Below, piece after piece: positions 1 through 64,000 of a stretch of 64,000 nt of DNA. The stretch is taken from NCBI GenBank assembly GCA_938040325.1, contig CALHXW010000178.1, positions 1 through 64,000 of the forward strand, in the 5' to 3' direction. The position numbers and the translations under genes were made by a program. Below the pieces are notes generated by a model. It was given only the letters and a program-made list of their open reading frames with translations, made no database searches and was not told the DNA's origin. The stretch's first letter is position 1. Every line of letters begins with the position of its first letter. This DNA is from an uncultured bacterium. Its GTDB lineage: Bacteria; Myxococcota_A; UBA9042; PHBI01.

Positions 1-675
1 GTCCATGTCCTCGACGGCAAGTACACGATGTTCACGGGCCGCCGCACGAGCCGCGTCTCGACCAAGAAGCTGCGCTACTACGCCCACCCCGATCGGCAAG
101 GCATCACGAAGGACGGGCTGGCGCTCTTTGGCGGCCGGCGCTTCGAGGGCGTTAAGGGCAGCTTCAAGGTCGACTTCAAGCCAGACGCCGACGTCTTCCC
201 CGCCCACGCAACGAGCTACAACCGCGACACGAAGGGCTACGACCTGAGCATGCACGATGGCAGGCCAAGCGTGTCGTTCATCTTCGGCATGCATGACATC
301 TGGCGCGACGACTACCAGGATCCAGAGACCCGCAAGCGCAGCTATCCGAACCCAACCCAGGGCTGGGCGGTGCGCGTCTCGAGCGACAAGGTCGAGCTGC
401 TGCGGCTGGGGGAGACAGCGCCTGCTGAGGTTCAGCGCAAGCGCGAGTCCATCAAGACGACGGTCGTGGCGACCAAGAAGAACCGCTTCAAGGCGGTGGA
501 TGCCGAGATCGACATCAAGGTGAAGGGCAAGCGGGTCGAGGTCGAGGTCGACGGCGACGACTTCACGTTCAAGCTGCCGACTGCCGAGGCCCAAGGAGGC
601 TACATCGGCTGGTTCATCGAAGGCCCAGGGTTTGTCGAGCTGCGCAAGCCGAGCTTCAAGAGCCTCGCAAAGTAG
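1..675 (+). CDS. Hypothetical protein, 5'-truncated by the window edge
   Basis: Frame is open from base 1 (VHVLDGKYTMFTGRR...) to the stop at 675. Ordinary codon usage, no family recognised. Confidence 0.6.
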   Translation, partial: VHVLDGKYTMFTGRRTSRVSTKKLRYYAHPDRQGITKDGLALFGGRRFEGVKGSFKVDFKPDADVFPAHATSYNRDTKGYDLSMHDGRPSVSFIFGMHDIWRDDYQDPETRKRSYPNPTQGWAVRVSSDKVELLRLGETAPAEVQRKRESIKTTVVATKKNRFKAVDAEIDIKVKGKRVEVEVDGDDFTFKLPTAEAQGGYIGWFIEGPGFVELRKPSFKSLAK

Positions 676-898
676 CCCGCGGCGAGTTGGTGCGGTCCGT
701 GTCGCTGCGGATGGACAAGCGACGCCAACGCCGGGCCGACGGCTTCCAAGCCCGTTCGAACGCTGACGAGAAGCCATCGCGCGACCCGGATCGCGCCTCA
801 TTTCTGACCGGGCGGTCCGCGCGTAGACCGTCGTATATCTTGACGATCGGCCCATTCTGGTTCTCTATCCCCCGCGTGACCCCTACGGAGGACTGAAC

Positions 899-1753
899 AT
901 GAGAGCGATCGTCTTTGCTGCTGTTGTCGCCCTGGTTGGCGGCGTTGCTTGTGACAAGAAGGCCGAAGATAAAGCCGGCGCCGACAAGGGTACCGCGACC
1001 GCGGCTACTGGCGGCGACAAGGCTCCGGCTGGCGCGGCTGAAGGCGGCGACAAGGCTCCAGCAGCTCCGGCCGGCAACGGCATTGCCGACGTCAAGGGCC
1101 TGGCAACGGCCGCGGCGAAGGCCATCAGCGCTGGCGACAGCGCTGCTTACGGCAAGCTCGTGATGCCCGCGGGCTTCACCAAGACGCTCTGCAGCGACCT
1201 CGCTGTCGACGACAACAAGGAAAAGGCTCGGTACGCCGCTGAGGTCGGCAAGTCGAAGGCCGCCATCGAAGGCAAAGCCTGCAAGGCCTACGACTGGTCC
1301 AAGGCCAAGCTCGTCAGCGTCTCTGGCGGCAACAAGCCTGTCGCGGACAAGATCTGCCCGAACGTGAACAACTTGGGCGAGCTCGGTGTGCACTACAAGA
1401 TCGACGGCAAGCACGTGGTCGTGCAGCTGCCGGGCGCAGTCGCCAGCAAGGACGGCAAGTCCTTCTACGTGACGGGCGCACCGACCTGCCGCGACGGTGT
1501 CTCTGGCGCCACTGCCGCTGCCGGCAAGGGCGGCTGGGAGGCCACGAAGGCCGAGCTGCTCAAAAAGGCCAAGGGCTTCACCGCGGCCGTCTGCGCCTGC
1601 AAGGACGAGGCATGCACCAACCCGATCATGAGCAAGTTCATGGCCGACACCGGCAAGCTCGTTGGCCCGCACAACGTGAGCAAGGCCGACCAGGACCTGA
1701 TCTCGGCGGCGATGAAGCCAGGCATGGACTGCATCCAGAAGCTCGGCAAGTAG
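899..1753 (+). CDS. Putative lipoprotein, Ala/Lys-rich N-terminus
   Basis: MRAIVFAAVVALVGGVACDKK signal with lipobox-like GGVAC; 284 aa; followed by a strong terminator. Confidence 0.8.
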   Translation: MRAIVFAAVVALVGGVACDKKAEDKAGADKGTATAATGGDKAPAGAAEGGDKAPAAPAGNGIADVKGLATAAAKAISAGDSAAYGKLVMPAGFTKTLCSDLAVDDNKEKARYAAEVGKSKAAIEGKACKAYDWSKAKLVSVSGGNKPVADKICPNVNNLGELGVHYKIDGKHVVVQLPGAVASKDGKSFYVTGAPTCRDGVSGATAAAGKGGWEATKAELLKKAKGFTAAVCACKDEACTNPIMSKFMADTGKLVGPHNVSKADQDLISAAMKPGMDCIQKLGK

Positions 1754-1782
1754 CACGGAGCCACGCTCCAACGCATCCGCGA

Positions 1783-1820
1783 GAGGCGCAGGACATCGGT
1801 CCTGCGCCTCTTTCTTTTTT
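1783..1820 (+). terminator. Rho-independent terminator
   Basis: Perfect 12-bp stem GAGGCGCAGGAC-atcg-GTCCTGCGCCTC followed by TTTCTTTTTT. Confidence 0.93.
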
Positions 1821-1920
1821 GGGATGACCCCTGACACCAACGATCGCGTTGGATCGTTTTGTTCAGTACCCGAAGCACCGCCCTTCTCGTCGTATCATCA
1901 TTGTCGACGAGGAGATCGAG

Positions 1921-3141
1921 ATGATAGAGAACTCGGTAGGGCGGCCTGTTCAGGGTCGGAACTTCTATGGCCGTGAGCGCGAACAGCGGGCAATGTGGCG
2001 CCGGCTGGCGACCGACCACGTCCTGATGCTCGCGCCGCGGCGGGTCGGTTCGACGTCGCTGCTCTTCAAGCTGCGCGACGACGCGCCCGGTCACGGCTTC
2101 TACGCGGCCTATCTGTCGGTCGCGGACGCGACCAGCGAGCTCGACTTCGTCAAGAAGCTCTGTGACGCGCTGGCCAAGGTCCCAGAGGCCCAGCCGGCGT
2201 TCAAGCGTCTCGAAGCCGGCCCGCTGAAGCGACTCCTGCGTCACACGCGACGGATCGAAGCTGGTCCGGTCAGCCTCGAGTTTGACGACACCGCCGACGG
2301 CGCCGGGAAAGACTGGACGCTGCTGGCCGAAGAGCTTGCCGAGGCGCTTGAGAGGCTCGGCAATCGCTGGCTTCTGCTGGTCGACGAGCTGCCGGTCTTC
2401 ATCTCAAACATGCTGTCGGCGTCCGTCGGGACCAACAAGGGCGTCGAGCGTGCGCGCGACTTCCTGCACTGGTTTCGGAAGCTGCGAAACCCGAGCCACA
2501 TCGAGACCCAGCTGAGGTGGGTGCTGGCTGGCTCGATCGGACTCGACGCGCTGGTGGCGCGGCTCAACCTGGGTGAAACGCTCTACGATCTTCGCCCGGT
2601 CCCTCTTGGCGCCTACGCACGTCCTGTGGCGCGGTCATTCCTCCAGGAGCTCGCTGAGAGCTACCGGCTCGACCTGAGCAGCGAGACTGCCGAGTGTATC
2701 CTCGACCGCGCTGGCTGGCTGATCCCCTACCACCTACAGGTCGTCTTTTCGCAGCTTCTCGACCGCAGCCTCGACAGCGGCGAGCCACCGTCGCCCGCGA
2801 TGGTGGACGCGGCCTGCGGCGACCTGATGGCGCCGGCGTTTCGGCACTACTTCGACTACTGGCGCCAGCGGCTTCGTCGCGAGCTTCCGTCTCCTCTCGA
2901 CGCGCAAGCGCTTGAGGTGCTCGCGGTGGCGGCGTTCTTGCCCGATGGGGCCGCCGAGCCGACACTGCGCGAGGCCTATGAAGGTGTCCCAACCGAGGTG
3001 CAACCCAGCCGCGATGAGCTTCGCGTGCTGCTCGATATGCTCGTGACCGACGGCTACCTCGAGTGCTGCGACGACCGACCGAGGCTCTACCGCTTCCGCT
3101 CGAGCCTGCTGCGGGAGTTTTGGCTTCGGCGTGTTGCTTGA
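1921..3141 (+). CDS. AAA/STAND-type ATPase-like protein with degenerate Walker A
   Basis: FYGREREQ, APRRVGSTSLL (P-loop position with S instead of K), WLLLVDELPVFI (Walker B), C-terminal winged-helix-like region. ATG at 1921 follows GAGGAGATCGAG; the ORF could start at TTG 1849. Confidence 0.75.
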   Translation: MIENSVGRPVQGRNFYGREREQRAMWRRLATDHVLMLAPRRVGSTSLLFKLRDDAPGHGFYAAYLSVADATSELDFVKKLCDALAKVPEAQPAFKRLEAGPLKRLLRHTRRIEAGPVSLEFDDTADGAGKDWTLLAEELAEALERLGNRWLLLVDELPVFISNMLSASVGTNKGVERARDFLHWFRKLRNPSHIETQLRWVLAGSIGLDALVARLNLGETLYDLRPVPLGAYARPVARSFLQELAESYRLDLSSETAECILDRAGWLIPYHLQVVFSQLLDRSLDSGEPPSPAMVDAACGDLMAPAFRHYFDYWRQRLRRELPSPLDAQALEVLAVAAFLPDGAAEPTLREAYEGVPTEVQPSRDELRVLLDMLVTDGYLECCDDRPRLYRFRSSLLREFWLRRVA

Positions 3142-3237
3142 TGCCTAAGACGCGAGCCTCCGCCGGCTTGCATAAGGCCCGTACCGCCGCTTTTCGCGCG
3201 TGCCTACGCGCGTGCACTTCACCAGCAAGGAGCTCCG

Positions 3238-4827
3238 ATGACCGCAGCAGTCCTCTACAACCCCGCGCTCCTCGACCGCTGGAGCTGTCGCGCCGAAGCC
3301 GTGTTTCGCCGTGGCCTGTTCGAGCGCGTACTCGCCGACCTTCAGCGCGCGCCGGACGACGCGGCGCCTCAGCATCGGCTCTTCGTCGGGCCGACGGGTG
3401 CGGGCAAGACCATGCTGCTGCGGTGCCTCGGTCACGCCATCGAAGACGATCCGCAGCTCTCGGAGCTGTGGGTGCCGCTGACCTTCCCGGAGCGCCAGTA
3501 TGACGTCGACCAGCCGGCAGATCTCTGGACCAACGCGCTCGATTATCTGGTCGTCAGGCTCACGCGCGGGCACCAGCACGCCCTCGCGGCGGCCCTGCGC
3601 GGCGCGCTCAGCGAGCTGCCCTCGGAGCCACAGCGCCGCAACCGCGAGGCCTACGAGCTGCTGGTCAGCGCGTCTCAGCTGATCGACCGCCGGTTTGTGC
3701 TGCTCATCGACAACCTCGACGCGCTGCTCGAGCGGCTTGAGCGCTTTGCGCCGACAGCGTGGGGCGTGAGGCAGCGCCTGGCCTCTGAGCCGCGGCTGGT
3801 CATCGTTGGCGCCAGCACCCGGCCTCCGACGTTTCAGGCGAACGCGGTCTTCTACGACCTCTTCATGGTCCACCCTCTGCGGCACTTGGCCGGCGAGGTC
3901 GTTGGTCGCGCCATCGCGTCGTTTGCGCCTGAGCCACTGCAGGACCGAATCGTCGAGCTGTGCGAGGACAACCAAGCGACGCTCAGCGCGCTGCTAGACC
4001 TCACGGGCAGCCAGCCGCGAGAGCTTGCGCTCGTGAGCCTGCAGCTGACCCTAGGTGGCGTGCGACCTGCGCGGGTGTTGCTCGCTGCGGTCTTGGATCT
4101 TTTGACGCCACAGTACCGCGCCGCCGTGGATCTCCTCGGGCCCCCGCTCCAGCGGGTCCTACACGCACTCGGAACCGCTTGGCACCCCATCGCGGTCGAC
4201 CAGATCGCGGTGCGCCTGCGCGCTAAAGACGTCTCAGGTGAGCTCGAGGCGCTCAAGGCCCTCGGGCTCATCGAGCGTGTCGACTACGACGCTGGCCCGC
4301 CGCGCTACCACATCGTCGAGCGACTCTTCGCGACTTGGTTCATGCTCCGAAGCGGCCAGCCTCATCGGCGAACGCTCCTCAGCGCCGTCGACCTGCTCGA
4401 GCTCGCCTATCGTGACCCCCGACCGCCGGTCGATCCACGTCTCATCGACGGCGCTCGAGCCTGCGCATCAGGCCACTGGCGGGCGGCAGCAGGACTCGCG
4501 CGACGCTGTCTCGATGACACGGCCTGGCCGGACTGGGGCTCGGCGCTCTACTTCCTGCGGGCGGCGATCGATGCCGGACGCGAGCTTGAGCTTATCGAGG
4601 AGCTCAGCGGCTACGATCACCGGCTCCGCTGGGAGCTTGTGCGGCATGCGCTACCGCTCTGCGGACAACCGGACCGTCATGGGCTTCGGCTGCTCGCGCC
4701 GGAGCTACGACCAGGTGTGCTGCACCTTGTCCGGCTGCTCACGGCGCCGCCTGGCGCCATCCGGATCGGCAACCGGCGGCGACCGTCTCAGCGCCTCGCT
4801 GCGTCAGCAGGTATCAGCCACGGGTGA
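3238..4827 (+). CDS. AAA/STAND-type ATPase with intact P-loop
   Basis: RLFVGPTGAGKTMLLRCLG (Walker A), RFVLLIDNLDALLE (Walker B), helical C-terminal region. Confidence 0.78.
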   Translation: MTAAVLYNPALLDRWSCRAEAVFRRGLFERVLADLQRAPDDAAPQHRLFVGPTGAGKTMLLRCLGHAIEDDPQLSELWVPLTFPERQYDVDQPADLWTNALDYLVVRLTRGHQHALAAALRGALSELPSEPQRRNREAYELLVSASQLIDRRFVLLIDNLDALLERLERFAPTAWGVRQRLASEPRLVIVGASTRPPTFQANAVFYDLFMVHPLRHLAGEVVGRAIASFAPEPLQDRIVELCEDNQATLSALLDLTGSQPRELALVSLQLTLGGVRPARVLLAAVLDLLTPQYRAAVDLLGPPLQRVLHALGTAWHPIAVDQIAVRLRAKDVSGELEALKALGLIERVDYDAGPPRYHIVERLFATWFMLRSGQPHRRTLLSAVDLLELAYRDPRPPVDPRLIDGARACASGHWRAAAGLARRCLDDTAWPDWGSALYFLRAAIDAGRELELIEELSGYDHRLRWELVRHALPLCGQPDRHGLRLLAPELRPGVLHLVRLLTAPPGAIRIGNRRRPSQRLAASAGISHG

Positions 4828-4853
4828 CGACTGCGGCCCCGCGGGCCACGCGA

Positions 4854-5954
4854 CTACGGCGAGACGTAGCTGAGTGGATCGACCGAGGAGCCACCGAAGC
4901 GGATCTCGAAGTGGAGGTGGGGTCCGGTGGAGTTGCCCGTGCTGCCGACTTTGGCGACCACTTGGCCCTGGCTGACCTGTTGGCCGACCGCAACTGTCAC
5001 AGAGCTAGCATGGGCGTAGCGCGTCTCGACGCCATCGCCGTGGTCGATGTAGACAGCGTTGCCGTAGCCGCCAGCCCAGCCGGCGTGTGTCACGACTCCG
5101 CTCTTAGCTGCGTAGATGTTGCTGCCAGCAGCCGCGCCGACATCGAGTCCATGATGGTGACTGACCTTGCCACTGATCGGATGGACACGCTGGCCATAGT
5201 GAGAGGTCAGCCGGCTAGAGTCGCTGGGGTAGAGCCAACCGCTGTCGTTGGCGCCTTGTTTCGGAGGTGTCTCAACGATCGTCGCGCCGTCCGGTATCTT
5301 GAGCAGCTGGCCGATGCGAAGGGCGCTTGGGTTTCTGATGCCGTTGAGGAGGGCAATCTCGCGCCAGCGAGCCTGGTTGCTAAGCAAGCGTCCGGCGATC
5401 CCCGAGAGGGTGTCGCCTGGTAGGACGGTGTAGGTCGACGCTTTGCCTGAGTCTGCTTTGACAGGTGGTGTACTAGCGGTCGAACCAGGGACCTTGAGGA
5501 CTTGTCCAACGCTGATCAGGTTTGGGTTCGCAATTCCGTTGAACGTTGCGATCTCCATAAAACGTGACGCATCGCCGAGTACCCGCACCGCGATGATCGC
5601 AAGCGTATCACCGGCACGGACCGTGTAGCTCTGAGCGCCCCCAGCAGCCTCGACGGGCTTTCCGGTCTCGTTGGTGGGCGCGTCGTTTTGAGGTTGTAAG
5701 ACATCGGTCGAGGCACCTGCACTAGGCAGTCGCAGCTGTTGACCAACGTCGATTAAGTTTGGATTCGAGATGCCATTGAGTGCGGCTATTTCTGTGTAGC
5801 GCGCGGCGTCGCCGAGCTGGCTCGCGGCGATCTTACCGAGCGTGTCGCCGGCCTTGACCGTGTAGCTGCGCGGCCGTGGTGCAACCTGCTCATCATGGCT
5901 GTGCTCATGATCGTGGTCGTGCGCTGCGTTGTTGCGTTCCGCGAACTGAAACAT
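4854..5954 (-). CDS. Triple-LysM, M23-family metallopeptidase-like protein
   Basis: Three LysM repeats (YTVKAGDTLGKIA, YTVRAGDTLAIIA, YTVLPGDTLSGIA) and an M23 domain (HHHGLDVGAAAGS...GPHLHFEIR). Confidence 0.9.
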   Translation of the reverse strand: MFQFAERNNAAHDHDHEHSHDEQVAPRPRSYTVKAGDTLGKIAASQLGDAARYTEIAALNGISNPNLIDVGQQLRLPSAGASTDVLQPQNDAPTNETGKPVEAAGGAQSYTVRAGDTLAIIAVRVLGDASRFMEIATFNGIANPNLISVGQVLKVPGSTASTPPVKADSGKASTYTVLPGDTLSGIAGRLLSNQARWREIALLNGIRNPSALRIGQLLKIPDGATIVETPPKQGANDSGWLYPSDSSRLTSHYGQRVHPISGKVSHHHGLDVGAAAGSNIYAAKSGVVTHAGWAGGYGNAVYIDHGDGVETRYAHASSVTVAVGQQVSQGQVVAKVGSTGNSTGPHLHFEIRFGGSSVDPLSYVSP

Positions 5955-6115
5955 GCGTTCCCCGTCGGCGAGACCTTGACCCCGCTACGACGGTACGCGC
6001 TGCGGTGCACAATTGCAACCGCACGGCCGGAATGTTGCTAACCCTAAACCCATACAGTGAAAGCAGAAATAACGCAGCGCGTCGCACACTGTGCGGCGCG
6101 CGTCATGAATCGGCT

Positions 6116-8143
6116 TTAGTCTGCGGTCACCTCGGCGATGGGGCGCGGCCAGACGCCGTCGCCGGGCAGACGGTAGCCGCAGCCGACCGGCGGCTCCGGA
6201 TGCGCCATCAGCGCGTTCGTCGGGCTCGCGTCCTGGCTCCACCAGCGCATGGACACGTGCATGTGGTGGTGGTGGAACGGCCAGCCGTCGCCGTAGGCCA
6301 GCGAGCCAAGGAGGTTGTTGACATCGGTTGTTGTGATGACGCCGGCGTCCCGCAGGCGGGCAGCTTCGGCTTCGAAGAGCGGGGCCAAGAGCTTGTCGAC
6401 ACCAATGACGCGCAGGCGAGGGTTCCGGGCGAGCGTCACCATAAAGAGCGTTGTCCTCGGAAGGTCGACCACGTGGTTTGCCACGCTCGTACAGAAGTAG
6501 CCGTCGCTGCCGGTGTTGTTGGGGCCGCAGACAATCCCGCCGCTGGAGTCGCCATCGGTCTGGTAGTAGGCGATATCGATGTTGCCGCCCTGGTCGTGAG
6601 TCGTCTCGGGGTGGCGAGGATCGCCCACGTCGAAGCCCGGCGTGATGCCGTCTTTGTCGCACATGTCGATAAGGCCGAGGGGGTCGGTCCCCGGGTACTG
6701 CTGCTGGACCTCATGGATCGCATGGCGAACGGCCATGATGGTCTCGCGTCGAAGCCAGCGGTAGCTTGAGTAGGCCTCGAGGGTGTAGCCGTTGGGCACG
6801 TAGGGATCGTCGGGGCGGGCGAAGGGAAACTGGTAGAGCTGCCCCTTCGTCGCGCCCGTGAAGCCGCGGCACTCGTCGAAGTCGTAGTGCGCTAAGCAGT
6901 CATCGCCGTCGATCCACGGCGATGAGAACGCCTCGAGGTCGTAGGTGTTGGTCGCGCCCGCATACGGCTTGACCCGGAAGTAGCTGGTGGTGTCCGCGTT
7001 GGCGTTCATCACAGAGTGGTACTCGTAGCGGTTCTCATTGGTCCGTTGGCTGTAGTTTTCAGGGCCCACGCGCGATCCGAGCAGCGTGCCCTGCTCGTCA
7101 TAGGCGACGAGGTCCAGGTCGCCCATGATGTGGGCGAAGGTCGCGCCGACGGTGCCGATGTGACCTGCAGGGACCGTCACGGCGTACCAGTCTTCGTCGC
7201 CGCTGCAGAGGTCGACGCTGGCCTGCGACGAGGGCAGCGACAGCTCGGCGGGGGCCCCGATGGTCTCGTTGGGCTCGAAGCTCTGGTCGTTGCAGACGAA
7301 CGGGGCACTCGACCAGCCGAGGACACAGCCGCCGATCGTCGGGTGACAGCCATAGCCGGCCGGGCACTCGGCATCGGCATCGCAGCCTGGCCAGCACGTC
7401 TCGCTCGTGGTCGTGCACTGGTAGCCCTGAACCTGAGGACAGCCGGTTCCACCGGCACACGACGCCATGCAGGCCATGGTGCCGCTGTCGCTAACCTGAA
7501 TGCAGGATGACCCCTCCGGACAGCCGCCAGGCTGGCAGTCGAACTGAAGGCAGTAGCCGCCAATGAAGCCGTTGGCGCCGCCGTCGAAGCCCTCGGGGTA
7601 GCAGATCGCGTCTCCGGCGCAGTCCTCATCGGCTTGGCACGGACCGCCGACGGGGCTGGATCCGCCGGCTCCAGGCCAGCACGTGTCGTCTGCATCGCAG
7701 ATATAGCCCTCGCCGGTGCGGCACTCGTTGCTGGCGCTGCACGACTGGAGGCACCAGGAGTCGCCGCTCTCAAAGTTGAAGCACTGGGTGCCCTCGGGAC
7801 AGGAGAGGTCGCCGCCACAGCTCTGAGTGCAGTAGCCTCCTGGCAGTCCGAGACACCCGTCGCCGTCGCAGTCCGCCTCCGTGCCGCAGGCGCTTCCGAT
7901 CGCTCCCGGCTGAGTCGTCGTAGTGTCGGTCGCAGGCGTCGTGTCCACCGGCAGCGTTGTGTCCACGGCAGGTGTCGTGTCGTCCGCTGTGGCGGTGTCG
8001 TCGGACGTGTCGTCGCTGGCGGTGTCACTCTCGACAGTGTCTGTGCCACCCGCATCGGGGTTGGTGTCGTCTCCACAGGCCATCAGCCCGAAGGTGAAAA
8101 CCAGAGCCAAACGGCCGGCCTTGGTGCGTCGCATCGCCTTCAT
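6116..8143 (-). CDS. Lipoprotein with Cys-rich region and LAS-type (MepA-like) metallopeptidase-like C-terminus
   Basis: LALVFTFGLMACGDD lipobox, Asp/Thr-rich linker, multiple Cys-rich modules, then THDQGGNIDIAYY and HHHHMHVSM motifs. Confidence 0.7.
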   Translation of the reverse strand: MKAMRRTKAGRLALVFTFGLMACGDDTNPDAGGTDTVESDTASDDTSDDTATADDTTPAVDTTLPVDTTPATDTTTTQPGAIGSACGTEADCDGDGCLGLPGGYCTQSCGGDLSCPEGTQCFNFESGDSWCLQSCSASNECRTGEGYICDADDTCWPGAGGSSPVGGPCQADEDCAGDAICYPEGFDGGANGFIGGYCLQFDCQPGGCPEGSSCIQVSDSGTMACMASCAGGTGCPQVQGYQCTTTSETCWPGCDADAECPAGYGCHPTIGGCVLGWSSAPFVCNDQSFEPNETIGAPAELSLPSSQASVDLCSGDEDWYAVTVPAGHIGTVGATFAHIMGDLDLVAYDEQGTLLGSRVGPENYSQRTNENRYEYHSVMNANADTTSYFRVKPYAGATNTYDLEAFSSPWIDGDDCLAHYDFDECRGFTGATKGQLYQFPFARPDDPYVPNGYTLEAYSSYRWLRRETIMAVRHAIHEVQQQYPGTDPLGLIDMCDKDGITPGFDVGDPRHPETTHDQGGNIDIAYYQTDGDSSGGIVCGPNNTGSDGYFCTSVANHVVDLPRTTLFMVTLARNPRLRVIGVDKLLAPLFEAEAARLRDAGVITTTDVNNLLGSLAYGDGWPFHHHHMHVSMRWWSQDASPTNALMAHPEPPVGCGYRLPGDGVWPRPIAEVTAD

Positions 8144-8274
8144 CACTGCCTCCTCCATCGTGCGGTCGGCGGCTTCTCCCATGCGCGCGTCCAAGGCTCA
8201 AGGTTGAAGCCGTCGGCGCGTGCTCCGGCAGCCAACCTATCGACTCGGCGGTTGCACTGAGCTACAAACCGCTC

Positions 8275-9171
8275 ATGAATCAGAGACCTTCTGGCCGACG
8301 ACGGCGGCTTAGCGCGTTGCTCATGGTCACGCTGGGCGCCGGGCTGGTCCTCAGCGGCTGCCCCACGGGCCCGTCTGGTCCCGCCAGCGGCGCCCAGTGC
8401 GAGGACGCGGCGCGCGAGGCGCAGCTCGGCATTGGCACCATCGGGACGTTCGGGAGCTCGACCCCCGTCTATCCTCGCATCGGCGGCGGCTCTCGCGTCA
8501 TCGTCGAGTTCATCCCGCCGCCCCACTTCGATGGACCATGCGCCTCGGTGCGCGTGACGCGACTAGGCGTCGGCACAGAGGTGCTCTACGACGCGTTCCT
8601 GGTCGACGAAGGCACCTCGTGGGTCCTCCCCATCGATCTGCCCGAGCCACCGGAGCGCCTTGTCGAGACTGGCCTCGAGCTCCTCGCGGAGGTCGAGATG
8701 GGGGGCCTCTACCGTTCGTCGCTGCTGGGGTTTTCGTTCGTCGAGGCCGACCCGGCGTCGGAGCCAGCAGCTGTCGCGACGGCGTGTCCCGCGCCGGCGC
8801 AACAGAGCGTCGAGTGGGGCGAGCTGGTCGACGACGTCTTCATGCCCTACGGACAAGCGCGTCAGCCACAGCTCGTCTTTGGCTTTCAGGGCAACACCAT
8901 GATCACGCCGCGGGTAGCCATCACGTGGCCCGACGGTCCAGATGAGCTCTGCGTGTACCTGAAGACGCAGAACGCCGACGAGGTCGACGGCTTTGACGCA
9001 GGCGGCGACCGGGGCAGCTTCGTGCTAACGCGCTACGGCGACCAGCTCGTGAGCGGCTTGCTCTTCCACATCGTCGATCCCGACGCCGCGCGGCGCCAGC
9101 TGAGGTTCATCTACCGGGTGTCCGGCGCAGAGGTCCGCGCAGAAGGAGAGCTCCTGCTCAGCGTCGACTAG
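8275..9171 (+). CDS. Hypothetical lipoprotein
   Basis: MNQRPSGRRRRLSALLMVTLGAGLVLSGC lipobox; 298 aa. Confidence 0.75.
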   Translation: MNQRPSGRRRRLSALLMVTLGAGLVLSGCPTGPSGPASGAQCEDAAREAQLGIGTIGTFGSSTPVYPRIGGGSRVIVEFIPPPHFDGPCASVRVTRLGVGTEVLYDAFLVDEGTSWVLPIDLPEPPERLVETGLELLAEVEMGGLYRSSLLGFSFVEADPASEPAAVATACPAPAQQSVEWGELVDDVFMPYGQARQPQLVFGFQGNTMITPRVAITWPDGPDELCVYLKTQNADEVDGFDAGGDRGSFVLTRYGDQLVSGLLFHIVDPDAARRQLRFIYRVSGAEVRAEGELLLSVD

Positions 9172-9402
9172 CGCGCCGACGAGTCGCGCAAGGCGGATGG
9201 TTTAGAGCCCCGACGACGCGGCTGGCGTCTCACGATCGGCGAGATTAAGGTCCGACGCTCGCTGCGTAGAAATGATCAACGCTGGCCGCACAGGTCACCA
9301 ACCCACCGAAGACTTCACCCCCTAGGCCTGACGATTCAAGACCGACCCTCACAACGAAGACGCAAGCTAAAGATCGCGATCGTCACGACCGGGCGCTTTC
9401 AC

Positions 9403-10506
9403 GTGTGCAACCTCGCCGTCGAGCTAACAAAGCGCGGCCACGACGTGGCGTTCTACTCGTACGTGCCGCCGTGGCGTACCAAGAAGTTCGGCCTCCCGAT
9501 TCGCTCGAGTCGCTGGTTGGGACCGCTTGTGGCCCCGGCCAAGCTGCCGCAGGTAGCTGGGCATCGCCTCGGAACCCACTACCTCAACGTCGCCATCGAC
9601 AAGGTCGCAGCGCGTGTGGTCACCCGCTGCGACATCTTGATCGCAATGAGCGGAATCGGTGTCGACGTGCTCGACGCCGCCAAGCGGCGCTTTGGCGCCA
9701 GGGTCTTGCTTGAGCGCGGCAGTCCCCACATCCATGAGCAACGAAGGGTTCTCGACCTCGTTGACGCCAAGGCCGGCGCGACCCCGCCGGACGCTGACCT
9801 CGTCAAGCATGCCGTGGCACGCGAGCTCGCCGGCTACCAGCGTGCCGACCGCATTGTGATTCCGGCGCTCCACGTGGAAGAGAGCTTCATTGAGCACGGC
9901 ATTGAGCGCGACCGACTCTTTCGCAACCCCTACGGCGTCGACCTCGGCGAGTTCCCTGCGACACCGGCGCCGACCGACTTGCCGCCGACCCTCATCAATG
10001 TTGGGACGTGGCGCTACCTCAAGGGCGTGGATGTCCTGGTCGAGGCTTGGCGTCGGCTGGCGCCGGAGGGTGTGAAGCTTCTGCATGTCGGGCCCGTCGG
10101 CGACGCCCCACTTCCGACGGACGTTGGCTTCACGCACCAGGACCGTGTCGACCAGAGCGAGCTGACGCGGTGGTACGGCCGCGGCCATGTCTTTGTGCTG
10201 CCGTCGTGGGCCGAGGGCCTCGCGATCGTCCAGCCCCAAGCCCTGGCGTCCGGTCTGCCGCTGGTTGGGACAACAACCAGCGGGGCCCGAGACCTCGGCG
10301 AGCTTGTGGGCGACACCTCCCACATCCGAGCGGTTGCGCCTGGCGATGTGGATGCGCTCGAGCAGGCGATTCGGTCGATGTTGCCGATCGCGCTCAAGCA
10401 ACGCGGAGAGCGGCAGCTGCTCGATGCGGAGGCGAAAGCCAAGCTCAGCTGGACTCGCTACACCGACGCCTACGAGGCGCAGCTCTACCGTGAGCTGGAT
10501 GGATAA
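9403..10506 (+). CDS. GT4-family-like glycosyltransferase (true N-terminus probably upstream of the GTG)
   Basis: GT-B features: LKIAIVTTGRFHVCNLAVEL upstream and across the GTG, TWRYLKGVDVLVEAWRRL, FVLPSWAEGLAIVQPQALASGLPLVGT. Confidence 0.85.
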   Translation: MCNLAVELTKRGHDVAFYSYVPPWRTKKFGLPIRSSRWLGPLVAPAKLPQVAGHRLGTHYLNVAIDKVAARVVTRCDILIAMSGIGVDVLDAAKRRFGARVLLERGSPHIHEQRRVLDLVDAKAGATPPDADLVKHAVARELAGYQRADRIVIPALHVEESFIEHGIERDRLFRNPYGVDLGEFPATPAPTDLPPTLINVGTWRYLKGVDVLVEAWRRLAPEGVKLLHVGPVGDAPLPTDVGFTHQDRVDQSELTRWYGRGHVFVLPSWAEGLAIVQPQALASGLPLVGTTTSGARDLGELVGDTSHIRAVAPGDVDALEQAIRSMLPIALKQRGERQLLDAEAKAKLSWTRYTDAYEAQLYRELDG

Positions 10507-10621
10507 GAACCACGCGCCAGCAGACGTTGCGCCTGCTGGGATGACCCGCTAAACGCCGGTCGGCTCTCGGCCGGCCTCACACTCAAAGAGAGCTCGCCTC
10601 TCGCGGACACCGGACAACACC

Positions 10622-11587
10622 ATGGTCACGCTCGCTCACTCCGATGTGCAACTCGCTTGCCCGCGCACCCATGCGGCCCTCACGGCCGACGACACCCTGC
10701 TCCGCGCCGGTGATGACACGGCCTATCGACTCGTCCGCGGCGTTCCCGTGATGCTGCGCGGCGATGTCACACAGAGCCAGCGAGAGGGAGAAGCATCGCT
10801 GGCTGCCGACGACAGCGACGCGCCCACGTGGATGGACGAGGCGGTCGATGGCGTACACCCGCATGTGCAGCGCTTCATCGTCGAGACCGGTGGCTCCCTC
10901 TACCGCGACCTCGTCGGACGATTGGACCGCTACCCGATCCCGCACTTTCCGCTGACGAGCCACAGCGGTGAGACGCTGCTCGACATCGGCTGCAACTGGG
11001 GACGCTGGAGCCTCGCGGCGGCGCAGGCCGGCTTCAAGTCAGTCGGGCTGGACCCAAACCTCGAGGCCGTCGAGGTCGCACGTCACGTCTCCAACGCGAT
11101 GGGACTCGCCCCCGACTTTGTGGTCGGCGACGCCCGCTATCTGCCATTTCCCGACGCGCAGTTCGACGTGGTCTTTTCCTACAGCGTCCTGCAGCACCTC
11201 CCTAAGGAGCATGTCTGCCAGTCACTCGACGACATCGCTCGGGTTCTCAAGCCAGGCGGCCGGGCCTATATCCAGCTCGCCAACAAGCTCGGTCCTCTCG
11301 GCCTCTTCCACCAAGGGCGACGCAAGTTCCGCGCTGCCCGCGGGTTTGAGGTTCGCTACTGGACGCCCAAGGAGATGGTCTCTGCGTTCGAGCGCGCCAT
11401 CGGCCCGGCTGAGCTGCACTTCGACGGCATCTTCACCATCAACCCGCAGACGTCGGACCGCGACCTGCTGTCGCCGACGTCACGGGCCGTCCTGGATGTG
11501 TCCGAGACCGTCAAGCGCGCCAGCAAGAAGGTCGGTGCGCTGCGCTGGATTGCCGACAGCCTGTATGTGAGCGCTGTCAAACACTAG
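10622..11587 (+). CDS. SAM-dependent methyltransferase (type 11)
   Basis: LLDIGCNWGRWSLAAAQAGFKSVGLDPN (motif I), FDVVFSYSVLQHLP; Trm112-like N-terminus LACPRTHAAL. Confidence 0.88.
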   Translation: MVTLAHSDVQLACPRTHAALTADDTLLRAGDDTAYRLVRGVPVMLRGDVTQSQREGEASLAADDSDAPTWMDEAVDGVHPHVQRFIVETGGSLYRDLVGRLDRYPIPHFPLTSHSGETLLDIGCNWGRWSLAAAQAGFKSVGLDPNLEAVEVARHVSNAMGLAPDFVVGDARYLPFPDAQFDVVFSYSVLQHLPKEHVCQSLDDIARVLKPGGRAYIQLANKLGPLGLFHQGRRKFRAARGFEVRYWTPKEMVSAFERAIGPAELHFDGIFTINPQTSDRDLLSPTSRAVLDVSETVKRASKKVGALRWIADSLYVSAVKH

Positions 11588-11733
11588 CCCCAAACCAAGC
11601 GCTATTTTCGAGCGAGGCGAGGGCGATGTGCTTGCCAGCGGCGTCCGCTGGACGAAGGCGCCTTTCCCCGAGCGCTGCTCGTCGCTCCTTCAGCGACGGC
11701 CCAAAACCGCGCCGATCCGCACGCCCCACCCGT

Positions 11734-11757
11734 TCGGTGCTCTAGCTAGAGCACCGA
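11734..11757. repeat. 24-bp perfect palindrome
   Basis: TCGGTGCTCTAGCTAGAGCACCGA equals its own reverse complement. Confidence 0.9.
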
Positions 11758-11869
11758 CCAGGTTAATCGCACCCGCCTTGCTGCGGACTCTAGGCCGGCT
11801 TTCTCGCTGAGACGGCGCTGAGCGACAACAAGGACGTGCGCTCTTGGCGCGGCAACGACGGACCCAGGC

Positions 11870-12703
11870 TCACTCGACCGTTGCGCACGTCGAGTCGCCG
11901 AGCGCGATCGCGATGCGACCGGCTTGGGCTTGCAGCACGTCCCACAGCGTCGTCAGGGCTGCTCCATCGAGCCGGTAGTCGTCGAGATTGGTGGCTGCCC
12001 GGAGCTCAGCTTCGGTGACGCGACCGTCGCTGTTGGCGTCAGCTGCGGCGAGTGGCGAGAACGTCGGACGGCCAGCCACCGTGGCAAGGTCATCGCCAAA
12101 GAGCTGGTCGGCCCGCAGGTTGAGACGCAGGAAAGCGACACCTGTTGGCGTGACCGTCACGGGCCCTACCGAGCAGCCAGAGGCGCGCGTCTCGCCGCGA
12201 AAGCCGAGCTGGAAGCTCTTGACGGTGCCGCCCTGCTTCGCCTCGCCCTCGACGAACACGGAGAAGCGGTTTTGCGCCATCAGTCGGATGTCGTCGCCGT
12301 CCGCGTTCGCGTTGGCGGGATCCTGGCTCGAGTCCGCGAGCGTCAGCGCAGCGCGGTCGTAGCTGGTCGAGACCACGTCCATGTCCAAGATGACGTGGCC
12401 TTGTCCAGCGGAGCCTTGGGCCAGATCGACAATGGTACTCGGCGTGTCGGCAATCACAGCGCTGTTGCTGCCGCGCGACACCGTCAGACCCGACACCGCT
12501 ACGAGGTAGCGATCAAACGTGATCACCCAGCCGTCGGAGACAGAGGCGGGGATCATGGTCTCGACCGCTTCCCCACCAGACACACGGACGGAGAGGAGGC
12601 CAGGCTCGCCCTCAACGTCGTCGCCGCAGCCAAAGACGAGGCAGCTTGAAAGCGCGAGCGCCAGCGCTCGAACCCTTACGCGCGTGAGGACAGCGTCAGC
12701 CAT
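11870..12703 (-). CDS. Hypothetical lipoprotein
   Basis: MADAVLTRVRVRALALALSSCLVFGCGDD signal and lipobox from ATG at 12703. Confidence 0.72.
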   Translation of the reverse strand: MADAVLTRVRVRALALALSSCLVFGCGDDVEGEPGLLSVRVSGGEAVETMIPASVSDGWVITFDRYLVAVSGLTVSRGSNSAVIADTPSTIVDLAQGSAGQGHVILDMDVVSTSYDRAALTLADSSQDPANANADGDDIRLMAQNRFSVFVEGEAKQGGTVKSFQLGFRGETRASGCSVGPVTVTPTGVAFLRLNLRADQLFGDDLATVAGRPTFSPLAAADANSDGRVTEAELRAATNLDDYRLDGAALTTLWDVLQAQAGRIAIALGDSTCATVE

Positions 12704-13318
12704 GGTTCTCCCTTGAGACCGTCTGCAAGGTATGGAGCTTACCAACTCTGCGCTGCGCTGCGAGCACCTTTGCCAGCCGCTGACCTCCAAATGCGCAAAT
12801 GCGCATCGCGCGTTCGGCGATCGTTTTCCCGGCAACGCTGCTCGTTGTAGATGCCGGAAGTTCGTTCCTAGGCCCGGACAGGCCGTCGTTGAGGTCGAGA
12901 TCCGACAAAGCCGCAGCCGGAAAGAGCGCTTGTTTTGGGGCTAGCCCCCACTCCCAACGACGGGTATGGTTAGGGCGTCTGTTTTATCAGACAAGGAACG
13001 ACGCTCCGGTCGGAAGAACCGAGCGCGCTGACAAGTACATCAAGTGTTTCCTCAATCTCGTAGTGAAGGGACGCAGACGAATGACCCAGGAGTGACGACG
13101 TATGGTCGCCTTTGGGAGTCGACGTTGGCCTAGCTCGCGTTCGCGCGTGGCAAAGCCGGATACGTTCGACCCCAGGTCCATACTGACCCACGCCGGTCAT
13201 CTGACGCAGAAGGTCACCGAGCGAGGCATACGCAAGATGCTTCCAGCGATCCCGCGCGGTCTCGCTGTGTCGGAGCGTCATTCCAACCGAACTCCGCCGA
13301 CGCGAGTCGAGGGAATCG

Positions 13319-13858
13319 ATGCAGCGAAGCCGTGATCTTGAAATGTACCGCGACCGGTTCCTGGGTGAGCTCCACCAAGCGAAGCCAGAGCTCCGCTCAC
13401 AGGACGCGTTCGTCAAGTATTGGAAGCTCGTCGAGTCTGAGGCCCAGCGCACCGAAGAGCTGCAAAAGCTCGACATCTGGGTGCGTGACCTCGCCCGCGA
13501 TCGCGACAAGGTACGGTCGCTCAAGGGACGCCTCGAGACAGCGGGCGCAGATCCGCAAGCACAGAGCCTGCTGGCGATGGTCAAGCGTATCCTCGACATG
13601 CTCGACGCGACCGAGAAGAAGCTGAAGCGACGCTTCGATGCTCGTAAGGGTGTGCTGGCGTTTCTGCTCTTCCGCGCCGGACCTGGCGTCAAGAAGAAGG
13701 GTGTGCCCCAAGAGCCGGGTCCGAACCCGAAGAAGCCGGGCAAGGGCCAGGGACCAGGCAAGAAGGAAGACGACGACGTCAGCGAGGTCATCCTCACGCA
13801 GCAGCCTGTCGCGCCCAAACCGACGCCGAAGCCTCCCCAGAAGAAGATGGAGCGTTAG
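13319..13858 (+). CDS. Hypothetical coiled-coil protein with Pro/Lys-rich tail
   Basis: 179 aa, charged helical region then GPNPKKPGKGQGPGKK and PKPTPKPPQKK tail. Confidence 0.5.
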   Translation: MQRSRDLEMYRDRFLGELHQAKPELRSQDAFVKYWKLVESEAQRTEELQKLDIWVRDLARDRDKVRSLKGRLETAGADPQAQSLLAMVKRILDMLDATEKKLKRRFDARKGVLAFLLFRAGPGVKKKGVPQEPGPNPKKPGKGQGPGKKEDDDVSEVILTQQPVAPKPTPKPPQKKMER

Positions 13859-13908
13859 TCGCCCCAGAGGCTTCGGCCGCATCCGCGTGGGAACCGCGCA
13901 GTGGTTGC

Positions 13909-14880
13909 TCAGCGATTGACCCAGTCGAGCGGTGGTCGCTGCATCTCGCCGAGCGGGCACTCCCGTATCGACGTCGGGAGCGACAGCGGGGTGTTGGTCC
14001 CTATTGTCGACAGGCTCGTGTGGAGCCGGGTGCGCGATACCTCGTCGGCCGGCAAGAGCCAGATGAAGCGATACCCCGGGCTCAAGACAAAGTCGGAGCT
14101 GGGCATCGCCGCGACGACCGCCGTCTCCGTGACCTCGACAACGCCAAGCATCTCGGCGCGTGTCTTGGCGACACTGCGAGCGCGGGCCGCGTCCACGGGC
14201 AACGCCATCGGTAGCCCTCCCTCGGCGCGCCGTAACGCGGTGGCGAGCGGCTCAACGAGGGACGCCGGATCGCCTTCGACCCAGACCACCTGCGGGCTCA
14301 TGCAGCCTGCTTGGTCCCAAGCGCAGATGTCTTGAGCGAGCCCTTGTAGCTCGCTGGATGTCGGCTCCCGAACCCACGCGGCACTGACCCGGTGGCCGAA
14401 GCCGATCACCTCGGTGTGGGGTGGGGCTGAGCTCTTGACCTCAGCGATCGTGTCGTCAGCGCCGAGCACGACGATCCGGTCGACCTGCTCGGCCGCGCGC
14501 CGGAACCCTAGCGCGTCGTCGCTTGAGAAGTCTTGGACCTCGACCCCGTGATCGGCCGCGGCGATCGCCTCGGCGGCTGCGGCTTGGCCACGGGCCGGCT
14601 TCAGCAACACGCGCCCGCCACCAAGGCGCGCCAACAGCACCTGACGGAGCGCACTGACCGGCAGGGTGCGTGCTGAGATGACGAGCGTGTTCACCCGGTC
14701 GGCCGCAGCGGATGCGCGGTGGACGGCGTCCGGCGTCCATGACGCAAACTCGGCCTCGAGGCCGGCCTGGGCGACCTCTCGTGAAAAGCCCATGGCCCTT
14801 GTCGCCGCGAGGAGCGCAGCGCCCGGTCCGGAGCTCAAGACGGTGAGCGCGCGAAGGGGTGAGCTGTCGACTGCAGTCAC
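13909..14880 (-). CDS. LuxC-like acyl-CoA/acyl-protein reductase
   Basis: DICAWDQAGCMSPQVVWVEGDP resembles the LuxC active-site Cys region; overlaps the upstream LuxE-like gene by 4 bp. Confidence 0.8.
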   Translation of the reverse strand: MTAVDSSPLRALTVLSSGPGAALLAATRAMGFSREVAQAGLEAEFASWTPDAVHRASAAADRVNTLVISARTLPVSALRQVLLARLGGGRVLLKPARGQAAAAEAIAAADHGVEVQDFSSDDALGFRRAAEQVDRIVVLGADDTIAEVKSSAPPHTEVIGFGHRVSAAWVREPTSSELQGLAQDICAWDQAGCMSPQVVWVEGDPASLVEPLATALRRAEGGLPMALPVDAARARSVAKTRAEMLGVVEVTETAVVAAMPSSDFVLSPGYRFIWLLPADEVSRTRLHTSLSTIGTNTPLSLPTSIRECPLGEMQRPPLDWVNR

Positions 14881-15959
14881 GAGCGAGCCGTCAGCTCTTC
14901 AGCCGTCAGGCTGCAGCCACGCAAGACAGCATCGGGGGCTCGGCCTAGTAAGGTCAGCCGCCCCTCGTCGTCGAGCTGGCCCAAGTCACTCGTCAGGATC
15001 GCCGAGACGTTGTCGATGTTGAGCACATCAAAGCACGCCACCAAGCCAACGGCTCCGGCGACGAGGTCACCGTGAGTCAGTGGGTCGACGACGCGGAGGC
15101 GCAGGCATGGATTGGCGACCAGAGGACGGCCGTACGCCTGGCTCGAAAGCTCGGTCATGCCGTACTCCGGCACGACATGAGCGGCGGACAGACCGAAGGT
15201 CGCCTCGACCTCTGCGAGCAGCGTCGGCTCGTCGAGGGTGCGGCTCTTCCCTTTGAAGCCACCGGTCAGCATCATCCTGGAACCCGCTGGCAGCAGGCAG
15301 GGGCGGCCTGCCAGTGCATCGAGCAAGTTCACCAGCGCAAACGAGGTGGCGAGGACCACAACGGGCTCAGCACTGGCCTGAGCCGCGGCAACGAAGGCAT
15401 CGGCATCGAGGCCTTGCGAACCCAAGCACCACGCCACATCCGCAGCCCAACGCCGCGCGAGGGCGCTGACCATGTGCGACAGCGAGCTGTCGGGTAGCTC
15501 CTCGGCGGGCGGAATCAGCGACAGCCAGTGAGCGCCTTGCATGCCGGCGAGCACGTGCTCGACAAAGGGTGCCTCCATCCCGGCGTGATACAGGTCGAGG
15601 CCACGAGAGCTGAGGTGTCGCTCCCCCCGCCGACCGGCGGTCGTTCCGCTGGTCCGAAAGGTCTGGAGGTCGGCGTCCGCCGCGCTGAGCCGCAGGTCCC
15701 GAAACAGCTCCGTCGGCACCAGCGGCGCCTGACGCCAGCCCATCGCCGGCGAGAAGCCTCTCGCCGCCGCCAGCCGCCCGTAGGCCGGTATCGTGCCGAT
15801 CTGATGCGCAAGCACCTCCACGGCAAGTGCGTCAAAGCGCTCCGCGTCGGGGGACGCCGCGTAGCTTCGCAGGTCGTCGACCAAGCGAGCGACGGCATCA
15901 GCTGCCAAGACGCCGCTCCTCGGACACACAGGACTCGATGGCGTCGAATGCGGCATCAC
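14877..15959 (-). CDS. LuxE-like acyl-protein synthetase / acyl-activating enzyme
   Basis: FRTSGTTAGRRGERH (adenylation motif), VPEYGMTELSSQAY, C-terminal RGCSLTAEEL. Confidence 0.82.
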   Translation of the reverse strand: MMPHSTPSSPVCPRSGVLAADAVARLVDDLRSYAASPDAERFDALAVEVLAHQIGTIPAYGRLAAARGFSPAMGWRQAPLVPTELFRDLRLSAADADLQTFRTSGTTAGRRGERHLSSRGLDLYHAGMEAPFVEHVLAGMQGAHWLSLIPPAEELPDSSLSHMVSALARRWAADVAWCLGSQGLDADAFVAAAQASAEPVVVLATSFALVNLLDALAGRPCLLPAGSRMMLTGGFKGKSRTLDEPTLLAEVEATFGLSAAHVVPEYGMTELSSQAYGRPLVANPCLRLRVVDPLTHGDLVAGAVGLVACFDVLNIDNVSAILTSDLGQLDDEGRLTLLGRAPDAVLRGCSLTAEELTARS

Positions 15960-17229
15960 GCTGCTCGTCGCTCAACATCAGCGGCGGGCTGAGCCCCAAG
16001 ATGTCCCCGTGGACCCCGCCAGGCAACGTGATGAACCCACGGCTTAGCAGGCGACCCATGACCCTTGCAGCGAGGCCAGGCTCACCGCACTCAAGCCCTA
16101 GCATGGCGCCGCGGCCTCGGACGGGAAGCACCCCCTCGAAGCGGGCGCGTGTTGTCGCCTCGAACCGGCGAGCGCGAGCAGGAAGGTCCATCTCGCGCAT
16201 CACTCGAATCGCCGCCGATCCAGCCGCTGCTGTCACCGGATGGCCCAGGAACGTCGACGTGTGGATCGCCTCGCCTTGGCTCGAGCCCCACGCAGCCATG
16301 GTTTCCGGCTTGGCAAGACAGGCGCCAACGGGCATCCCACCAGCAAGAGCCTTGCCGATGCACAAGACGTCCGGGACGACGCCGTCGTGGTCGCCGGCCC
16401 ACCAGTCACCTGTGCGGCCAAAGCCGGTGTAGATCTCGTCAAAAACGAGGGTGAGTCCGTGTTTGTCGCAGAGGGCGCGTAGACCGGCGAGCCAGCCCTT
16501 AGGCGGCACCACGTCGCCGCCACGGCCCAAGATCGGCTCGACAATCACCGTACCGATGAGCTCGCCGCCGGTCGCCGGCCCCGTGAAGAGCTGGTCGAGC
16601 ATGGAGAGCTCGCAGCCATAGGGCATGTGTGTCACGTGAGCGCCGAGCTGACCTGCAAAGGGCGCGCGGAAGTCGCCTTTGTATGCGGTTGCAGCCAGCG
16701 CACCGTAGCTCAGCCCGTGGTACGAGCCCCAAAACGCAAGAACCCCAGGCTTCCTGCTGGCAAGCCGTGCGGTCTTCAGGCCGGCCTCGACCGCCTCTGA
16801 GCCGCTCGACGCCAAGATGCAGCTCGACAAGCCCGGGGGCGCAAGCTCCGCAAGATCTGCCATCAGCTGGATCCGCGGGCCGTTGGGGAAGACGTCGCCC
16901 ATGCCGTGCAGCAGGCTGCCGGCCTGGTCTCTGACGGCGTCGGTGACCTCGGGGTGCGCGTGGCCGATCAGCGCGACACCGAACGCACCGGTGAGATCGA
17001 CGAAGCGATTGCCGTCGGCGTCCCAGACGTTGGCGCCGTAGGCACGCTCCCACACGATCGGGTCGCTTCCGATCCCGCGCGCTTCGCCTTGCCGTGCACG
17101 CCGCGCAGTGATCGCAGGACACTCGTGACGTGCGAGGAGGTCGACCCGGGAAATACTCTCGGGGCCCGGGATGGTTGTCACGAGGGCGGGCAGAGCCCAC
17201 CCCGCATCGGCGGTCCAGATATCGCTCAC
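15898..17229 (-). CDS. Class III PLP-dependent aminotransferase
   Basis: LASSGSEAVEAGLKTARLA, LTLVFDEIYTGFGRTG, CIGKALAGGMPVGA. The ORF extends to 17259, but GTG at 17229 avoids overlap with the divergent gene. Confidence 0.9.
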   Translation of the reverse strand: MSDIWTADAGWALPALVTTIPGPESISRVDLLARHECPAITARRARQGEARGIGSDPIVWERAYGANVWDADGNRFVDLTGAFGVALIGHAHPEVTDAVRDQAGSLLHGMGDVFPNGPRIQLMADLAELAPPGLSSCILASSGSEAVEAGLKTARLASRKPGVLAFWGSYHGLSYGALAATAYKGDFRAPFAGQLGAHVTHMPYGCELSMLDQLFTGPATGGELIGTVIVEPILGRGGDVVPPKGWLAGLRALCDKHGLTLVFDEIYTGFGRTGDWWAGDHDGVVPDVLCIGKALAGGMPVGACLAKPETMAAWGSSQGEAIHTSTFLGHPVTAAAGSAAIRVMREMDLPARARRFEATTRARFEGVLPVRGRGAMLGLECGEPGLAARVMGRLLSRGFITLPGGVHGDILGLSPPLMLSDEQRDAAFDAIESCVSEERRLGS

Positions 17230-17257
17230 GGGCGCACTGTGGCATAACTCGCCTATC

Positions 17258-17995
17258 ATGTTGAAGTACCGTTATTGCGCGACGAACGTGGTCCATCAGG
17301 AGACTGGGCGTCCAAGCACGGCCCACTCAGTTGGCAAGCTGGTTCGTGGCGCTGACGGCGGCTGTCGACGTCGGCCGGTCCTCGCGCTCTTGGCTGCTCT
17401 CGTGGCGTTGCCGACGGCGGCCTGCGGGGAGACGCCGGGTCCGAGCAGCGAAGCCATCAACGCTTACGTCCAGCGTGAAGCGGGCACGGCGCCGACTCTG
17501 GACAACAGCGCGCCGACGGTGATGGCTGCAAGCGCTGGCGGCAGCGACGCAGCAAACGCCCTAGAGCCAGCGGTTCCGCCCACACCTCAGACCGTCCCGC
17601 GGGCACCAGTGGCGCGGCGGGTTCAGGTCACGGTCGAGCGGGGCGTCGACCTCTACGACAGCGACACAGGCCCAGGCGAGACCGACGCCTACGTGGTCCT
17701 CGACTATGAAGGACATCGCTTCGAGAGCAGCGTCGTCGAAGGCGAGCTCAACCCCGTCTGGGGCGACAGCTTCGTCTTCGACGTCCGACCTGGCGGGGTC
17801 TTGACCGTCAGCCTGCTCGATGAAGACACGCTCGCGTCCGACGACAAGCTCGGCATCGTCTCGCAACCGATCGAGCCGCTGAGCATTGGCGAGTCACAGG
17901 AGCTGTGGCTATCGTTTCGCGGCGGTGAGATGGGCAAGGTCTTGTTGACCGTGACCGGCATACGGCGCGATGCGCCCGGCGATCGGCGCCGCTGA
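17258..17995 (+). CDS. C2-domain lipoprotein (start uncertain)
   Basis: VLALLAALVALPTAACGE lipobox; RRVQVTVERGVDLYDSDTGPGETDAYVVLDYEGHRFESSVVEGELNPVWGDSFVFDV is a C2 signature; stop overlaps the next start (TGATG). Confidence 0.78.
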   Translation: MLKYRYCATNVVHQETGRPSTAHSVGKLVRGADGGCRRRPVLALLAALVALPTAACGETPGPSSEAINAYVQREAGTAPTLDNSAPTVMAASAGGSDAANALEPAVPPTPQTVPRAPVARRVQVTVERGVDLYDSDTGPGETDAYVVLDYEGHRFESSVVEGELNPVWGDSFVFDVRPGGVLTVSLLDEDTLASDDKLGIVSQPIEPLSIGESQELWLSFRGGEMGKVLLTVTGIRRDAPGDRRR

Positions 17996-18765
17996 TGGCT
18001 CTGGCCACGCCTGCCAACAAGGTTGCCGAGCTGGGCCGCGAGGTTCGCTATCTCGGGAGGGTGCTGGGTGCGGCGTTCCGCACGCTCCCAAGGATGCGGG
18101 CGAGGGACTTTTGGGAGCAGCTTGGAACGCTGGCGCTGTCGGCCTTGCCGCTGATTGGCATTGCCGCGCTCTTTGCGGGCATGGTCATCGCCCTCAACGC
18201 GTCACTTCAGCTATCGCGACTGGGCATGAGCCACCTGGTGGCTGAGATCGGCAGCGTCTCCTTGGTCCGCGAGCTCGCGCCGATCTTCACGGCCCTGTTG
18301 ATGGCCGGCAAGGCGGGGGCCGGACTCGCCAGCGAGCTCGGCATGGTCACGCTGTCTGGGCAAGCGCAAGCTATGCGGGCCATGTCGGTCGACGTCGACC
18401 GTGAGCTGATCGCGCCCAGAGTCTGGGCATGCATCGTCGGCACCCTGCTGATGACCATCGCCGCCATGTTTCTCGGTCTCCTCGGCGGCTTGATCTTGGG
18501 GTCTGCCAAGCTTGGTATCTCGCCGGTCCACTACCTCAACCTCTCGATCGCGTCCCTCGACCCCAGCGACTTTGCCTGCGGCCTCATCAAGGCAGCGGGC
18601 TTCGGAACGATCATCGCCTGCCTGGGCGTGACCTACGGGCTCAAGGCCAAGGCGGACGCAGGGGTCCTTGGCCGCCACACGATGAGTGCGGTTGTCCTCT
18701 CAAGCTTCTTAGTCCTCGTGTGCGACCACATCTTCAACACGCTCATCATCGCGGTGCTTGGATGA
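17995..18765 (+). CDS. MlaE-family lipid ABC transporter permease
   Basis: RELAPIFTALLMAGKAGAGLASELGMVTLSGQAQAMRAMSVD matches the MlaE/YrbE motif. Confidence 0.88.
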   Translation: MALATPANKVAELGREVRYLGRVLGAAFRTLPRMRARDFWEQLGTLALSALPLIGIAALFAGMVIALNASLQLSRLGMSHLVAEIGSVSLVRELAPIFTALLMAGKAGAGLASELGMVTLSGQAQAMRAMSVDVDRELIAPRVWACIVGTLLMTIAAMFLGLLGGLILGSAKLGISPVHYLNLSIASLDPSDFACGLIKAAGFGTIIACLGVTYGLKAKADAGVLGRHTMSAVVLSSFLVLVCDHIFNTLIIAVLG

Positions 18766-19607
18766 TCCCTGTCGACCATGTCGCTCAGATCGCCAGCTCG
18801 CTTGGCGCTGGCCAGAGCGCCGTCTACCGGATCGTCGACCTGCGCTGGCGCCTTGGACCCACGTTCACGCTGTCGGTGCCGCAGCTCAGCTTGCCACGCG
18901 GCAAGACGACTGCGCTGCTCGGTCGCTCTGCCAGCGGTAAGTCCACCCTGCTCTCGCTGCTCGGCCGTGTCGAAGGCAGCTACTTCGAGCGTGCCGACAA
19001 CCTCTCGGGTGAGATCTGGCTCGAACGCGCCGGACGCAACGCCATTGAGCTGCTGAGTCAGACCGAGCGCCAGCTCCTCACGGCCCGCCTGCGCGGCCCT
19101 GGCATCGGGTTCGTGTTCCAACGCGAAGGTCTGTTCCCTGGCCGCTCCACCGTCGGCAACATCAGCTGGCCGCTGCAGGCCTGCAAGGTCGCAAGCGGAC
19201 AGGAGGCCGATGCCCTCGCTCGGCGCCACCTCGAGCGCGTCGGGCTCAACCCCGACAAGGACGTCTCGACCCTCTCCGGAGGAGAACGCAAGCGCCTGGC
19301 GCTCGCCCGCGCTCTCGCCTTTGAACCTGAGGTGTTGCTGCTGGACGAACCGCTGACCGGGCTCGACCCCGAGGCCCTCGGCGGACTGCTCGATCTGCTG
19401 GCGAGCGTCGCGGAAGACGACGCACGCACGATCGTCATTGTGACCCACCAAGAGCAGGACGTGCGGCGCCTTGCCGACCACGTGGTCTTCATGGACGCTG
19501 GGCAGGTCGCTGCTGCGGGGACCCGTGAGGCGATGGACCAGGTGCTGACCGATTTTTTTGCGGGCGACGTGCCCGTTTCACAGCTTGTTTCGCAGGAGCT
19601 GACATGA
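18762..19607 (+). CDS. ABC transporter ATP-binding protein (MlaF role)
   Basis: GRSASGKSTLLSLL, LSGGERKRLALARAL, VLLLDEPLTGLD; ATGA overlap with the permease. The longer ORF from 18429 is an extension. Confidence 0.88.
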   Translation: MIPVDHVAQIASSLGAGQSAVYRIVDLRWRLGPTFTLSVPQLSLPRGKTTALLGRSASGKSTLLSLLGRVEGSYFERADNLSGEIWLERAGRNAIELLSQTERQLLTARLRGPGIGFVFQREGLFPGRSTVGNISWPLQACKVASGQEADALARRHLERVGLNPDKDVSTLSGGERKRLALARALAFEPEVLLLDEPLTGLDPEALGGLLDLLASVAEDDARTIVIVTHQEQDVRRLADHVVFMDAGQVAAAGTREAMDQVLTDFFAGDVPVSQLVSQELT

Positions 19608-20203
19608 GCGACCGGGTCGGCGGGCGAAGCCGCGCTAACTTTTGGATCGGGCTCGTCTTCGGCGGCATCGTGGCCGCGGCGTTGCTCTTTAGCGTCTACT
19701 ACGTGCCCCGCAAGGGCATCACGTTCGGCAACGAAGCGATCTCGTTTACGGTGGTCTTAGAGCAGGCCCACGGCCTCCACGCTGGCAGCCCGGTCTACGT
19801 CAGCGGTATCGAAGCCGGCGAGGTGAGTGCGGTCGAGATTCGGGCGCTCGATCGCATCGGCTACCGAGTCCTCGCGACCGTCGAGGTGTTCGATGGCGAG
19901 CGCTTTGGCCCGATGCTCAAGACGGACTCTACCTACCAGGTCGCTAGCAGCGGACTCCTCGGCGAGGTCACGCTGGCCATCGCGCCGGGCGGCAGCGGTC
20001 TTGCGGTCGCCAACCAGCTGGTCAACGGCGTCGCGCCGACCGACTTCGGCCGGATCGTTGACGATCTCGGCTACATCGCCAAGCGGCTGGCCGACTTCAT
20101 GGATGCCCGCGAGCCTGGCGATCCCAACGTCCGCCGAGCGCTCGTCGACCTACAGACGACCATTCGCAACCTCCGCGACTTCAGCGGCAACCTCCCAAGG
20201 TAG
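19604..20203 (+). CDS. MlaD/MCE-domain protein
   Basis: N-terminal TM, then VVLEQAHGLHAGSPVYVSGIEAGEVSAVEI; ATGA overlap with the ATPase gene. Confidence 0.88.
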   Translation: MSDRVGGRSRANFWIGLVFGGIVAAALLFSVYYVPRKGITFGNEAISFTVVLEQAHGLHAGSPVYVSGIEAGEVSAVEIRALDRIGYRVLATVEVFDGERFGPMLKTDSTYQVASSGLLGEVTLAIAPGGSGLAVANQLVNGVAPTDFGRIVDDLGYIAKRLADFMDAREPGDPNVRRALVDLQTTIRNLRDFSGNLPR

Positions 20204-20219
20204 GCGCTGGACCGCGGAC

Positions 20220-20945
20220 TCAGTGGTCGATCGACGCCTTGCGACGCCAGGACGATGCATGCCGCCGAGAGCGTGGTCGCTCGCGGCGGACATCCACCTC
20301 TGTGCGCTGCGTCACCAGCGGCCGTGCCCCGCGTATCGTGGTGACCCAACGCTGGTTGCGGCCACCATCCGACGACGCCACCAGCGTCTCGTCGAGCGGC
20401 TCTTTGAGCACGGACTGTGCGGCGTGCAGCAGAGCCGGGCAGTGGCTGCTGAAGCTCGGTCGTGTGTCTCGATAGCGCGTCGCTGTGAGCGCGATCACAA
20501 GCTGCGCTGTGAACGCAACAGGCTCGGCTGAGCGCGGCCACATGTCAGGGTCGTAGGGCTCGGCACACGCTGGGCAGGCTGCGAGTGGCACGTTGCCGAC
20601 TTCACCCTGCGGTCCGACCAACAAGTGACCGGCGGTCGGTGACGCCGTGTCGCAGCGCGGGCACCACGTGATCTCGTCGCCCAGTGCGGTTGCGTAAGGG
20701 TTTGAGAACACCCGAGGGCGACCGTAGAGCGTGATCTGGACCTCCGGCTCAACGAGGCCGGCCGTCATCGCGAAGCGCTGCAGGTCACCCGCCGGCAGCA
20801 ACACGATTGAGCGCACGTCGTTCTTACTGCTCTTCGTTGCAAGACCACGATCGATGAGCGCCGACCGCAGCCGGTGCCCGACCAGACCGGCACGAGCGCG
20901 CTCGCTGTCTGATGGGTAGATGTAGCGAACGTAGCGCGACTTCAT
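20220..20945 (-). CDS. Hypothetical four-Cys zinc-ribbon-like protein (paralog A)
   Basis: MKSRYVRYIYPSD..., CPRCD...CPACAEPYDPDMWP; similar to the ORF at 21016-21726. Confidence 0.7.
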   Translation of the reverse strand: MKSRYVRYIYPSDSERARAGLVGHRLRSALIDRGLATKSSKNDVRSIVLLPAGDLQRFAMTAGLVEPEVQITLYGRPRVFSNPYATALGDEITWCPRCDTASPTAGHLLVGPQGEVGNVPLAACPACAEPYDPDMWPRSAEPVAFTAQLVIALTATRYRDTRPSFSSHCPALLHAAQSVLKEPLDETLVASSDGGRNQRWVTTIRGARPLVTQRTEVDVRRERPRSRRHASSWRRKASIDH

Positions 20946-21015
20946 AGCGACAGGATGTAGCTGGGATACCCTGCCGGTCAACTATCACCGCGTCGATGCG
21001 AGGGGTGCTGCTGCA

Positions 21016-21726
21016 TCAGCGCACAGAGCGCTGGCGCGGTCGCAAGCGCATGGGCGCGCGCGCTGCCTCAAACCCCCGGGTGCGGCGACGGCGCTCGAAC
21101 GCCTCGTCCTCTGGCACCACGGGCGCAAACCCGCGGTCGGTCTTACACCACCGCTGGGATCGCGCAGCGCCCGCGGGCTTCGAGGCCTTCGCCGCGATCA
21201 GCGTCTCGATGACAGGCCCGCCCAAGACAGACTCGACCGCGCTCACAAGGCTTGGGCATCCAACGCTCATCGCATCACCCACGTCGGCGTACGTGGAGGT
21301 CGTCAGCGCGACCACCACGCGGGCTTCGAACTCCACGGCGAGCGCCATCGTCGGCCACAGGTCCGCGTCGTAAGGCTCGCGGCAACCCGAGCAGCGCCGC
21401 GGGCCGGTCGGCGTTCCCATGTCCTTCGCCGCGACGAGGTCGCAGCCTGGGCAAAACTGCTGCCGCTCGCCTTCGTCGACGAACGGATTGCAGAAGGTTC
21501 GCGGCTCACCGAAGACGGCGACGCGCAGTCGCGGGTCGAAGATGCCAGCTCGCTCACAGTAGGCGGCCAGCTTTCCGGCAGGCGCCAGAATCACCGAGCT
21601 GTCGGTGGCGACGAGCTCGGTCGCGAGCCCTTCCTCGCAGAGGCGCCGGACAACCCTAGAGACCAGTGTGCCGCCGCGTGGCCGGTCGGCGTCAACGGGA
21701 TGGAGGTAGCGAGCGTAGCCGTACAT
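21016..21726 (-). CDS. Hypothetical four-Cys zinc-ribbon-like protein (paralog B)
   Basis: MYGYARYLHPVDAD..., CPGCD...CSGCREPYDADLWP; similar to the ORF at 20220-20945. Confidence 0.7.
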   Translation of the reverse strand: MYGYARYLHPVDADRPRGGTLVSRVVRRLCEEGLATELVATDSSVILAPAGKLAAYCERAGIFDPRLRVAVFGEPRTFCNPFVDEGERQQFCPGCDLVAAKDMGTPTGPRRCSGCREPYDADLWPTMALAVEFEARVVVALTTSTYADVGDAMSVGCPSLVSAVESVLGGPVIETLIAAKASKPAGAARSQRWCKTDRGFAPVVPEDEAFERRRRTRGFEAARAPMRLRPRQRSVR

Positions 21727-21920
21727 TCGAGCTCCTGGAAAACGAGGTTGCACAGAGGACCCGCAGCGACACGAAAGTAAACCAAGTCTCTTCACGGTGG
21801 CCTGTCGTCGGCCAGTTGTGCGGTCCTGCAGCCCCGTTTGACCACGCGGTCGCTGGATGTGAACCCGGTAAAACGAACTGCGCAATTGTACCTTTGGAGT
21901 CCGACGTCTAGCATGCGAGT

Positions 21921-24437
21921 ATGAGTGTTGTCACAGACGCCAAAAACGACCGGGGGACGGGCAGAATCGCGCAGCTCGTGTCACGCTTCGTTCCACCGGA
22001 CCTCGACCCGCTGAGGGACCGCCGGGCCCGTGTGAGTGCTGGCTTGGCGCTCTTGTGCACCACAACCGGGCTTGTGCTCGGCGCCACCAGCCTTGTCGCG
22101 AGCTGGACCGAGCTGGCGCTCGTCGCGACGTTTGGGCAGGCCGTGTTTGGAGCGTTCTGGCTGTGGACAATGCGGCGTGGCGGCTCGAACTTTGTACCGT
22201 TCGTCCACACCTTTTCGGTCAGCGCGATCCTGATTGCCGTCGGCATCTCGCTGCGGCACGGCGGGATTGCTCACCCTGTCTCGGTGCTCCTTGTGCTCGT
22301 GCCCATTGCTGCTCTGGTGTTGCTGCCGCGCAGGACCGCCAACATCTACTGCATCATCGCGGTCGCGTGCGCCGTCGGACTCCTGCTGATCCCTCCCCAC
22401 TGGCTGCCGACGCCCGACGTCCACCTTGCGCCAATCGCAGAGCTCAACTGGAACGCGCGCTTCCGCTACGGCATGATGTTGGTGGCCAGCGTGCTCTTCA
22501 CCTACGCCATCGGCGTGGTGTTTGAAGAGGGTCGAGCCCACGCGGAAGACTCGCTCCGGGCGTCAAACCGGTCGCTCCAAGAGGCCAATCAGGCGGCGCT
22601 GTCGGCGTCGGTGACCAAGACGGCGTTCCTCGCCAACATGAGTCACGAGATCCGCACGCCGATGAACGGGGTCGTCGGTATGAGCGAGCTGTTGATGTGC
22701 GAGCCGCTGACAGCGGGTCAGGCCGACATGGTGCGAACCATGCGGGACGCCGGCATTGCCTTGGTGGATGTCATCAACGACGTGCTCGATCTGTCGCGCA
22801 TCGAAGCGGGTCGACTCTCACTCGAGGAATCCAGCTTCGACCTCAACTCGGTGTGTCGCTCCGTGGTCAAGCTGCTTCAAGTCGAGGCGAAGGCCAAAGA
22901 CGTCACCCTGTCGCTCGTCTACCTGCCGGGAACACCGCGTCACGTTGTGGGCGACCCCCTTCGGATGCGTCAGATCGTCCTCAACCTTGTCGGCAATGCC
23001 GTGAAGTTTACTGAGGTCGGGTCCGTCACGCTGACAGTCGGCACGGTCGCTGGGCCCTCGGACGCCGACGAGCAGCGCTTCGAGATGCGCGTGACCGACA
23101 CGGGGATCGGCATCGATGACCAGCACCTCGCACTGCTCTTCGATCCCTTCACGCAGGCGGACGAGAGCACCACCCGGCGCTTTGGTGGATCCGGTCTCGG
23201 ACTCGCCATCACGCATCGCCTCATTGGCCTCATGGGCGGCGAGCTGACCGTCGAGAGCCAGGTCGGCCGCGGCAGCTCGTTCACCGCCTCTCTCACGCTG
23301 GCGAGAGCGGTCACAACCCTCGTTGACGATCAGCCGCTGCCGGCGCCACGCCCCCGGGCTGGCATCCGAGGCCGCGTGCTTGTTGTTGAAGACAACGCGA
23401 TCAACCAGCGTGTCATCACCAAGACCCTCGAGCACTTTCAGGTCCAGGCGGTCATCGCGTCGGACGGCGAGGAAGCGCTCGCAAAGCTCATCCACGAGCC
23501 GATCGACCTGGTGTTGATGGACCTCAACATGCCCGGGATGGACGGGTTCGAGGCCGCCCGTAGGATCCGCGCTGTCGAGCGCTGGCGCTTCCTGCCCATC
23601 GTCGCGCTGACGGCGCGCGTCTTTGAGTCCGACCGCGCACGCTGCCTCGAAGCGGGCATGAACGACTTTCTCGCCAAGCCACTGCGCGTCGAGGTGCTTG
23701 AGGCGGTCATCGACCGCTGGATTGGCGACGCCGCTGAGCCCGTTGCGACACGCACGCCGGCTGTGGTCGAGCCGGTCAAGCCGCTTGGGAGCATTCGTTT
23801 GACGGTACCGACGTTCATTGACCGTGAGATCGTCGCGCCGGTGCTGTCGACCTTTGTCGCGCGGCACCCTAACACCCGCGTCGAGGTCACGGTCGACGAC
23901 CGTCACCTGGATCAACAAACGGGCGTCATCGACATCTCCGTGCGGTTCGCGATCGGAAGCGACTATCCATCGTGGAGCCGCGTGATTGGGCACGATCGCG
24001 CGATCTTCGTCGGGACACCGAAGCTCGTCGCGCGCTGCGAGGCAGCGGGGCTCGAGCGCCTTCACGAAGCACCATGGGTTGGCCACGAGGCGTTCATCGG
24101 CTCGACCTACCATGGAGTCAGCTCAGCAGGCGAAGCACAGACCGTGACCCCCACCTACGTGGTCACGACCAACAACGGTCGTACGCTGCTGTCGATGGCC
24201 GTCGCCGGCGTGGGCTTGGCCCACCTGCCAATGCTCGCGGTCAACAACGCCGGCCAAGGCGCGTCCCTCCGAACGGTCTTTCCAGGCGTCTTCGATCACG
24301 CCGTCGAGGTTGTCGCGCTGTTCCCGAAGCACCACCAAGCGACACCCGAGGTCCAGTACCTCATCGACCTACTGGCCGCGCAGGTGACCGTGAAGACCGC
24401 TGAGCTCCGAGTGTCAGCCCAGCAGACCCGCCACTGA
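21921..24437 (+). CDS. Hybrid sensor histidine kinase with receiver and C-terminal LysR substrate-binding-like domain
   Basis: TM N-terminus; FLANMSHEIRTPMNGVVGMSELL (HisKA); TGIGIDDQHLALLFDPF and GGSGLGLAI (HATPase); VLVVEDNAINQR and LVLMDLNMPGMDG (REC); IRLTVPTFIDREIVAPVLSTFVARHPNTRVEV...TNNGRTLLSMAVAGVGLAHLP (LysR-substrate-like). Confidence 0.88.
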   Translation: MSVVTDAKNDRGTGRIAQLVSRFVPPDLDPLRDRRARVSAGLALLCTTTGLVLGATSLVASWTELALVATFGQAVFGAFWLWTMRRGGSNFVPFVHTFSVSAILIAVGISLRHGGIAHPVSVLLVLVPIAALVLLPRRTANIYCIIAVACAVGLLLIPPHWLPTPDVHLAPIAELNWNARFRYGMMLVASVLFTYAIGVVFEEGRAHAEDSLRASNRSLQEANQAALSASVTKTAFLANMSHEIRTPMNGVVGMSELLMCEPLTAGQADMVRTMRDAGIALVDVINDVLDLSRIEAGRLSLEESSFDLNSVCRSVVKLLQVEAKAKDVTLSLVYLPGTPRHVVGDPLRMRQIVLNLVGNAVKFTEVGSVTLTVGTVAGPSDADEQRFEMRVTDTGIGIDDQHLALLFDPFTQADESTTRRFGGSGLGLAITHRLIGLMGGELTVESQVGRGSSFTASLTLARAVTTLVDDQPLPAPRPRAGIRGRVLVVEDNAINQRVITKTLEHFQVQAVIASDGEEALAKLIHEPIDLVLMDLNMPGMDGFEAARRIRAVERWRFLPIVALTARVFESDRARCLEAGMNDFLAKPLRVEVLEAVIDRWIGDAAEPVATRTPAVVEPVKPLGSIRLTVPTFIDREIVAPVLSTFVARHPNTRVEVTVDDRHLDQQTGVIDISVRFAIGSDYPSWSRVIGHDRAIFVGTPKLVARCEAAGLERLHEAPWVGHEAFIGSTYHGVSSAGEAQTVTPTYVVTTNNGRTLLSMAVAGVGLAHLPMLAVNNAGQGASLRTVFPGVFDHAVEVVALFPKHHQATPEVQYLIDLLAAQVTVKTAELRVSAQQTRH

Positions 24438-24487
24438 GAGCACGCGTCTTCTGCGCTGAACGTCTGGGCAAGCCCCTTGACGAGCGC

Positions 24488-24835
24488 TCAGCGCTTGCCC
24501 GAGATCATTCCGTTGTCGAAGTTGCGGCGCAAGATGGTTGTCACCCGCTTGACTGACCACGGCGTTCCACGGCAGTCGAGCTCGTCAGTAGCAAGCTTCT
24601 CAGCGATCTTCTTGAGGCTGAGCCTCTTTTCCGAGAGCTCGCGAATCTGGGCGATGACCTCAAGCTCCGCCTCGACAGGCACGAGCTTGGCCTCGTCGCC
24701 CTCGCCTTCGCGCGCGTAGCCGTAGGGCGGGTCCAGAGGTGTTTCGGTAGCGCTGCCGCCACCCTGGTTTGCGCGCGCTGCGGCCTTCTTTGCCGCGCGG
24801 GCGGCGAGGGACTTCTTGCGTTTGCTGCTAGCCAC
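24488..24835 (-). CDS. Small protein resembling a serine-recombinase 'Recombinase' domain fragment
   Basis: PPYGYAREGEGDEAKLVPVEAELEVIAQIRELSEKRLSLKKIAEKLATDELDCRGTPWSVKRVTTILRR. Confidence 0.6.
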   Translation of the reverse strand: MASSKRKKSLAARAAKKAAARANQGGGSATETPLDPPYGYAREGEGDEAKLVPVEAELEVIAQIRELSEKRLSLKKIAEKLATDELDCRGTPWSVKRVTTILRRNFDNGMISGKR

Positions 24836-25158
24836 GGTGTGCCTCCAAGGTTAGGTCGGTCCTGCGTGTAGCAGCCGCTTGGCCGGTCCGGCAACGCTAT
24901 TCACTCACGTGCGACGCGTCTTCACGCCGTAGAGCACCGCCAGAGCACCGATCAGGTTCATCGCATCCGAATTGGTGCGGACGTGCGTTGGCCACCAAGG
25001 CGCGACGAGGGAGTTTATCGGGATAAGTGACCGAGGAACAACGACGGTGGCTGACGTAAGTCCGCAGCAAGGCGGTGCTGCTAGCAGCGCGGCGAGCAAC
25101 GTTGCTGCTCGGTGTCCCGCTACTGCTCACTTAGTTGTCGATGTGTAGAGAAACGCAT

Positions 25159-25260
25159 CAACCGTTGCGGTGACCCGCCACCCGAATACCCCACGACGCA
25201 ACGACCTGCAGAGCGCACCTAGACTGGCACGGTGCTTGCTAGCTCTAGTCGCAACGGTTG
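25159..25260. repeat. Inverted repeat arms CAACCGTTGC (25159-25168) and GCAACGGTTG (25251-25260)
   Basis: The 10-bp arms are exact reverse complements and flank the sigma-54 promoter. Confidence 0.6.
25224..25240 (+). promoter_or_regulatory. Sigma-54 (-24/-12) promoter
   Basis: CTGGCACGGTGCTTGCT fits YTGGCACGRNNNTTGCW exactly, with GG-N10-GC spacing. Confidence 0.72.
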
Positions 25261-25534
25261 GCACGATCCGGAGCAATTGCCGAGGGTCTCCCGCGCCATC
25301 GCCGGTCGCCTTGTGCGACCCCAGCGTTTCGATTCCCGTTCATCGGTCGACACGCTGACGCCGGCCGTGAGGCGGTTCCCTGCTGTCTCACGGCCTCACT
25401 TCCCCCTCCTCTCCAACGGCGCTCTGCGTTGCGCAATGCAGCGTGCCGCCCGGAGCAGCTACGCTCGGTTTTGAGTGGCCGCTGCGCATGCTTCGTGCGA
25501 GATAGGTCGAGGACCATCAATGAGGGTCTCGGCG

Positions 25535-26401
25535 ATGAAGAAAAAAGAGAAGGTTGTCCGGCCACTCGGCAAGCGTGGACGTCTGGTTCGCGAGGACGGA
25601 GGGCCGCCCGAGGAAGTGCCCAAGGGATGGGAGCTGCTAGCGCCAGGGGACGCCGCGCTCACGCGACGCGTAAAAGCAGCGGGTGACTACTGGGCCGTCA
25701 AGGTCCGAAAGGGCGGGCGCGAGCTATCACGCGGCATCTGGGCGCCCAGCAAGCACATCGCGACGGCACGACGAGGCGTCGAGGCGATGCGTGCCGACCC
25801 GTCGTATGAAAAGAAGCTCGCTGCTGGCCGGGCGCGACGGGCCAAAGACCAGCAAGCCTACGTGCGTGAATTTACCCGCCACGTTCGACACTTTCTGAGC
25901 TTCCACGCGCGCCACAGTGACCTTGAGGCACGGATGGCCACCGCGATTGCCACCCATGCAACACCTGTGGGAAGCGGCACCGTCGCGCGGACGTCGCGCA
26001 TCCCGGTGGCTGAGCGAGCCGAGGCAGCGGTGATCGCTTGGATGAGACACCAAACGACCGCTTATGACCGCATGAGCATCCCGCGGGTGAAGGGCCAGCG
26101 ACGCCAGGTGCGACGGCGCCTCGCCGCACGCTCGCGTGAGCTCCTGGCGACCTATCGCTCCGATGAGGCCATCGACGGCGAGTGCCCGCTGTCGGCTGCG
26201 CTTCGGTCCGCCGACAAGAGCCCTGCCCAACCAGCGGCCAAGAGCGAAGTCCTGGCAGCAACACCGTCCAAGCGGACCCGCGTAGCGCCCCGCCCGTCTC
26301 GGTCGCCGGCCAAGGCCACAGCGCCGCAGTCTACAGAGGACGTTCTCGCCGAGCGCGAGCGCCGTCAGGCTGCACTCAGGGCGAAGTTTAAGCGGCGATA
26401 G
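25535..26401 (+). CDS. DUF2293-like protein
   Basis: HATPVGSGTVARTSRIPVAERAEAAVIAWMRHQTTAYDRMSIPRVKGQRRQVRRRLAARSRELL. The ORF could extend to 25475. Confidence 0.72.
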   Translation: MKKKEKVVRPLGKRGRLVREDGGPPEEVPKGWELLAPGDAALTRRVKAAGDYWAVKVRKGGRELSRGIWAPSKHIATARRGVEAMRADPSYEKKLAAGRARRAKDQQAYVREFTRHVRHFLSFHARHSDLEARMATAIATHATPVGSGTVARTSRIPVAERAEAAVIAWMRHQTTAYDRMSIPRVKGQRRQVRRRLAARSRELLATYRSDEAIDGECPLSAALRSADKSPAQPAAKSEVLAATPSKRTRVAPRPSRSPAKATAPQSTEDVLAERERRQAALRAKFKRR

Positions 26402-26408
26402 CCCTCGC

Positions 26409-27764
26409 TCAGGACTCCGCCGTGTCGCTAACGCCGTAGCGCTTGAGCTTGTCGTAGAGCGTGCGGACCCCGATACCGAGCTGCTCGGCGGCAAGGCGTC
26501 GGTTTCCGTCAACCGCGGCCAACGTTCGCAAGATGGCGTCGCGCTCCATGTCGGCGAGCGTCCCTGTCGCGCCGACAGGGTCCGCCGTGCCGCGCGCCGG
26601 CGTCGCGCTCCCAAACGACAGATCAGCGGCCGAGATGACCCCATCGGGCCCAGCGAGGATCGCTCCCCGCTCAAGCGCGTTGCGTAGCTCGCGTATGTTC
26701 CCCTCCCATGGCGCCGAGCCAATGAAGCGTGCGGCATCCGGGCTCAGCGATAGCCTCGGCCGCGAGAGATCGCCTGCGACACGGACAAGGAGGTGCTCAG
26801 CGAGCGGGAGCAGATCGTGATGTCGCTCTCTCAGTGCGGGCAGCCGAACGGGAAAGACCGCCAGTCGGTGAAAGAGATCTCCCCGGAACGTGCCCTCAGA
26901 CACCATGGCGTTGAGGTCTCGATTTGTCGCGCCGACCCAGCGCACATCGACCGTGATGGTCTGGTGACCGCCAACGCGCTCGAACGCGCGCTCTTCCAAC
27001 ACCCGCAGGAGCTTTGCTTGCGCGTCCGACGACAGCTCGCCCACCTCGTCGAGAAAGAAGGTGCCGCCGTCGGCAAGCTCAATGCGGCCACGACGCCGCG
27101 TGTGCGCGCCGGTGAACGCCCCCTTCTCATGACCAAAGAGCTCGCTCATCAGGAGTGTCTCGGAGAGCGCCGCACAGTTGATGGCCACAAAGGGCTTGGC
27201 GGCGCGGTCGGACCAGCGGTGCAGCGCACGCGCGGCGACTTCCTTGCCGGTCCCGCTCTCTCCGAGCAGCAAGACTGTCGCCGAGGTAGCGGCGACCTTC
27301 TTCAGTGCGGCGACGACCGGCTTCATGAGCGGGTCGCCATAAGTGAGCGGTGGCGGATCGCCGGCCTGTCGCGTAGCCCGATCCTCGGCCACCAGCAAAC
27401 GCTTGCGCTCGGCTGCACGCTCAATCACGAGCCGTAGCTCATCGAGGCTGCCCACAGGCTTCTGGAGGTAGTCGCTCGCGCCGAGCTTCATGGCATCGAC
27501 AGCCATCTCAACGGTGCCATGAGCGGTCAGCACGACGACCTGCAGCTCAGGCTGCTCGTCACGAATCGCCCGCAGCAGCGACATCCCGTCGAGACCTGGC
27601 ATTGTGATGTCGGTCAGCAGCACGTCGTAGGTCGACCGCCGTAGCTTCACGAGTGCGTCGTCACCACGCGCTGCCGAGTCCACTTGGTGGTCGGCCAGCT
27701 CTAGGGCCTCGACCAGGAACTCGCGAATTCCGACCTCATCTTCTGCGACCAGCACGCGTGCCAT
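26409..27764 (-). CDS. Sigma-54-dependent NtrC-family response regulator
   Basis: Receiver [16 protein letters not shown]+ [15 protein letters not shown] and [11 protein letters not shown]-terminal Fis-type [27 protein letters not shown]. Confidence 0.95.
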
Positions 27765-27776
27765 GATGTTGTCTCC

Positions 27777-29078
27777 TTAGTCGAGGACGTGGCGCGGCAG
27801 ACGAAGCACAACGACTGCGCCCCCAGCTGCGTGATTCGTGGCGGTGAGGGTTCCGCCATGAGCTTCTGCGATCTGTCGAGACACCGCCAGGCCGAGCCCT
27901 GTGCCCCGAGTCTTGGTGGTGGTGAACGGCTCGAAGAGACGCTCGATGTCACCTTGAAAACCGGGCCCTTGATCGCGGACCGACACCTCCAGGGCGCCGG
28001 CTCGCTCGACGACTTGGACCTGGATACTGCCTGGCTGCGGTGACACATCGACGGCGTTGACAAGCAGGTTTGTGACCGCCTCCTCGACGCGATCGGGGTC
28101 GAATGTCCAGAGCGGAGGTGCCTTTTCGGCATCAACCACAATCGCCGTCGACGAGGTTTGCAGGCGGACCCGCTCGATGATCGCCACGGGGTCAGCGCTC
28201 TTCAGCTCGATCCGCCCCGAGCGAATGAACGTCAACAAGCTGTTGGTGAGCTGCTCAAGGCGCGTTGCTTCACCCACGACCCGCTCGACCTTGGCGTGCG
28301 CACGCTCATCGTCTCGAAAGCGCTCCGCGAGGAGCTGTAGGTTGCCCTTGAGTGACGCGAGCGGGTTGCGCATCTCGTGCGCCATGACCGCGGCCATCTC
28401 ACCGAGCGACTCGAGCTGACGCTTGTCCGCGAGCCGCGCCTGCAGGGCCACACGTCTGTTCCAAAGTGAACGCACCAGCAAGCCACCGAGCAAGCACACC
28501 AGCGCGCCGATCAGGCTCACGACGAGGGTCCGCGTAGCGTGTCCACCCACCGAGCCCGCGAGCTTGGGCTCGAGCTCCACAACGATGGCGGGACCACCGC
28601 CACGCCCGCCGCGTCGACCCCGACGCCCACGGCGTGCCCGCGGCGGTAAGTTCAGCCGGACAATGCCGTCAACGACCGTGAGTCGGTTGCGCCGTCGCGG
28701 CGAAGGTGGACTGTCACCAAGGCCGAAGCCCGTCGCCTCGATGGGGGTGCCCGCAACGTGCGCCAGCGAGCCGTCGGGACCGCGGATCGCAACGTAGCGA
28801 AGTCCATCGTCGGCGAACGACGCAAGGACCGTCGCCGCTGGCGTCGCGTCGTCCGCGAGCGTGCTCACCTCACGCTGCGCGGCGATACCAACCTGCTGCG
28901 CTTCGGCACGCATAAGAGCATCGCTCGCGTCACGCGCCGCGTCGTAGCTCAGCCACGACGTGAGCGCCAACGCCAGAGCAACGACCACCGCCAGTGACAA
29001 AATGACGTTGCCGGTCCACGCGGTGGAGCGCGCCGCGGCCGGAGCGTCAGGTCGTTGGTGTGGGAGTTGGTGAGTCAC
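27777..29078 (-). CDS. Sensor histidine kinase
   Basis: MAHEMRNPLASLKGNLQLLAERF (H-box), VTNLLVNAVDVSP (N-box), GTGLGLAVSRQIAEAHGG; two TM segments. Confidence 0.93.
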   Translation of the reverse strand: MTHQLPHQRPDAPAAARSTAWTGNVILSLAVVVALALALTSWLSYDAARDASDALMRAEAQQVGIAAQREVSTLADDATPAATVLASFADDGLRYVAIRGPDGSLAHVAGTPIEATGFGLGDSPPSPRRRNRLTVVDGIVRLNLPPRARRGRRGRRGGRGGGPAIVVELEPKLAGSVGGHATRTLVVSLIGALVCLLGGLLVRSLWNRRVALQARLADKRQLESLGEMAAVMAHEMRNPLASLKGNLQLLAERFRDDERAHAKVERVVGEATRLEQLTNSLLTFIRSGRIELKSADPVAIIERVRLQTSSTAIVVDAEKAPPLWTFDPDRVEEAVTNLLVNAVDVSPQPGSIQVQVVERAGALEVSVRDQGPGFQGDIERLFEPFTTTKTRGTGLGLAVSRQIAEAHGGTLTATNHAAGGAVVVLRLPRHVLD

Positions 29079-29089
29079 AGAGAGCGACG

Positions 29090-29106
29090 TAACAAGATTC
29101 GTGCCA
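29090..29106 (-). promoter_or_regulatory. Possible sigma-54-like promoter for the HK/RR operon (imperfect)
   Basis: Minus strand reads TGGCACGAATCTTGTT: -24 matches, -12 is TTGT instead of TTGC. Confidence 0.35.
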
Positions 29107-29252
29107 TGCCGACAAGGCCGCTAAACACGCAATGGACATGCGCGGACGCCGGCGAATCGGCAGATCTCGCAGCCCCCTGTGTCTCATCCTGCCGACGAGC
29201 CGCACGGACCTGCGGACGTCCTGCCGAACGTGGGACGCCCTGCTGGACCTGC

Positions 29253-32200
29253 TTACTCAGCAAGCTCCCGACGCCGACGCGTCCGCGCAAGCGCGAGGAA
29301 GGTGCCGATGCCCACGAGCCACAAGAGCCCCTCACTCGGCGCGCCAAACGCTCCTGCGGTGCAGTCACCACCGCGGAAGAAGACCGCGTCACGGAGTCCA
29401 CACCGCTCACAGCTGTCGCCGCCACAGTCGATGCCTTCTTCATTGCCGTTCTGGATGCCGTCAAAGCAGGTCGGACCTGCCAGACAGTCTGCGCAGCTGC
29501 CGCCGCAGTCGACCCCTTCCTCATCGCCGTTCTGCACACCGTCGGTGCAGGTCGGAACACCGCATGCGGGACAGTCACCGCCGCAGTCGAGGCCCGTCTC
29601 GTTGCCATTGAAGACGCCGTCGTTGCACCGGGGCACACCACAGGTACCAGCCTCACGGCAGTAGCCGCTGAGGCAGTCGTCATCGTCGCCGCAGACCGCG
29701 CCGATCGCGCAGCCACTGCACGTCGGGCCGCCGCAGTCGACACCTGTCTCAGCGCCATTCTGCACCCCGTCATCACACGAAACGCACGCAGGACAAACGT
29801 CGCCGCCGCAGTCGAGCCCCTCTTCGTCTCCATTGAGCACACCATCGTCACAGGCAGCCGCAGCACACGTGCCGCCGCTGCAGACCGCGCTCACGCAGTC
29901 GTCGTGCGAGCCGCAGCCACTTCCGGCAGCACACGCACCGCACAGCGAACCACCGCAGTCCACATCAGACTCTTGGCCGTTCAACACGCCGTCGATGCAC
30001 GTCGGACACGGGCCACACGTCGGGCCGCCGCAGTCGACGCCGGTCTCATCACCATTGCTGAGACCATCGGTGCAGCTAGGGGCGAAGCGACAGGTCGCGG
30101 TGTCGCCGTCGCAGTAGCCGGTCGTGCAGTCAGCATCGAGCACGCAGCCGCTTCCGATGTTGCACGGCAAGCAGTCAGGTCCGCCGCAGTCGACGCCGGT
30201 CTCTGAACCGCTCTGAACGCCGTCGTCACAGCGAGCCGGCTCGCTACACGCGCCGTCCACGCAGAGTCCCGATGCACAGTCGGTCGCCACCGCGCAGCCC
30301 GCGCCGTTCCCGCACGGCTCGCAGCCGAGGCCACCGCAGTCAACCCCGCTCTCGCCAGCATCCTGCACGCCATTGCCGCAGAGCGGGCTGACGTCGCAAC
30401 CGCTCACACCGCACGCGCCACTGCCGCAGTCGAGGTCCATCGTGCACGGGTCGCCAATGGAGCATGCGGCGCAGGAGAGCCCGCCGCAGTCGACCCCACT
30501 CTCGTCACCATCGAGCTGGCCGTTGCTGCACGTCGCGAGTGGCGCACACGTGTCGAGCGCCGCGTCGCAGACCAGTGAGGCACAGTCGCCTCCCGCGGTG
30601 CATCCGACGCCGACACCGCAGGCCGGACACTCTGGGCCACCGCAGTCGATCCCGGTCTCATAGCCATTGGCGACACCGTCGACACAGCTGCTGCCAACGC
30701 ACTGTCCGAGAGGCCCGCAGGTCGCAGTCGAACAGTCGCCGTCGTCGACGCAGACCGCCCCAACCGGACATGGCGCACAGTCCGCGCCGCCACAGTCGAT
30801 CCCGGTCTCATCACCGGTGAGCTGGCCGTCGCCGCAACCGCTTGGTGAGCACGTCCCGGCGGTGCAGACCACCGAGTCGCAGTCACCCGCCGTCGTGCAC
30901 GCAGAGCCGACCGGACATGGCATGCAGCCACCGCCGCAGTCCGCGCCCGTCTCGAGGCCGTTGAGGACCCCGTCGTTGCAGCTGGGCTGGACACACGCAG
31001 CGGGGTCGGCCCCCTCACCGGCACAGTAGCCAGCGACGCAGTCGCTGTCCTCGGTGCAGCCTGCGCCGTCGTCGCAGGGCGAGCAGGCATCCCCACCACA
31101 GTCAATGTCGGTCTCAGTGCCGTCTCGGACCCCGTTGTCACACGTCTCAGCCACACAGCTGCCTTGGTCACACGCGCCGGACGCGCAGTCAGCAGGCGCC
31201 GCGCAGGGATCACCAGCTGGACACGGATCGCAGCCGGCACCGCCACAGTCAATGCCGGTCTCGCTGCCGTTCTGAACACCATCGCCACAGCTTGCAACGG
31301 TGCATGTGTCGTCGTCACCGCAGACGCCCGAGGCACAGTCGACCTCGCGTTCACACGACTCCCCGTCGGCACAGGGTGGGCAGTCGCCCCCACAGTCCAC
31401 GCCGGTCTCGTTGCCGTTTTGGGTGCCATCGTCGCAGCTGGCCTCGGTGCAGACACCGGCCGGGCTGCACACGCCGCTGGCGCACAAGTCGTCGTCATCG
31501 CAGGCCACCGCTGGCGGGCAACCGGGACACGCGCCACCACAGGTCGACGTGCAGTCGGGGCAGTCGGGGCAGTCGGGCCCGCCGCAGTCAGCACCAACCT
31601 CGGCGCCATTCAACACGCCGTCGCTGCACGTCGGCGCAGCGCAAACGCCGCCCACCAGGCAGACGCCGCTAGCGCAGTCCGCGGACGCGCCGCAGGTTTC
31701 CGTATCAGGGCACGCAGGGCACGCATCGCCCCCACAGTCGACGCCGGACTCTGAGCCGTTTTGGACACCGTCGAGGCACTCCGCAGGCGGGGCGCAAACT
31801 CCCGACTCGCAGGGCGTGGTCGCGCAGTCACCAGGCGTGTCGCAAGCCGCGCCTGGTTCGCAGGCCGGGCAGTCGGCGCCGCCGCAGTCCACGTCGGTCT
31901 CCGAGCCATTCGTGATGCCATCAGCACAGCTCGCGGGCACGCACATGCTGCTCTCGCACACAGCCCCCGCACAGTCTGTGTCGAGCGTGCAGGCGGCGCC
32001 ATTGGCGCAATCAGGGCAGTCTGGCCCGCCGCAGTCCACGTCGGTCTCCGCGCCATTCATGACGCCGTCCGAGCACGACGGCTCACTGCAGGCACCAGCG
32101 ACGCAGAGCCCGGTCTCACAGTCATCGGCCACAGTGCACGCTTCGCCCACGTCGCAGGGCGGGCAGGACGAACCAGCGTCCGCGCCGCCGCAGTCGACGC

Positions 32201-35200
32201 CCGTCTCCGACCCGTTCTGAACAAGGTCGGTACAGCTCGGCTCGCTGCACTGACTCGAGACGCCATCGCATACTTGGCTGGCGCAGTCGGCAGCGTCGGC
32301 GCAGGCTGCGCCGACGGGGCAGTCTGGGCAGTCGCCGCCGCAGTCCACGTCGGACTCGCCGGCGTTGACGATGCCGTCCACACAGTGGTCGTCGACACAG
32401 ACGCCGGCCTCGCACACGCCCGAGACACAGTCGCTCGGCAGAGCGCAGGACGAACCCGTCGGACAGCCTGGACAGTCAGGGCCACCACAGTCGATGCCCG
32501 TCTCTTGGCCGTTTTGGGTGCCGCTGAGGCACGACGGACCAACGCAGGTGCCCGCATCGCAGATCGCGGTCTCGCAGTCGTCAGCGTCCACACACGGGCT
32601 GCTAGGCGGACAGGGGTCACAGGTCGAACCTGCGCTGACGCCGCCGCAGTCAACACCTGTCTCCAGGCCGTTGGCCACCCCATCACCACAGGTCGGCTCG
32701 GCGCAGGTGTTCGTTGTCGCGTCGCAGACCGCTGACGCACAGTCACTCGCAGCGGTGCATGCCCCGCCGGTTGGGCAGTCGGGACAGCCCGACCCGCTAC
32801 CGCCGCAGTCCACGTCGGTCTCGACTCCGTTCTGGACGCCGTCTACGCAGGTCGGCTCAGCGCAAGCGTCGTTGACGCACACGCCCGATCCGCAGTCGCT
32901 TGGATCGGTGCAGCTGCCACCGACAGGGCAGTCCGGGCAGTCCGGACCACCACAATCCACGTCGGTCTCCGCGCCGTTCTGCACGGTGTCGACGCAGGTC
33001 GGCGCGGCGCAAACGTCAGCTGTGCAAACACCAGAGCCACAGTCGGTTGGCTCAACACACGCGCCGCCATCTGGGCAGTCCGGACAGTCGATGCCGCCGC
33101 AGTCCACGTCCGTCTCCGTGCCGTTGAGGACGCCGTCGGTGCACTGGGCAGACGCGCAGGTCCCGCTGGGCCCGTCGCACACACTGCTGGTGCAGTCGGA
33201 TGCCACCGTGCAGTCCGCGCCGTTGTCGCAGTCAGGACAGCCTGAGCCGTCGACGTCACCGCCGCAGTCAACGTCCGTCTCGCTTCCGTTCGTGACCCCA
33301 TCGTCGCAGGTTGGCACCGCACAGGTTCCATCGGCTGCGCAGACGTCCGAAGCGCAGTCCGAGGCCAACGCGCACGCGCCGCCGTCGGGACAGTCGGGGC
33401 AGCTTCCGCCGCAGTCCACGTCCGTCTCGGTTCCGTTTTGCACGCCGTCGTCACAGGTTGGCACCGCGCATGTGTTCGCGACCGGGTCGCAGACGCCGGA
33501 GCCGCAGTCGCCAGCGGCCGTGCAGTCGCCGCCGTCCGGACAGGCCGGACAGTCAGGACCGCCGCAGTCCACATCGGTCTCGCTGCCGTTGTCGACCATG
33601 TCGATGCAGGTCGGTACGGCGCAGGTGTCGCTGGCCGGGTCGCAGACCCCGGAGCCGCAGTCGCCAGCGACCGTGCAGTCGCCGCCGTCAGGGCACGCAG
33701 GGCAGTCGGGCCCGCCGCAGTCCACGTCCGTCTCGCCGCCGTTCTGAACGGTATCGATGCACGTAGGCACCGCGCAGATCGCAGCGTCACAGACCATCGA
33801 CCCGCAGTCGGTCGCGGCGGCGCAGTCGGCCCCGTCGGGACAGGCAGGGCAGTCAGGGCCCCCGCAGTCGACGTCGGTCTCACTACCGTTCTGAACGCTA
33901 TCCATGCAGGTCGGCGCTGCGCAAGCACCCGCGTCGCAGACGCCCGATCCGCAGTCACCTGCGCCGCTGCAAGCGGCCCCATCGGGGCAGTCCGGACAGT
34001 CGGGACCGCCACAGTCCACGTCTGTTTCGTCACCGTTCAGCACGGTGTCAACGCAGCTCGGCACCGCACAGCTGCCAGCATCGCAGACGCCCGAGCCGCA
34101 GTCTGCGGCCGCCGTGCACGCACCGCCGTCGGGACACGCCGGGCAGTCCGGACCGCCACAGTCGACGTCGGTCTCGCTGCCGTTGAGCACGGTGTCCATG
34201 CAGGTGGGGGCAGCGCACGTGCCTGCGGCCAGGTCGCACACACCAGAGCCACAGTCGGCAGCGGCCGTGCAATCGCCACCGTCGGGGCAGGCAGGACACT
34301 CGGCACCGCCGCAGTCCACGTCCGTCTCGCCGCCATTTTGCACCGTGTCCATGCAGGTCGGCGTCGAACAGGTGTTCGTTGTGGGATCGCAGACTCCCGA
34401 TCCGCAGTCGGCCGCGGCGCTGCACGCACCGCCATCCGGGCAGGCAGGACAGTCCGGTCCGCCGCAGTCCACGTCCGTCTCGCCGCCGTTTTGCACAGTA
34501 TCCATGCAGGTAGGAGCGGCGCACGTGTCGGTCACGGCATCGCAAACGCCGGAGCCACAGTCGGAAGCAGCCGTGCAGTCGCCGCCGTCAGGGCAGCCTG
34601 GGCAGTCAGGCCCGCCGCAGTCGACGTCGACCTCCGCGCCGTTGAGGACCATGTCCATGCAGCTTGGCGCCGAGCAGGTCATCGCGACCGCATCGCAGAC
34701 GCCTGAGGCGCAGTCGGCCGCGCCGGAGCAGCTCGCCGAGTCGGCGCATGGCGGGCAGGAACCGCCGCAGTCGATGTCCGTTTCGTCTCCGTTTTGGATG
34801 CCGTCAGCACAGCCGCCTGCGACCTCAAGGTCACAACAGATCGCCGTGCTCGTGTCGTCGTCGCTCACCGTGATGCAGACCTCCTGGGTGCCCAGGTCGG
34901 CAAGCCCCGGAGACGCCCAGGTCACCGCACCCGACGCGCCCACCGTCAGACCGGTCGGGCCCGAGGTGAGCGCAAAGGTCAAGACGTCCTCGGTGCCTGG
35001 GTCGGTCGCGGTGATCGAGGAGGCGTACGACTCGTTGGCGACACCGTCGGCCAGCGCGCAGGTCGGCGTCGGCGGGACGTTCGTGATGATGCAGGTCGCG
35101 CAGCTCGTGTCGACGCCAAGGTCATCGTCAGTCACCTGGAGACAGACCTGGGAGTTTCCGTCTTGGGCAAACACGACAGGCTGCGTGCCGGTGCCGGCCG

Positions 35201-36305
35201 TCTCGTAGGTGCCGTCGTTGTCGAGGTCCCAGGCGTAGGTGTGCGTGTCGGCCGACCCAGGGTCGGTCACGAGGCTGTTGACGCTGACCTGGCTACCCTC
35301 GGTTCCTCCCGGGCAGGCGATCGTCACGGTCGGCGCGACGTTGGCGACACAGATCTCGACGTTGTCTGTCAGCGGACCCGCGTCGACGGTCCCAGTGAAG
35401 GGGGCGTCGAAGCAGTCGTGGTTGTCGTCGAAGGTGTGGGTGAAGCAGGTCTTCGTCGTGCCTGTGGCCGCCGTCCCGGTCTCGCCCGCAGCGGCGTCGT
35501 TGGGGTCGCTCCAGCTGTACGAGTAGCTGTACATACCGTCTGCGTCATCGGCATCGATGAACTGAGCGCAGACCTCGACCTCCGTGCCTTCGTCGACCTC
35601 GACCTTCGCTGGGGCGGGCTGCGCCTCCTCGTACTCGAGGCAGAGGGTCTTGCTCTGGTCGAGCGTGATGAGCCCACCGTCCGGCTTGGCGTAGCTCCAC
35701 GTGGACATGTCACCACTTGTCGCGACGATGCTGAAGCAGACGGTCCACCCGGCATCGACTGGGATGCCGTCGATGACGCCTCCGTCGGTGTTGGCGTTGT
35801 AGGTCCAGTCACCCACATAGGTGCCCGGGGCGGTGCCATTGTCGAACTCGTTGGCGTTGTCATCACGGATGGTAATCGACGCATCCGTCGGGACGCCCGT
35901 GATGTCCATCTCGACCGACGCGAGGCCCTGCGAAGGCGGCGTGCCTTCATCGTTGTCATAACCGTGCACGAAGAAGAGCGAGATAGCGTCGGGTGCTCCG
36001 GGCGTCGTGTCCCGGTAGAAGAAGATGACGCTGCCGCCTGGCTGCTCGAAGCCTGTGTGGGCGGATGCTGAGAACAGGTCGTAGAACTGGACGCTGTTTT
36101 CGTTGCTGGTGATGAACTCCGGGATGAACACGGTGTCCCCAGGCGCGTCCTGATAGAACGCCCGGAACTGCCGGTGTTTGAGGCTGACGCAGCTATCTTC
36201 GGCCTGCGCGGGCATCGCGAGTCCAAGCGTCAGCAGTGCGGTGAGCAGGCTGGCGCTGATGACACGACCCATGCCGTGGATGCTGAAGGACGTGCGTTGG
36301 GTCAT
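29253..36305 (-). CDS. Giant secreted Cys-rich repeat protein with MYXO-CTERM-like tail
   Basis: Signal peptide ([21 protein letters not shown]), PKD/Ig-like region, about 38 units of [24 protein letters not shown]...DCxSGVC, tail [36 protein letters not shown]. Confidence 0.9.
29400..34800 (-). repeat. Tandem coding repeat array, about 38 units of ~75-160 bp (mostly ~147-156 bp)
   Basis: Counted by the recurring C.DG..NG.E.DVDCGG motif; periods are multiples of 3. Confidence 0.85.
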
Positions 36306-36550
36306 GCTCAAGAGTCGAACCTTGGCGGCAGAGTGAGAGGGGTCACGCTTGGTGCGCGGCAGCGATTGCCTGCTAAGGCTCGTCCACGACCGTCTGTGTG
36401 CGTGAAGTGTCGAGTATCGCCGGCACGGGATCAACACCGGCTCGTTGCGGCCGTTACTTTCGTCAGGCGTTGGCATGTTCAATGCCCATGGTAGCTGATC
36501 GGAGACGAGTGGCGGAAGGACGCGACCAGCACAGGGCCGGTCTTAAGGGA

Positions 36551-37951
36551 TCACGGGCTGGGGTCGCGGAGACGCTCGGACCGCCGAACCGCGCGATGAA
36601 CCTTCTTGGGGAGCTTCGACAGCATCGACTCGGGCACGTAGTCGGCTGCGCCAATCTCGAGCGCCCGCGTCATCGTGCCAAAGCTGTCGTCAGGACCAAC
36701 AACGAGGATGGGACGTCCGCCGAGCGAATCGAGCTGCAGCCACTGCTGGAGCGTGTCCAGGATCCCTGGTCCCTCGCCACGGAGGTCGACGACGAGCGCA
36801 TCGGCAGGCATTGCCTGAAAGTCGGGCGGCTTCGCGAGCGACACCAAGGTACCGCAGACCAAGCCCTGCGCCCGGAGCACAGCGACGCACGAGGTGTTAA
36901 AGTCGATGTCGGGCGCCTGAAACACCAAGACCTTGTGCCCAAGCTTGGAGTTGACCCGCGAGCTGCGCCGAGTGTTTGTGATGCCAACAGCCGCCTGACG
37001 CTCTTCCCGCTTCATCATCTGCCGGTCGGTCAGGATGAGCTCGATCGATGAAGTCGCGTTGTCGCTGCTCGTTCGTTCGAGAGCGCCCCGCAGCTCCGCG
37101 GCATTTTGTGGTCGGTTGTCCGGGTCTTTTTGAAGCGCCCACATCGCACACGACTCGATGCGCTTGTCGATGTCGAAGCGGACACGGTCCGACGGCGAGT
37201 CCGGCTCGTCGTAGAGGTGCTTTGCCAGGACGTCCACGGGTGACGTTCCGTCGAAGGGCGGCTGGCCACAGAGCATCTCGTACATGATGCAGCCGACCGC
37301 GTAGAGGTCGGTTCGCTGGTCGAGCTCCTTCGCAAGCGCTTGCTCAGGCGACATATACGACGGCGTCCCGGAGACCGTGCCATCGCGGGTGAGCCGGTTG
37401 TCCTTGTGGTCCTCGATGAGGATCGCCAAGCCGAAGTCGACGACTTTGACGGCCTCTTTGCCGTCCTGACCAACCTGGATGACGATGTTGTCTGGCTTCA
37501 GGTCGCGGTGAAGCAGGTCCATGTTGTGCGCTACATCGAGCACGTCGCAGAGCTGCGTCATCCAGTTGACGATGCGCGCCTGCTCAAGCGGGAACTCCTG
37601 CTCGAGTACTTCGGTGAGCGTGCGCCCCTCGAGGAGTTCCATCGCGATGAAGAGCCGGTTCTCCCACTTGCCGAAGTCGTAGACGACCACCGAGCCTGGG
37701 TGGCTCAGCATGCTGGCAGACCGGGCCTCGCGCTGAAAACGCGCCGTCATGTCCTCGCGCTGCGCGAACTCTGGATGCAGCACCTTGATAGCGACCGCAC
37801 GCCCGAGCTCGAGCTGTTTGGCGCGATACACCCGGCCGATCCCGCCGACACCGATCAGCGTCTCGATCTCGAAACGACCCGCAACCGTAGCCCCCAGCAA
37901 GGGGTCAGACGCGTTGCCGCCGATCGAATTCGACGCGGTAAAATCGTCCAT
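36551..37951 (-). CDS. Ser/Thr protein kinase with C-terminal receiver-like domain
   Basis: VAIKVLHPEF, LLHRDLKPDNIVIQ, VVDFGLA, GTPSYMSPEQA; C-terminal VLVFQAPDID...ALVVDLRG...PILVVGPDDSFGTMTRALEIGAADYVPE. Confidence 0.9.
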   Translation of the reverse strand: MDDFTASNSIGGNASDPLLGATVAGRFEIETLIGVGGIGRVYRAKQLELGRAVAIKVLHPEFAQREDMTARFQREARSASMLSHPGSVVVYDFGKWENRLFIAMELLEGRTLTEVLEQEFPLEQARIVNWMTQLCDVLDVAHNMDLLHRDLKPDNIVIQVGQDGKEAVKVVDFGLAILIEDHKDNRLTRDGTVSGTPSYMSPEQALAKELDQRTDLYAVGCIMYEMLCGQPPFDGTSPVDVLAKHLYDEPDSPSDRVRFDIDKRIESCAMWALQKDPDNRPQNAAELRGALERTSSDNATSSIELILTDRQMMKREERQAAVGITNTRRSSRVNSKLGHKVLVFQAPDIDFNTSCVAVLRAQGLVCGTLVSLAKPPDFQAMPADALVVDLRGEGPGILDTLQQWLQLDSLGGRPILVVGPDDSFGTMTRALEIGAADYVPESMLSKLPKKVHRAVRRSERLRDPSP

Positions 37952-37979
37952 CAGGCCACAAGATCCTCAGGTGAGCAGG

Positions 37980-39731
37980 CTACTCGTCTAGCACGAAAAT
38001 CTCACTCGGGCGAGACCGCCCGATGAGATTGTACGAGCCAAGCGAGAGCGAATCGAACTCTTCGCTCACCTGCGCCATCACCTCACGCGTCATCAGGATT
38101 TGCCCTGGCCGTGCCAGGCGCTCAAGCCGGGCGGCGACGTTCACCACGTCGCCGATGGCCGTGTATTCCATGCGCTTTTCCGAGCCGACGTTGCCGACCA
38201 CCGCATAGCCGGTGTTGATGCCAATCGCCAGCTGGAGCTCACGACCGAGCTCCTTACGCCACTTAGCGTTTCCGACCTCGAGCCAGCGGAGCATCTCCTC
38301 AGCGGCCCGCACGGCGCGTGCTGCATCGTCCTCGTGCTCCTCGGGCGCGCCGAAGACCGCCATCGCGCAGTCGCCGATGAACTTGTCGATGATCCCGCCA
38401 TGCTTGAACACGATCTCGGTGATGATCGTGAAGAGCTCGTTGAGGATGCCGACCACAAACTCCGGATCGTGCTCGTCCGCCAGGGTCGTAAAGGACACGA
38501 CGTCAGCGAAGAGCACGGTGATCTTTCGGCGCTCGCCGCCTAGCTCGAGCTGGTCCTGACCCACGATGACAGCGTCGACCACCTCCGGACTCAGGAACCG
38601 GCTGAGGTTGCTTCGTACCCGCGTCTCTTCAATGAGCTTGTCGCGGTAGTCGCCAAGGTCCCGCGCCATGTCGTTGAACGAGTTCGCCATCTGGCCAACC
38701 TCGTCATTGCTCTTGGAGTCAACACGGACATCAAAGTCACCGCCGGCAACCCGCTTCGCTGCATCGGCTACGTTGGAGACCGGCTTCGCGAGACGGCGGC
38801 CGACGAAGAGACCGAGCAAGATCGCCAGCAAACCGAAGATCGACCCGATGATGATGGCGGTCCGCCAGGTGTCTGCTACGGCCGCGTAGGCCTCGTCACG
38901 GCTCTGCTCGACGACGACACCCCAGCCGAGCTGGGTGTTGGGAACCACCGCCCCGATGACGCGCAAGCCGTCTTCGCGCGTGTAGTCGGTCGTGCGGGCA
39001 ACTTCCTGAGCGAAGGGAGACGTGCCGACGGCGTCATCGACAAACGCTTCCTTGCCGGCGATCTCGCGCCACAGCTGCTCTTTGACGAAGGTCCCAATGA
39101 CGCGGAGCTTGCCGTCGACGATGTGCACCAGGTCCTGGCGTCCGGCAAAGCGCCGGGCCGAGAGCTGCCCGACTTCCTCGCTGAGGTGGTCCACCTCAAG
39201 CACGGTGAAGATGTACATGTAGAGCTTGCGTTGGACGCCCTTGTGGATCGGCACCACCAGTGGCAGCAGCGGGACCCCGTCGTCGCGACGAATCACGTCG
39301 CGGAAGAGGTAGCCTTCCTCCTCGGCAATTCGGCGTTCGTCTTCGCGGAGCTCTTCAGGCGGCGGGAGCACGCCCTCGCCCTCGTCACGCGGTGCCCGCA
39401 TCGTGTCGATGAGCTTACCGTCGGGCCGGTAGATCGACACGGTGTGGAGGCGACGCGAGCCGATGAGCTGCGCCCGGGCCGTTCGGATCCGGTCGTCCTC
39501 TTCGACCTCTGGTTGCGCCAGTGCCGCTCCGATGGTCTTCACCTCAGAGACGGACTCGCGCAGCATCGCCTCAAGCGAGCCGAGCGCAACGTCGGCGGTT
39601 GCGATGTGGTAGGCCCGCGCGCTGTCGCTCAGCTCGCGCGCGCCCTTTGTCACGACCTGATAGGTGGCGATCGCAAGAGGAATCAGCGCGAGGAGCACCA
39701 GCGCGATCGTGATCTTGTGCCATAGGCGCAT
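37980..39731 (-). CDS. Membrane class III nucleotidyl cyclase with cache-like sensor and HAMP
   Basis: ITVLFADVVSFTTLAD, IDKFIGDCAMAVFGAP, EYTAIGDVVNVAARLE; HAMP RRLAKPVSNVADAAKRVAGGDFDVRV; two TM segments. Confidence 0.92.
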   Translation of the reverse strand: MRLWHKITIALVLLALIPLAIATYQVVTKGARELSDSARAYHIATADVALGSLEAMLRESVSEVKTIGAALAQPEVEEDDRIRTARAQLIGSRRLHTVSIYRPDGKLIDTMRAPRDEGEGVLPPPEELREDERRIAEEEGYLFRDVIRRDDGVPLLPLVVPIHKGVQRKLYMYIFTVLEVDHLSEEVGQLSARRFAGRQDLVHIVDGKLRVIGTFVKEQLWREIAGKEAFVDDAVGTSPFAQEVARTTDYTREDGLRVIGAVVPNTQLGWGVVVEQSRDEAYAAVADTWRTAIIIGSIFGLLAILLGLFVGRRLAKPVSNVADAAKRVAGGDFDVRVDSKSNDEVGQMANSFNDMARDLGDYRDKLIEETRVRSNLSRFLSPEVVDAVIVGQDQLELGGERRKITVLFADVVSFTTLADEHDPEFVVGILNELFTIITEIVFKHGGIIDKFIGDCAMAVFGAPEEHEDDAARAVRAAEEMLRWLEVGNAKWRKELGRELQLAIGINTGYAVVGNVGSEKRMEYTAIGDVVNVAARLERLARPGQILMTREVMAQVSEEFDSLSLGSYNLIGRSRPSEIFVLDE

Positions 39732-39890
39732 CGAGGTCGTCCTTGAGCTATCGAGCGGGGACGCGGCGGGTGTCGCCAGCTGGCGGCAGCCTAGCGCAGT
39801 GTCGCTCGGCCGTCATGCGCACGCAGCGATGTCTCGGACCCCAGCAAGCGCGTGACGCCCGCGTTCGGCGGTTGCATCGGAGGACGGGCG

Positions 39891-42347
39891 CTATGGTCCT
39901 TCGTAACCGAAGTCCAGAGTCAGCATCCCGTTGAACGCACCAAGCTCTCGCTTCGCGTCATCGTTGAGCCCAGCGCCGATCGCGAACCCAAGCCGCGCAC
40001 GGCCGAAGTGGACATAGACGCCACCGCCAGCCACCAGCGCCGTGAAGTCCGTCGCGCCGTCGGGCTGAGACAGCGCAACCGCGGTCTGGAAGGTGCCGTT
40101 CAGCGACACGCTCCGGGCTGGACGAAGCAGGAGGCTGTAGGTGCCGTCATAGGTGACGTGCGTCTCGTCGCCAAACGCCACCGGCACCGACTGACGCGTG
40201 TCCAGAGCGATCTGGTCGCCTAGCTTCAGCCTTAGCAGCACGCCGGGCTCCGCTCCCCAGAGGGTCGTTCCTTGGTCGTCACCCGCCGTTGGCAACGTCA
40301 CACGCAGCATGGGAGCGATCGCAAGCGCTGTGCTGTCGAGCACGCGGAAGCGCGCACCGAGTCGCACGTCCCCAAGCTCGCTGAGCCGCGGCGAGTCGCT
40401 CGACAGCGTCGGCCGAAAGAGCGTCAGAGCGGCGTCCAGCGCAACATCGCCAGCGCCAGGTGCCCACTCTCCCCCAAGGATGAGGCCTAGGCGATCAACG
40501 GTGTCGCCTGCGATCTCCTGGCGCACAAAGCCTGCACGGGCGCCAATGTGGCTCTCGGCAGCGATGCTCGGCATCGGTGACGCATGGGTTCGACGCTCCC
40601 AGTTGAGCGGCGCCGCGCTGTTGTTCCACACGTACTCGTACGGCCGCTGAACCACGTCCGGAACGTCCGTGTTCATCGGGATGGCGGACTCGGAGATCAC
40701 GCCACCCGGCCACACCGCGCGGAGCTTGACCTCGCGGTAGCCGCTCGGCGTCGTCACCGACGACGCGTACTTGCCGGGGCCAGTCCGCTCGAAGCTCAGC
40801 TCACCGCCGGGCGAGGACTCAAGCTTCATGCCTGGAATGACCGCAGGCCGGCCCAGCTCATCGAGCACGGTGAGGGTGATCGGGTAGGTCTCACCTGGCT
40901 GGGCTCCACCCTCGGTGACCGGCTTATCGAACGCAATCTCGGCCTTGGTGGCGAGCACCTTCACGTTGATCGCTGACGTGCTCTTGCTGCCCTTCACCCG
41001 AAACGAGACCTTGTGGTCGCCGGGGTCCGACAGGCGGAGCGGCTCGCTGGCCGACATCCAGTCTCCGCCATCCACCGAATATTCGGTGTTGGGTCCGATC
41101 TGGTTGGCGAAGGTCATCTGGACCATGCCGACCGTCTGGTAGCCGCCGTCAATGACCTCAAGCTTGCGCGACGTCGCAACGTTGGTGATCTCGACCCGCA
41201 TCGGCTTGGTGGGCTGGCTCTCCAGTCGGTCCTTGTCGAGGGACGCAGCTCGCGCGTAGTAGACGCCAGCGTCGAGGTCTTGGGCTCGGAACTTTTGGAT
41301 GCCCGAGCCAACCAGAGCGTCGACGAGCGTCCGCTTGAACTTCTCGTCCTTGGCGAGCTCGACGCGGTAGAACTTCGCGCGCTCGACCGTGCTCCATGTA
41401 GCCTCGAAGGCTCCCTTGTCGCCCTTCGGGCGGACGATGACCATCGCGTCACCGGCAATCTCGCCAGTCCAAGCCGGCGTCGGCGGCAGAGGGCGCGGCT
41501 TCTGCGGCTTCTTGCCCTTCTTCACGACGGTACCGAAGTTCATCGGCACGTCGACCTTGCCGAAGCGGTTGTTCACGTCGGCCTTGCCGTCGAACACCGA
41601 GATCGATGCGCTCTTGCCCTCGGCCTCAATCTGAGCATCTCGGCCGTAGATATCAACCGCGCCAGAAGGCGTCTCTACCGTGATCTTGCGCGGCTCGAGC
41701 ATCGGTGGTCCCTGGTCGGCGATCACCTCGCCGCCGCCGTCCCCGCCGTCCCCGCCGTCGCCACCGTCTGGCTTGTCGCCATCCAGCATCGAAAGACCGC
41801 CTCGAAGGGTGCCTTTCTCAAGCACAATCCGGGTCTTTTCGCGTTTTTTGGTCCTCTTGGACTTGCTTGCGGTGGCGCCGTAAATGACCAGCATAGCGTT
41901 GTCGCGGACACGCAGGTTGGAGCGATCTTCGAACTGGATGCTCGCCGCGGACTCCTCACCGGTCGAGACCTTGTACAGGCGCCACAGGTTCATGTTCTTG
42001 CGGGCCTTGAGCCAGTCAAGCGAGCGCGGAGGCTTCGCTTTGACGTCCTTTTTGACCCAGTCCACCTGGGCCTCGGGCCCTACCTCGCCCACCGGCAAGC
42101 GCAGCACCATGCCAGGCGTCAGGATGTGCGGCGGCTTGCCTGGAAACTGGTTGTAGCGGTAGATGCGCTTGTACTGCTTGCCGTCGCCATAGAAGCTCTG
42201 GGCGATGCTCCAGACGGAGTCACCCTCTTGGACCGTGTACGTCACGATCTTGGGCTGGGCGGCCAGTGCGGGATCCGCCGAAGCCAGCGTCGAGATCACA
42301 AAGGTCGCGGCCAGTGCGGCAGCGAAGAACGAGAGCGTGCGAATCAT
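39891..42347 (-). CDS. LysM plus FecR-like domain protein with possible C-terminal beta-barrel
   Basis: Signal peptide; VTYTVQEGDSVWSIAQSFYGDGKQYKRIYRYNQ (LysM); FecR-like region KTRIVLEKGTLRGG...VETPSGAVDIYGRDAQI; ATGA overlap with the upstream gene. Confidence 0.82.
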   Translation of the reverse strand: MIRTLSFFAAALAATFVISTLASADPALAAQPKIVTYTVQEGDSVWSIAQSFYGDGKQYKRIYRYNQFPGKPPHILTPGMVLRLPVGEVGPEAQVDWVKKDVKAKPPRSLDWLKARKNMNLWRLYKVSTGEESAASIQFEDRSNLRVRDNAMLVIYGATASKSKRTKKREKTRIVLEKGTLRGGLSMLDGDKPDGGDGGDGGDGGGEVIADQGPPMLEPRKITVETPSGAVDIYGRDAQIEAEGKSASISVFDGKADVNNRFGKVDVPMNFGTVVKKGKKPQKPRPLPPTPAWTGEIAGDAMVIVRPKGDKGAFEATWSTVERAKFYRVELAKDEKFKRTLVDALVGSGIQKFRAQDLDAGVYYARAASLDKDRLESQPTKPMRVEITNVATSRKLEVIDGGYQTVGMVQMTFANQIGPNTEYSVDGGDWMSASEPLRLSDPGDHKVSFRVKGSKSTSAINVKVLATKAEIAFDKPVTEGGAQPGETYPITLTVLDELGRPAVIPGMKLESSPGGELSFERTGPGKYASSVTTPSGYREVKLRAVWPGGVISESAIPMNTDVPDVVQRPYEYVWNNSAAPLNWERRTHASPMPSIAAESHIGARAGFVRQEIAGDTVDRLGLILGGEWAPGAGDVALDAALTLFRPTLSSDSPRLSELGDVRLGARFRVLDSTALAIAPMLRVTLPTAGDDQGTTLWGAEPGVLLRLKLGDQIALDTRQSVPVAFGDETHVTYDGTYSLLLRPARSVSLNGTFQTAVALSQPDGATDFTALVAGGGVYVHFGRARLGFAIGAGLNDDAKRELGAFNGMLTLDFGYEGP

Positions 42348-45300
42348 TGCCCGCCTCCCTGTGGTTTCTGTGTGGCGGCTTCTTCCTGCAGGCGGTCCTG
42401 CTCAGCCTGAATCTTTTTGATCTCGTCCCAGGTCATCGAGAAGAACTCGACGCGGCGGTTGATGGCCCGCCCCTGCTTGGTCTTGTTGTCAGCGATAGGC
42501 CGGAGCGGGCCAAAGCCGATCACCATGAGCTTGTCGGGCGAGAGCTTACCGTTCTGGATGAGGTAACGCCGGACGGCATCCGCACGCGACACCGAGAGCA
42601 TGACGTTCATCTCAGGGTCGCCGGTGTCGTCGGTGTGACCCTCGATGCGAAAGCGTGGAATCTGCGGGTTGGCCTTGATGATCTGTGCCACGGCGTTGAG
42701 CAGGCGCTTGGACTTGCCCGCGATCTGTGAGCCACCGGTGTTGAACTCGATCTTCTCGGCGATCTCGATCTTGTCAGCGCCGGCGACAACCAGCGCTTCA
42801 CCCTCATCGGGGCAGCCGTCAGTGTCGTTGTTGCCGTTGATGACCTCTTTTTCGGTCGGGCACTTGTCCAGCTCGTCCGGCACGCCGTCTTCGTCGTTGT
42901 CCGGCTCTGGGCAACCGTCGTCATCCTTGAAGTTGTCGATGTCCTCCGGAACATCCGGACACAGGTCGGTCTCGCCTTCGACCCCGTCACCATCGGGGTC
43001 CGGATCGTTTTTCGCCGCGGCATCGAAGCTAGCCGCGTTCATGGTCGGCACGGCGCCAAAGGGTGGTGACTCGTTGAACTCGACAACATCCGGTGCCCCG
43101 TCCACAAGCGGTTCCTCCCAAGGCTCAGGCACCGCGGCGCCATAGGTCAGCCCGAAGAAGAAGCGGTAGTCTGGTGCGCCATAGCCGCGCGTCAGCCCGG
43201 TCCCAGCCGCGGCGGTCAAGGTCAGCCCCGACTGCGTGCGCCACTTGAGGCCACCAAGCGCCTCGACCGGAACCTTCCGCGCGTCGGTCCCGAAGGTGTC
43301 GACGTCGCTCTCGCCGAGCCCGACGGCTCCTACGACCTCGCCAACCAAGGCAAAGCCATAGAACGGCAGCGGAAGCTCAGCGCCCAGCGCGGCGCGGACC
43401 TCGTGTCCGACCGCAAGGTCGAGGATCGTCTGGGTCTCGCGGATACGGTAGCCCACGTTGAGGGCAACTACGGCACCGCCATCGAAGCGGTAGTCGACCA
43501 CAGCGCGAGGGGTCAGCGTCAGCGCGCTCTCTTTCATGTGCGGCCCGGCATCGCCGGTGGGAAAGGTGGCGTCCACCGCAACTGCAAGCCCAAAGCCGCT
43601 CCGCGATAGCGGCGCACCCAGGATGCGACCCTTCACGAACACGCGAAGGTCGGCGAGACCGTCATCGGAGGTGGGTCCGCCGCTCGTGTCGGTCACCTCG
43701 GTGACGTGGTAGGGCAACGCGACGCCGATGTCGACGCGGTCAAAGAGACCAAGGCCGATCGCAGCGGTCAGCCGCCAGCGATTGCGCAGCGGCCCGTGGG
43801 TCTCCCCATCGGCATCGACGCGCTCGACCAGCTCATCGTTGGCGAAGTTCGCAAAGAGGCCGGCAAAGACCGACAGGTCCCCAAGGCCGGCGGTGGTGTC
43901 GACGCTGAGAATGCCGGTCGGAGCCAGCGTCGCGTCGAAGTTGCGGGGATCGACGTCCTGAGCCCGCGTGTCGCTCGTCGATAGCGCAGCGACCCCGAAC
44001 AGCACGGCCAAGCTCGCAACTTGCGACCGCCGGCGAAGCGCCACCGCGCTCAGCGCGAAGCCGATCAGCCAGAGCCAGGGGCCGCTACCGGAGCCGCCGC
44101 TCGTCGTGCAGCCGCCGCCGCCACCCTCGATCTTCGGACCGTCGAAGACAGGCTTGCAGGCGTCGCCTACCGCATCTTCGTCGACGTCCTCTTGGTCGCT
44201 GTTGGGCGTGTCCACGCAGTTGTCGTCGCAGCCGACGGTGTCGCCACCGCTGCACGGGTTGTCGCCGGCGGTTCCGCTGCCGTCGCCATCATCGAGGACG
44301 CCGTCGCCGTCGCTGTCTGCTCCACAGCTCGAGGGGGCGCCGTTGCATAGGAAGCCATCCTCGACCTCACATGTGCTCGAGCAGCCATCGCCATCGACGG
44401 TGTTGCCATCGTCGCAGGTCTCGGCGCCATTGATGACCCCGTCTGAGCACGCTGCGACGCAGGCGCTCGGCTCGCCGTCGCAGCTGAAGCCAGGCTCAAC
44501 GGTACAGCCGGCGCTGCATCCGTCACCGTCGACCGTGTTGTTGTCATCGCAAGCCTCTTCGCCGGCAGCAATCAGGCCGTCGCCACAGGTGCTGTCGCAG
44601 CTGGACGCCGCCGTCGGGCTCGGCTCGTCGCAGCTCCAGCCGTCCTCTTCCACGCAGTTCGCGCAGCCGTCGTTGGCGACGTCGTTGCCGTCGTCGCACT
44701 GCTCGTTGCCGACCACCAGTCCGTCGCCGCAGCCTGCCTCGCAGTCCTCGCCGGCGATTGGACAGCTCCACCCTGGCTCGATCTCGCAGTTGTCGGTGCA
44801 GCCGTCGCCGCTGACCAAGTTGCCGTCGTCGCAAGCCTCCCCACCGACCATGAGTCCGTCACCGCAGGTGTCCTCGCAAGTCGTCTGCATGCCCGGGTCT
44901 TCGGTGCAGACGAACCCTGGCTCTCTCAAGCAGTTCGCGTCGCAACCGTCGCCAGCGTCGGTGTTGCCGTCGTCACACTCCTCGGGGCCGACGGCAAGCT
45001 GCTTGTCGCCACAGGTGCTCAAGCAGATGGTGTCGGGGTCCTCATCGGTGTCGATGCTCGAGTCCGAGCAGACAAACCCAGGCTCACGGCCGCAGGTGTC
45101 GCTGCACCCGTCTTGCGAGACCGTGTTGCCGTCGTCACAGACCTCCTCGCCGACAGCGATCACACCGTCGCCACAGTCAGAGACGCAGCCGCCCGCACCG
45201 CATGCGTACCCACGCTCCTGCACACAGCTGTCACAGCCGTCGCCAGAGATCGCATTGCCGTCGTCGCATTCCTCGGCCCCAACAGCGACCTCCATGTCGC

Positions 45301-47233
45301 CACAGTCGGAGACACACGAGCTGTCTGGGGCGTCAGTGCCCTTGAGGGTCCCGCACTGGTAGCCGAACTCGACAACGCACTGCTCGCTGCAACCGTCTTC
45401 AGCGTCTTCGTTGCCGTCGTCACACGCTTCAGCACCAGCGGCGAGCATACCGTCTCCGCACATCGCCTCGCAGCTACCAACACCGCCGGTGAGGTTGCAG
45501 GTGTAGCCATACTCGGGCTCGCAGCTGTCGTCGCAGCCGTTGCCGGCAGTCGTGTCGCCGTCGTCACAACCCTCAACGGGCTCGACCGTGCCGTTGCCGC
45601 AGTCGAAGATGTCGACGCGAAGCGCGTCGGCCTTGGCCTGGCGCGTGAACTGGCCACCGGCGCAGTGCGACCAGCTGTAGTTCCACACGGGCGCAGCAAC
45701 GATCTCGGCGTTGGGCGGAATGTCGAGGACCTCGACCTGCCACGACACGCTGATGCTGGCGCTCGGCGCGAGGTCGGGAAGCACCAGGCCGGAGGTAAGC
45801 GATGTCGTGTCGGCGATCGGGCCGCCGGCCGGCGGGAAGCCGTTGAACAAGACGCTGTTGGCGACGTAGCTCACGCCCGGAGGGAACGCACTGGCAGGCA
45901 GTGACAGGGTCGGCGCGATAGCGGCCGCATCGCCGGTGTTGTGAAGCACCACCGAGAACGTGACGGTCTCGCCGGGCTGGGCCACTGGCTGCGACACAGC
46001 GCCGCTGCTCGGAGCCGTTGCGAAGTCTGCTTGCTCAAGCCGATTACTGATGCCGAGGACGGCCACGACGTACTGGTCGTTGGCGCTGGTCGCCTCAAGC
46101 CAGACATCCGCGTCGCCAGGGTTCAGCTGAGCCGAGCCGTCCACGGTCGTGATGTCCCAGCCCTGTCGTGCACCGACGTTGTAGTTGGACAGACCGTGGT
46201 TGTTGTTGCCCCAGGTGCCCGAGGTGTCGAGGACGCCGTCGCTGTCGTTGATGTGGGAACCGAAGAAGTTGCCTGCGGCATTGTTTGGCCCCGAGAGCCT
46301 GGCTGCGGCGTTGTTGAGCGATACCTGGTCGGACGCGAGACGGAGGGTGTCGTTCAGCCGTCCTGCGTCGCCTTCGAGCGCCGTGACCAAGACCTTTGCG
46401 TCCACGTTGGCGGCCGTCGTTGGGGGACACGACATCGTCAGCTGGAACGTCGCATCGACCGGGTTGGTCAGCGGCGAGATGTAGGCGTCGAGCATGAAGA
46501 CATCGAGGCTGCGCAGAGGCTCGGTGGCCAGCTCATAGGCCACGACGAGCGTCCAGCCGGCCCCGTGGTTGACCGGGTCGCTACCCGCACCGAGGTCGAA
46601 CTGCGAAGCCGGCACGCCGCCCACGCGGTAGACGCCGCTCGCGCCAGCACCGAGCGCCGCGACGATCGCGGTCACCTCGATGCTGTTGGACCGGATGTAG
46701 TAGTTGTTGCTGCCGATCGGTCCCGTCAGCGGCGTGGCGCTCGTGACGTCGGGGACGATGGTGTGCTGGACGTTGTCAGGTGTGGTGAAGGCGATCGGCG
46801 TCTCCACGAGGGTCGCCAGCGACGTTCCATGCACGTCGTTGCCCTCAAAGCTGCCACCCCAAAACAGCTCTGCGTACACGACCGTTGCGCCGGTCGGGAC
46901 CGCGAGTGTTGCGTCGGAGCTGTTCTGCTGCCAGTCGCGGGTCGTGCCCATCGGCCAGCCCGGCTCGGCGAGCGTGAACGTCGCGTCGGTGAACGTGCCG
47001 ATGCCGTCCTGGTTGCCGGGTCCGTCGATGACGCTACTCGCGCTCAGGCCCAGCGTGTTGCCCGTGGAGGTCAAGTTGCCGGTGACCACCGTGCTGTAGC
47101 GCGAGGCTGGTGCTGCCGTAGCGACTGTGCTCAGCGTGAGCAGCGCCACGACAGATACCGACAGCGCAAGCAGCGGTCGTGCGGGGAGACGGCGTGCAGC
47201 AGGTGTCTCTTCTCTTCCCATCTGATTCGACAC
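42344..47233 (-). CDS. DUF4215 Cys-rich surface protein fused to beta-barrel, TSP3-like and OmpA domains
   Basis: Signal peptide; repeats like CGDGMLAAGAEACDDGNEDAEDGCSEQC; internal GGGGCTTSGGSGSGPWLWLIGFALSAVALRRRSQ; barrel-like region; DPDGDGVEGETDLCPDVPE; OmpA IEGHTDDTGDPEMNVMLSVSRADAVRRYL. GTG at 47233 follows AGAAGGGG. Confidence 0.88.
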   Translation of the reverse strand: MSNQMGREETPAARRLPARPLLALSVSVVALLTLSTVATAAPASRYSTVVTGNLTSTGNTLGLSASSVIDGPGNQDGIGTFTDATFTLAEPGWPMGTTRDWQQNSSDATLAVPTGATVVYAELFWGGSFEGNDVHGTSLATLVETPIAFTTPDNVQHTIVPDVTSATPLTGPIGSNNYYIRSNSIEVTAIVAALGAGASGVYRVGGVPASQFDLGAGSDPVNHGAGWTLVVAYELATEPLRSLDVFMLDAYISPLTNPVDATFQLTMSCPPTTAANVDAKVLVTALEGDAGRLNDTLRLASDQVSLNNAAARLSGPNNAAGNFFGSHINDSDGVLDTSGTWGNNNHGLSNYNVGARQGWDITTVDGSAQLNPGDADVWLEATSANDQYVVAVLGISNRLEQADFATAPSSGAVSQPVAQPGETVTFSVVLHNTGDAAAIAPTLSLPASAFPPGVSYVANSVLFNGFPPAGGPIADTTSLTSGLVLPDLAPSASISVSWQVEVLDIPPNAEIVAAPVWNYSWSHCAGGQFTRQAKADALRVDIFDCGNGTVEPVEGCDDGDTTAGNGCDDSCEPEYGYTCNLTGGVGSCEAMCGDGMLAAGAEACDDGNEDAEDGCSEQCVVEFGYQCGTLKGTDAPDSSCVSDCGDMEVAVGAEECDDGNAISGDGCDSCVQERGYACGAGGCVSDCGDGVIAVGEEVCDDGNTVSQDGCSDTCGREPGFVCSDSSIDTDEDPDTICLSTCGDKQLAVGPEECDDGNTDAGDGCDANCLREPGFVCTEDPGMQTTCEDTCGDGLMVGGEACDDGNLVSGDGCTDNCEIEPGWSCPIAGEDCEAGCGDGLVVGNEQCDDGNDVANDGCANCVEEDGWSCDEPSPTAASSCDSTCGDGLIAAGEEACDDNNTVDGDGCSAGCTVEPGFSCDGEPSACVAACSDGVINGAETCDDGNTVDGDGCSSTCEVEDGFLCNGAPSSCGADSDGDGVLDDGDGSGTAGDNPCSGGDTVGCDDNCVDTPNSDQEDVDEDAVGDACKPVFDGPKIEGGGGGCTTSGGSGSGPWLWLIGFALSAVALRRRSQVASLAVLFGVAALSTSDTRAQDVDPRNFDATLAPTGILSVDTTAGLGDLSVFAGLFANFANDELVERVDADGETHGPLRNRWRLTAAIGLGLFDRVDIGVALPYHVTEVTDTSGGPTSDDGLADLRVFVKGRILGAPLSRSGFGLAVAVDATFPTGDAGPHMKESALTLTPRAVVDYRFDGGAVVALNVGYRIRETQTILDLAVGHEVRAALGAELPLPFYGFALVGEVVGAVGLGESDVDTFGTDARKVPVEALGGLKWRTQSGLTLTAAAGTGLTRGYGAPDYRFFFGLTYGAAVPEPWEEPLVDGAPDVVEFNESPPFGAVPTMNAASFDAAAKNDPDPDGDGVEGETDLCPDVPEDIDNFKDDDGCPEPDNDEDGVPDELDKCPTEKEVINGNNDTDGCPDEGEALVVAGADKIEIAEKIEFNTGGSQIAGKSKRLLNAVAQIIKANPQIPRFRIEGHTDDTGDPEMNVMLSVSRADAVRRYLIQNGKLSPDKLMVIGFGPLRPIADNKTKQGRAINRRVEFFSMTWDEIKKIQAEQDRLQEEAATQKPQGGGQ

Positions 47234-47985
47234 CGTGTGCCCCTTCTGTGTTTGTTCTCGACTCAACCGTCCCACCTCCGGTTCGCTTCGACTAGCGCGC
47301 CTTACGACTCATCCGGTCGCTTGTCGACCAGCACCTCGCCGAAACCGCCAACATCACACACGATGTGTCACTCGTTTAGGCCAGCTGTGCTAGTCAGTGC
47401 CAGAGCCGCAGACCGGCCGGGTAACCAACCGTCGGTCAATCTTCGGCCGCAAACGGCCTCCACGACGGGCTTCGCCGTCCGACGGGACGCGATTCTGAAG
47501 AATTTCTGTCGGGCGCGTCCGCAGCGATCGCGCCACCTGCTGGTGTTTCCGGTAGTGAACCGAGGACCGCTGTTGCTTGTCAATCGCCGTCGGCCGACGA
47601 CCGACGTCTGCTGCGACCTGTTTCCTGCCTGCCTGACGGCTGGCAGTGCGCTCGTTGGTGGAGCTTGCATGGCAACGGCCGATGCTCCCACGTCGACACA
47701 AGCATCGAATTCGGCTCACAAACGGCGGCTCCCGCTCTAGAGCATCGCGCGATGCCGCCAGCCTGGAGCGTAGAAGGCGGCGACCCGCAAGCAGTGGCCG
47801 CGCGGCGGTCGACGATTCGTCTCTGGTTCTAGCGAGTCGGACCCGCAGCGTGCGGTGATTCCGATCGCGACGCTGCGCAACAGTCTCCCGCCTTGCAATT
47901 CGGATCCAGTTAGCCTGATCGGTGCTGCTAGCGCGACGCCGCTACCGCGCCTCCAACAGGGGTCGCGTGACGGCACCTTGTCCGC

Positions 47986-49119
47986 TCATCGGATCGCTTG
48001 AAGGTTGACGGTGATCGGCTCATCGCGCCCGTTGCGGCGTACCGTCAGCTCAACGACATCGCCGACGCTGCGGCCATCTAGCGCACGGTTGAGGTCGTCG
48101 ATCTCGCGAATCGGCTTGCCCTCGAAGGCGACGATGACGTCGCCGACCCGCACGCGGCCGCGGCGATCTCGGTGCAGGCCCATGATCCCGGCACGCTCGG
48201 CGGCTGAGTCCTTGTTGACGACGTAGACCGCCGCGCCTTCTGACACGCCAAGCGCGCGTGCGCGACGCGGCGGCACAACCTTGAGGCCGAGCCCGGGGCG
48301 GGGCGCCTCACCATCCCGGATGAGCTTCGGAACGATGCGGCGAACCGTGTCGACCGGCACTGCGAAGCTGATGCCGGCGCTCGCGCCCGTGGTGCTGTGG
48401 ATGGCGGTGTTGACACCGACGACGAGCCCGGCGGAGTCGATCAGCGGCCCACCTGAGTTGCCGGGGTTGACCGCAACATCCGTCTGGATCACGCCGTAGA
48501 TCGTGCGCTTGTTCGTTGCGTCGATCTCGCGGTCGAGCGCGCTGATGACCCCCGTGGTCAGCGACTGGTCGAGGCCGAACGGGTTGCCGATCGCCATGGC
48601 GAACTGGCCGACCTTCAGGTCCTCGCTGCGCCCGACGACGATCGGGGTGAGGCGCTCCTTGGGGCTGTCGATCTTGAGGACGGCGAGATCGTGGTCGGGC
48701 GCGACGCCGACGCGCCGAGCGTTCCACTCGCTGCCGTCAGCGAGCGTCACGGTCGCAGCGCTGGCCTCCGCAATGACGTGATAGTTCGTGACGATGTGGC
48801 CGTCGTGGTCCCAAACGAAGCCCGAACCGTGGCCCTGCGGCACCCGGTGCACCTTCAAGCCGAACCCGCGGCGTACGTCGACCGCGGTCGTGATGAAGAC
48901 GACCGATGGCGAGACGCGCTGAAACAGGTCGACAACGGTCTGCTCGCGAGCCAGCAGCGGTCCGCGTTCGCTCGGGGCACGAACATACGAGACGCTGGCG
49001 GTGTCGCTGCTCGTTCGGGTGACGATCCAGGCCACAAGGCCAACGTTGAGCACCACAAGAAGAACGACAACGACTCTCCAACCGCGCGATCCCATCGACA
49101 TCGATCCTGCTCCCTTCAC
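47986..49119 (-). CDS. HtrA/DegP-like trypsin-like serine protease with PDZ domain
   Basis: GSGFVWDHDGHIVTNYHVI (His), HDLAVLKID (Asp), VNPGNSGGPLID (Ser); PDZ GDVIVAFEGKPIREIDDL; N-terminal TM. Confidence 0.93.
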   Translation of the reverse strand: MKGAGSMSMGSRGWRVVVVLLVVLNVGLVAWIVTRTSSDTASVSYVRAPSERGPLLAREQTVVDLFQRVSPSVVFITTAVDVRRGFGLKVHRVPQGHGSGFVWDHDGHIVTNYHVIAEASAATVTLADGSEWNARRVGVAPDHDLAVLKIDSPKERLTPIVVGRSEDLKVGQFAMAIGNPFGLDQSLTTGVISALDREIDATNKRTIYGVIQTDVAVNPGNSGGPLIDSAGLVVGVNTAIHSTTGASAGISFAVPVDTVRRIVPKLIRDGEAPRPGLGLKVVPPRRARALGVSEGAAVYVVNKDSAAERAGIMGLHRDRRGRVRVGDVIVAFEGKPIREIDDLNRALDGRSVGDVVELTVRRNGRDEPITVNLQAIR

Positions 49120-49370
49120 CGATCGCTTTCGTCCAGCTGCCCGACGCCAGAACTCAGCACGCCGCGCGACGTGTCAAGAGGCTGCAAGTGCGGGCCCCCC
49201 TGTTAAACACGGTCGGGGGGCGAGTCGTTTCCGAAAAAAGTCGGAGCCGATCGCATCTGCGTACTTGCCTTGGGGAGCCTCCGAGGGTAAACGCTCGCGA
49301 CTCGCTGGAGGGCAAGAGCCGACGGTGAGCAAGTGCATGACCGAGGCAAGACGCCTCAACGGAGTCCGAC

Positions 49371-49676
49371 GTGGCGAAGAAAAGCAAGATCGTCCACAAC
49401 GAGCGTCGCAAGAAGCTCGTGGCCAAGTACGCAGCAAAGCGTGCTGAGCTGAAAGCCATCATCAAGAACCCCCGCACGGTTGACGCCGAGCGTGAGTTCG
49501 CGCGCCTCGAGCTGGGCAAGCTCCCGCGCAACTCGAACCCGAACCGCGTCCGCAACCGCTGCGCGGTGACCGGTCGCCCGCGCGGCTACTACCGAAAGTT
49601 CGGTCTGTCCCGCATCGGCCTGCGTGAGCTTGCGCTCCGCGGCGAGCTTCCAGGCGTGACCAAGGCGAGCTGGTAA
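49371..49676 (+). CDS. rpsN: 30S ribosomal protein S14
   Basis: [31 protein letters not shown]...[41 protein letters not shown]; long form lacking the zinc CxxC pair. Confidence 0.97.
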
Positions 49677-49732
49677 CAGCAGTCGGTCCGGCGCGCGCCG
49701 CGCAGCGCGGTGACGTGATCAGGTAGAGCGTC

Positions 49733-49771
49733 GAGCGGAGGGGTGATTCACCTCTCCGCTCTTCGTGTTTT
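49733..49771 (+). terminator. Rho-independent terminator downstream of rpsN
   Basis: GAGCGGAGGGGTG-att-CACCTCTCCGCTC (one mismatch) followed by TTCGTGTTTT. Confidence 0.72.
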
Positions 49772-49803
49772 CAACGACCCGCCGGGTCAGAGGCAGGACG
49801 CAC

Positions 49804-51666
49804 ATGAGCGTTGCCAACATCGAAGAGCTCGACACAGTCACCGTTCGCTTTGCAGGCGACTCGGGTGATGGCATGCAGCTCACAGGGACTCAGTTTACGT
49901 ACACGTCTGCGCTGGTTGGCAACGACCTAGCGACACTGCCCGACTACCCGGCCGAGATTCGCGCGCCCGCGGGGACACTCGCCGGAGTCTCCGGCTTTCA
50001 GGTCCAGTTTGGCAGCCAGCAGGTGTTCACCCCCGGCGACAAGCCGGATGCGCTCGTCGCGATGAACCCGGCGGCGCTCAAGGCCAACCTCAACGTGCTT
50101 GAGCGAGGAGCCATGCTCTTCATCAACACGGACGCCTTTGAGAAGCGTGCCATGGCGAAGGTGGGGTTTGACACCAACCCGCTCGAAGACGGCACGCTCT
50201 CGAGCTACCGCGTCTACGAGGTCCCGATCACGACGATCACGCGCCGGGCGCTCGAAGACACGAACCTCACGACCCGCGAGAAAGACCGCAGCAAGAACTT
50301 CTTCGCGCTGGGGCTGATGTACTGGGTGTTTGGGCGGCCGATCGAGCACACCATCGAGTGGCTCGACCAGAAGTTCGCCAAGAAGCCAGAGATCGCGGAA
50401 GCCAACAAGGCCGTGCTCAAGGCCGGCTACCACTACGGCGAGACGACCGAGACCTTTGGCCACACGTTCAAGGTCAAGAGCGCCCAGCTCAAGCCCGGTA
50501 CCTACCGACAGGTCACCGGCAACGAAGCCGTGGCGTGGGGCTTCATCGCCGGCGCCAAGCTTGCGGGCGGTGAGCTCTTCCTGGGCAGCTACCCGATCAC
50601 CCCGGCAAGCCCGATCCTTCACGAGCTAAGCAAGCACAAGAACTTTGGCGTCCGGACCTTCCAGGCGGAAGACGAGATCGCCGCTGTCTGCGCGGCCATC
50701 GGCGCTGCCTTTGGCGGAAGCATCGCGCTCACGACCACCAGTGGCCCAGGCGTCGCGCTCAAGGCGGAGGCGATCGGGCTGGCGGGTATTGTCGAGCTGC
50801 CGCTGATCATCGCCAACATCCAGCGTGGTGGTCCGAGCACCGGGCTGCCGACCAAGACCGAGCAGTCGGACCTTCTGCAGGCCATGTTCGGTCGCAACGG
50901 CGAGAGCCCGATGCCGGTGATTGCGCCCGCCACGCCGGGCGACTGCTTCGGCATGGCCATCGAAGCGGTCCGCATCGCCACCAAGTACATGACGCCGGTC
51001 ATGTTCATGTCCGACGGCTACATCGCTAACGGCGCCGAGCCGTGGAAGCTGCCGGATGTGGCGTCGCTCCCCGATCTCACGGTGAACTTCAAGGTCGCCA
51101 AGAGCGAGGCGGAAGGCGACACCTTCTTGCCCTATCTCCGAGACCCGAAGACGCTAGCCCGACCGTGGGTCCGTCCTGGAACACCCGGTCTTGAGCACCG
51201 CGTGGGTGGTCTCGAGAAGAGCGACGGCACCGGTAACGTCTCCTACGTTCCTGAGAACCACCAGAAGATGACGGAGCTGCGGCAGGCCAAGGTCGACCGC
51301 ATCGCCGATGACATCCCGGATGCCGAAGTCTTCGGCGACGAAACGGGCGACTTGCTGCTGATCGGCTGGGGCGGCACCTATGGCGCGCTTCACGCCGCCA
51401 CCATGCACCTGCAGAAGCGCGGCCGGAAGGTCAGCCACATGCACATGCGTCACATCCACCCGATGGCGAAGAACGTGGAAGGCGTGATGCGCGGCTTCAA
51501 GCACGTCGTCGCCGCCGAGCTGAACATGGGCCAGCTGAAGTTCATGCTGCGCTCGAAGTTCCTCATCGATGTCCAAGGCCTCAACAAGGTCCAGGGGCAG
51601 CCCTTTAAGGTCGGCGAGATCGTCGAGCGGGTCGAGCGCTACCTCGACGCAGGAGCGCAGTCATGA
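49804..51666 (+). CDS. korA: 2-oxoglutarate (2-oxoacid):ferredoxin oxidoreductase, alpha subunit
   Basis: VTVRFAGDSGDGMQLTG (gamma-domain), GSYPITPASPILHELSKHK, fused gamma-alpha layout. Confidence 0.92.
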   Translation: MSVANIEELDTVTVRFAGDSGDGMQLTGTQFTYTSALVGNDLATLPDYPAEIRAPAGTLAGVSGFQVQFGSQQVFTPGDKPDALVAMNPAALKANLNVLERGAMLFINTDAFEKRAMAKVGFDTNPLEDGTLSSYRVYEVPITTITRRALEDTNLTTREKDRSKNFFALGLMYWVFGRPIEHTIEWLDQKFAKKPEIAEANKAVLKAGYHYGETTETFGHTFKVKSAQLKPGTYRQVTGNEAVAWGFIAGAKLAGGELFLGSYPITPASPILHELSKHKNFGVRTFQAEDEIAAVCAAIGAAFGGSIALTTTSGPGVALKAEAIGLAGIVELPLIIANIQRGGPSTGLPTKTEQSDLLQAMFGRNGESPMPVIAPATPGDCFGMAIEAVRIATKYMTPVMFMSDGYIANGAEPWKLPDVASLPDLTVNFKVAKSEAEGDTFLPYLRDPKTLARPWVRPGTPGLEHRVGGLEKSDGTGNVSYVPENHQKMTELRQAKVDRIADDIPDAEVFGDETGDLLLIGWGGTYGALHAATMHLQKRGRKVSHMHMRHIHPMAKNVEGVMRGFKHVVAAELNMGQLKFMLRSKFLIDVQGLNKVQGQPFKVGEIVERVERYLDAGAQS

Positions 51667-52673
51667 GCACGACGCCAGACTTGAAGCTAACGAAGAAAGA
51701 CTTCCAGACCGACCAAGACGTCCGGTGGTGCCCGGGCTGCGGCGACTACGCGATCCTCGCCCAGTTCCAGAAGGTCTTTCCGACGCTCGGGATCCCGAAA
51801 GAGAACTTCGTCGTCATCAGCGGCATTGGCTGCGCCGCGCGCTTTCCGTACTACATGAACACGTACGGCTTCCACACGATCCACGGTCGGGCGCCGGCGA
51901 TTGCCAGCGGCCTCAAGGTGATGCGGCCTGACCTCAGCGTCTGGGTCATCACCGGCGATGGCGACTCCCTGTCGATCGGCGGCAACCACCTCATTCACAT
52001 GCTTCGGCGCAACGTGAACCTCAAGGTCGTGCTCTTCAACAACCAAATCTACGGGCTGACGAAGGGCCAATACTCGCCAACGAGCGAGGTGGGCAAGCGC
52101 ACCAAGTCGAGCCCCTTTGGGTCGGTCGACGAGCCGTTCAAGCCACTCTCGGTCGCCCTCGGTGCTGAGGCGGCGTTTGTCGCACGTACGGTCGACCGTG
52201 AGCAGAAACACCTGGGCGCCATGCTCAACCGCGCTGCCCAGCACGACGGCACGGCCTTCGTCGAGGTCTACCAGAACTGCAACATCTTCAACGATGGCGC
52301 CTTTCTGCACATGACGGAAAAGGACAAGAAGGCCCAGTGGCAGCTGGTGCTCACCGATGGCGAGCCCCTCCTCTTTGCCAACGGCGAAAAGGGCATCGTC
52401 TTCGAGGGCTTCGAGCCGAAGGTCGTCAACGTCGCCGACGTCGGCATCGACGCCATCCACGTCCATCAGGAAGATGGCCCGATCGCCTATCACTACGCGC
52501 TCGCTCGCATGCGCGACCCCGAGTTCCCCACGGCGATCGGCGTTCTGCGCTGCACGCATCGCGCTGTCTACGACGACGCCGTCAACGCCCAAGTCCAACA
52601 CACCATCGACACCAAGGGTGAGGGCAGCCTCCAGGACCTGCTCTACGGCGGCGACACCTGGGAGGTGGCGTGA
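51663..52673 (+). CDS. korB: 2-oxoglutarate (2-oxoacid):ferredoxin oxidoreductase, beta subunit
   Basis: WCPGCGDYAILAQFQK, SGIGCAARFPYYMNTYGFHTIHGRAPAIASGLK, GDGDSLSIGGNHLIH (TPP site). Confidence 0.94.
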   Translation: MSTTPDLKLTKKDFQTDQDVRWCPGCGDYAILAQFQKVFPTLGIPKENFVVISGIGCAARFPYYMNTYGFHTIHGRAPAIASGLKVMRPDLSVWVITGDGDSLSIGGNHLIHMLRRNVNLKVVLFNNQIYGLTKGQYSPTSEVGKRTKSSPFGSVDEPFKPLSVALGAEAAFVARTVDREQKHLGAMLNRAAQHDGTAFVEVYQNCNIFNDGAFLHMTEKDKKAQWQLVLTDGEPLLFANGEKGIVFEGFEPKVVNVADVGIDAIHVHQEDGPIAYHYALARMRDPEFPTAIGVLRCTHRAVYDDAVNAQVQHTIDTKGEGSLQDLLYGGDTWEVA

Positions 52674-53479
52674 CGAAAGCAAGCTTTGCTGACGTCACGC
52701 GCTGGCAGCGCCAACAAGAGAGCCCAACGACCTACGAAGGGCACGTACCACCGGCCTGGCTCCAGGGTCGTAGCGCCTTTGGCGGAATTGGTGCAGCGGT
52801 GTGCCTGTCGGCGCTGTCACACCACGTCGACAGCGACCGCAGGTTGCGCAGCTTCCACGCACGTTACATCGGCCCACTCGGCGCTGAGCCTGCGACGGCA
52901 AGCGTGGAGGTGCTCCGTGCAGGCCGCTCGCTGACCCACGCCAGCGCGCGTATCTCCCAGGCAGGCACGACGCGCCTGACGTTCGAAGCCTGCTACGGCA
53001 CCGACCGCGAGTCTTCGGCCGTTGTGGCCGGTCCCGCGCGCGACGGCACGATTCCAGGGCCAGCTGGTCTCCAGGACATGCCCTACGTCCCTGGACTGAC
53101 GCCAACGTTTACGCAGCACTTTGCCTTTCGCTGGGTCGCTGGCAACCCACCCTTTTCGGCAAGCGACGGTCGCCACCTCACCGGTTGGTGTCGTCACCGA
53201 GGCGCCACAGCCGACGCCCATAGCGCGTTGCTAGCGCTGATCGACGCGTGGCCGAGTCCAGCACTGGCATTCTTTCAGAAGCCAGCACCAGCCAGCACGG
53301 TCGCCTGGACCGTCAACTTTCACACCGTGCCCGCCGCCATCTCCACCGAAGACTGGTGTTTGTTCACCTCCGATGTCGTCGATGCAGCGGACGGCTACGT
53401 GACGATTCGCAGCACCCTCTTCGGCCCGAGCGGCCTGCCAGCGGCTTCCTCGGAGCAGCTCGTCGCGGTTTATGGCTGA
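52670..53479 (+). CDS. Acyl-CoA thioesterase (TesB/4HBT_3-like)
   Basis: PPAWLQGRSAFGGIGAAVCLSAL, RSFHARYIGPL, GRSLTHASARI; GTGA overlap with korB. Confidence 0.8.
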   Translation: MTKASFADVTRWQRQQESPTTYEGHVPPAWLQGRSAFGGIGAAVCLSALSHHVDSDRRLRSFHARYIGPLGAEPATASVEVLRAGRSLTHASARISQAGTTRLTFEACYGTDRESSAVVAGPARDGTIPGPAGLQDMPYVPGLTPTFTQHFAFRWVAGNPPFSASDGRHLTGWCRHRGATADAHSALLALIDAWPSPALAFFQKPAPASTVAWTVNFHTVPAAISTEDWCLFTSDVVDAADGYVTIRSTLFGPSGLPAASSEQLVAVYG

Positions 53480-53546
53480 TGCCCACGACGACTGCGAGTG
53501 CGCGAAAGATTGACCACCCTGCCCCACGTCAATAACGTCGCCACCG

Positions 53547-55166
53547 ATGAAAGCACGAATCGCAATCGCTACAGTCGCGTCGTTGGCCATGGTTGCCGCC
53601 TGCGGTGGCAAGACTCCTGAGCCACGAACCGAGACCAACACGCCGCCCGTGCCGGTCACCATGAAGGGCAACGCAACGGGCGAAGCCACGCTCATGCTGA
53701 TGGCTGACATTCGAGGTGTGCTGCGCCCTTGTGGCTGCACGGTCGAGCTTCAGAAAGGCGGCTTCGACCGTCTTGTGCCCTACCTCGCCAGTGCCCGCGA
53801 AGAGTTTCCGAACGCGAGCTTGATGCACGCCGGGCCGATGTTCTTCGAGGAAGCGAAGGTCGATAAGAAGAAGGCTGCACAGCGCGTGCGGCAGGCCGAG
53901 GTGACCGCGGACTTTGTCGGCACGACGCGCATCGACGTTGCAGGCGTCACCGCGGTCGACGTCGCAGCGGCCAAGGGCAAGCTCGACACGCTCGTGACGA
54001 AGGCGAAGCTGCGCGTGACTGCGGCGAACTTGGAGGTCGCAGGAACCGATGTTCAGCCGTGGCAGGTCAAGCAGGTCGGCGGGCTCAAGGTCGGCGTCTT
54101 CGCCCTTGCGTCGCCGGAGCATGCGGCTGAGCTGGGCGAGCTCGGCAAGGTCAGCGACCCGAAACAGGCCGCTGAACAGGCTATTCGCGACCTCTCGAGC
54201 CGAGCCGACGTCATCGTGTTGCTCAGCGCTCTAGGCTTGCGCAACACCAAGCGCCTCGTGCGAAAGGTGCAAGGCATCCACTTCGCCGTGGTGGGCGGGC
54301 TCGGCGAGTACCCCGACTTCTCCGACGAGGCCGAGGACGTCGGCGGCACCCGTGTCATGCAGTTTCATCGCGAGGGACGCTACCTGGGCCGCCTGACCCT
54401 GAAGATGGTCAACGGCCAGGTCGATTTCGTGGACGCGAGCACCGCTTCTGAGACAGAGATTGCCCAGATGGATGCGCGCATCGGGGTGCTCGAGACGAAG
54501 CTTAAGGGCTGGGAGAAGAAGCTCACGGACAAGGACAAGCAGGTTCGCGACGCCAAGCATCAGCTGGCGTCGCTCAAGACGGACCGGGACAAGCGCGCCA
54601 AGAAGGTCGTGGACGTCCCACCCGGCAAGAGCAGCTTCTCGTTCACGCTTGTGCCACTCAACTGGGACCTGCCCCAGGACGAGACGCTGGTTCAGCTCAT
54701 GAAGGCCTTCGATGAAGAGGTGAAGCAGATCAACCTCGCCAACGCAGGCACCCTGCCTGAGCCGAAGCCTGGAGAAGCCGTCTACGTGGGCGTTGATACC
54801 TGCCTAGAGTGCCACGACGAGGCGGAGACCTACTGGAAGCACGATCGTCACGGTAAGGCTTGGGCCACGCTTGAGAAAGACGGCAAGACCTTTGATGCCG
54901 AGTGCGTCAGCTGTCACGTCACGGGCTACGGCAAAGCCGGTGGTAGCTTGGTCGGACAGACCAAAGACCGCGAGAACGTCCAGTGCGAGGCCTGCCACGG
55001 GCCTGGCTCCAAGCACGCCGAGGACGGCGACATCGCGTTCATCGACAAGGCACCGAGAGAGAAGAACTGCGTTGGGTGCCACAACAAGCACCACAGCCCG
55101 AACTTCCACTTCGGTCGCTACCGCCAGAAGCTGATGGTGCCAGGCCACGGACTCCCGCTGAACTGA
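53547..55166 (+). CDS. Lipoprotein: metallophosphatase/UshA-like domain fused to tetraheme cytochrome c
   Basis: Lipobox MVAACGG; four CxxCH motifs (CLECH, CVSCH, CEACH, CVGCH) in the C-terminal region. Confidence 0.8.
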   Translation: MKARIAIATVASLAMVAACGGKTPEPRTETNTPPVPVTMKGNATGEATLMLMADIRGVLRPCGCTVELQKGGFDRLVPYLASAREEFPNASLMHAGPMFFEEAKVDKKKAAQRVRQAEVTADFVGTTRIDVAGVTAVDVAAAKGKLDTLVTKAKLRVTAANLEVAGTDVQPWQVKQVGGLKVGVFALASPEHAAELGELGKVSDPKQAAEQAIRDLSSRADVIVLLSALGLRNTKRLVRKVQGIHFAVVGGLGEYPDFSDEAEDVGGTRVMQFHREGRYLGRLTLKMVNGQVDFVDASTASETEIAQMDARIGVLETKLKGWEKKLTDKDKQVRDAKHQLASLKTDRDKRAKKVVDVPPGKSSFSFTLVPLNWDLPQDETLVQLMKAFDEEVKQINLANAGTLPEPKPGEAVYVGVDTCLECHDEAETYWKHDRHGKAWATLEKDGKTFDAECVSCHVTGYGKAGGSLVGQTKDRENVQCEACHGPGSKHAEDGDIAFIDKAPREKNCVGCHNKHHSPNFHFGRYRQKLMVPGHGLPLN

Positions 55167-55175
55167 TCGCAGCTC

Positions 55176-55946
55176 TTACTCGGACGTCCAGGCTGGCGCG
55201 GTCGGGTCTGCTTTCGGCGGCGACAGACGCAGTCCGCTGGACCGACTCAAGGTCGATCCATCCGGCAAGAGCGCTTCGACGTCGACGGTAACGTCACCGT
55301 TCCAAGTATAGGTGTGACCGAAGCAGCTCACGTGACCGAGGCCTAAGCTGCCCTTATCGCCCGGTCCACCAAAGAACTGGTTGATATTGGTTGGGAAGTA
55401 CTGCACCCGCGGCTTAGCGCCAACTTTGGCGGCGTGGAACGTCACGCGGTAGACAGCGGCCGCGTGCTCAAGCGTCTGGACGCGCTGGTGGTCGTGAGAG
55501 CAGGCCCACCAGCTACTGTGCGTTTGCGATGGGCGCTTCACGAGCGGGCCGAAAGCTTCCGGCTTCTTCCAGGCACGACTGACCGTCAGCTGGCGCTTCG
55601 CCACAGCGCCGCCATGATTGTCGACGGCTGTGAGTCGTAGCTTCCCCGGACTCAAGTCAGCCCACGACACGCGCCATGCCCGATAGCCTGGCGCCGTTGA
55701 GGCCGCTGCGAATGTGATCGCGACGTCTTTGCCATCGACGGTTGCGGTGACCTTGTAGCTCAGCGGTGGCTTCTGCCAGCTGTAGTCAGGCGTGAAGAGA
55801 TAGGTCTCACCTGTCGTCGGCAGCGTAGCGCCAGCAGGCGATGCAAAGAAGGCCCTGGGACTCGCGCAGTCCGCGCGAGCCTCCGCCGGAGCCCCCACAG
55901 CAAGCGCGAGCATCGCGAGCAGCAGATAGTTTCGAAGCTTGGCCAT
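55176..55946 (-). CDS. Secreted hypothetical protein (paralog 1)
   Basis: Signal peptide LLLAMLALAVGAPAEARA; shares WACSH, YRVTFH, FPTNINQFFG, LGHVSCFGHT with the neighbouring gene. Confidence 0.75.
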   Translation of the reverse strand: MAKLRNYLLLAMLALAVGAPAEARADCASPRAFFASPAGATLPTTGETYLFTPDYSWQKPPLSYKVTATVDGKDVAITFAAASTAPGYRAWRVSWADLSPGKLRLTAVDNHGGAVAKRQLTVSRAWKKPEAFGPLVKRPSQTHSSWWACSHDHQRVQTLEHAAAVYRVTFHAAKVGAKPRVQYFPTNINQFFGGPGDKGSLGLGHVSCFGHTYTWNGDVTVDVEALLPDGSTLSRSSGLRLSPPKADPTAPAWTSE

Positions 55947-56034
55947 CAGTGGACTCCTTTGGAGGACGGAGAGCTGGCGACATGGCCGCCTCCAGTCGGA
56001 CGCCCGGCGCGCGTGAAAGTTCTGCGTTAACGCG

Positions 56035-56793
56035 CTAGCGGATCATCGGTGAGCGCGGACGGGTGATGTCGATGCCATGCGCCGAGGTGATGACTGTGCC
56101 GTCGAGGGCGAGGGCTTCGATGTCGAAGGTCTGGGCCGTCGGGTGGGCAAAGGTCTCGCCAAAGCAGCTTACATGGCCAAGCGGCAAGATGGGCTTGTGG
56201 TCGTCGTCGCCAAAGAAGCGGTAGATATTGGGCGGAAAGATCTGAGTGCGCGGCCCGTCGCCTGTGTTGAACGTCACCCGGTAGGCGAAGGCCTTGACGC
56301 CCAGCGGAAAGAGCTGAACCTGCGAGTGCGAGCAGGTCCACTGGCTGACCTCGCTCTTTGGCGAACCGACCCAACGGATCGACCGAAGATCGCGAGCCGA
56401 GACCGACTTCCAGTCGGCTCTGAGGTTCAACGTCGTCGACACTGTTCCGAAGTAGGGCTTCTTCTTCGCTGGCTGTGCCTCAAGCGTTAGGACGCCGGGC
56501 GACAGGCCGCGCCAGCTCACCCGCAGCACCTTGTACTCGGGCCCGCCGGCCTCCCGGGTCACCTCGATGGCTACGGGCGCACCCGCTTGGGATGCACGGA
56601 TGCCGTTCGGCTCGACGTCACCGCGAGCGACGAGGAGGTACGTCTCGCCCGAAAGGGGCGCGTCAACGCCGGGTAAGTTCACGAACGTGTTGCCAGCACT
56701 CATGCACTTGGCGGTCGCTGGTGGCGTGCCGGTCAGCGACGCAACGAGCGCCAACATCACACCACCAGCCAGTCCGATTCGCTTGAGCCTCAT
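56035..56793 (-). CDS. Secreted hypothetical protein (paralog 2)
   Basis: Signal peptide; shares WTCSH, YRVTFN, FPPNIYRFFG, LGHVSCFGET with the neighbouring gene. Confidence 0.75.
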   Translation of the reverse strand: MRLKRIGLAGGVMLALVASLTGTPPATAKCMSAGNTFVNLPGVDAPLSGETYLLVARGDVEPNGIRASQAGAPVAIEVTREAGGPEYKVLRVSWRGLSPGVLTLEAQPAKKKPYFGTVSTTLNLRADWKSVSARDLRSIRWVGSPKSEVSQWTCSHSQVQLFPLGVKAFAYRVTFNTGDGPRTQIFPPNIYRFFGDDDHKPILPLGHVSCFGETFAHPTAQTFDIEALALDGTVITSAHGIDITRPRSPMIR

Positions 56794-57099
56794 AGAACCT
56801 CCAAGGTCGATACGTCAGAGGTGAGGACCCACGAGTGGCCGAGGGGGAAACCAAGAAAGCGACGCTCGACAACGGCGCCAGCGACCGGCTCATGAACTGC
56901 CTCAAAACGATGTGACCGTTAGACGGTGGACTCGATCAGCTCTAACTCCGAGCTCGTGGTTCTTACGGTCTCGACGAGCCTCTCCTGCCGGTGGCGGAGA
57001 AAAAGCGACCGGGACGACGAAAGTCGTTGACGGTCGGGTTTGCACAGGTACGGTGGGCTGCCCGACCGCGCCCTCGCGCGGCAGCTTGGAGGTTTCAAA

Positions 57100-57243
57100 A
57101 TGAAGCAAGTTCAAACCACGTACGCAGCGCACACCGCTCTCTACGCAGGCCAAGGCTTTATTTCCGACCTTCTCGCTGATGTCGGCATGCCACCTGTAGC
57201 GAGCTCAGGGTGTGGCATCTGGGTGAGGAATCGCATCTGCTGA
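57100..57243 (+). CDS. Candidate small protein or precursor peptide (47 aa)
   Basis: GGAGG at 57088-57092, 7 nt before ATG; MKQVQTTYAAHTALYAGQGFISDLLADVGMPPVASSGCGIWVRNRIC. Confidence 0.4.
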   Translation: MKQVQTTYAAHTALYAGQGFISDLLADVGMPPVASSGCGIWVRNRIC

Positions 57244-57520
57244 TGCGCACGCTGGCCGACGCTTGAGCGCCTAAGTCTAGGCCGCTCACGACCGGTCCCC
57301 ACCCAAGCCAACAGCCCACGCACCGCCGACGCCGGCGCGTGCACGGCTGTCCACTCTCTGCGCTGCGTCGTCTACGTCGCTCGCCCGTTGCTGCCTTTGG
57401 CATCCGACGCGGGGCCGATGTGCGCGCGTGGCGTTTGCTCAGACCTCCAGTCGGTCGGTCTGAGCGCGTTCCCAATGCGGTGCCTCGCGGCATCCGCATG
57501 CACCTGAGGGGGTGCACGTC

Positions 57521-58903
57521 ATGAACAAGAAGCTGAAAAAAACAACCTACACACTCCCCGAGTCCATCGGAGCACGGGACGTCTTTGATGTCGCATGGCC
57601 GATCGTCGTGGGCATGCTGGCCTTCACCGTCACGAGCGTCGTCGATGTCATCTTCGTCAGCCAGCTCGGCACCGCCGCGCTCGCGGGCGTCGGCCTCGCT
57701 GTGCCGATCTACTACGCGCTGCACTCGTTCGGCGCAGGTGTTCTCCGCGGCGCCAAGATCTTGGTCGCGCGAGCAACCGGTGCGGGCGATGACGCGCGCG
57801 CGCTCACGTTGGCGTGGCACGGCTTGGTCGTCGCGGCGCTGATGGGCTCCGTTGAGCTCGGCCTCCTGCCCGGAACCGAGGCCCTCGTGGGTGCGCTCGG
57901 TGGTCGCGGCGCAACGCTGGAGCAAGGCTCTGCTTACCTCGAGATGCGCTTGGTCGGGGCCCCCATCGGCTTGGTCTTCTTTATGCTGTCCTGCTACTTC
58001 CAGGGCCGTGGGGAGACACGCGTGCCGATGATGGCGACGCTCGCGGTCAACCTCGTCAACCTTGGCCTGACGCCGCTCTTCATCTTCGAGCTTGAGATGG
58101 GCGCGGGCGGCGCGGCGCTTGCGACCTCGGTGTCGTACGTGGTTGGCGCGGTCTACCTTGGCTTACGGCTAGCACCTGAGCTACGGGCCGCCATGCCGAC
58201 GCTGAGGGTCGAGCCGGTCGTCGCGATCTGGCGCTTGGGCATGCCGCTGGGCGTCCGCTCAACGCTCGAGGTCGGCACGTACCTCGTGCTTGCGGCCGTG
58301 CTCGCTGCTGTCGGTGATGCCCACTTGGCAGCTCACGTCTTGGTGATGCGCATCATCAGCGTGAGCTTCTTGCCGGGCTACGGGCTCAGCGAGGCGGTCT
58401 CGATCATCGTTGGCCAGGCGTTGGGCGCTGACCGGCCGGAGCTCATCGAGCAAGCACGGCGCGTGACCAACCGAGTCGCGGTCGGGCTGATGGCGTGCTG
58501 CGGGCTGACCTTCGTGGCGGTGCCTAGGCTGTGGCTCGACATCTTCGCCCCGGAGCCGGCGTCGATCGACGTGGCTGTGTGGTTGCTCAGGATCGCGGCG
58601 CTCTTTCAGGTCTTCGACGCGGTGCTCATGGTCACCCAGGGCGCCCTCAACGGTGCTGGCGATACCCGCTTCGTGATGGTCAGCAGCGTCGTGGTTGCGT
58701 GGGTGGTGAAGCTACCTCTTGCGTGGGCGCTGGCAGTGCCGCTTGGCATGGGCGCGCTTGGCGTCTGGGTCGGCTTCACCCTGGAGATCGTCGTCCTGAT
58801 GTTCGTCAGCCAGCACCGCTACCGCAGCGGCGCGTGGCGAGGCGCCACAGAGACGAAGCTCAGCACGGTGAAGGAGCGCGCGAAGAAGCTCGCGTCTCGG
58901 TAG
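57521..58903 (+). CDS. MATE-family efflux transporter
   Basis: 12-TM pattern; VAWPIVVGMLAFTVTSVVDVIFVSQLGTAALAGVGLAVPIYY, QGALNGAGDTRFVM. Confidence 0.9.
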   Translation: MNKKLKKTTYTLPESIGARDVFDVAWPIVVGMLAFTVTSVVDVIFVSQLGTAALAGVGLAVPIYYALHSFGAGVLRGAKILVARATGAGDDARALTLAWHGLVVAALMGSVELGLLPGTEALVGALGGRGATLEQGSAYLEMRLVGAPIGLVFFMLSCYFQGRGETRVPMMATLAVNLVNLGLTPLFIFELEMGAGGAALATSVSYVVGAVYLGLRLAPELRAAMPTLRVEPVVAIWRLGMPLGVRSTLEVGTYLVLAAVLAAVGDAHLAAHVLVMRIISVSFLPGYGLSEAVSIIVGQALGADRPELIEQARRVTNRVAVGLMACCGLTFVAVPRLWLDIFAPEPASIDVAVWLLRIAALFQVFDAVLMVTQGALNGAGDTRFVMVSSVVVAWVVKLPLAWALAVPLGMGALGVWVGFTLEIVVLMFVSQHRYRSGAWRGATETKLSTVKERAKKLASR

Positions 58904-59109
58904 GTGGTTTTTCTGGCAACGTCGCGGTCCCGGCGGGATCGCGCGTTGCTGGATCCCGCTGGCACCGCTCAACCCGCGACGGCAACGCTGATGCGCACCA
59001 GCGCGGACAACAGACTTCCCACTCCGGGCCGAGATTTCGAACCCTGCTAGCGTGCTGACCGCGCTTTCCGGATCTGCACCGCGCTGATAGGCTCCAGCGG
59101 CCCTGAAAC

Positions 59110-62100
59110 ATGTCCTTACGGGAGCGCGCCTTGTTGCCGATCCGCCCGATGCTGCTCGTCTGCCTGCTTGCAGCGACCCTCGTCGTTAGCTTTACCGCTG
59201 ACGCCCATGCGCAAGACAACTCGATCGAGCTCCGAATGGGGCCGGATGACTCCACCATCCGCCGCGGCGACGTCCTGACGTTCCGCATCGACATTGTCAA
59301 CAAGACCACCGACGCCTTTCTGCGCTCAGGTCCCTCCGGCGGAGTTGGGCTGTCGATCCGCGTCCCGCGCGGCTTCGTGTATGTCCCTGGCAGCGGCCGG
59401 GGGCGTACGGTTAGCGGCGCCACGGTCGAGCTGCTCGACCCGTCGGATGCCGCTGTCGAACACCGCCTCTTCGTCGACAACGACGGCGCCCCGCGTGCGC
59501 TGAACCTCGGCGTCGACCAGACGCTCGGCTTCCGCTACCAGCTGCGCGCAGCCGCACCAGTGAAGTCTGAGACGAGCTACACCCATGAGTCCTGGCTCAT
59601 CGCAGCCAATGGCGATCGCCTCTCCCTCGACGCGACTGCACGTATCCGCGTCGAGGCCGACCCGGAGTTCGACCAAGGCATCGCCTACGGCCGTGTCTTT
59701 TGCGATACGAACGGCGATGGCGAGAAGGCCGACGATGAGCCTGGCTTGGGTGGCGTGCGCGTTGTTGCCGACACCGGCTGGCTCGCCGACTCGGACGTGG
59801 ACGGAAAGCTGCACATCCGCAAGCTCCGTCCTGGCAACCACCTCTTCAAGATCGATGTGGCCACGCTCCCGCCGGGGGCCAAGCTGACGACCAAAGCGTC
59901 GGTGTTGCGCTACATCACGCCTGGCCTGCCTGTGACGATCCGCTTTGGCGTCGCCTGCGGAGACAGCCTCGCCACCGTTGAGCCCGACAGCGTCACCAAA
60001 GACGGCGAGCAAGACTCCAGCGACAAGCCGCTCGATGAGACTGTGACCCTCAAGCGGCTCCCGATCTTGACGGTGACGGGTAGCACCAAGACGCTCGACG
60101 CCACGATCGATGGGGTGTCCCTGCCTCCGCTGTCGGCAAAGCTCTCCCTCAAGAGCACCAAGCGAGACGCCGACGGCACACTGCTGCCGAACCGCGCAAC
60201 GAACGTGCCGTGGACTCCAGGACGCTTGCCCAGTCGGCTTGAGTTCTTCCCCACTGTGGTCGGCGAGCTTGGGCCCGGTGCTTCTTGGCACCTGCGGATC
60301 ACCCGCGTCGACGAGCGCGTCGACGGCGAGCCAGCGCCGGTCATCCGCGAGCTCCGCGGCACGCAGAACGTCCCGAAGTCGATCACCTGGGACGGCACCG
60401 ACGTGGGCGGCACCCTCAGCGTGCTCGAGCGGGGCGGCCTCTACCATGCCGTGTTCTCGGTGTCTGACGGCGTCACGGGCACGGCGGTTGCCGCTCCTGT
60501 CATCTTTGGCGCGAGCTATGGCGCCTCAAGCGCGGGCATCGAGCGTGGCGCTTTACGCGGCAAGCTCTTCACAAAAGATCAGAAGCCACGCGGCAAGTTC
60601 CGGACCGCGCTCAAGCGAGCGGCCAAGAAGCTCAAGAAGACGCCGGGCGCGAAGCTCTTGGTCGAGGTCCACGTCGACGGCAGCGGCTTTGAAGACCGCG
60701 ATCTGACGAAGACCCGACGCATGGCCTACCAGGCCCGCCAGCACGCGATCGAGAAGCTCAAGGTCGATGCGGGCCGCGTGTTCGCGGTAGGTTACGGCGG
60801 GACGCGGCCGCTCGTGCCCAACATCGGTGAGCGAAACCGCAAACAAAACCGACGCGTTGAGCTGGTCATCATGCCCGCTGAGAACGCCGCGGACCTCGTT
60901 GCCCCGGACCTCCCGGTGAGCGCCGCACGCGCGCTCGCGCTTGGTCGTGCCCTCCAGCTCGACAAGGACGGCGTGTTCTTCGACAACATCGCACGTCCAT
61001 CAGGCCCGGTTGCCATCACCCTGACCGACAGCGACGGCAACCGCCGCATCATCGCGGCGCGTGGCTTTGAGCAGGACGCCAAGGAAGACCCGAAGCCTGC
61101 GCCACCCGCCGACGACCTTGAGCGCCCGAAGACGCTTGAAGATGCCGCAGCCGTCGACGCCACAACACCCGCCCCGCCGGTCGATGGCCCCGCAGGCTCC
61201 AAAGACGATCTTGAGACCCCGAAGCTCGCGACCGACAGCGACGGCGCGCTGGTGCTGCCCGATGGGCTCGTGCCCGACGGACCAGTGGTCGGTCCTGAGG
61301 CACCCGGCGCACCTAGCGACAGCGTCGAGGTCGCTCAGGACGACCAGCCGGCAGCGACGCCTGAGGGCATGCTGAAAGACCCGTTCCGTCGCTTCGGTGG
61401 TGACGCACTCCGCGAGGCACTGGGCTCTGAGCTCGTGGTGCCGCGGGCGATGACGACCGGCGCCAAAAAGGACGCGATCACCGCGGGCGACCTGAAGGTC
61501 CAGCTCCCGCCCAAGGGGATCAAGCTCAACACGACACGGCTCTTCGTCGCAGGCACCACGCACCCCAACAACGCGCTCACAATCAACGGCAAGCGCGCCA
61601 AGGTCGCGAGCACGGGCCGCTTTGGCGAGCTGGTGGCCATCCCAAGCGGCAAGAGCGACCTCGTCATCGAGACGCTCGATGCGACCGGCCACCGAGCGCG
61701 CGTGGTCTGGCCGGTGGAGACCACCGACAGCGAGTTCTTCCTCCTAGCGCTGGCCGACGGAGCCGCTGGACAGCTCGGTGCGCGACTCAAGGAGCTCGAC
61801 CAGTACGACAAGACGACGACGGGCGACTTCTTTCTCGCCGGTCGCGGTGCCGTCTATGCACGCGGGCGCGTCTCGGGCAGCTCGCTCGCCAAGGACATCT
61901 TTGTCACCGCGCACGTCGACTCGACCCAGCGTCGTCGCGACTTCGAGTCATTCTTCGAGCAGGTGATCGACCCTGCGCGCGACTACGTCCTCTTCGGCGA
62001 CGCGAGTGAAGACGTCGACGGCGCGCCGGCCCGCGGCCCCTTCTACCTGCTGGTCGAAGCCGACAAGTCTAAGCTGCTCTTGGGCAACTTCCGCACCGAC

Positions 62101-64000
62101 ATCGCTGGCGTCCACCTGCTCCGGTACAACCGGACCTTCTACGGCGCCATGCTCGACATCAACACCACCCTCGCCGGCGAGGGCTGGGAGACGAAGCTCA
62201 AGGTCTTTGGCACCGAGGACAACCGCAAGCTCGTCCGTCGTCACGATGAGCTGCGCGCCACCGGCGGCAGCCTCTACTACCTGTCGAGCCGCGAGATCAT
62301 CGACGGCAGCGAGCAGGTCTGGATCTCGGTCCGCGACAACGCCACGCGGATGGAGCTCGGCACGACTCGCCTCAAGCGAGACGTGCACTACCGCATCGAC
62401 TACCGAACAGGGCGGGTGACCTTCAAGACGCCGCTCTCATCGACGATGGACTCCCTCTTCGAGATCGACGGGTTCCAGCCCTTCGCGACCCGCAGCATCC
62501 TCGACGGTCACGAGGTGTGGGTGGTGGTGGACTACGAGTCCCGAGCGGTCACGGCGGGCGGCGACGTCGCCTTTGGTGGGCACCTCAGCCAGACCTTCGG
62601 CGGCATCGTCGAGGTCGGCGGCGGCTACGTCTCCGAGGGCCGGCCAGCCGGTGCGGGTGGCTCCGGCAACTCCCACAAGCTCTACGGCGCACACGTGAAG
62701 CTAAAGCTGTCGGAGCGGTCCTCGGTCTTTGCCGAGGTCGCCCAGTCCAGCCAGAGCAATGGCGTCTCGCAAGCGTCGACAGACGGTGGGCTGAAGTACT
62801 CGCGGCTCAGCCGTGCGGGCTCCGACGAGAGTGGCCAGGCCCTCAAGATCGGTGCGGATCTGCGCTTCGGCGAGCTTCTTGACGATGCCGAGCTCGACCT
62901 CGTCGTGCGCGGACACTGGCAGCTCCTGGAGCCAGGGTTCCACTCGACGGCGCTGATCGGTCAGCAAGGCCTCGAGACCTGGGGCGGCGAGGTCGTCTGG
63001 AAACCGACGAGCGACAACCGCCTCGTTGTGAAGTACGTCGGCGGTACCGCTCTCATCGACGACATCGACTTCGACACGGGCTTCCGCGAGGCCAACCACA
63101 ACCGCTGGAGTGCTCAGTTCGTGCAGCGTCTCGGGCGCTTGTCGCTGACCGCAGAAGGCGCCTTTGGCCAGCACCGCGACGACAGCACCGGCATCGTCAC
63201 CGACACCGGCGCAGCCGCCATTGGCGCAGCATACAAGCTCAGCGACCGCATCACCGCCCGCATCTCGCAGGAGCTGCTCATTGGCGGCGACGATGCGGGA
63301 CTAGGCCGCGGAACGATGAAGCGCCTCACGACAAACCTCGGTGCCGACGTCAAGCTCATCGACGGTCTCGACCTGCGGCTACAGCAGAGCATTCGGTGGA
63401 ATGGCGACAACGCCACGCGCCTTGGCCTGCGTACGAAGCTCTCGGACAACACGGACTTCTACATCGAAGACCGCTTTCAGCCGGGCGAGTCGAATGGCCG
63501 GACGGTGCACTCGATGGTGGTTGGTGCTGAGAGCATCCTCGATGACGGCGACACGCGCGCCTACGGCGAGTACCGGCTCGACACCGGCATCGGCGGCCAG
63601 ACCAACCGAGCAGTGGCTGGCATTGGGCGCTCCATCGAGCTCGCGCCCGACATTCGACTGGTCGCAGCGTATGAGCGCAGCCAGGCCTTCGGCGGCTACG
63701 AAGAAGGCGGCAGCCGTGATGTGTTCAGCGGCGGGCTCGAAGCGCGTCACCTGGACTGGCTGACTTATGGTGGACGCTACGAGGTCCGGCTCGACTCGCC
63801 AAACGACACGTCTGGACTCAACGAGACCGTGCAAGCTGTGGTTCGCAATGGGCTGACCCTCGTGATCGCCGAAGAGCTCACAGCGCAGGTTGTCATCAAC
63901 TACTCGATGACGCAGGACCTCGACACCCGACGCTTCGAGCGCGAAGAGCTCGAGGCCAACGCGGCCCTCGTTTGGCGGCCATCGACCGACTGGCTCACGA
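59110..64000 (+). CDS. Giant outer-membrane/surface protein with SdrD-B-like, central OmpA-like and C-terminal barrel-like regions; runs off the window
   Basis: Signal peptide (LLVCLLAATLVVSFTADAHAQ); YGRVFCDTNGDGEKADDEPGLGGVRV; RMAYQARQHAIEKLKVDAGRVFAVGYGGTRPLVPNIGERNRKQNRRVELVIM. Frame read directly from the sequence; not in the supplied ORF list because it is open at the end. Confidence 0.82.
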   Translation, partial: MSLRERALLPIRPMLLVCLLAATLVVSFTADAHAQDNSIELRMGPDDSTIRRGDVLTFRIDIVNKTTDAFLRSGPSGGVGLSIRVPRGFVYVPGSGRGRTVSGATVELLDPSDAAVEHRLFVDNDGAPRALNLGVDQTLGFRYQLRAAAPVKSETSYTHESWLIAANGDRLSLDATARIRVEADPEFDQGIAYGRVFCDTNGDGEKADDEPGLGGVRVVADTGWLADSDVDGKLHIRKLRPGNHLFKIDVATLPPGAKLTTKASVLRYITPGLPVTIRFGVACGDSLATVEPDSVTKDGEQDSSDKPLDETVTLKRLPILTVTGSTKTLDATIDGVSLPPLSAKLSLKSTKRDADGTLLPNRATNVPWTPGRLPSRLEFFPTVVGELGPGASWHLRITRVDERVDGEPAPVIRELRGTQNVPKSITWDGTDVGGTLSVLERGGLYHAVFSVSDGVTGTAVAAPVIFGASYGASSAGIERGALRGKLFTKDQKPRGKFRTALKRAAKKLKKTPGAKLLVEVHVDGSGFEDRDLTKTRRMAYQARQHAIEKLKVDAGRVFAVGYGGTRPLVPNIGERNRKQNRRVELVIMPAENAADLVAPDLPVSAARALALGRALQLDKDGVFFDNIARPSGPVAITLTDSDGNRRIIAARGFEQDAKEDPKPAPPADDLERPKTLEDAAAVDATTPAPPVDGPAGSKDDLETPKLATDSDGALVLPDGLVPDGPVVGPEAPGAPSDSVEVAQDDQPAATPEGMLKDPFRRFGGDALREALGSELVVPRAMTTGAKKDAITAGDLKVQLPPKGIKLNTTRLFVAGTTHPNNALTINGKRAKVASTGRFGELVAIPSGKSDLVIETLDATGHRARVVWPVETTDSEFFLLALADGAAGQLGARLKELDQYDKTTTGDFFLAGRGAVYARGRVSGSSLAKDIFVTAHVDSTQRRRDFESFFEQVIDPARDYVLFGDASEDVDGAPARGPFYLLVEADKSKLLLGNFRTDIAGVHLLRYNRTFYGAMLDINTTLAGEGWETKLKVFGTEDNRKLVRRHDELRATGGSLYYLSSREIIDGSEQVWISVRDNATRMELGTTRLKRDVHYRIDYRTGRVTFKTPLSSTMDSLFEIDGFQPFATRSILDGHEVWVVVDYESRAVTAGGDVAFGGHLSQTFGGIVEVGGGYVSEGRPAGAGGSGNSHKLYGAHVKLKLSERSSVFAEVAQSSQSNGVSQASTDGGLKYSRLSRAGSDESGQALKIGADLRFGELLDDAELDLVVRGHWQLLEPGFHSTALIGQQGLETWGGEVVWKPTSDNRLVVKYVGGTALIDDIDFDTGFREANHNRWSAQFVQRLGRLSLTAEGAFGQHRDDSTGIVTDTGAAAIGAAYKLSDRITARISQELLIGGDDAGLGRGTMKRLTTNLGADVKLIDGLDLRLQQSIRWNGDNATRLGLRTKLSDNTDFYIEDRFQPGESNGRTVHSMVVGAESILDDGDTRAYGEYRLDTGIGGQTNRAVAGIGRSIELAPDIRLVAAYERSQAFGGYEEGGSRDVFSGGLEARHLDWLTYGGRYEVRLDSPNDTSGLNETVQAVVRNGLTLVIAEELTAQVVINYSMTQDLDTRRFEREELEANAALVWRPSTDWLT

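Follow-up and report, generated by a model that had tools for sequence, protein, structure and literature searches.

Carboxylate activation, semialdehyde reduction and amination by a class III aminotransferase are the successive steps of the ArgB-ArgC-ArgD and LysZ-LysY-LysJ routes. In tambjamine YP1 biosynthesis, TamA and TamH proceed through activation of a fatty acid by an ANL enzyme, reduction to the aldehyde and amination by a class III aminotransferase, and the two proteins together converted fatty acids to amines in vitro in one pot (PMC9594044). KecF of koreenceine biosynthesis has been proposed to carry out the last two steps on a polyketide (PMC6498172). Here we describe three genes in a stretch of 64,000 nucleotides (the window), part of the 7.8 Mb genome (G000:C178) of an uncultured bacterium of the Myxococcota, which encode a class III aminotransferase (AT), a LuxE-like acyl-protein synthetase and a LuxC-like reductase. 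The synthetase and the reductase are homologous to those of the LuxC-LuxE fatty acid reductase of luminous bacteria (PDB 7xc6); as in that system, the genes are adjacent, the catalytic cysteines are kept, and the expected reaction leads from an acid to an aldehyde. The acid-to-amine logic of the trio is well supported, and we regard the trio as a familiar chemical logic in a new form, one whose distribution is surprising.

Gene layout and the Lux homologs

ORF calling places the trio on the minus strand at 13909-17229, or up to 17259 with the longest ORF, in the order AT, LuxE-like gene, LuxC-like gene (Table 1). The GTG at 17229 is an alternative AT start that fits the relatives better than the start at 17259. 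The LuxE-like gene likely begins at the TTG at 15908, which is preferred because GAGGAG stands just upstream and because the nearest homolog (L032) starts at the aligned position. The choice affects the successive overlaps reported in the preliminary description: the 4 bp shared by the LuxE-like and LuxC-like genes stand, whereas the roughly 60 bp between AT and the LuxE-like gene hold for the longest ORF only. The GTGA at the former junction likely couples translation of the two genes. A simple scan found no sigma-70-like promoter. The earlier remark that luxAB and luxD are not visible here also holds, with luxA, luxB and luxD all missing among the annotated neighbouring genes of the trio.

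Table 1. Positions of the trio, its overlaps and other features of the window.
Feature	Position	Strand	Length	Remarks
Class III (omega-type) PLP aminotransferase (AT)	15898..17229; longest ORF from 17259	-	453 aa (longest ORF)	PF00202; PLP Lys303; Arg246
LuxE-like acyl-protein synthetase (ANL/PaaK-type fold)	14877..15908; longest ORF 14877-15959	-	360 aa (longest ORF)	FRTSGTT, EYGMTEL and RGCSL motifs
LuxC-like acyl-protein/acyl-CoA reductase (aldehyde dehydrogenase fold)	13909..14880	-	323 aa	Cys193 in GCMSP
luxE stop/luxC start overlap	14877..14880	-	4 bp	GTGA
AT/luxE overlap	15898..15908	-	11 bp with TTG start; 62 bp for longest ORF	
MlaE permease, ABC ATPase and MlaD-like lipid transport genes	17995-20203	+		Divergent from the trio; a C2-domain protein before them
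Hybrid histidine kinase	21921-24437	+	838 aa	HisKA, HATPase and receiver with a C-terminal LysR substrate-binding domain; unusual combination
Two neighbouring paralog-like proteins	20220-20981; 21016-21885	-		Paired CxxC; common CNPF/CAEPYDADLW-like region; no Pfam match
Protein with Thr/Asp-rich, lipoprotein-like start	6116-8194	-		Cys-rich repeats; C-terminus like murein hydrolase by eye; no Pfam match

The LuxE-like protein is recognised through its family. By itself, the window protein matched no Pfam family, a PDB search with this single sequence returned only weak ANL matches, and a search of the genome contigs with it gave nothing, whereas an alignment of its relatives gave matches. PF04443 was matched by 27 of the 31 aligned family members (best 5e-25), and the family profile matched the solved Photobacterium LuxE (7xc6) over nearly its full length with an E-value of 1.4e-38. 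The predicted acyl-carrying cysteine of the C-terminal RGCSL motif is invariant in all 31 LuxE-like sequences and aligns with the GCSL of LuxE in 7xc6. The predicted structure (pLDDT 92) has a PaaK-type ANL fold.

The LuxC-like protein matched PF05893 directly (69.2 bits, cut-off 21). Its family profile covered nearly the full length of the solved Photobacterium LuxC (7xc6; E 1.1e-42) with the catalytic cysteine aligned, and this cysteine in GCMSP is invariant among the aligned relatives. The best structural match of the predicted model (pLDDT 93) was 7xc6_A, with a TM score of 0.75. The protein scored only 39 bits against NF052251, the NCBIfam equivalog for bioluminescence LuxC, far short of its cut-off of 750. 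Matches of the two family profiles to both chains of 7xc6 thus confirm the LuxE-like and LuxC-like identities first assigned from the sequence alone, as well as the retention of both active-site cysteines. At another locus (L042, 100-2487, minus strand), one ORF of 795 aa contains both domains, an apparent natural LuxE-LuxC fusion.

The aminotransferase and its altered gateway

AT matched PF00202 with 294 bits, and the PLP-binding lysine is invariant in 69 of 69 orthologs, which bears out the initial class III assignment. Among the families listed, neither AT nor three tested orthologs reached an NCBIfam cut-off. AT is similar to ArgD, GABA and putrescine aminotransferases. Its class III membership and ArgD-like similarity could be taken to mean that it is simply the glutamate-1-semialdehyde (GSA) aminomutase or acetylornithine aminotransferase of primary metabolism, a reading to which we give next to no credence. 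AT scored 158 bits against the HemL model TIGR00713 (cut-off 527) and 246 bits against the ArgD model TIGR00707 (cut-off 410), and the same genome encodes a true hemL (572 bits) and a true argD (456 bits) elsewhere. Because these dedicated genes exist and AT lies far below both cut-offs, neither function is its main role; a firm assignment to an unrelated step such as GSA aminomutase, named in the preliminary description as the outcome that would count against a module, was therefore not obtained.

In the E. coli GABA-type aminotransferase, Glu211 and Arg398 form a switch that allows the enzyme to bind either glutamate or a substrate without an alpha-carboxylate. In pairwise alignments, the window AT has Arg246 opposite Glu211 and a glycine opposite Arg398. 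The substitution is general: the Glu211 column is arginine in all 69 orthologs, and the Arg398 column holds Ala, Ser, Gly, Gln, Thr, Val, Glu or Cys and never Arg, so that the GABA/ornithine-type gateway pair is missing throughout the 69 aligned orthologs. The paralogs of AT have Glu at the first position in 19 of 27 cases and Arg at the second in 22 of 27. The orthologs also form a sharply separate group by score, mostly above 475 bits compared with about 375 bits or less for the paralogs. Since the replacement of Glu211 by Arg and the loss of Arg398 extend to every ortholog, AT probably binds its amino donor or acceptor differently from GABA-type enzymes. The conserved gateway swap would represent a direct and testable change in amino donor handling by a class III aminotransferase.

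Distribution, gene neighbourhoods and the candidate substrate

Of the 40 loci sampled in the Myxococcota, 31 show AT directly beside LuxE in the same orientation, usually with LuxC next, and the trio is clustered in other phyla too. Culturable carriers include Polyangium and Minicystis, among the latter Minicystis rosea (CP016211.1). In Bradymonas-like genomes (family f19) and one other genome, AT is present on another contig. Across 190 Myxococcota genomes that are at least 90% complete, 162 carry both AT and LuxE, 3 only AT, 2 only LuxE and 23 neither, the latter being spread over about a dozen families. The same association was observed in Gemmatimonadota (n = 81; both 17, AT only 0, LuxE only 1, neither 63) and in Verrucomicrobiota (n = 79; both 5, AT only 0, LuxE only 2, neither 72), and in one of these two LuxE-only genomes (G102) AT is truncated at a contig end beside LuxE (L104). 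Fisher tests gave p-values of 3e-24, 1e-16 and 9e-7 for the three phyla, respectively; these ignore shared ancestry and therefore overstate significance, although the losses are scattered. The co-occurrence of LuxC was judged from gene neighbourhoods. AT and LuxE have thus been gained and lost together in three phyla. The expectation that homologs of the three genes co-occur is borne out by the order and strand of the 31 loci and by the way AT tracks LuxE even where the two are unlinked.

This joint history weighs on a further explanation, in which LuxE and LuxC supply the fatty aldehyde from which ether lipids, alcohols or hydrocarbons are made while the AT step is unrelated and the genes are neighbours by chance or shared regulation. 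Myxobacteria commonly contain ether lipids, and most of the route leading from fatty acid to alkyl ether has yet to be worked out (PMC9131029). Ramlibacter, Pantoea, Bacillus and Paenibacillus have LuxE and LuxC relatives but not this AT, and LuxE occurs alone in Bacteroidota, which indicates that acid activation and reduction have other uses. However, AT and LuxE share their gains and losses although mostly unlinked in Gemmatimonadota and Verrucomicrobiota, and we consider an unrelated AT step improbable.

The linked loci gave little guidance on the substrate. At linked trio loci no neighbour recurs from one clade to another; the SUF operon with folK and cysH accompanies the trio in one clade, mpl in another and uvrA in a third. 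Guilt by association from linked loci was therefore dropped. An ABC ATPase gene is among the transport genes divergent from the trio in the window (Table 1), and one likewise lies upstream of AT in two genomes of the same family (L032, L034). Two Eremiobacterota-type loci (L102, 6469-6924; L109, 6086-6562) have the order CoA-binding protein, LuxE, LuxC, AT, with aconitase-family genes near. A route from alpha-aminoadipate to lysine was considered in view of aconitase-family genes near these two loci and one verrucomicrobial locus, and dropped as they do not recur. By sequence reading, AT lies beside pyruvate dehydrogenase-like genes in three small verrucomicrobial genomes, possibly Methylacidiphilum-like (L235, L236, L240), with LuxE elsewhere and, in two of them, far off on the same chromosome. 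No amine-utilising gene was found.

Genes of fatty acid synthesis recur where AT stands apart from LuxE and LuxC. In eight loci the enoyl reductase gene fabI sits directly upstream of an unlinked AT and in the same orientation; seven of these belong to Gemmatimonadota by name or by sampling, and the eighth comes from a MAG labelled Gammaproteobacteria. The FabI proteins exceeded the cut-off of the NCBIfam equivalog in three of three tested cases. FabH is one small gene away from AT in four Bradymonas-like genomes, and PlsX-FabH lies about 1 kb downstream of AT in one verrucomicrobial genome. These associations are lineage-specific, and the AT neighbours are unrelated in most genomes. Taken with the homology to the fatty acid reductase, the fab genes beside unlinked AT favour a fatty acid, not decisively, as the likely substrate.

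The same acid-to-amine logic could instead act on a small polar acid, such as a hydroxy acid, a sugar acid or an amino acid side chain, destined for a glycan or cofactor. LuxE or LuxC domains are reported in Vibrio cholerae RfbN, for tetronic acid in an O-antigen cluster (PMC4772473), and in flagellin glycosylation islands (PMC4875605), so the acid need not be fatty, and the aminotransferases that AT resembles act on small substrates. Against this, genes for sugars or glycans do not recur around the trio, the genes that do recur beside unlinked AT belong to fatty acid metabolism, and in profile comparisons the fatty acid reductase complex is the best match of both Lux homologs. We therefore consider a polar acid rather unlikely and retain a fatty acid as the favoured substrate.

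The proposed pathway compared with known systems

We consider it probable that the trio constitutes one pathway from a free carboxylic acid, a fatty acid being the likeliest candidate, to a primary amine. LuxE would adenylate the acid with ATP and load the acyl group onto its own C-terminal cysteine, LuxC would take the acyl group on its cysteine and reduce it to the aldehyde at the expense of NAD(P)H, and AT, with its altered gateway, would convert the aldehyde to the primary amine using an amino acid donor. A further product would presumably be made from the amine. The evidence bears directly on what the genes are, on their catalytic residues and folds, and on their conservation and joint occurrence; the step activities, the fatty substrate, the direction and the further product are inferred. 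The reductive-amination module predicted at the outset gains support from the conserved gene order and from the co-occurrence of AT and LuxE in three phyla; the conservation, the gateway substitutions and the fatty acid genes beside AT had no place in that first description.

The pathway might also run in reverse, with AT deaminating an amine and LuxC and LuxE oxidising the aldehyde or releasing the acid. Class III aminotransferases and enzymes of the aldehyde dehydrogenase fold are reversible in principle, and putrescine and GABA aminotransferases are catabolic. Amine catabolism is nevertheless very improbable here, as oxidation to a free acid does not need an ATP-dependent acyl-protein synthetase, and catabolic modules are not usually found near-universally and in a single copy.

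With the biosynthetic direction retained, a broader proposal can be made tentatively, though it is somewhat doubtful: the trio may represent an undescribed core pathway to a long-chain primary amine that probably serves in building a membrane or storage lipid, in nearly all Myxococcota and in parts of Gemmatimonadota, Verrucomicrobiota, Acidobacteriota, Omnitrophota and Eremiobacterota. The literature search turned up flagellin islands and unrelated work but no account of a module that combines LuxE, LuxC and an aminotransferase; this absence is weak evidence, as few subscription journals were covered. The carboxylate-to-amine pathways known so far serve a few specialised natural products, and a near-universal single-copy version in a phylum would imply an overlooked core metabolite. 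The trio would also give LuxE-LuxC homologs a role in non-luminous bacteria and offer a ready three-enzyme acid-to-amine route for biocatalysis.

The comparison with described systems defines what is distinct in this module. Unlike the lux operon, the trio has no luxAB or luxD nearby, and AT would take the place of luciferase as the consumer of the aldehyde; its LuxC-like protein is also shorter than the 477 aa of classical LuxC. In the tambjamine system the acyl carrier is an ACP domain, whereas in the trio it is a cysteine of the synthetase; TamH is a reductase of the cyanobacterial acyl-ACP reductase type fused to its aminotransferase, whereas the reductase here is LuxC-like, and TamA and TamH belong to a specialised gene cluster whereas the trio is phylum-wide. 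KecF and PigE (prodigiosin) likewise pair a class III aminotransferase with a reductase to convert an acyl or aldehyde intermediate to an amine, but they are fused multidomain proteins of specialised metabolism; KecF, like TamA and TamH, works with carrier proteins and another reductase family inside a specialised cluster, and AT scored 218 bits against the PigE profile, far under its cut-off of 850. No reductase-aminotransferase fusion of the TamH/KecF type was present, the genes being separate in the window and the LuxE-LuxC ORF of L042 being the only fusion among the loci. Finally, ArgB-ArgC-ArgD and LysZ-LysY-LysJ rely on a kinase and phosphate-ester chemistry in place of the adenylation and cysteine thioesters expected of the trio, and argD is a separate gene in this genome.
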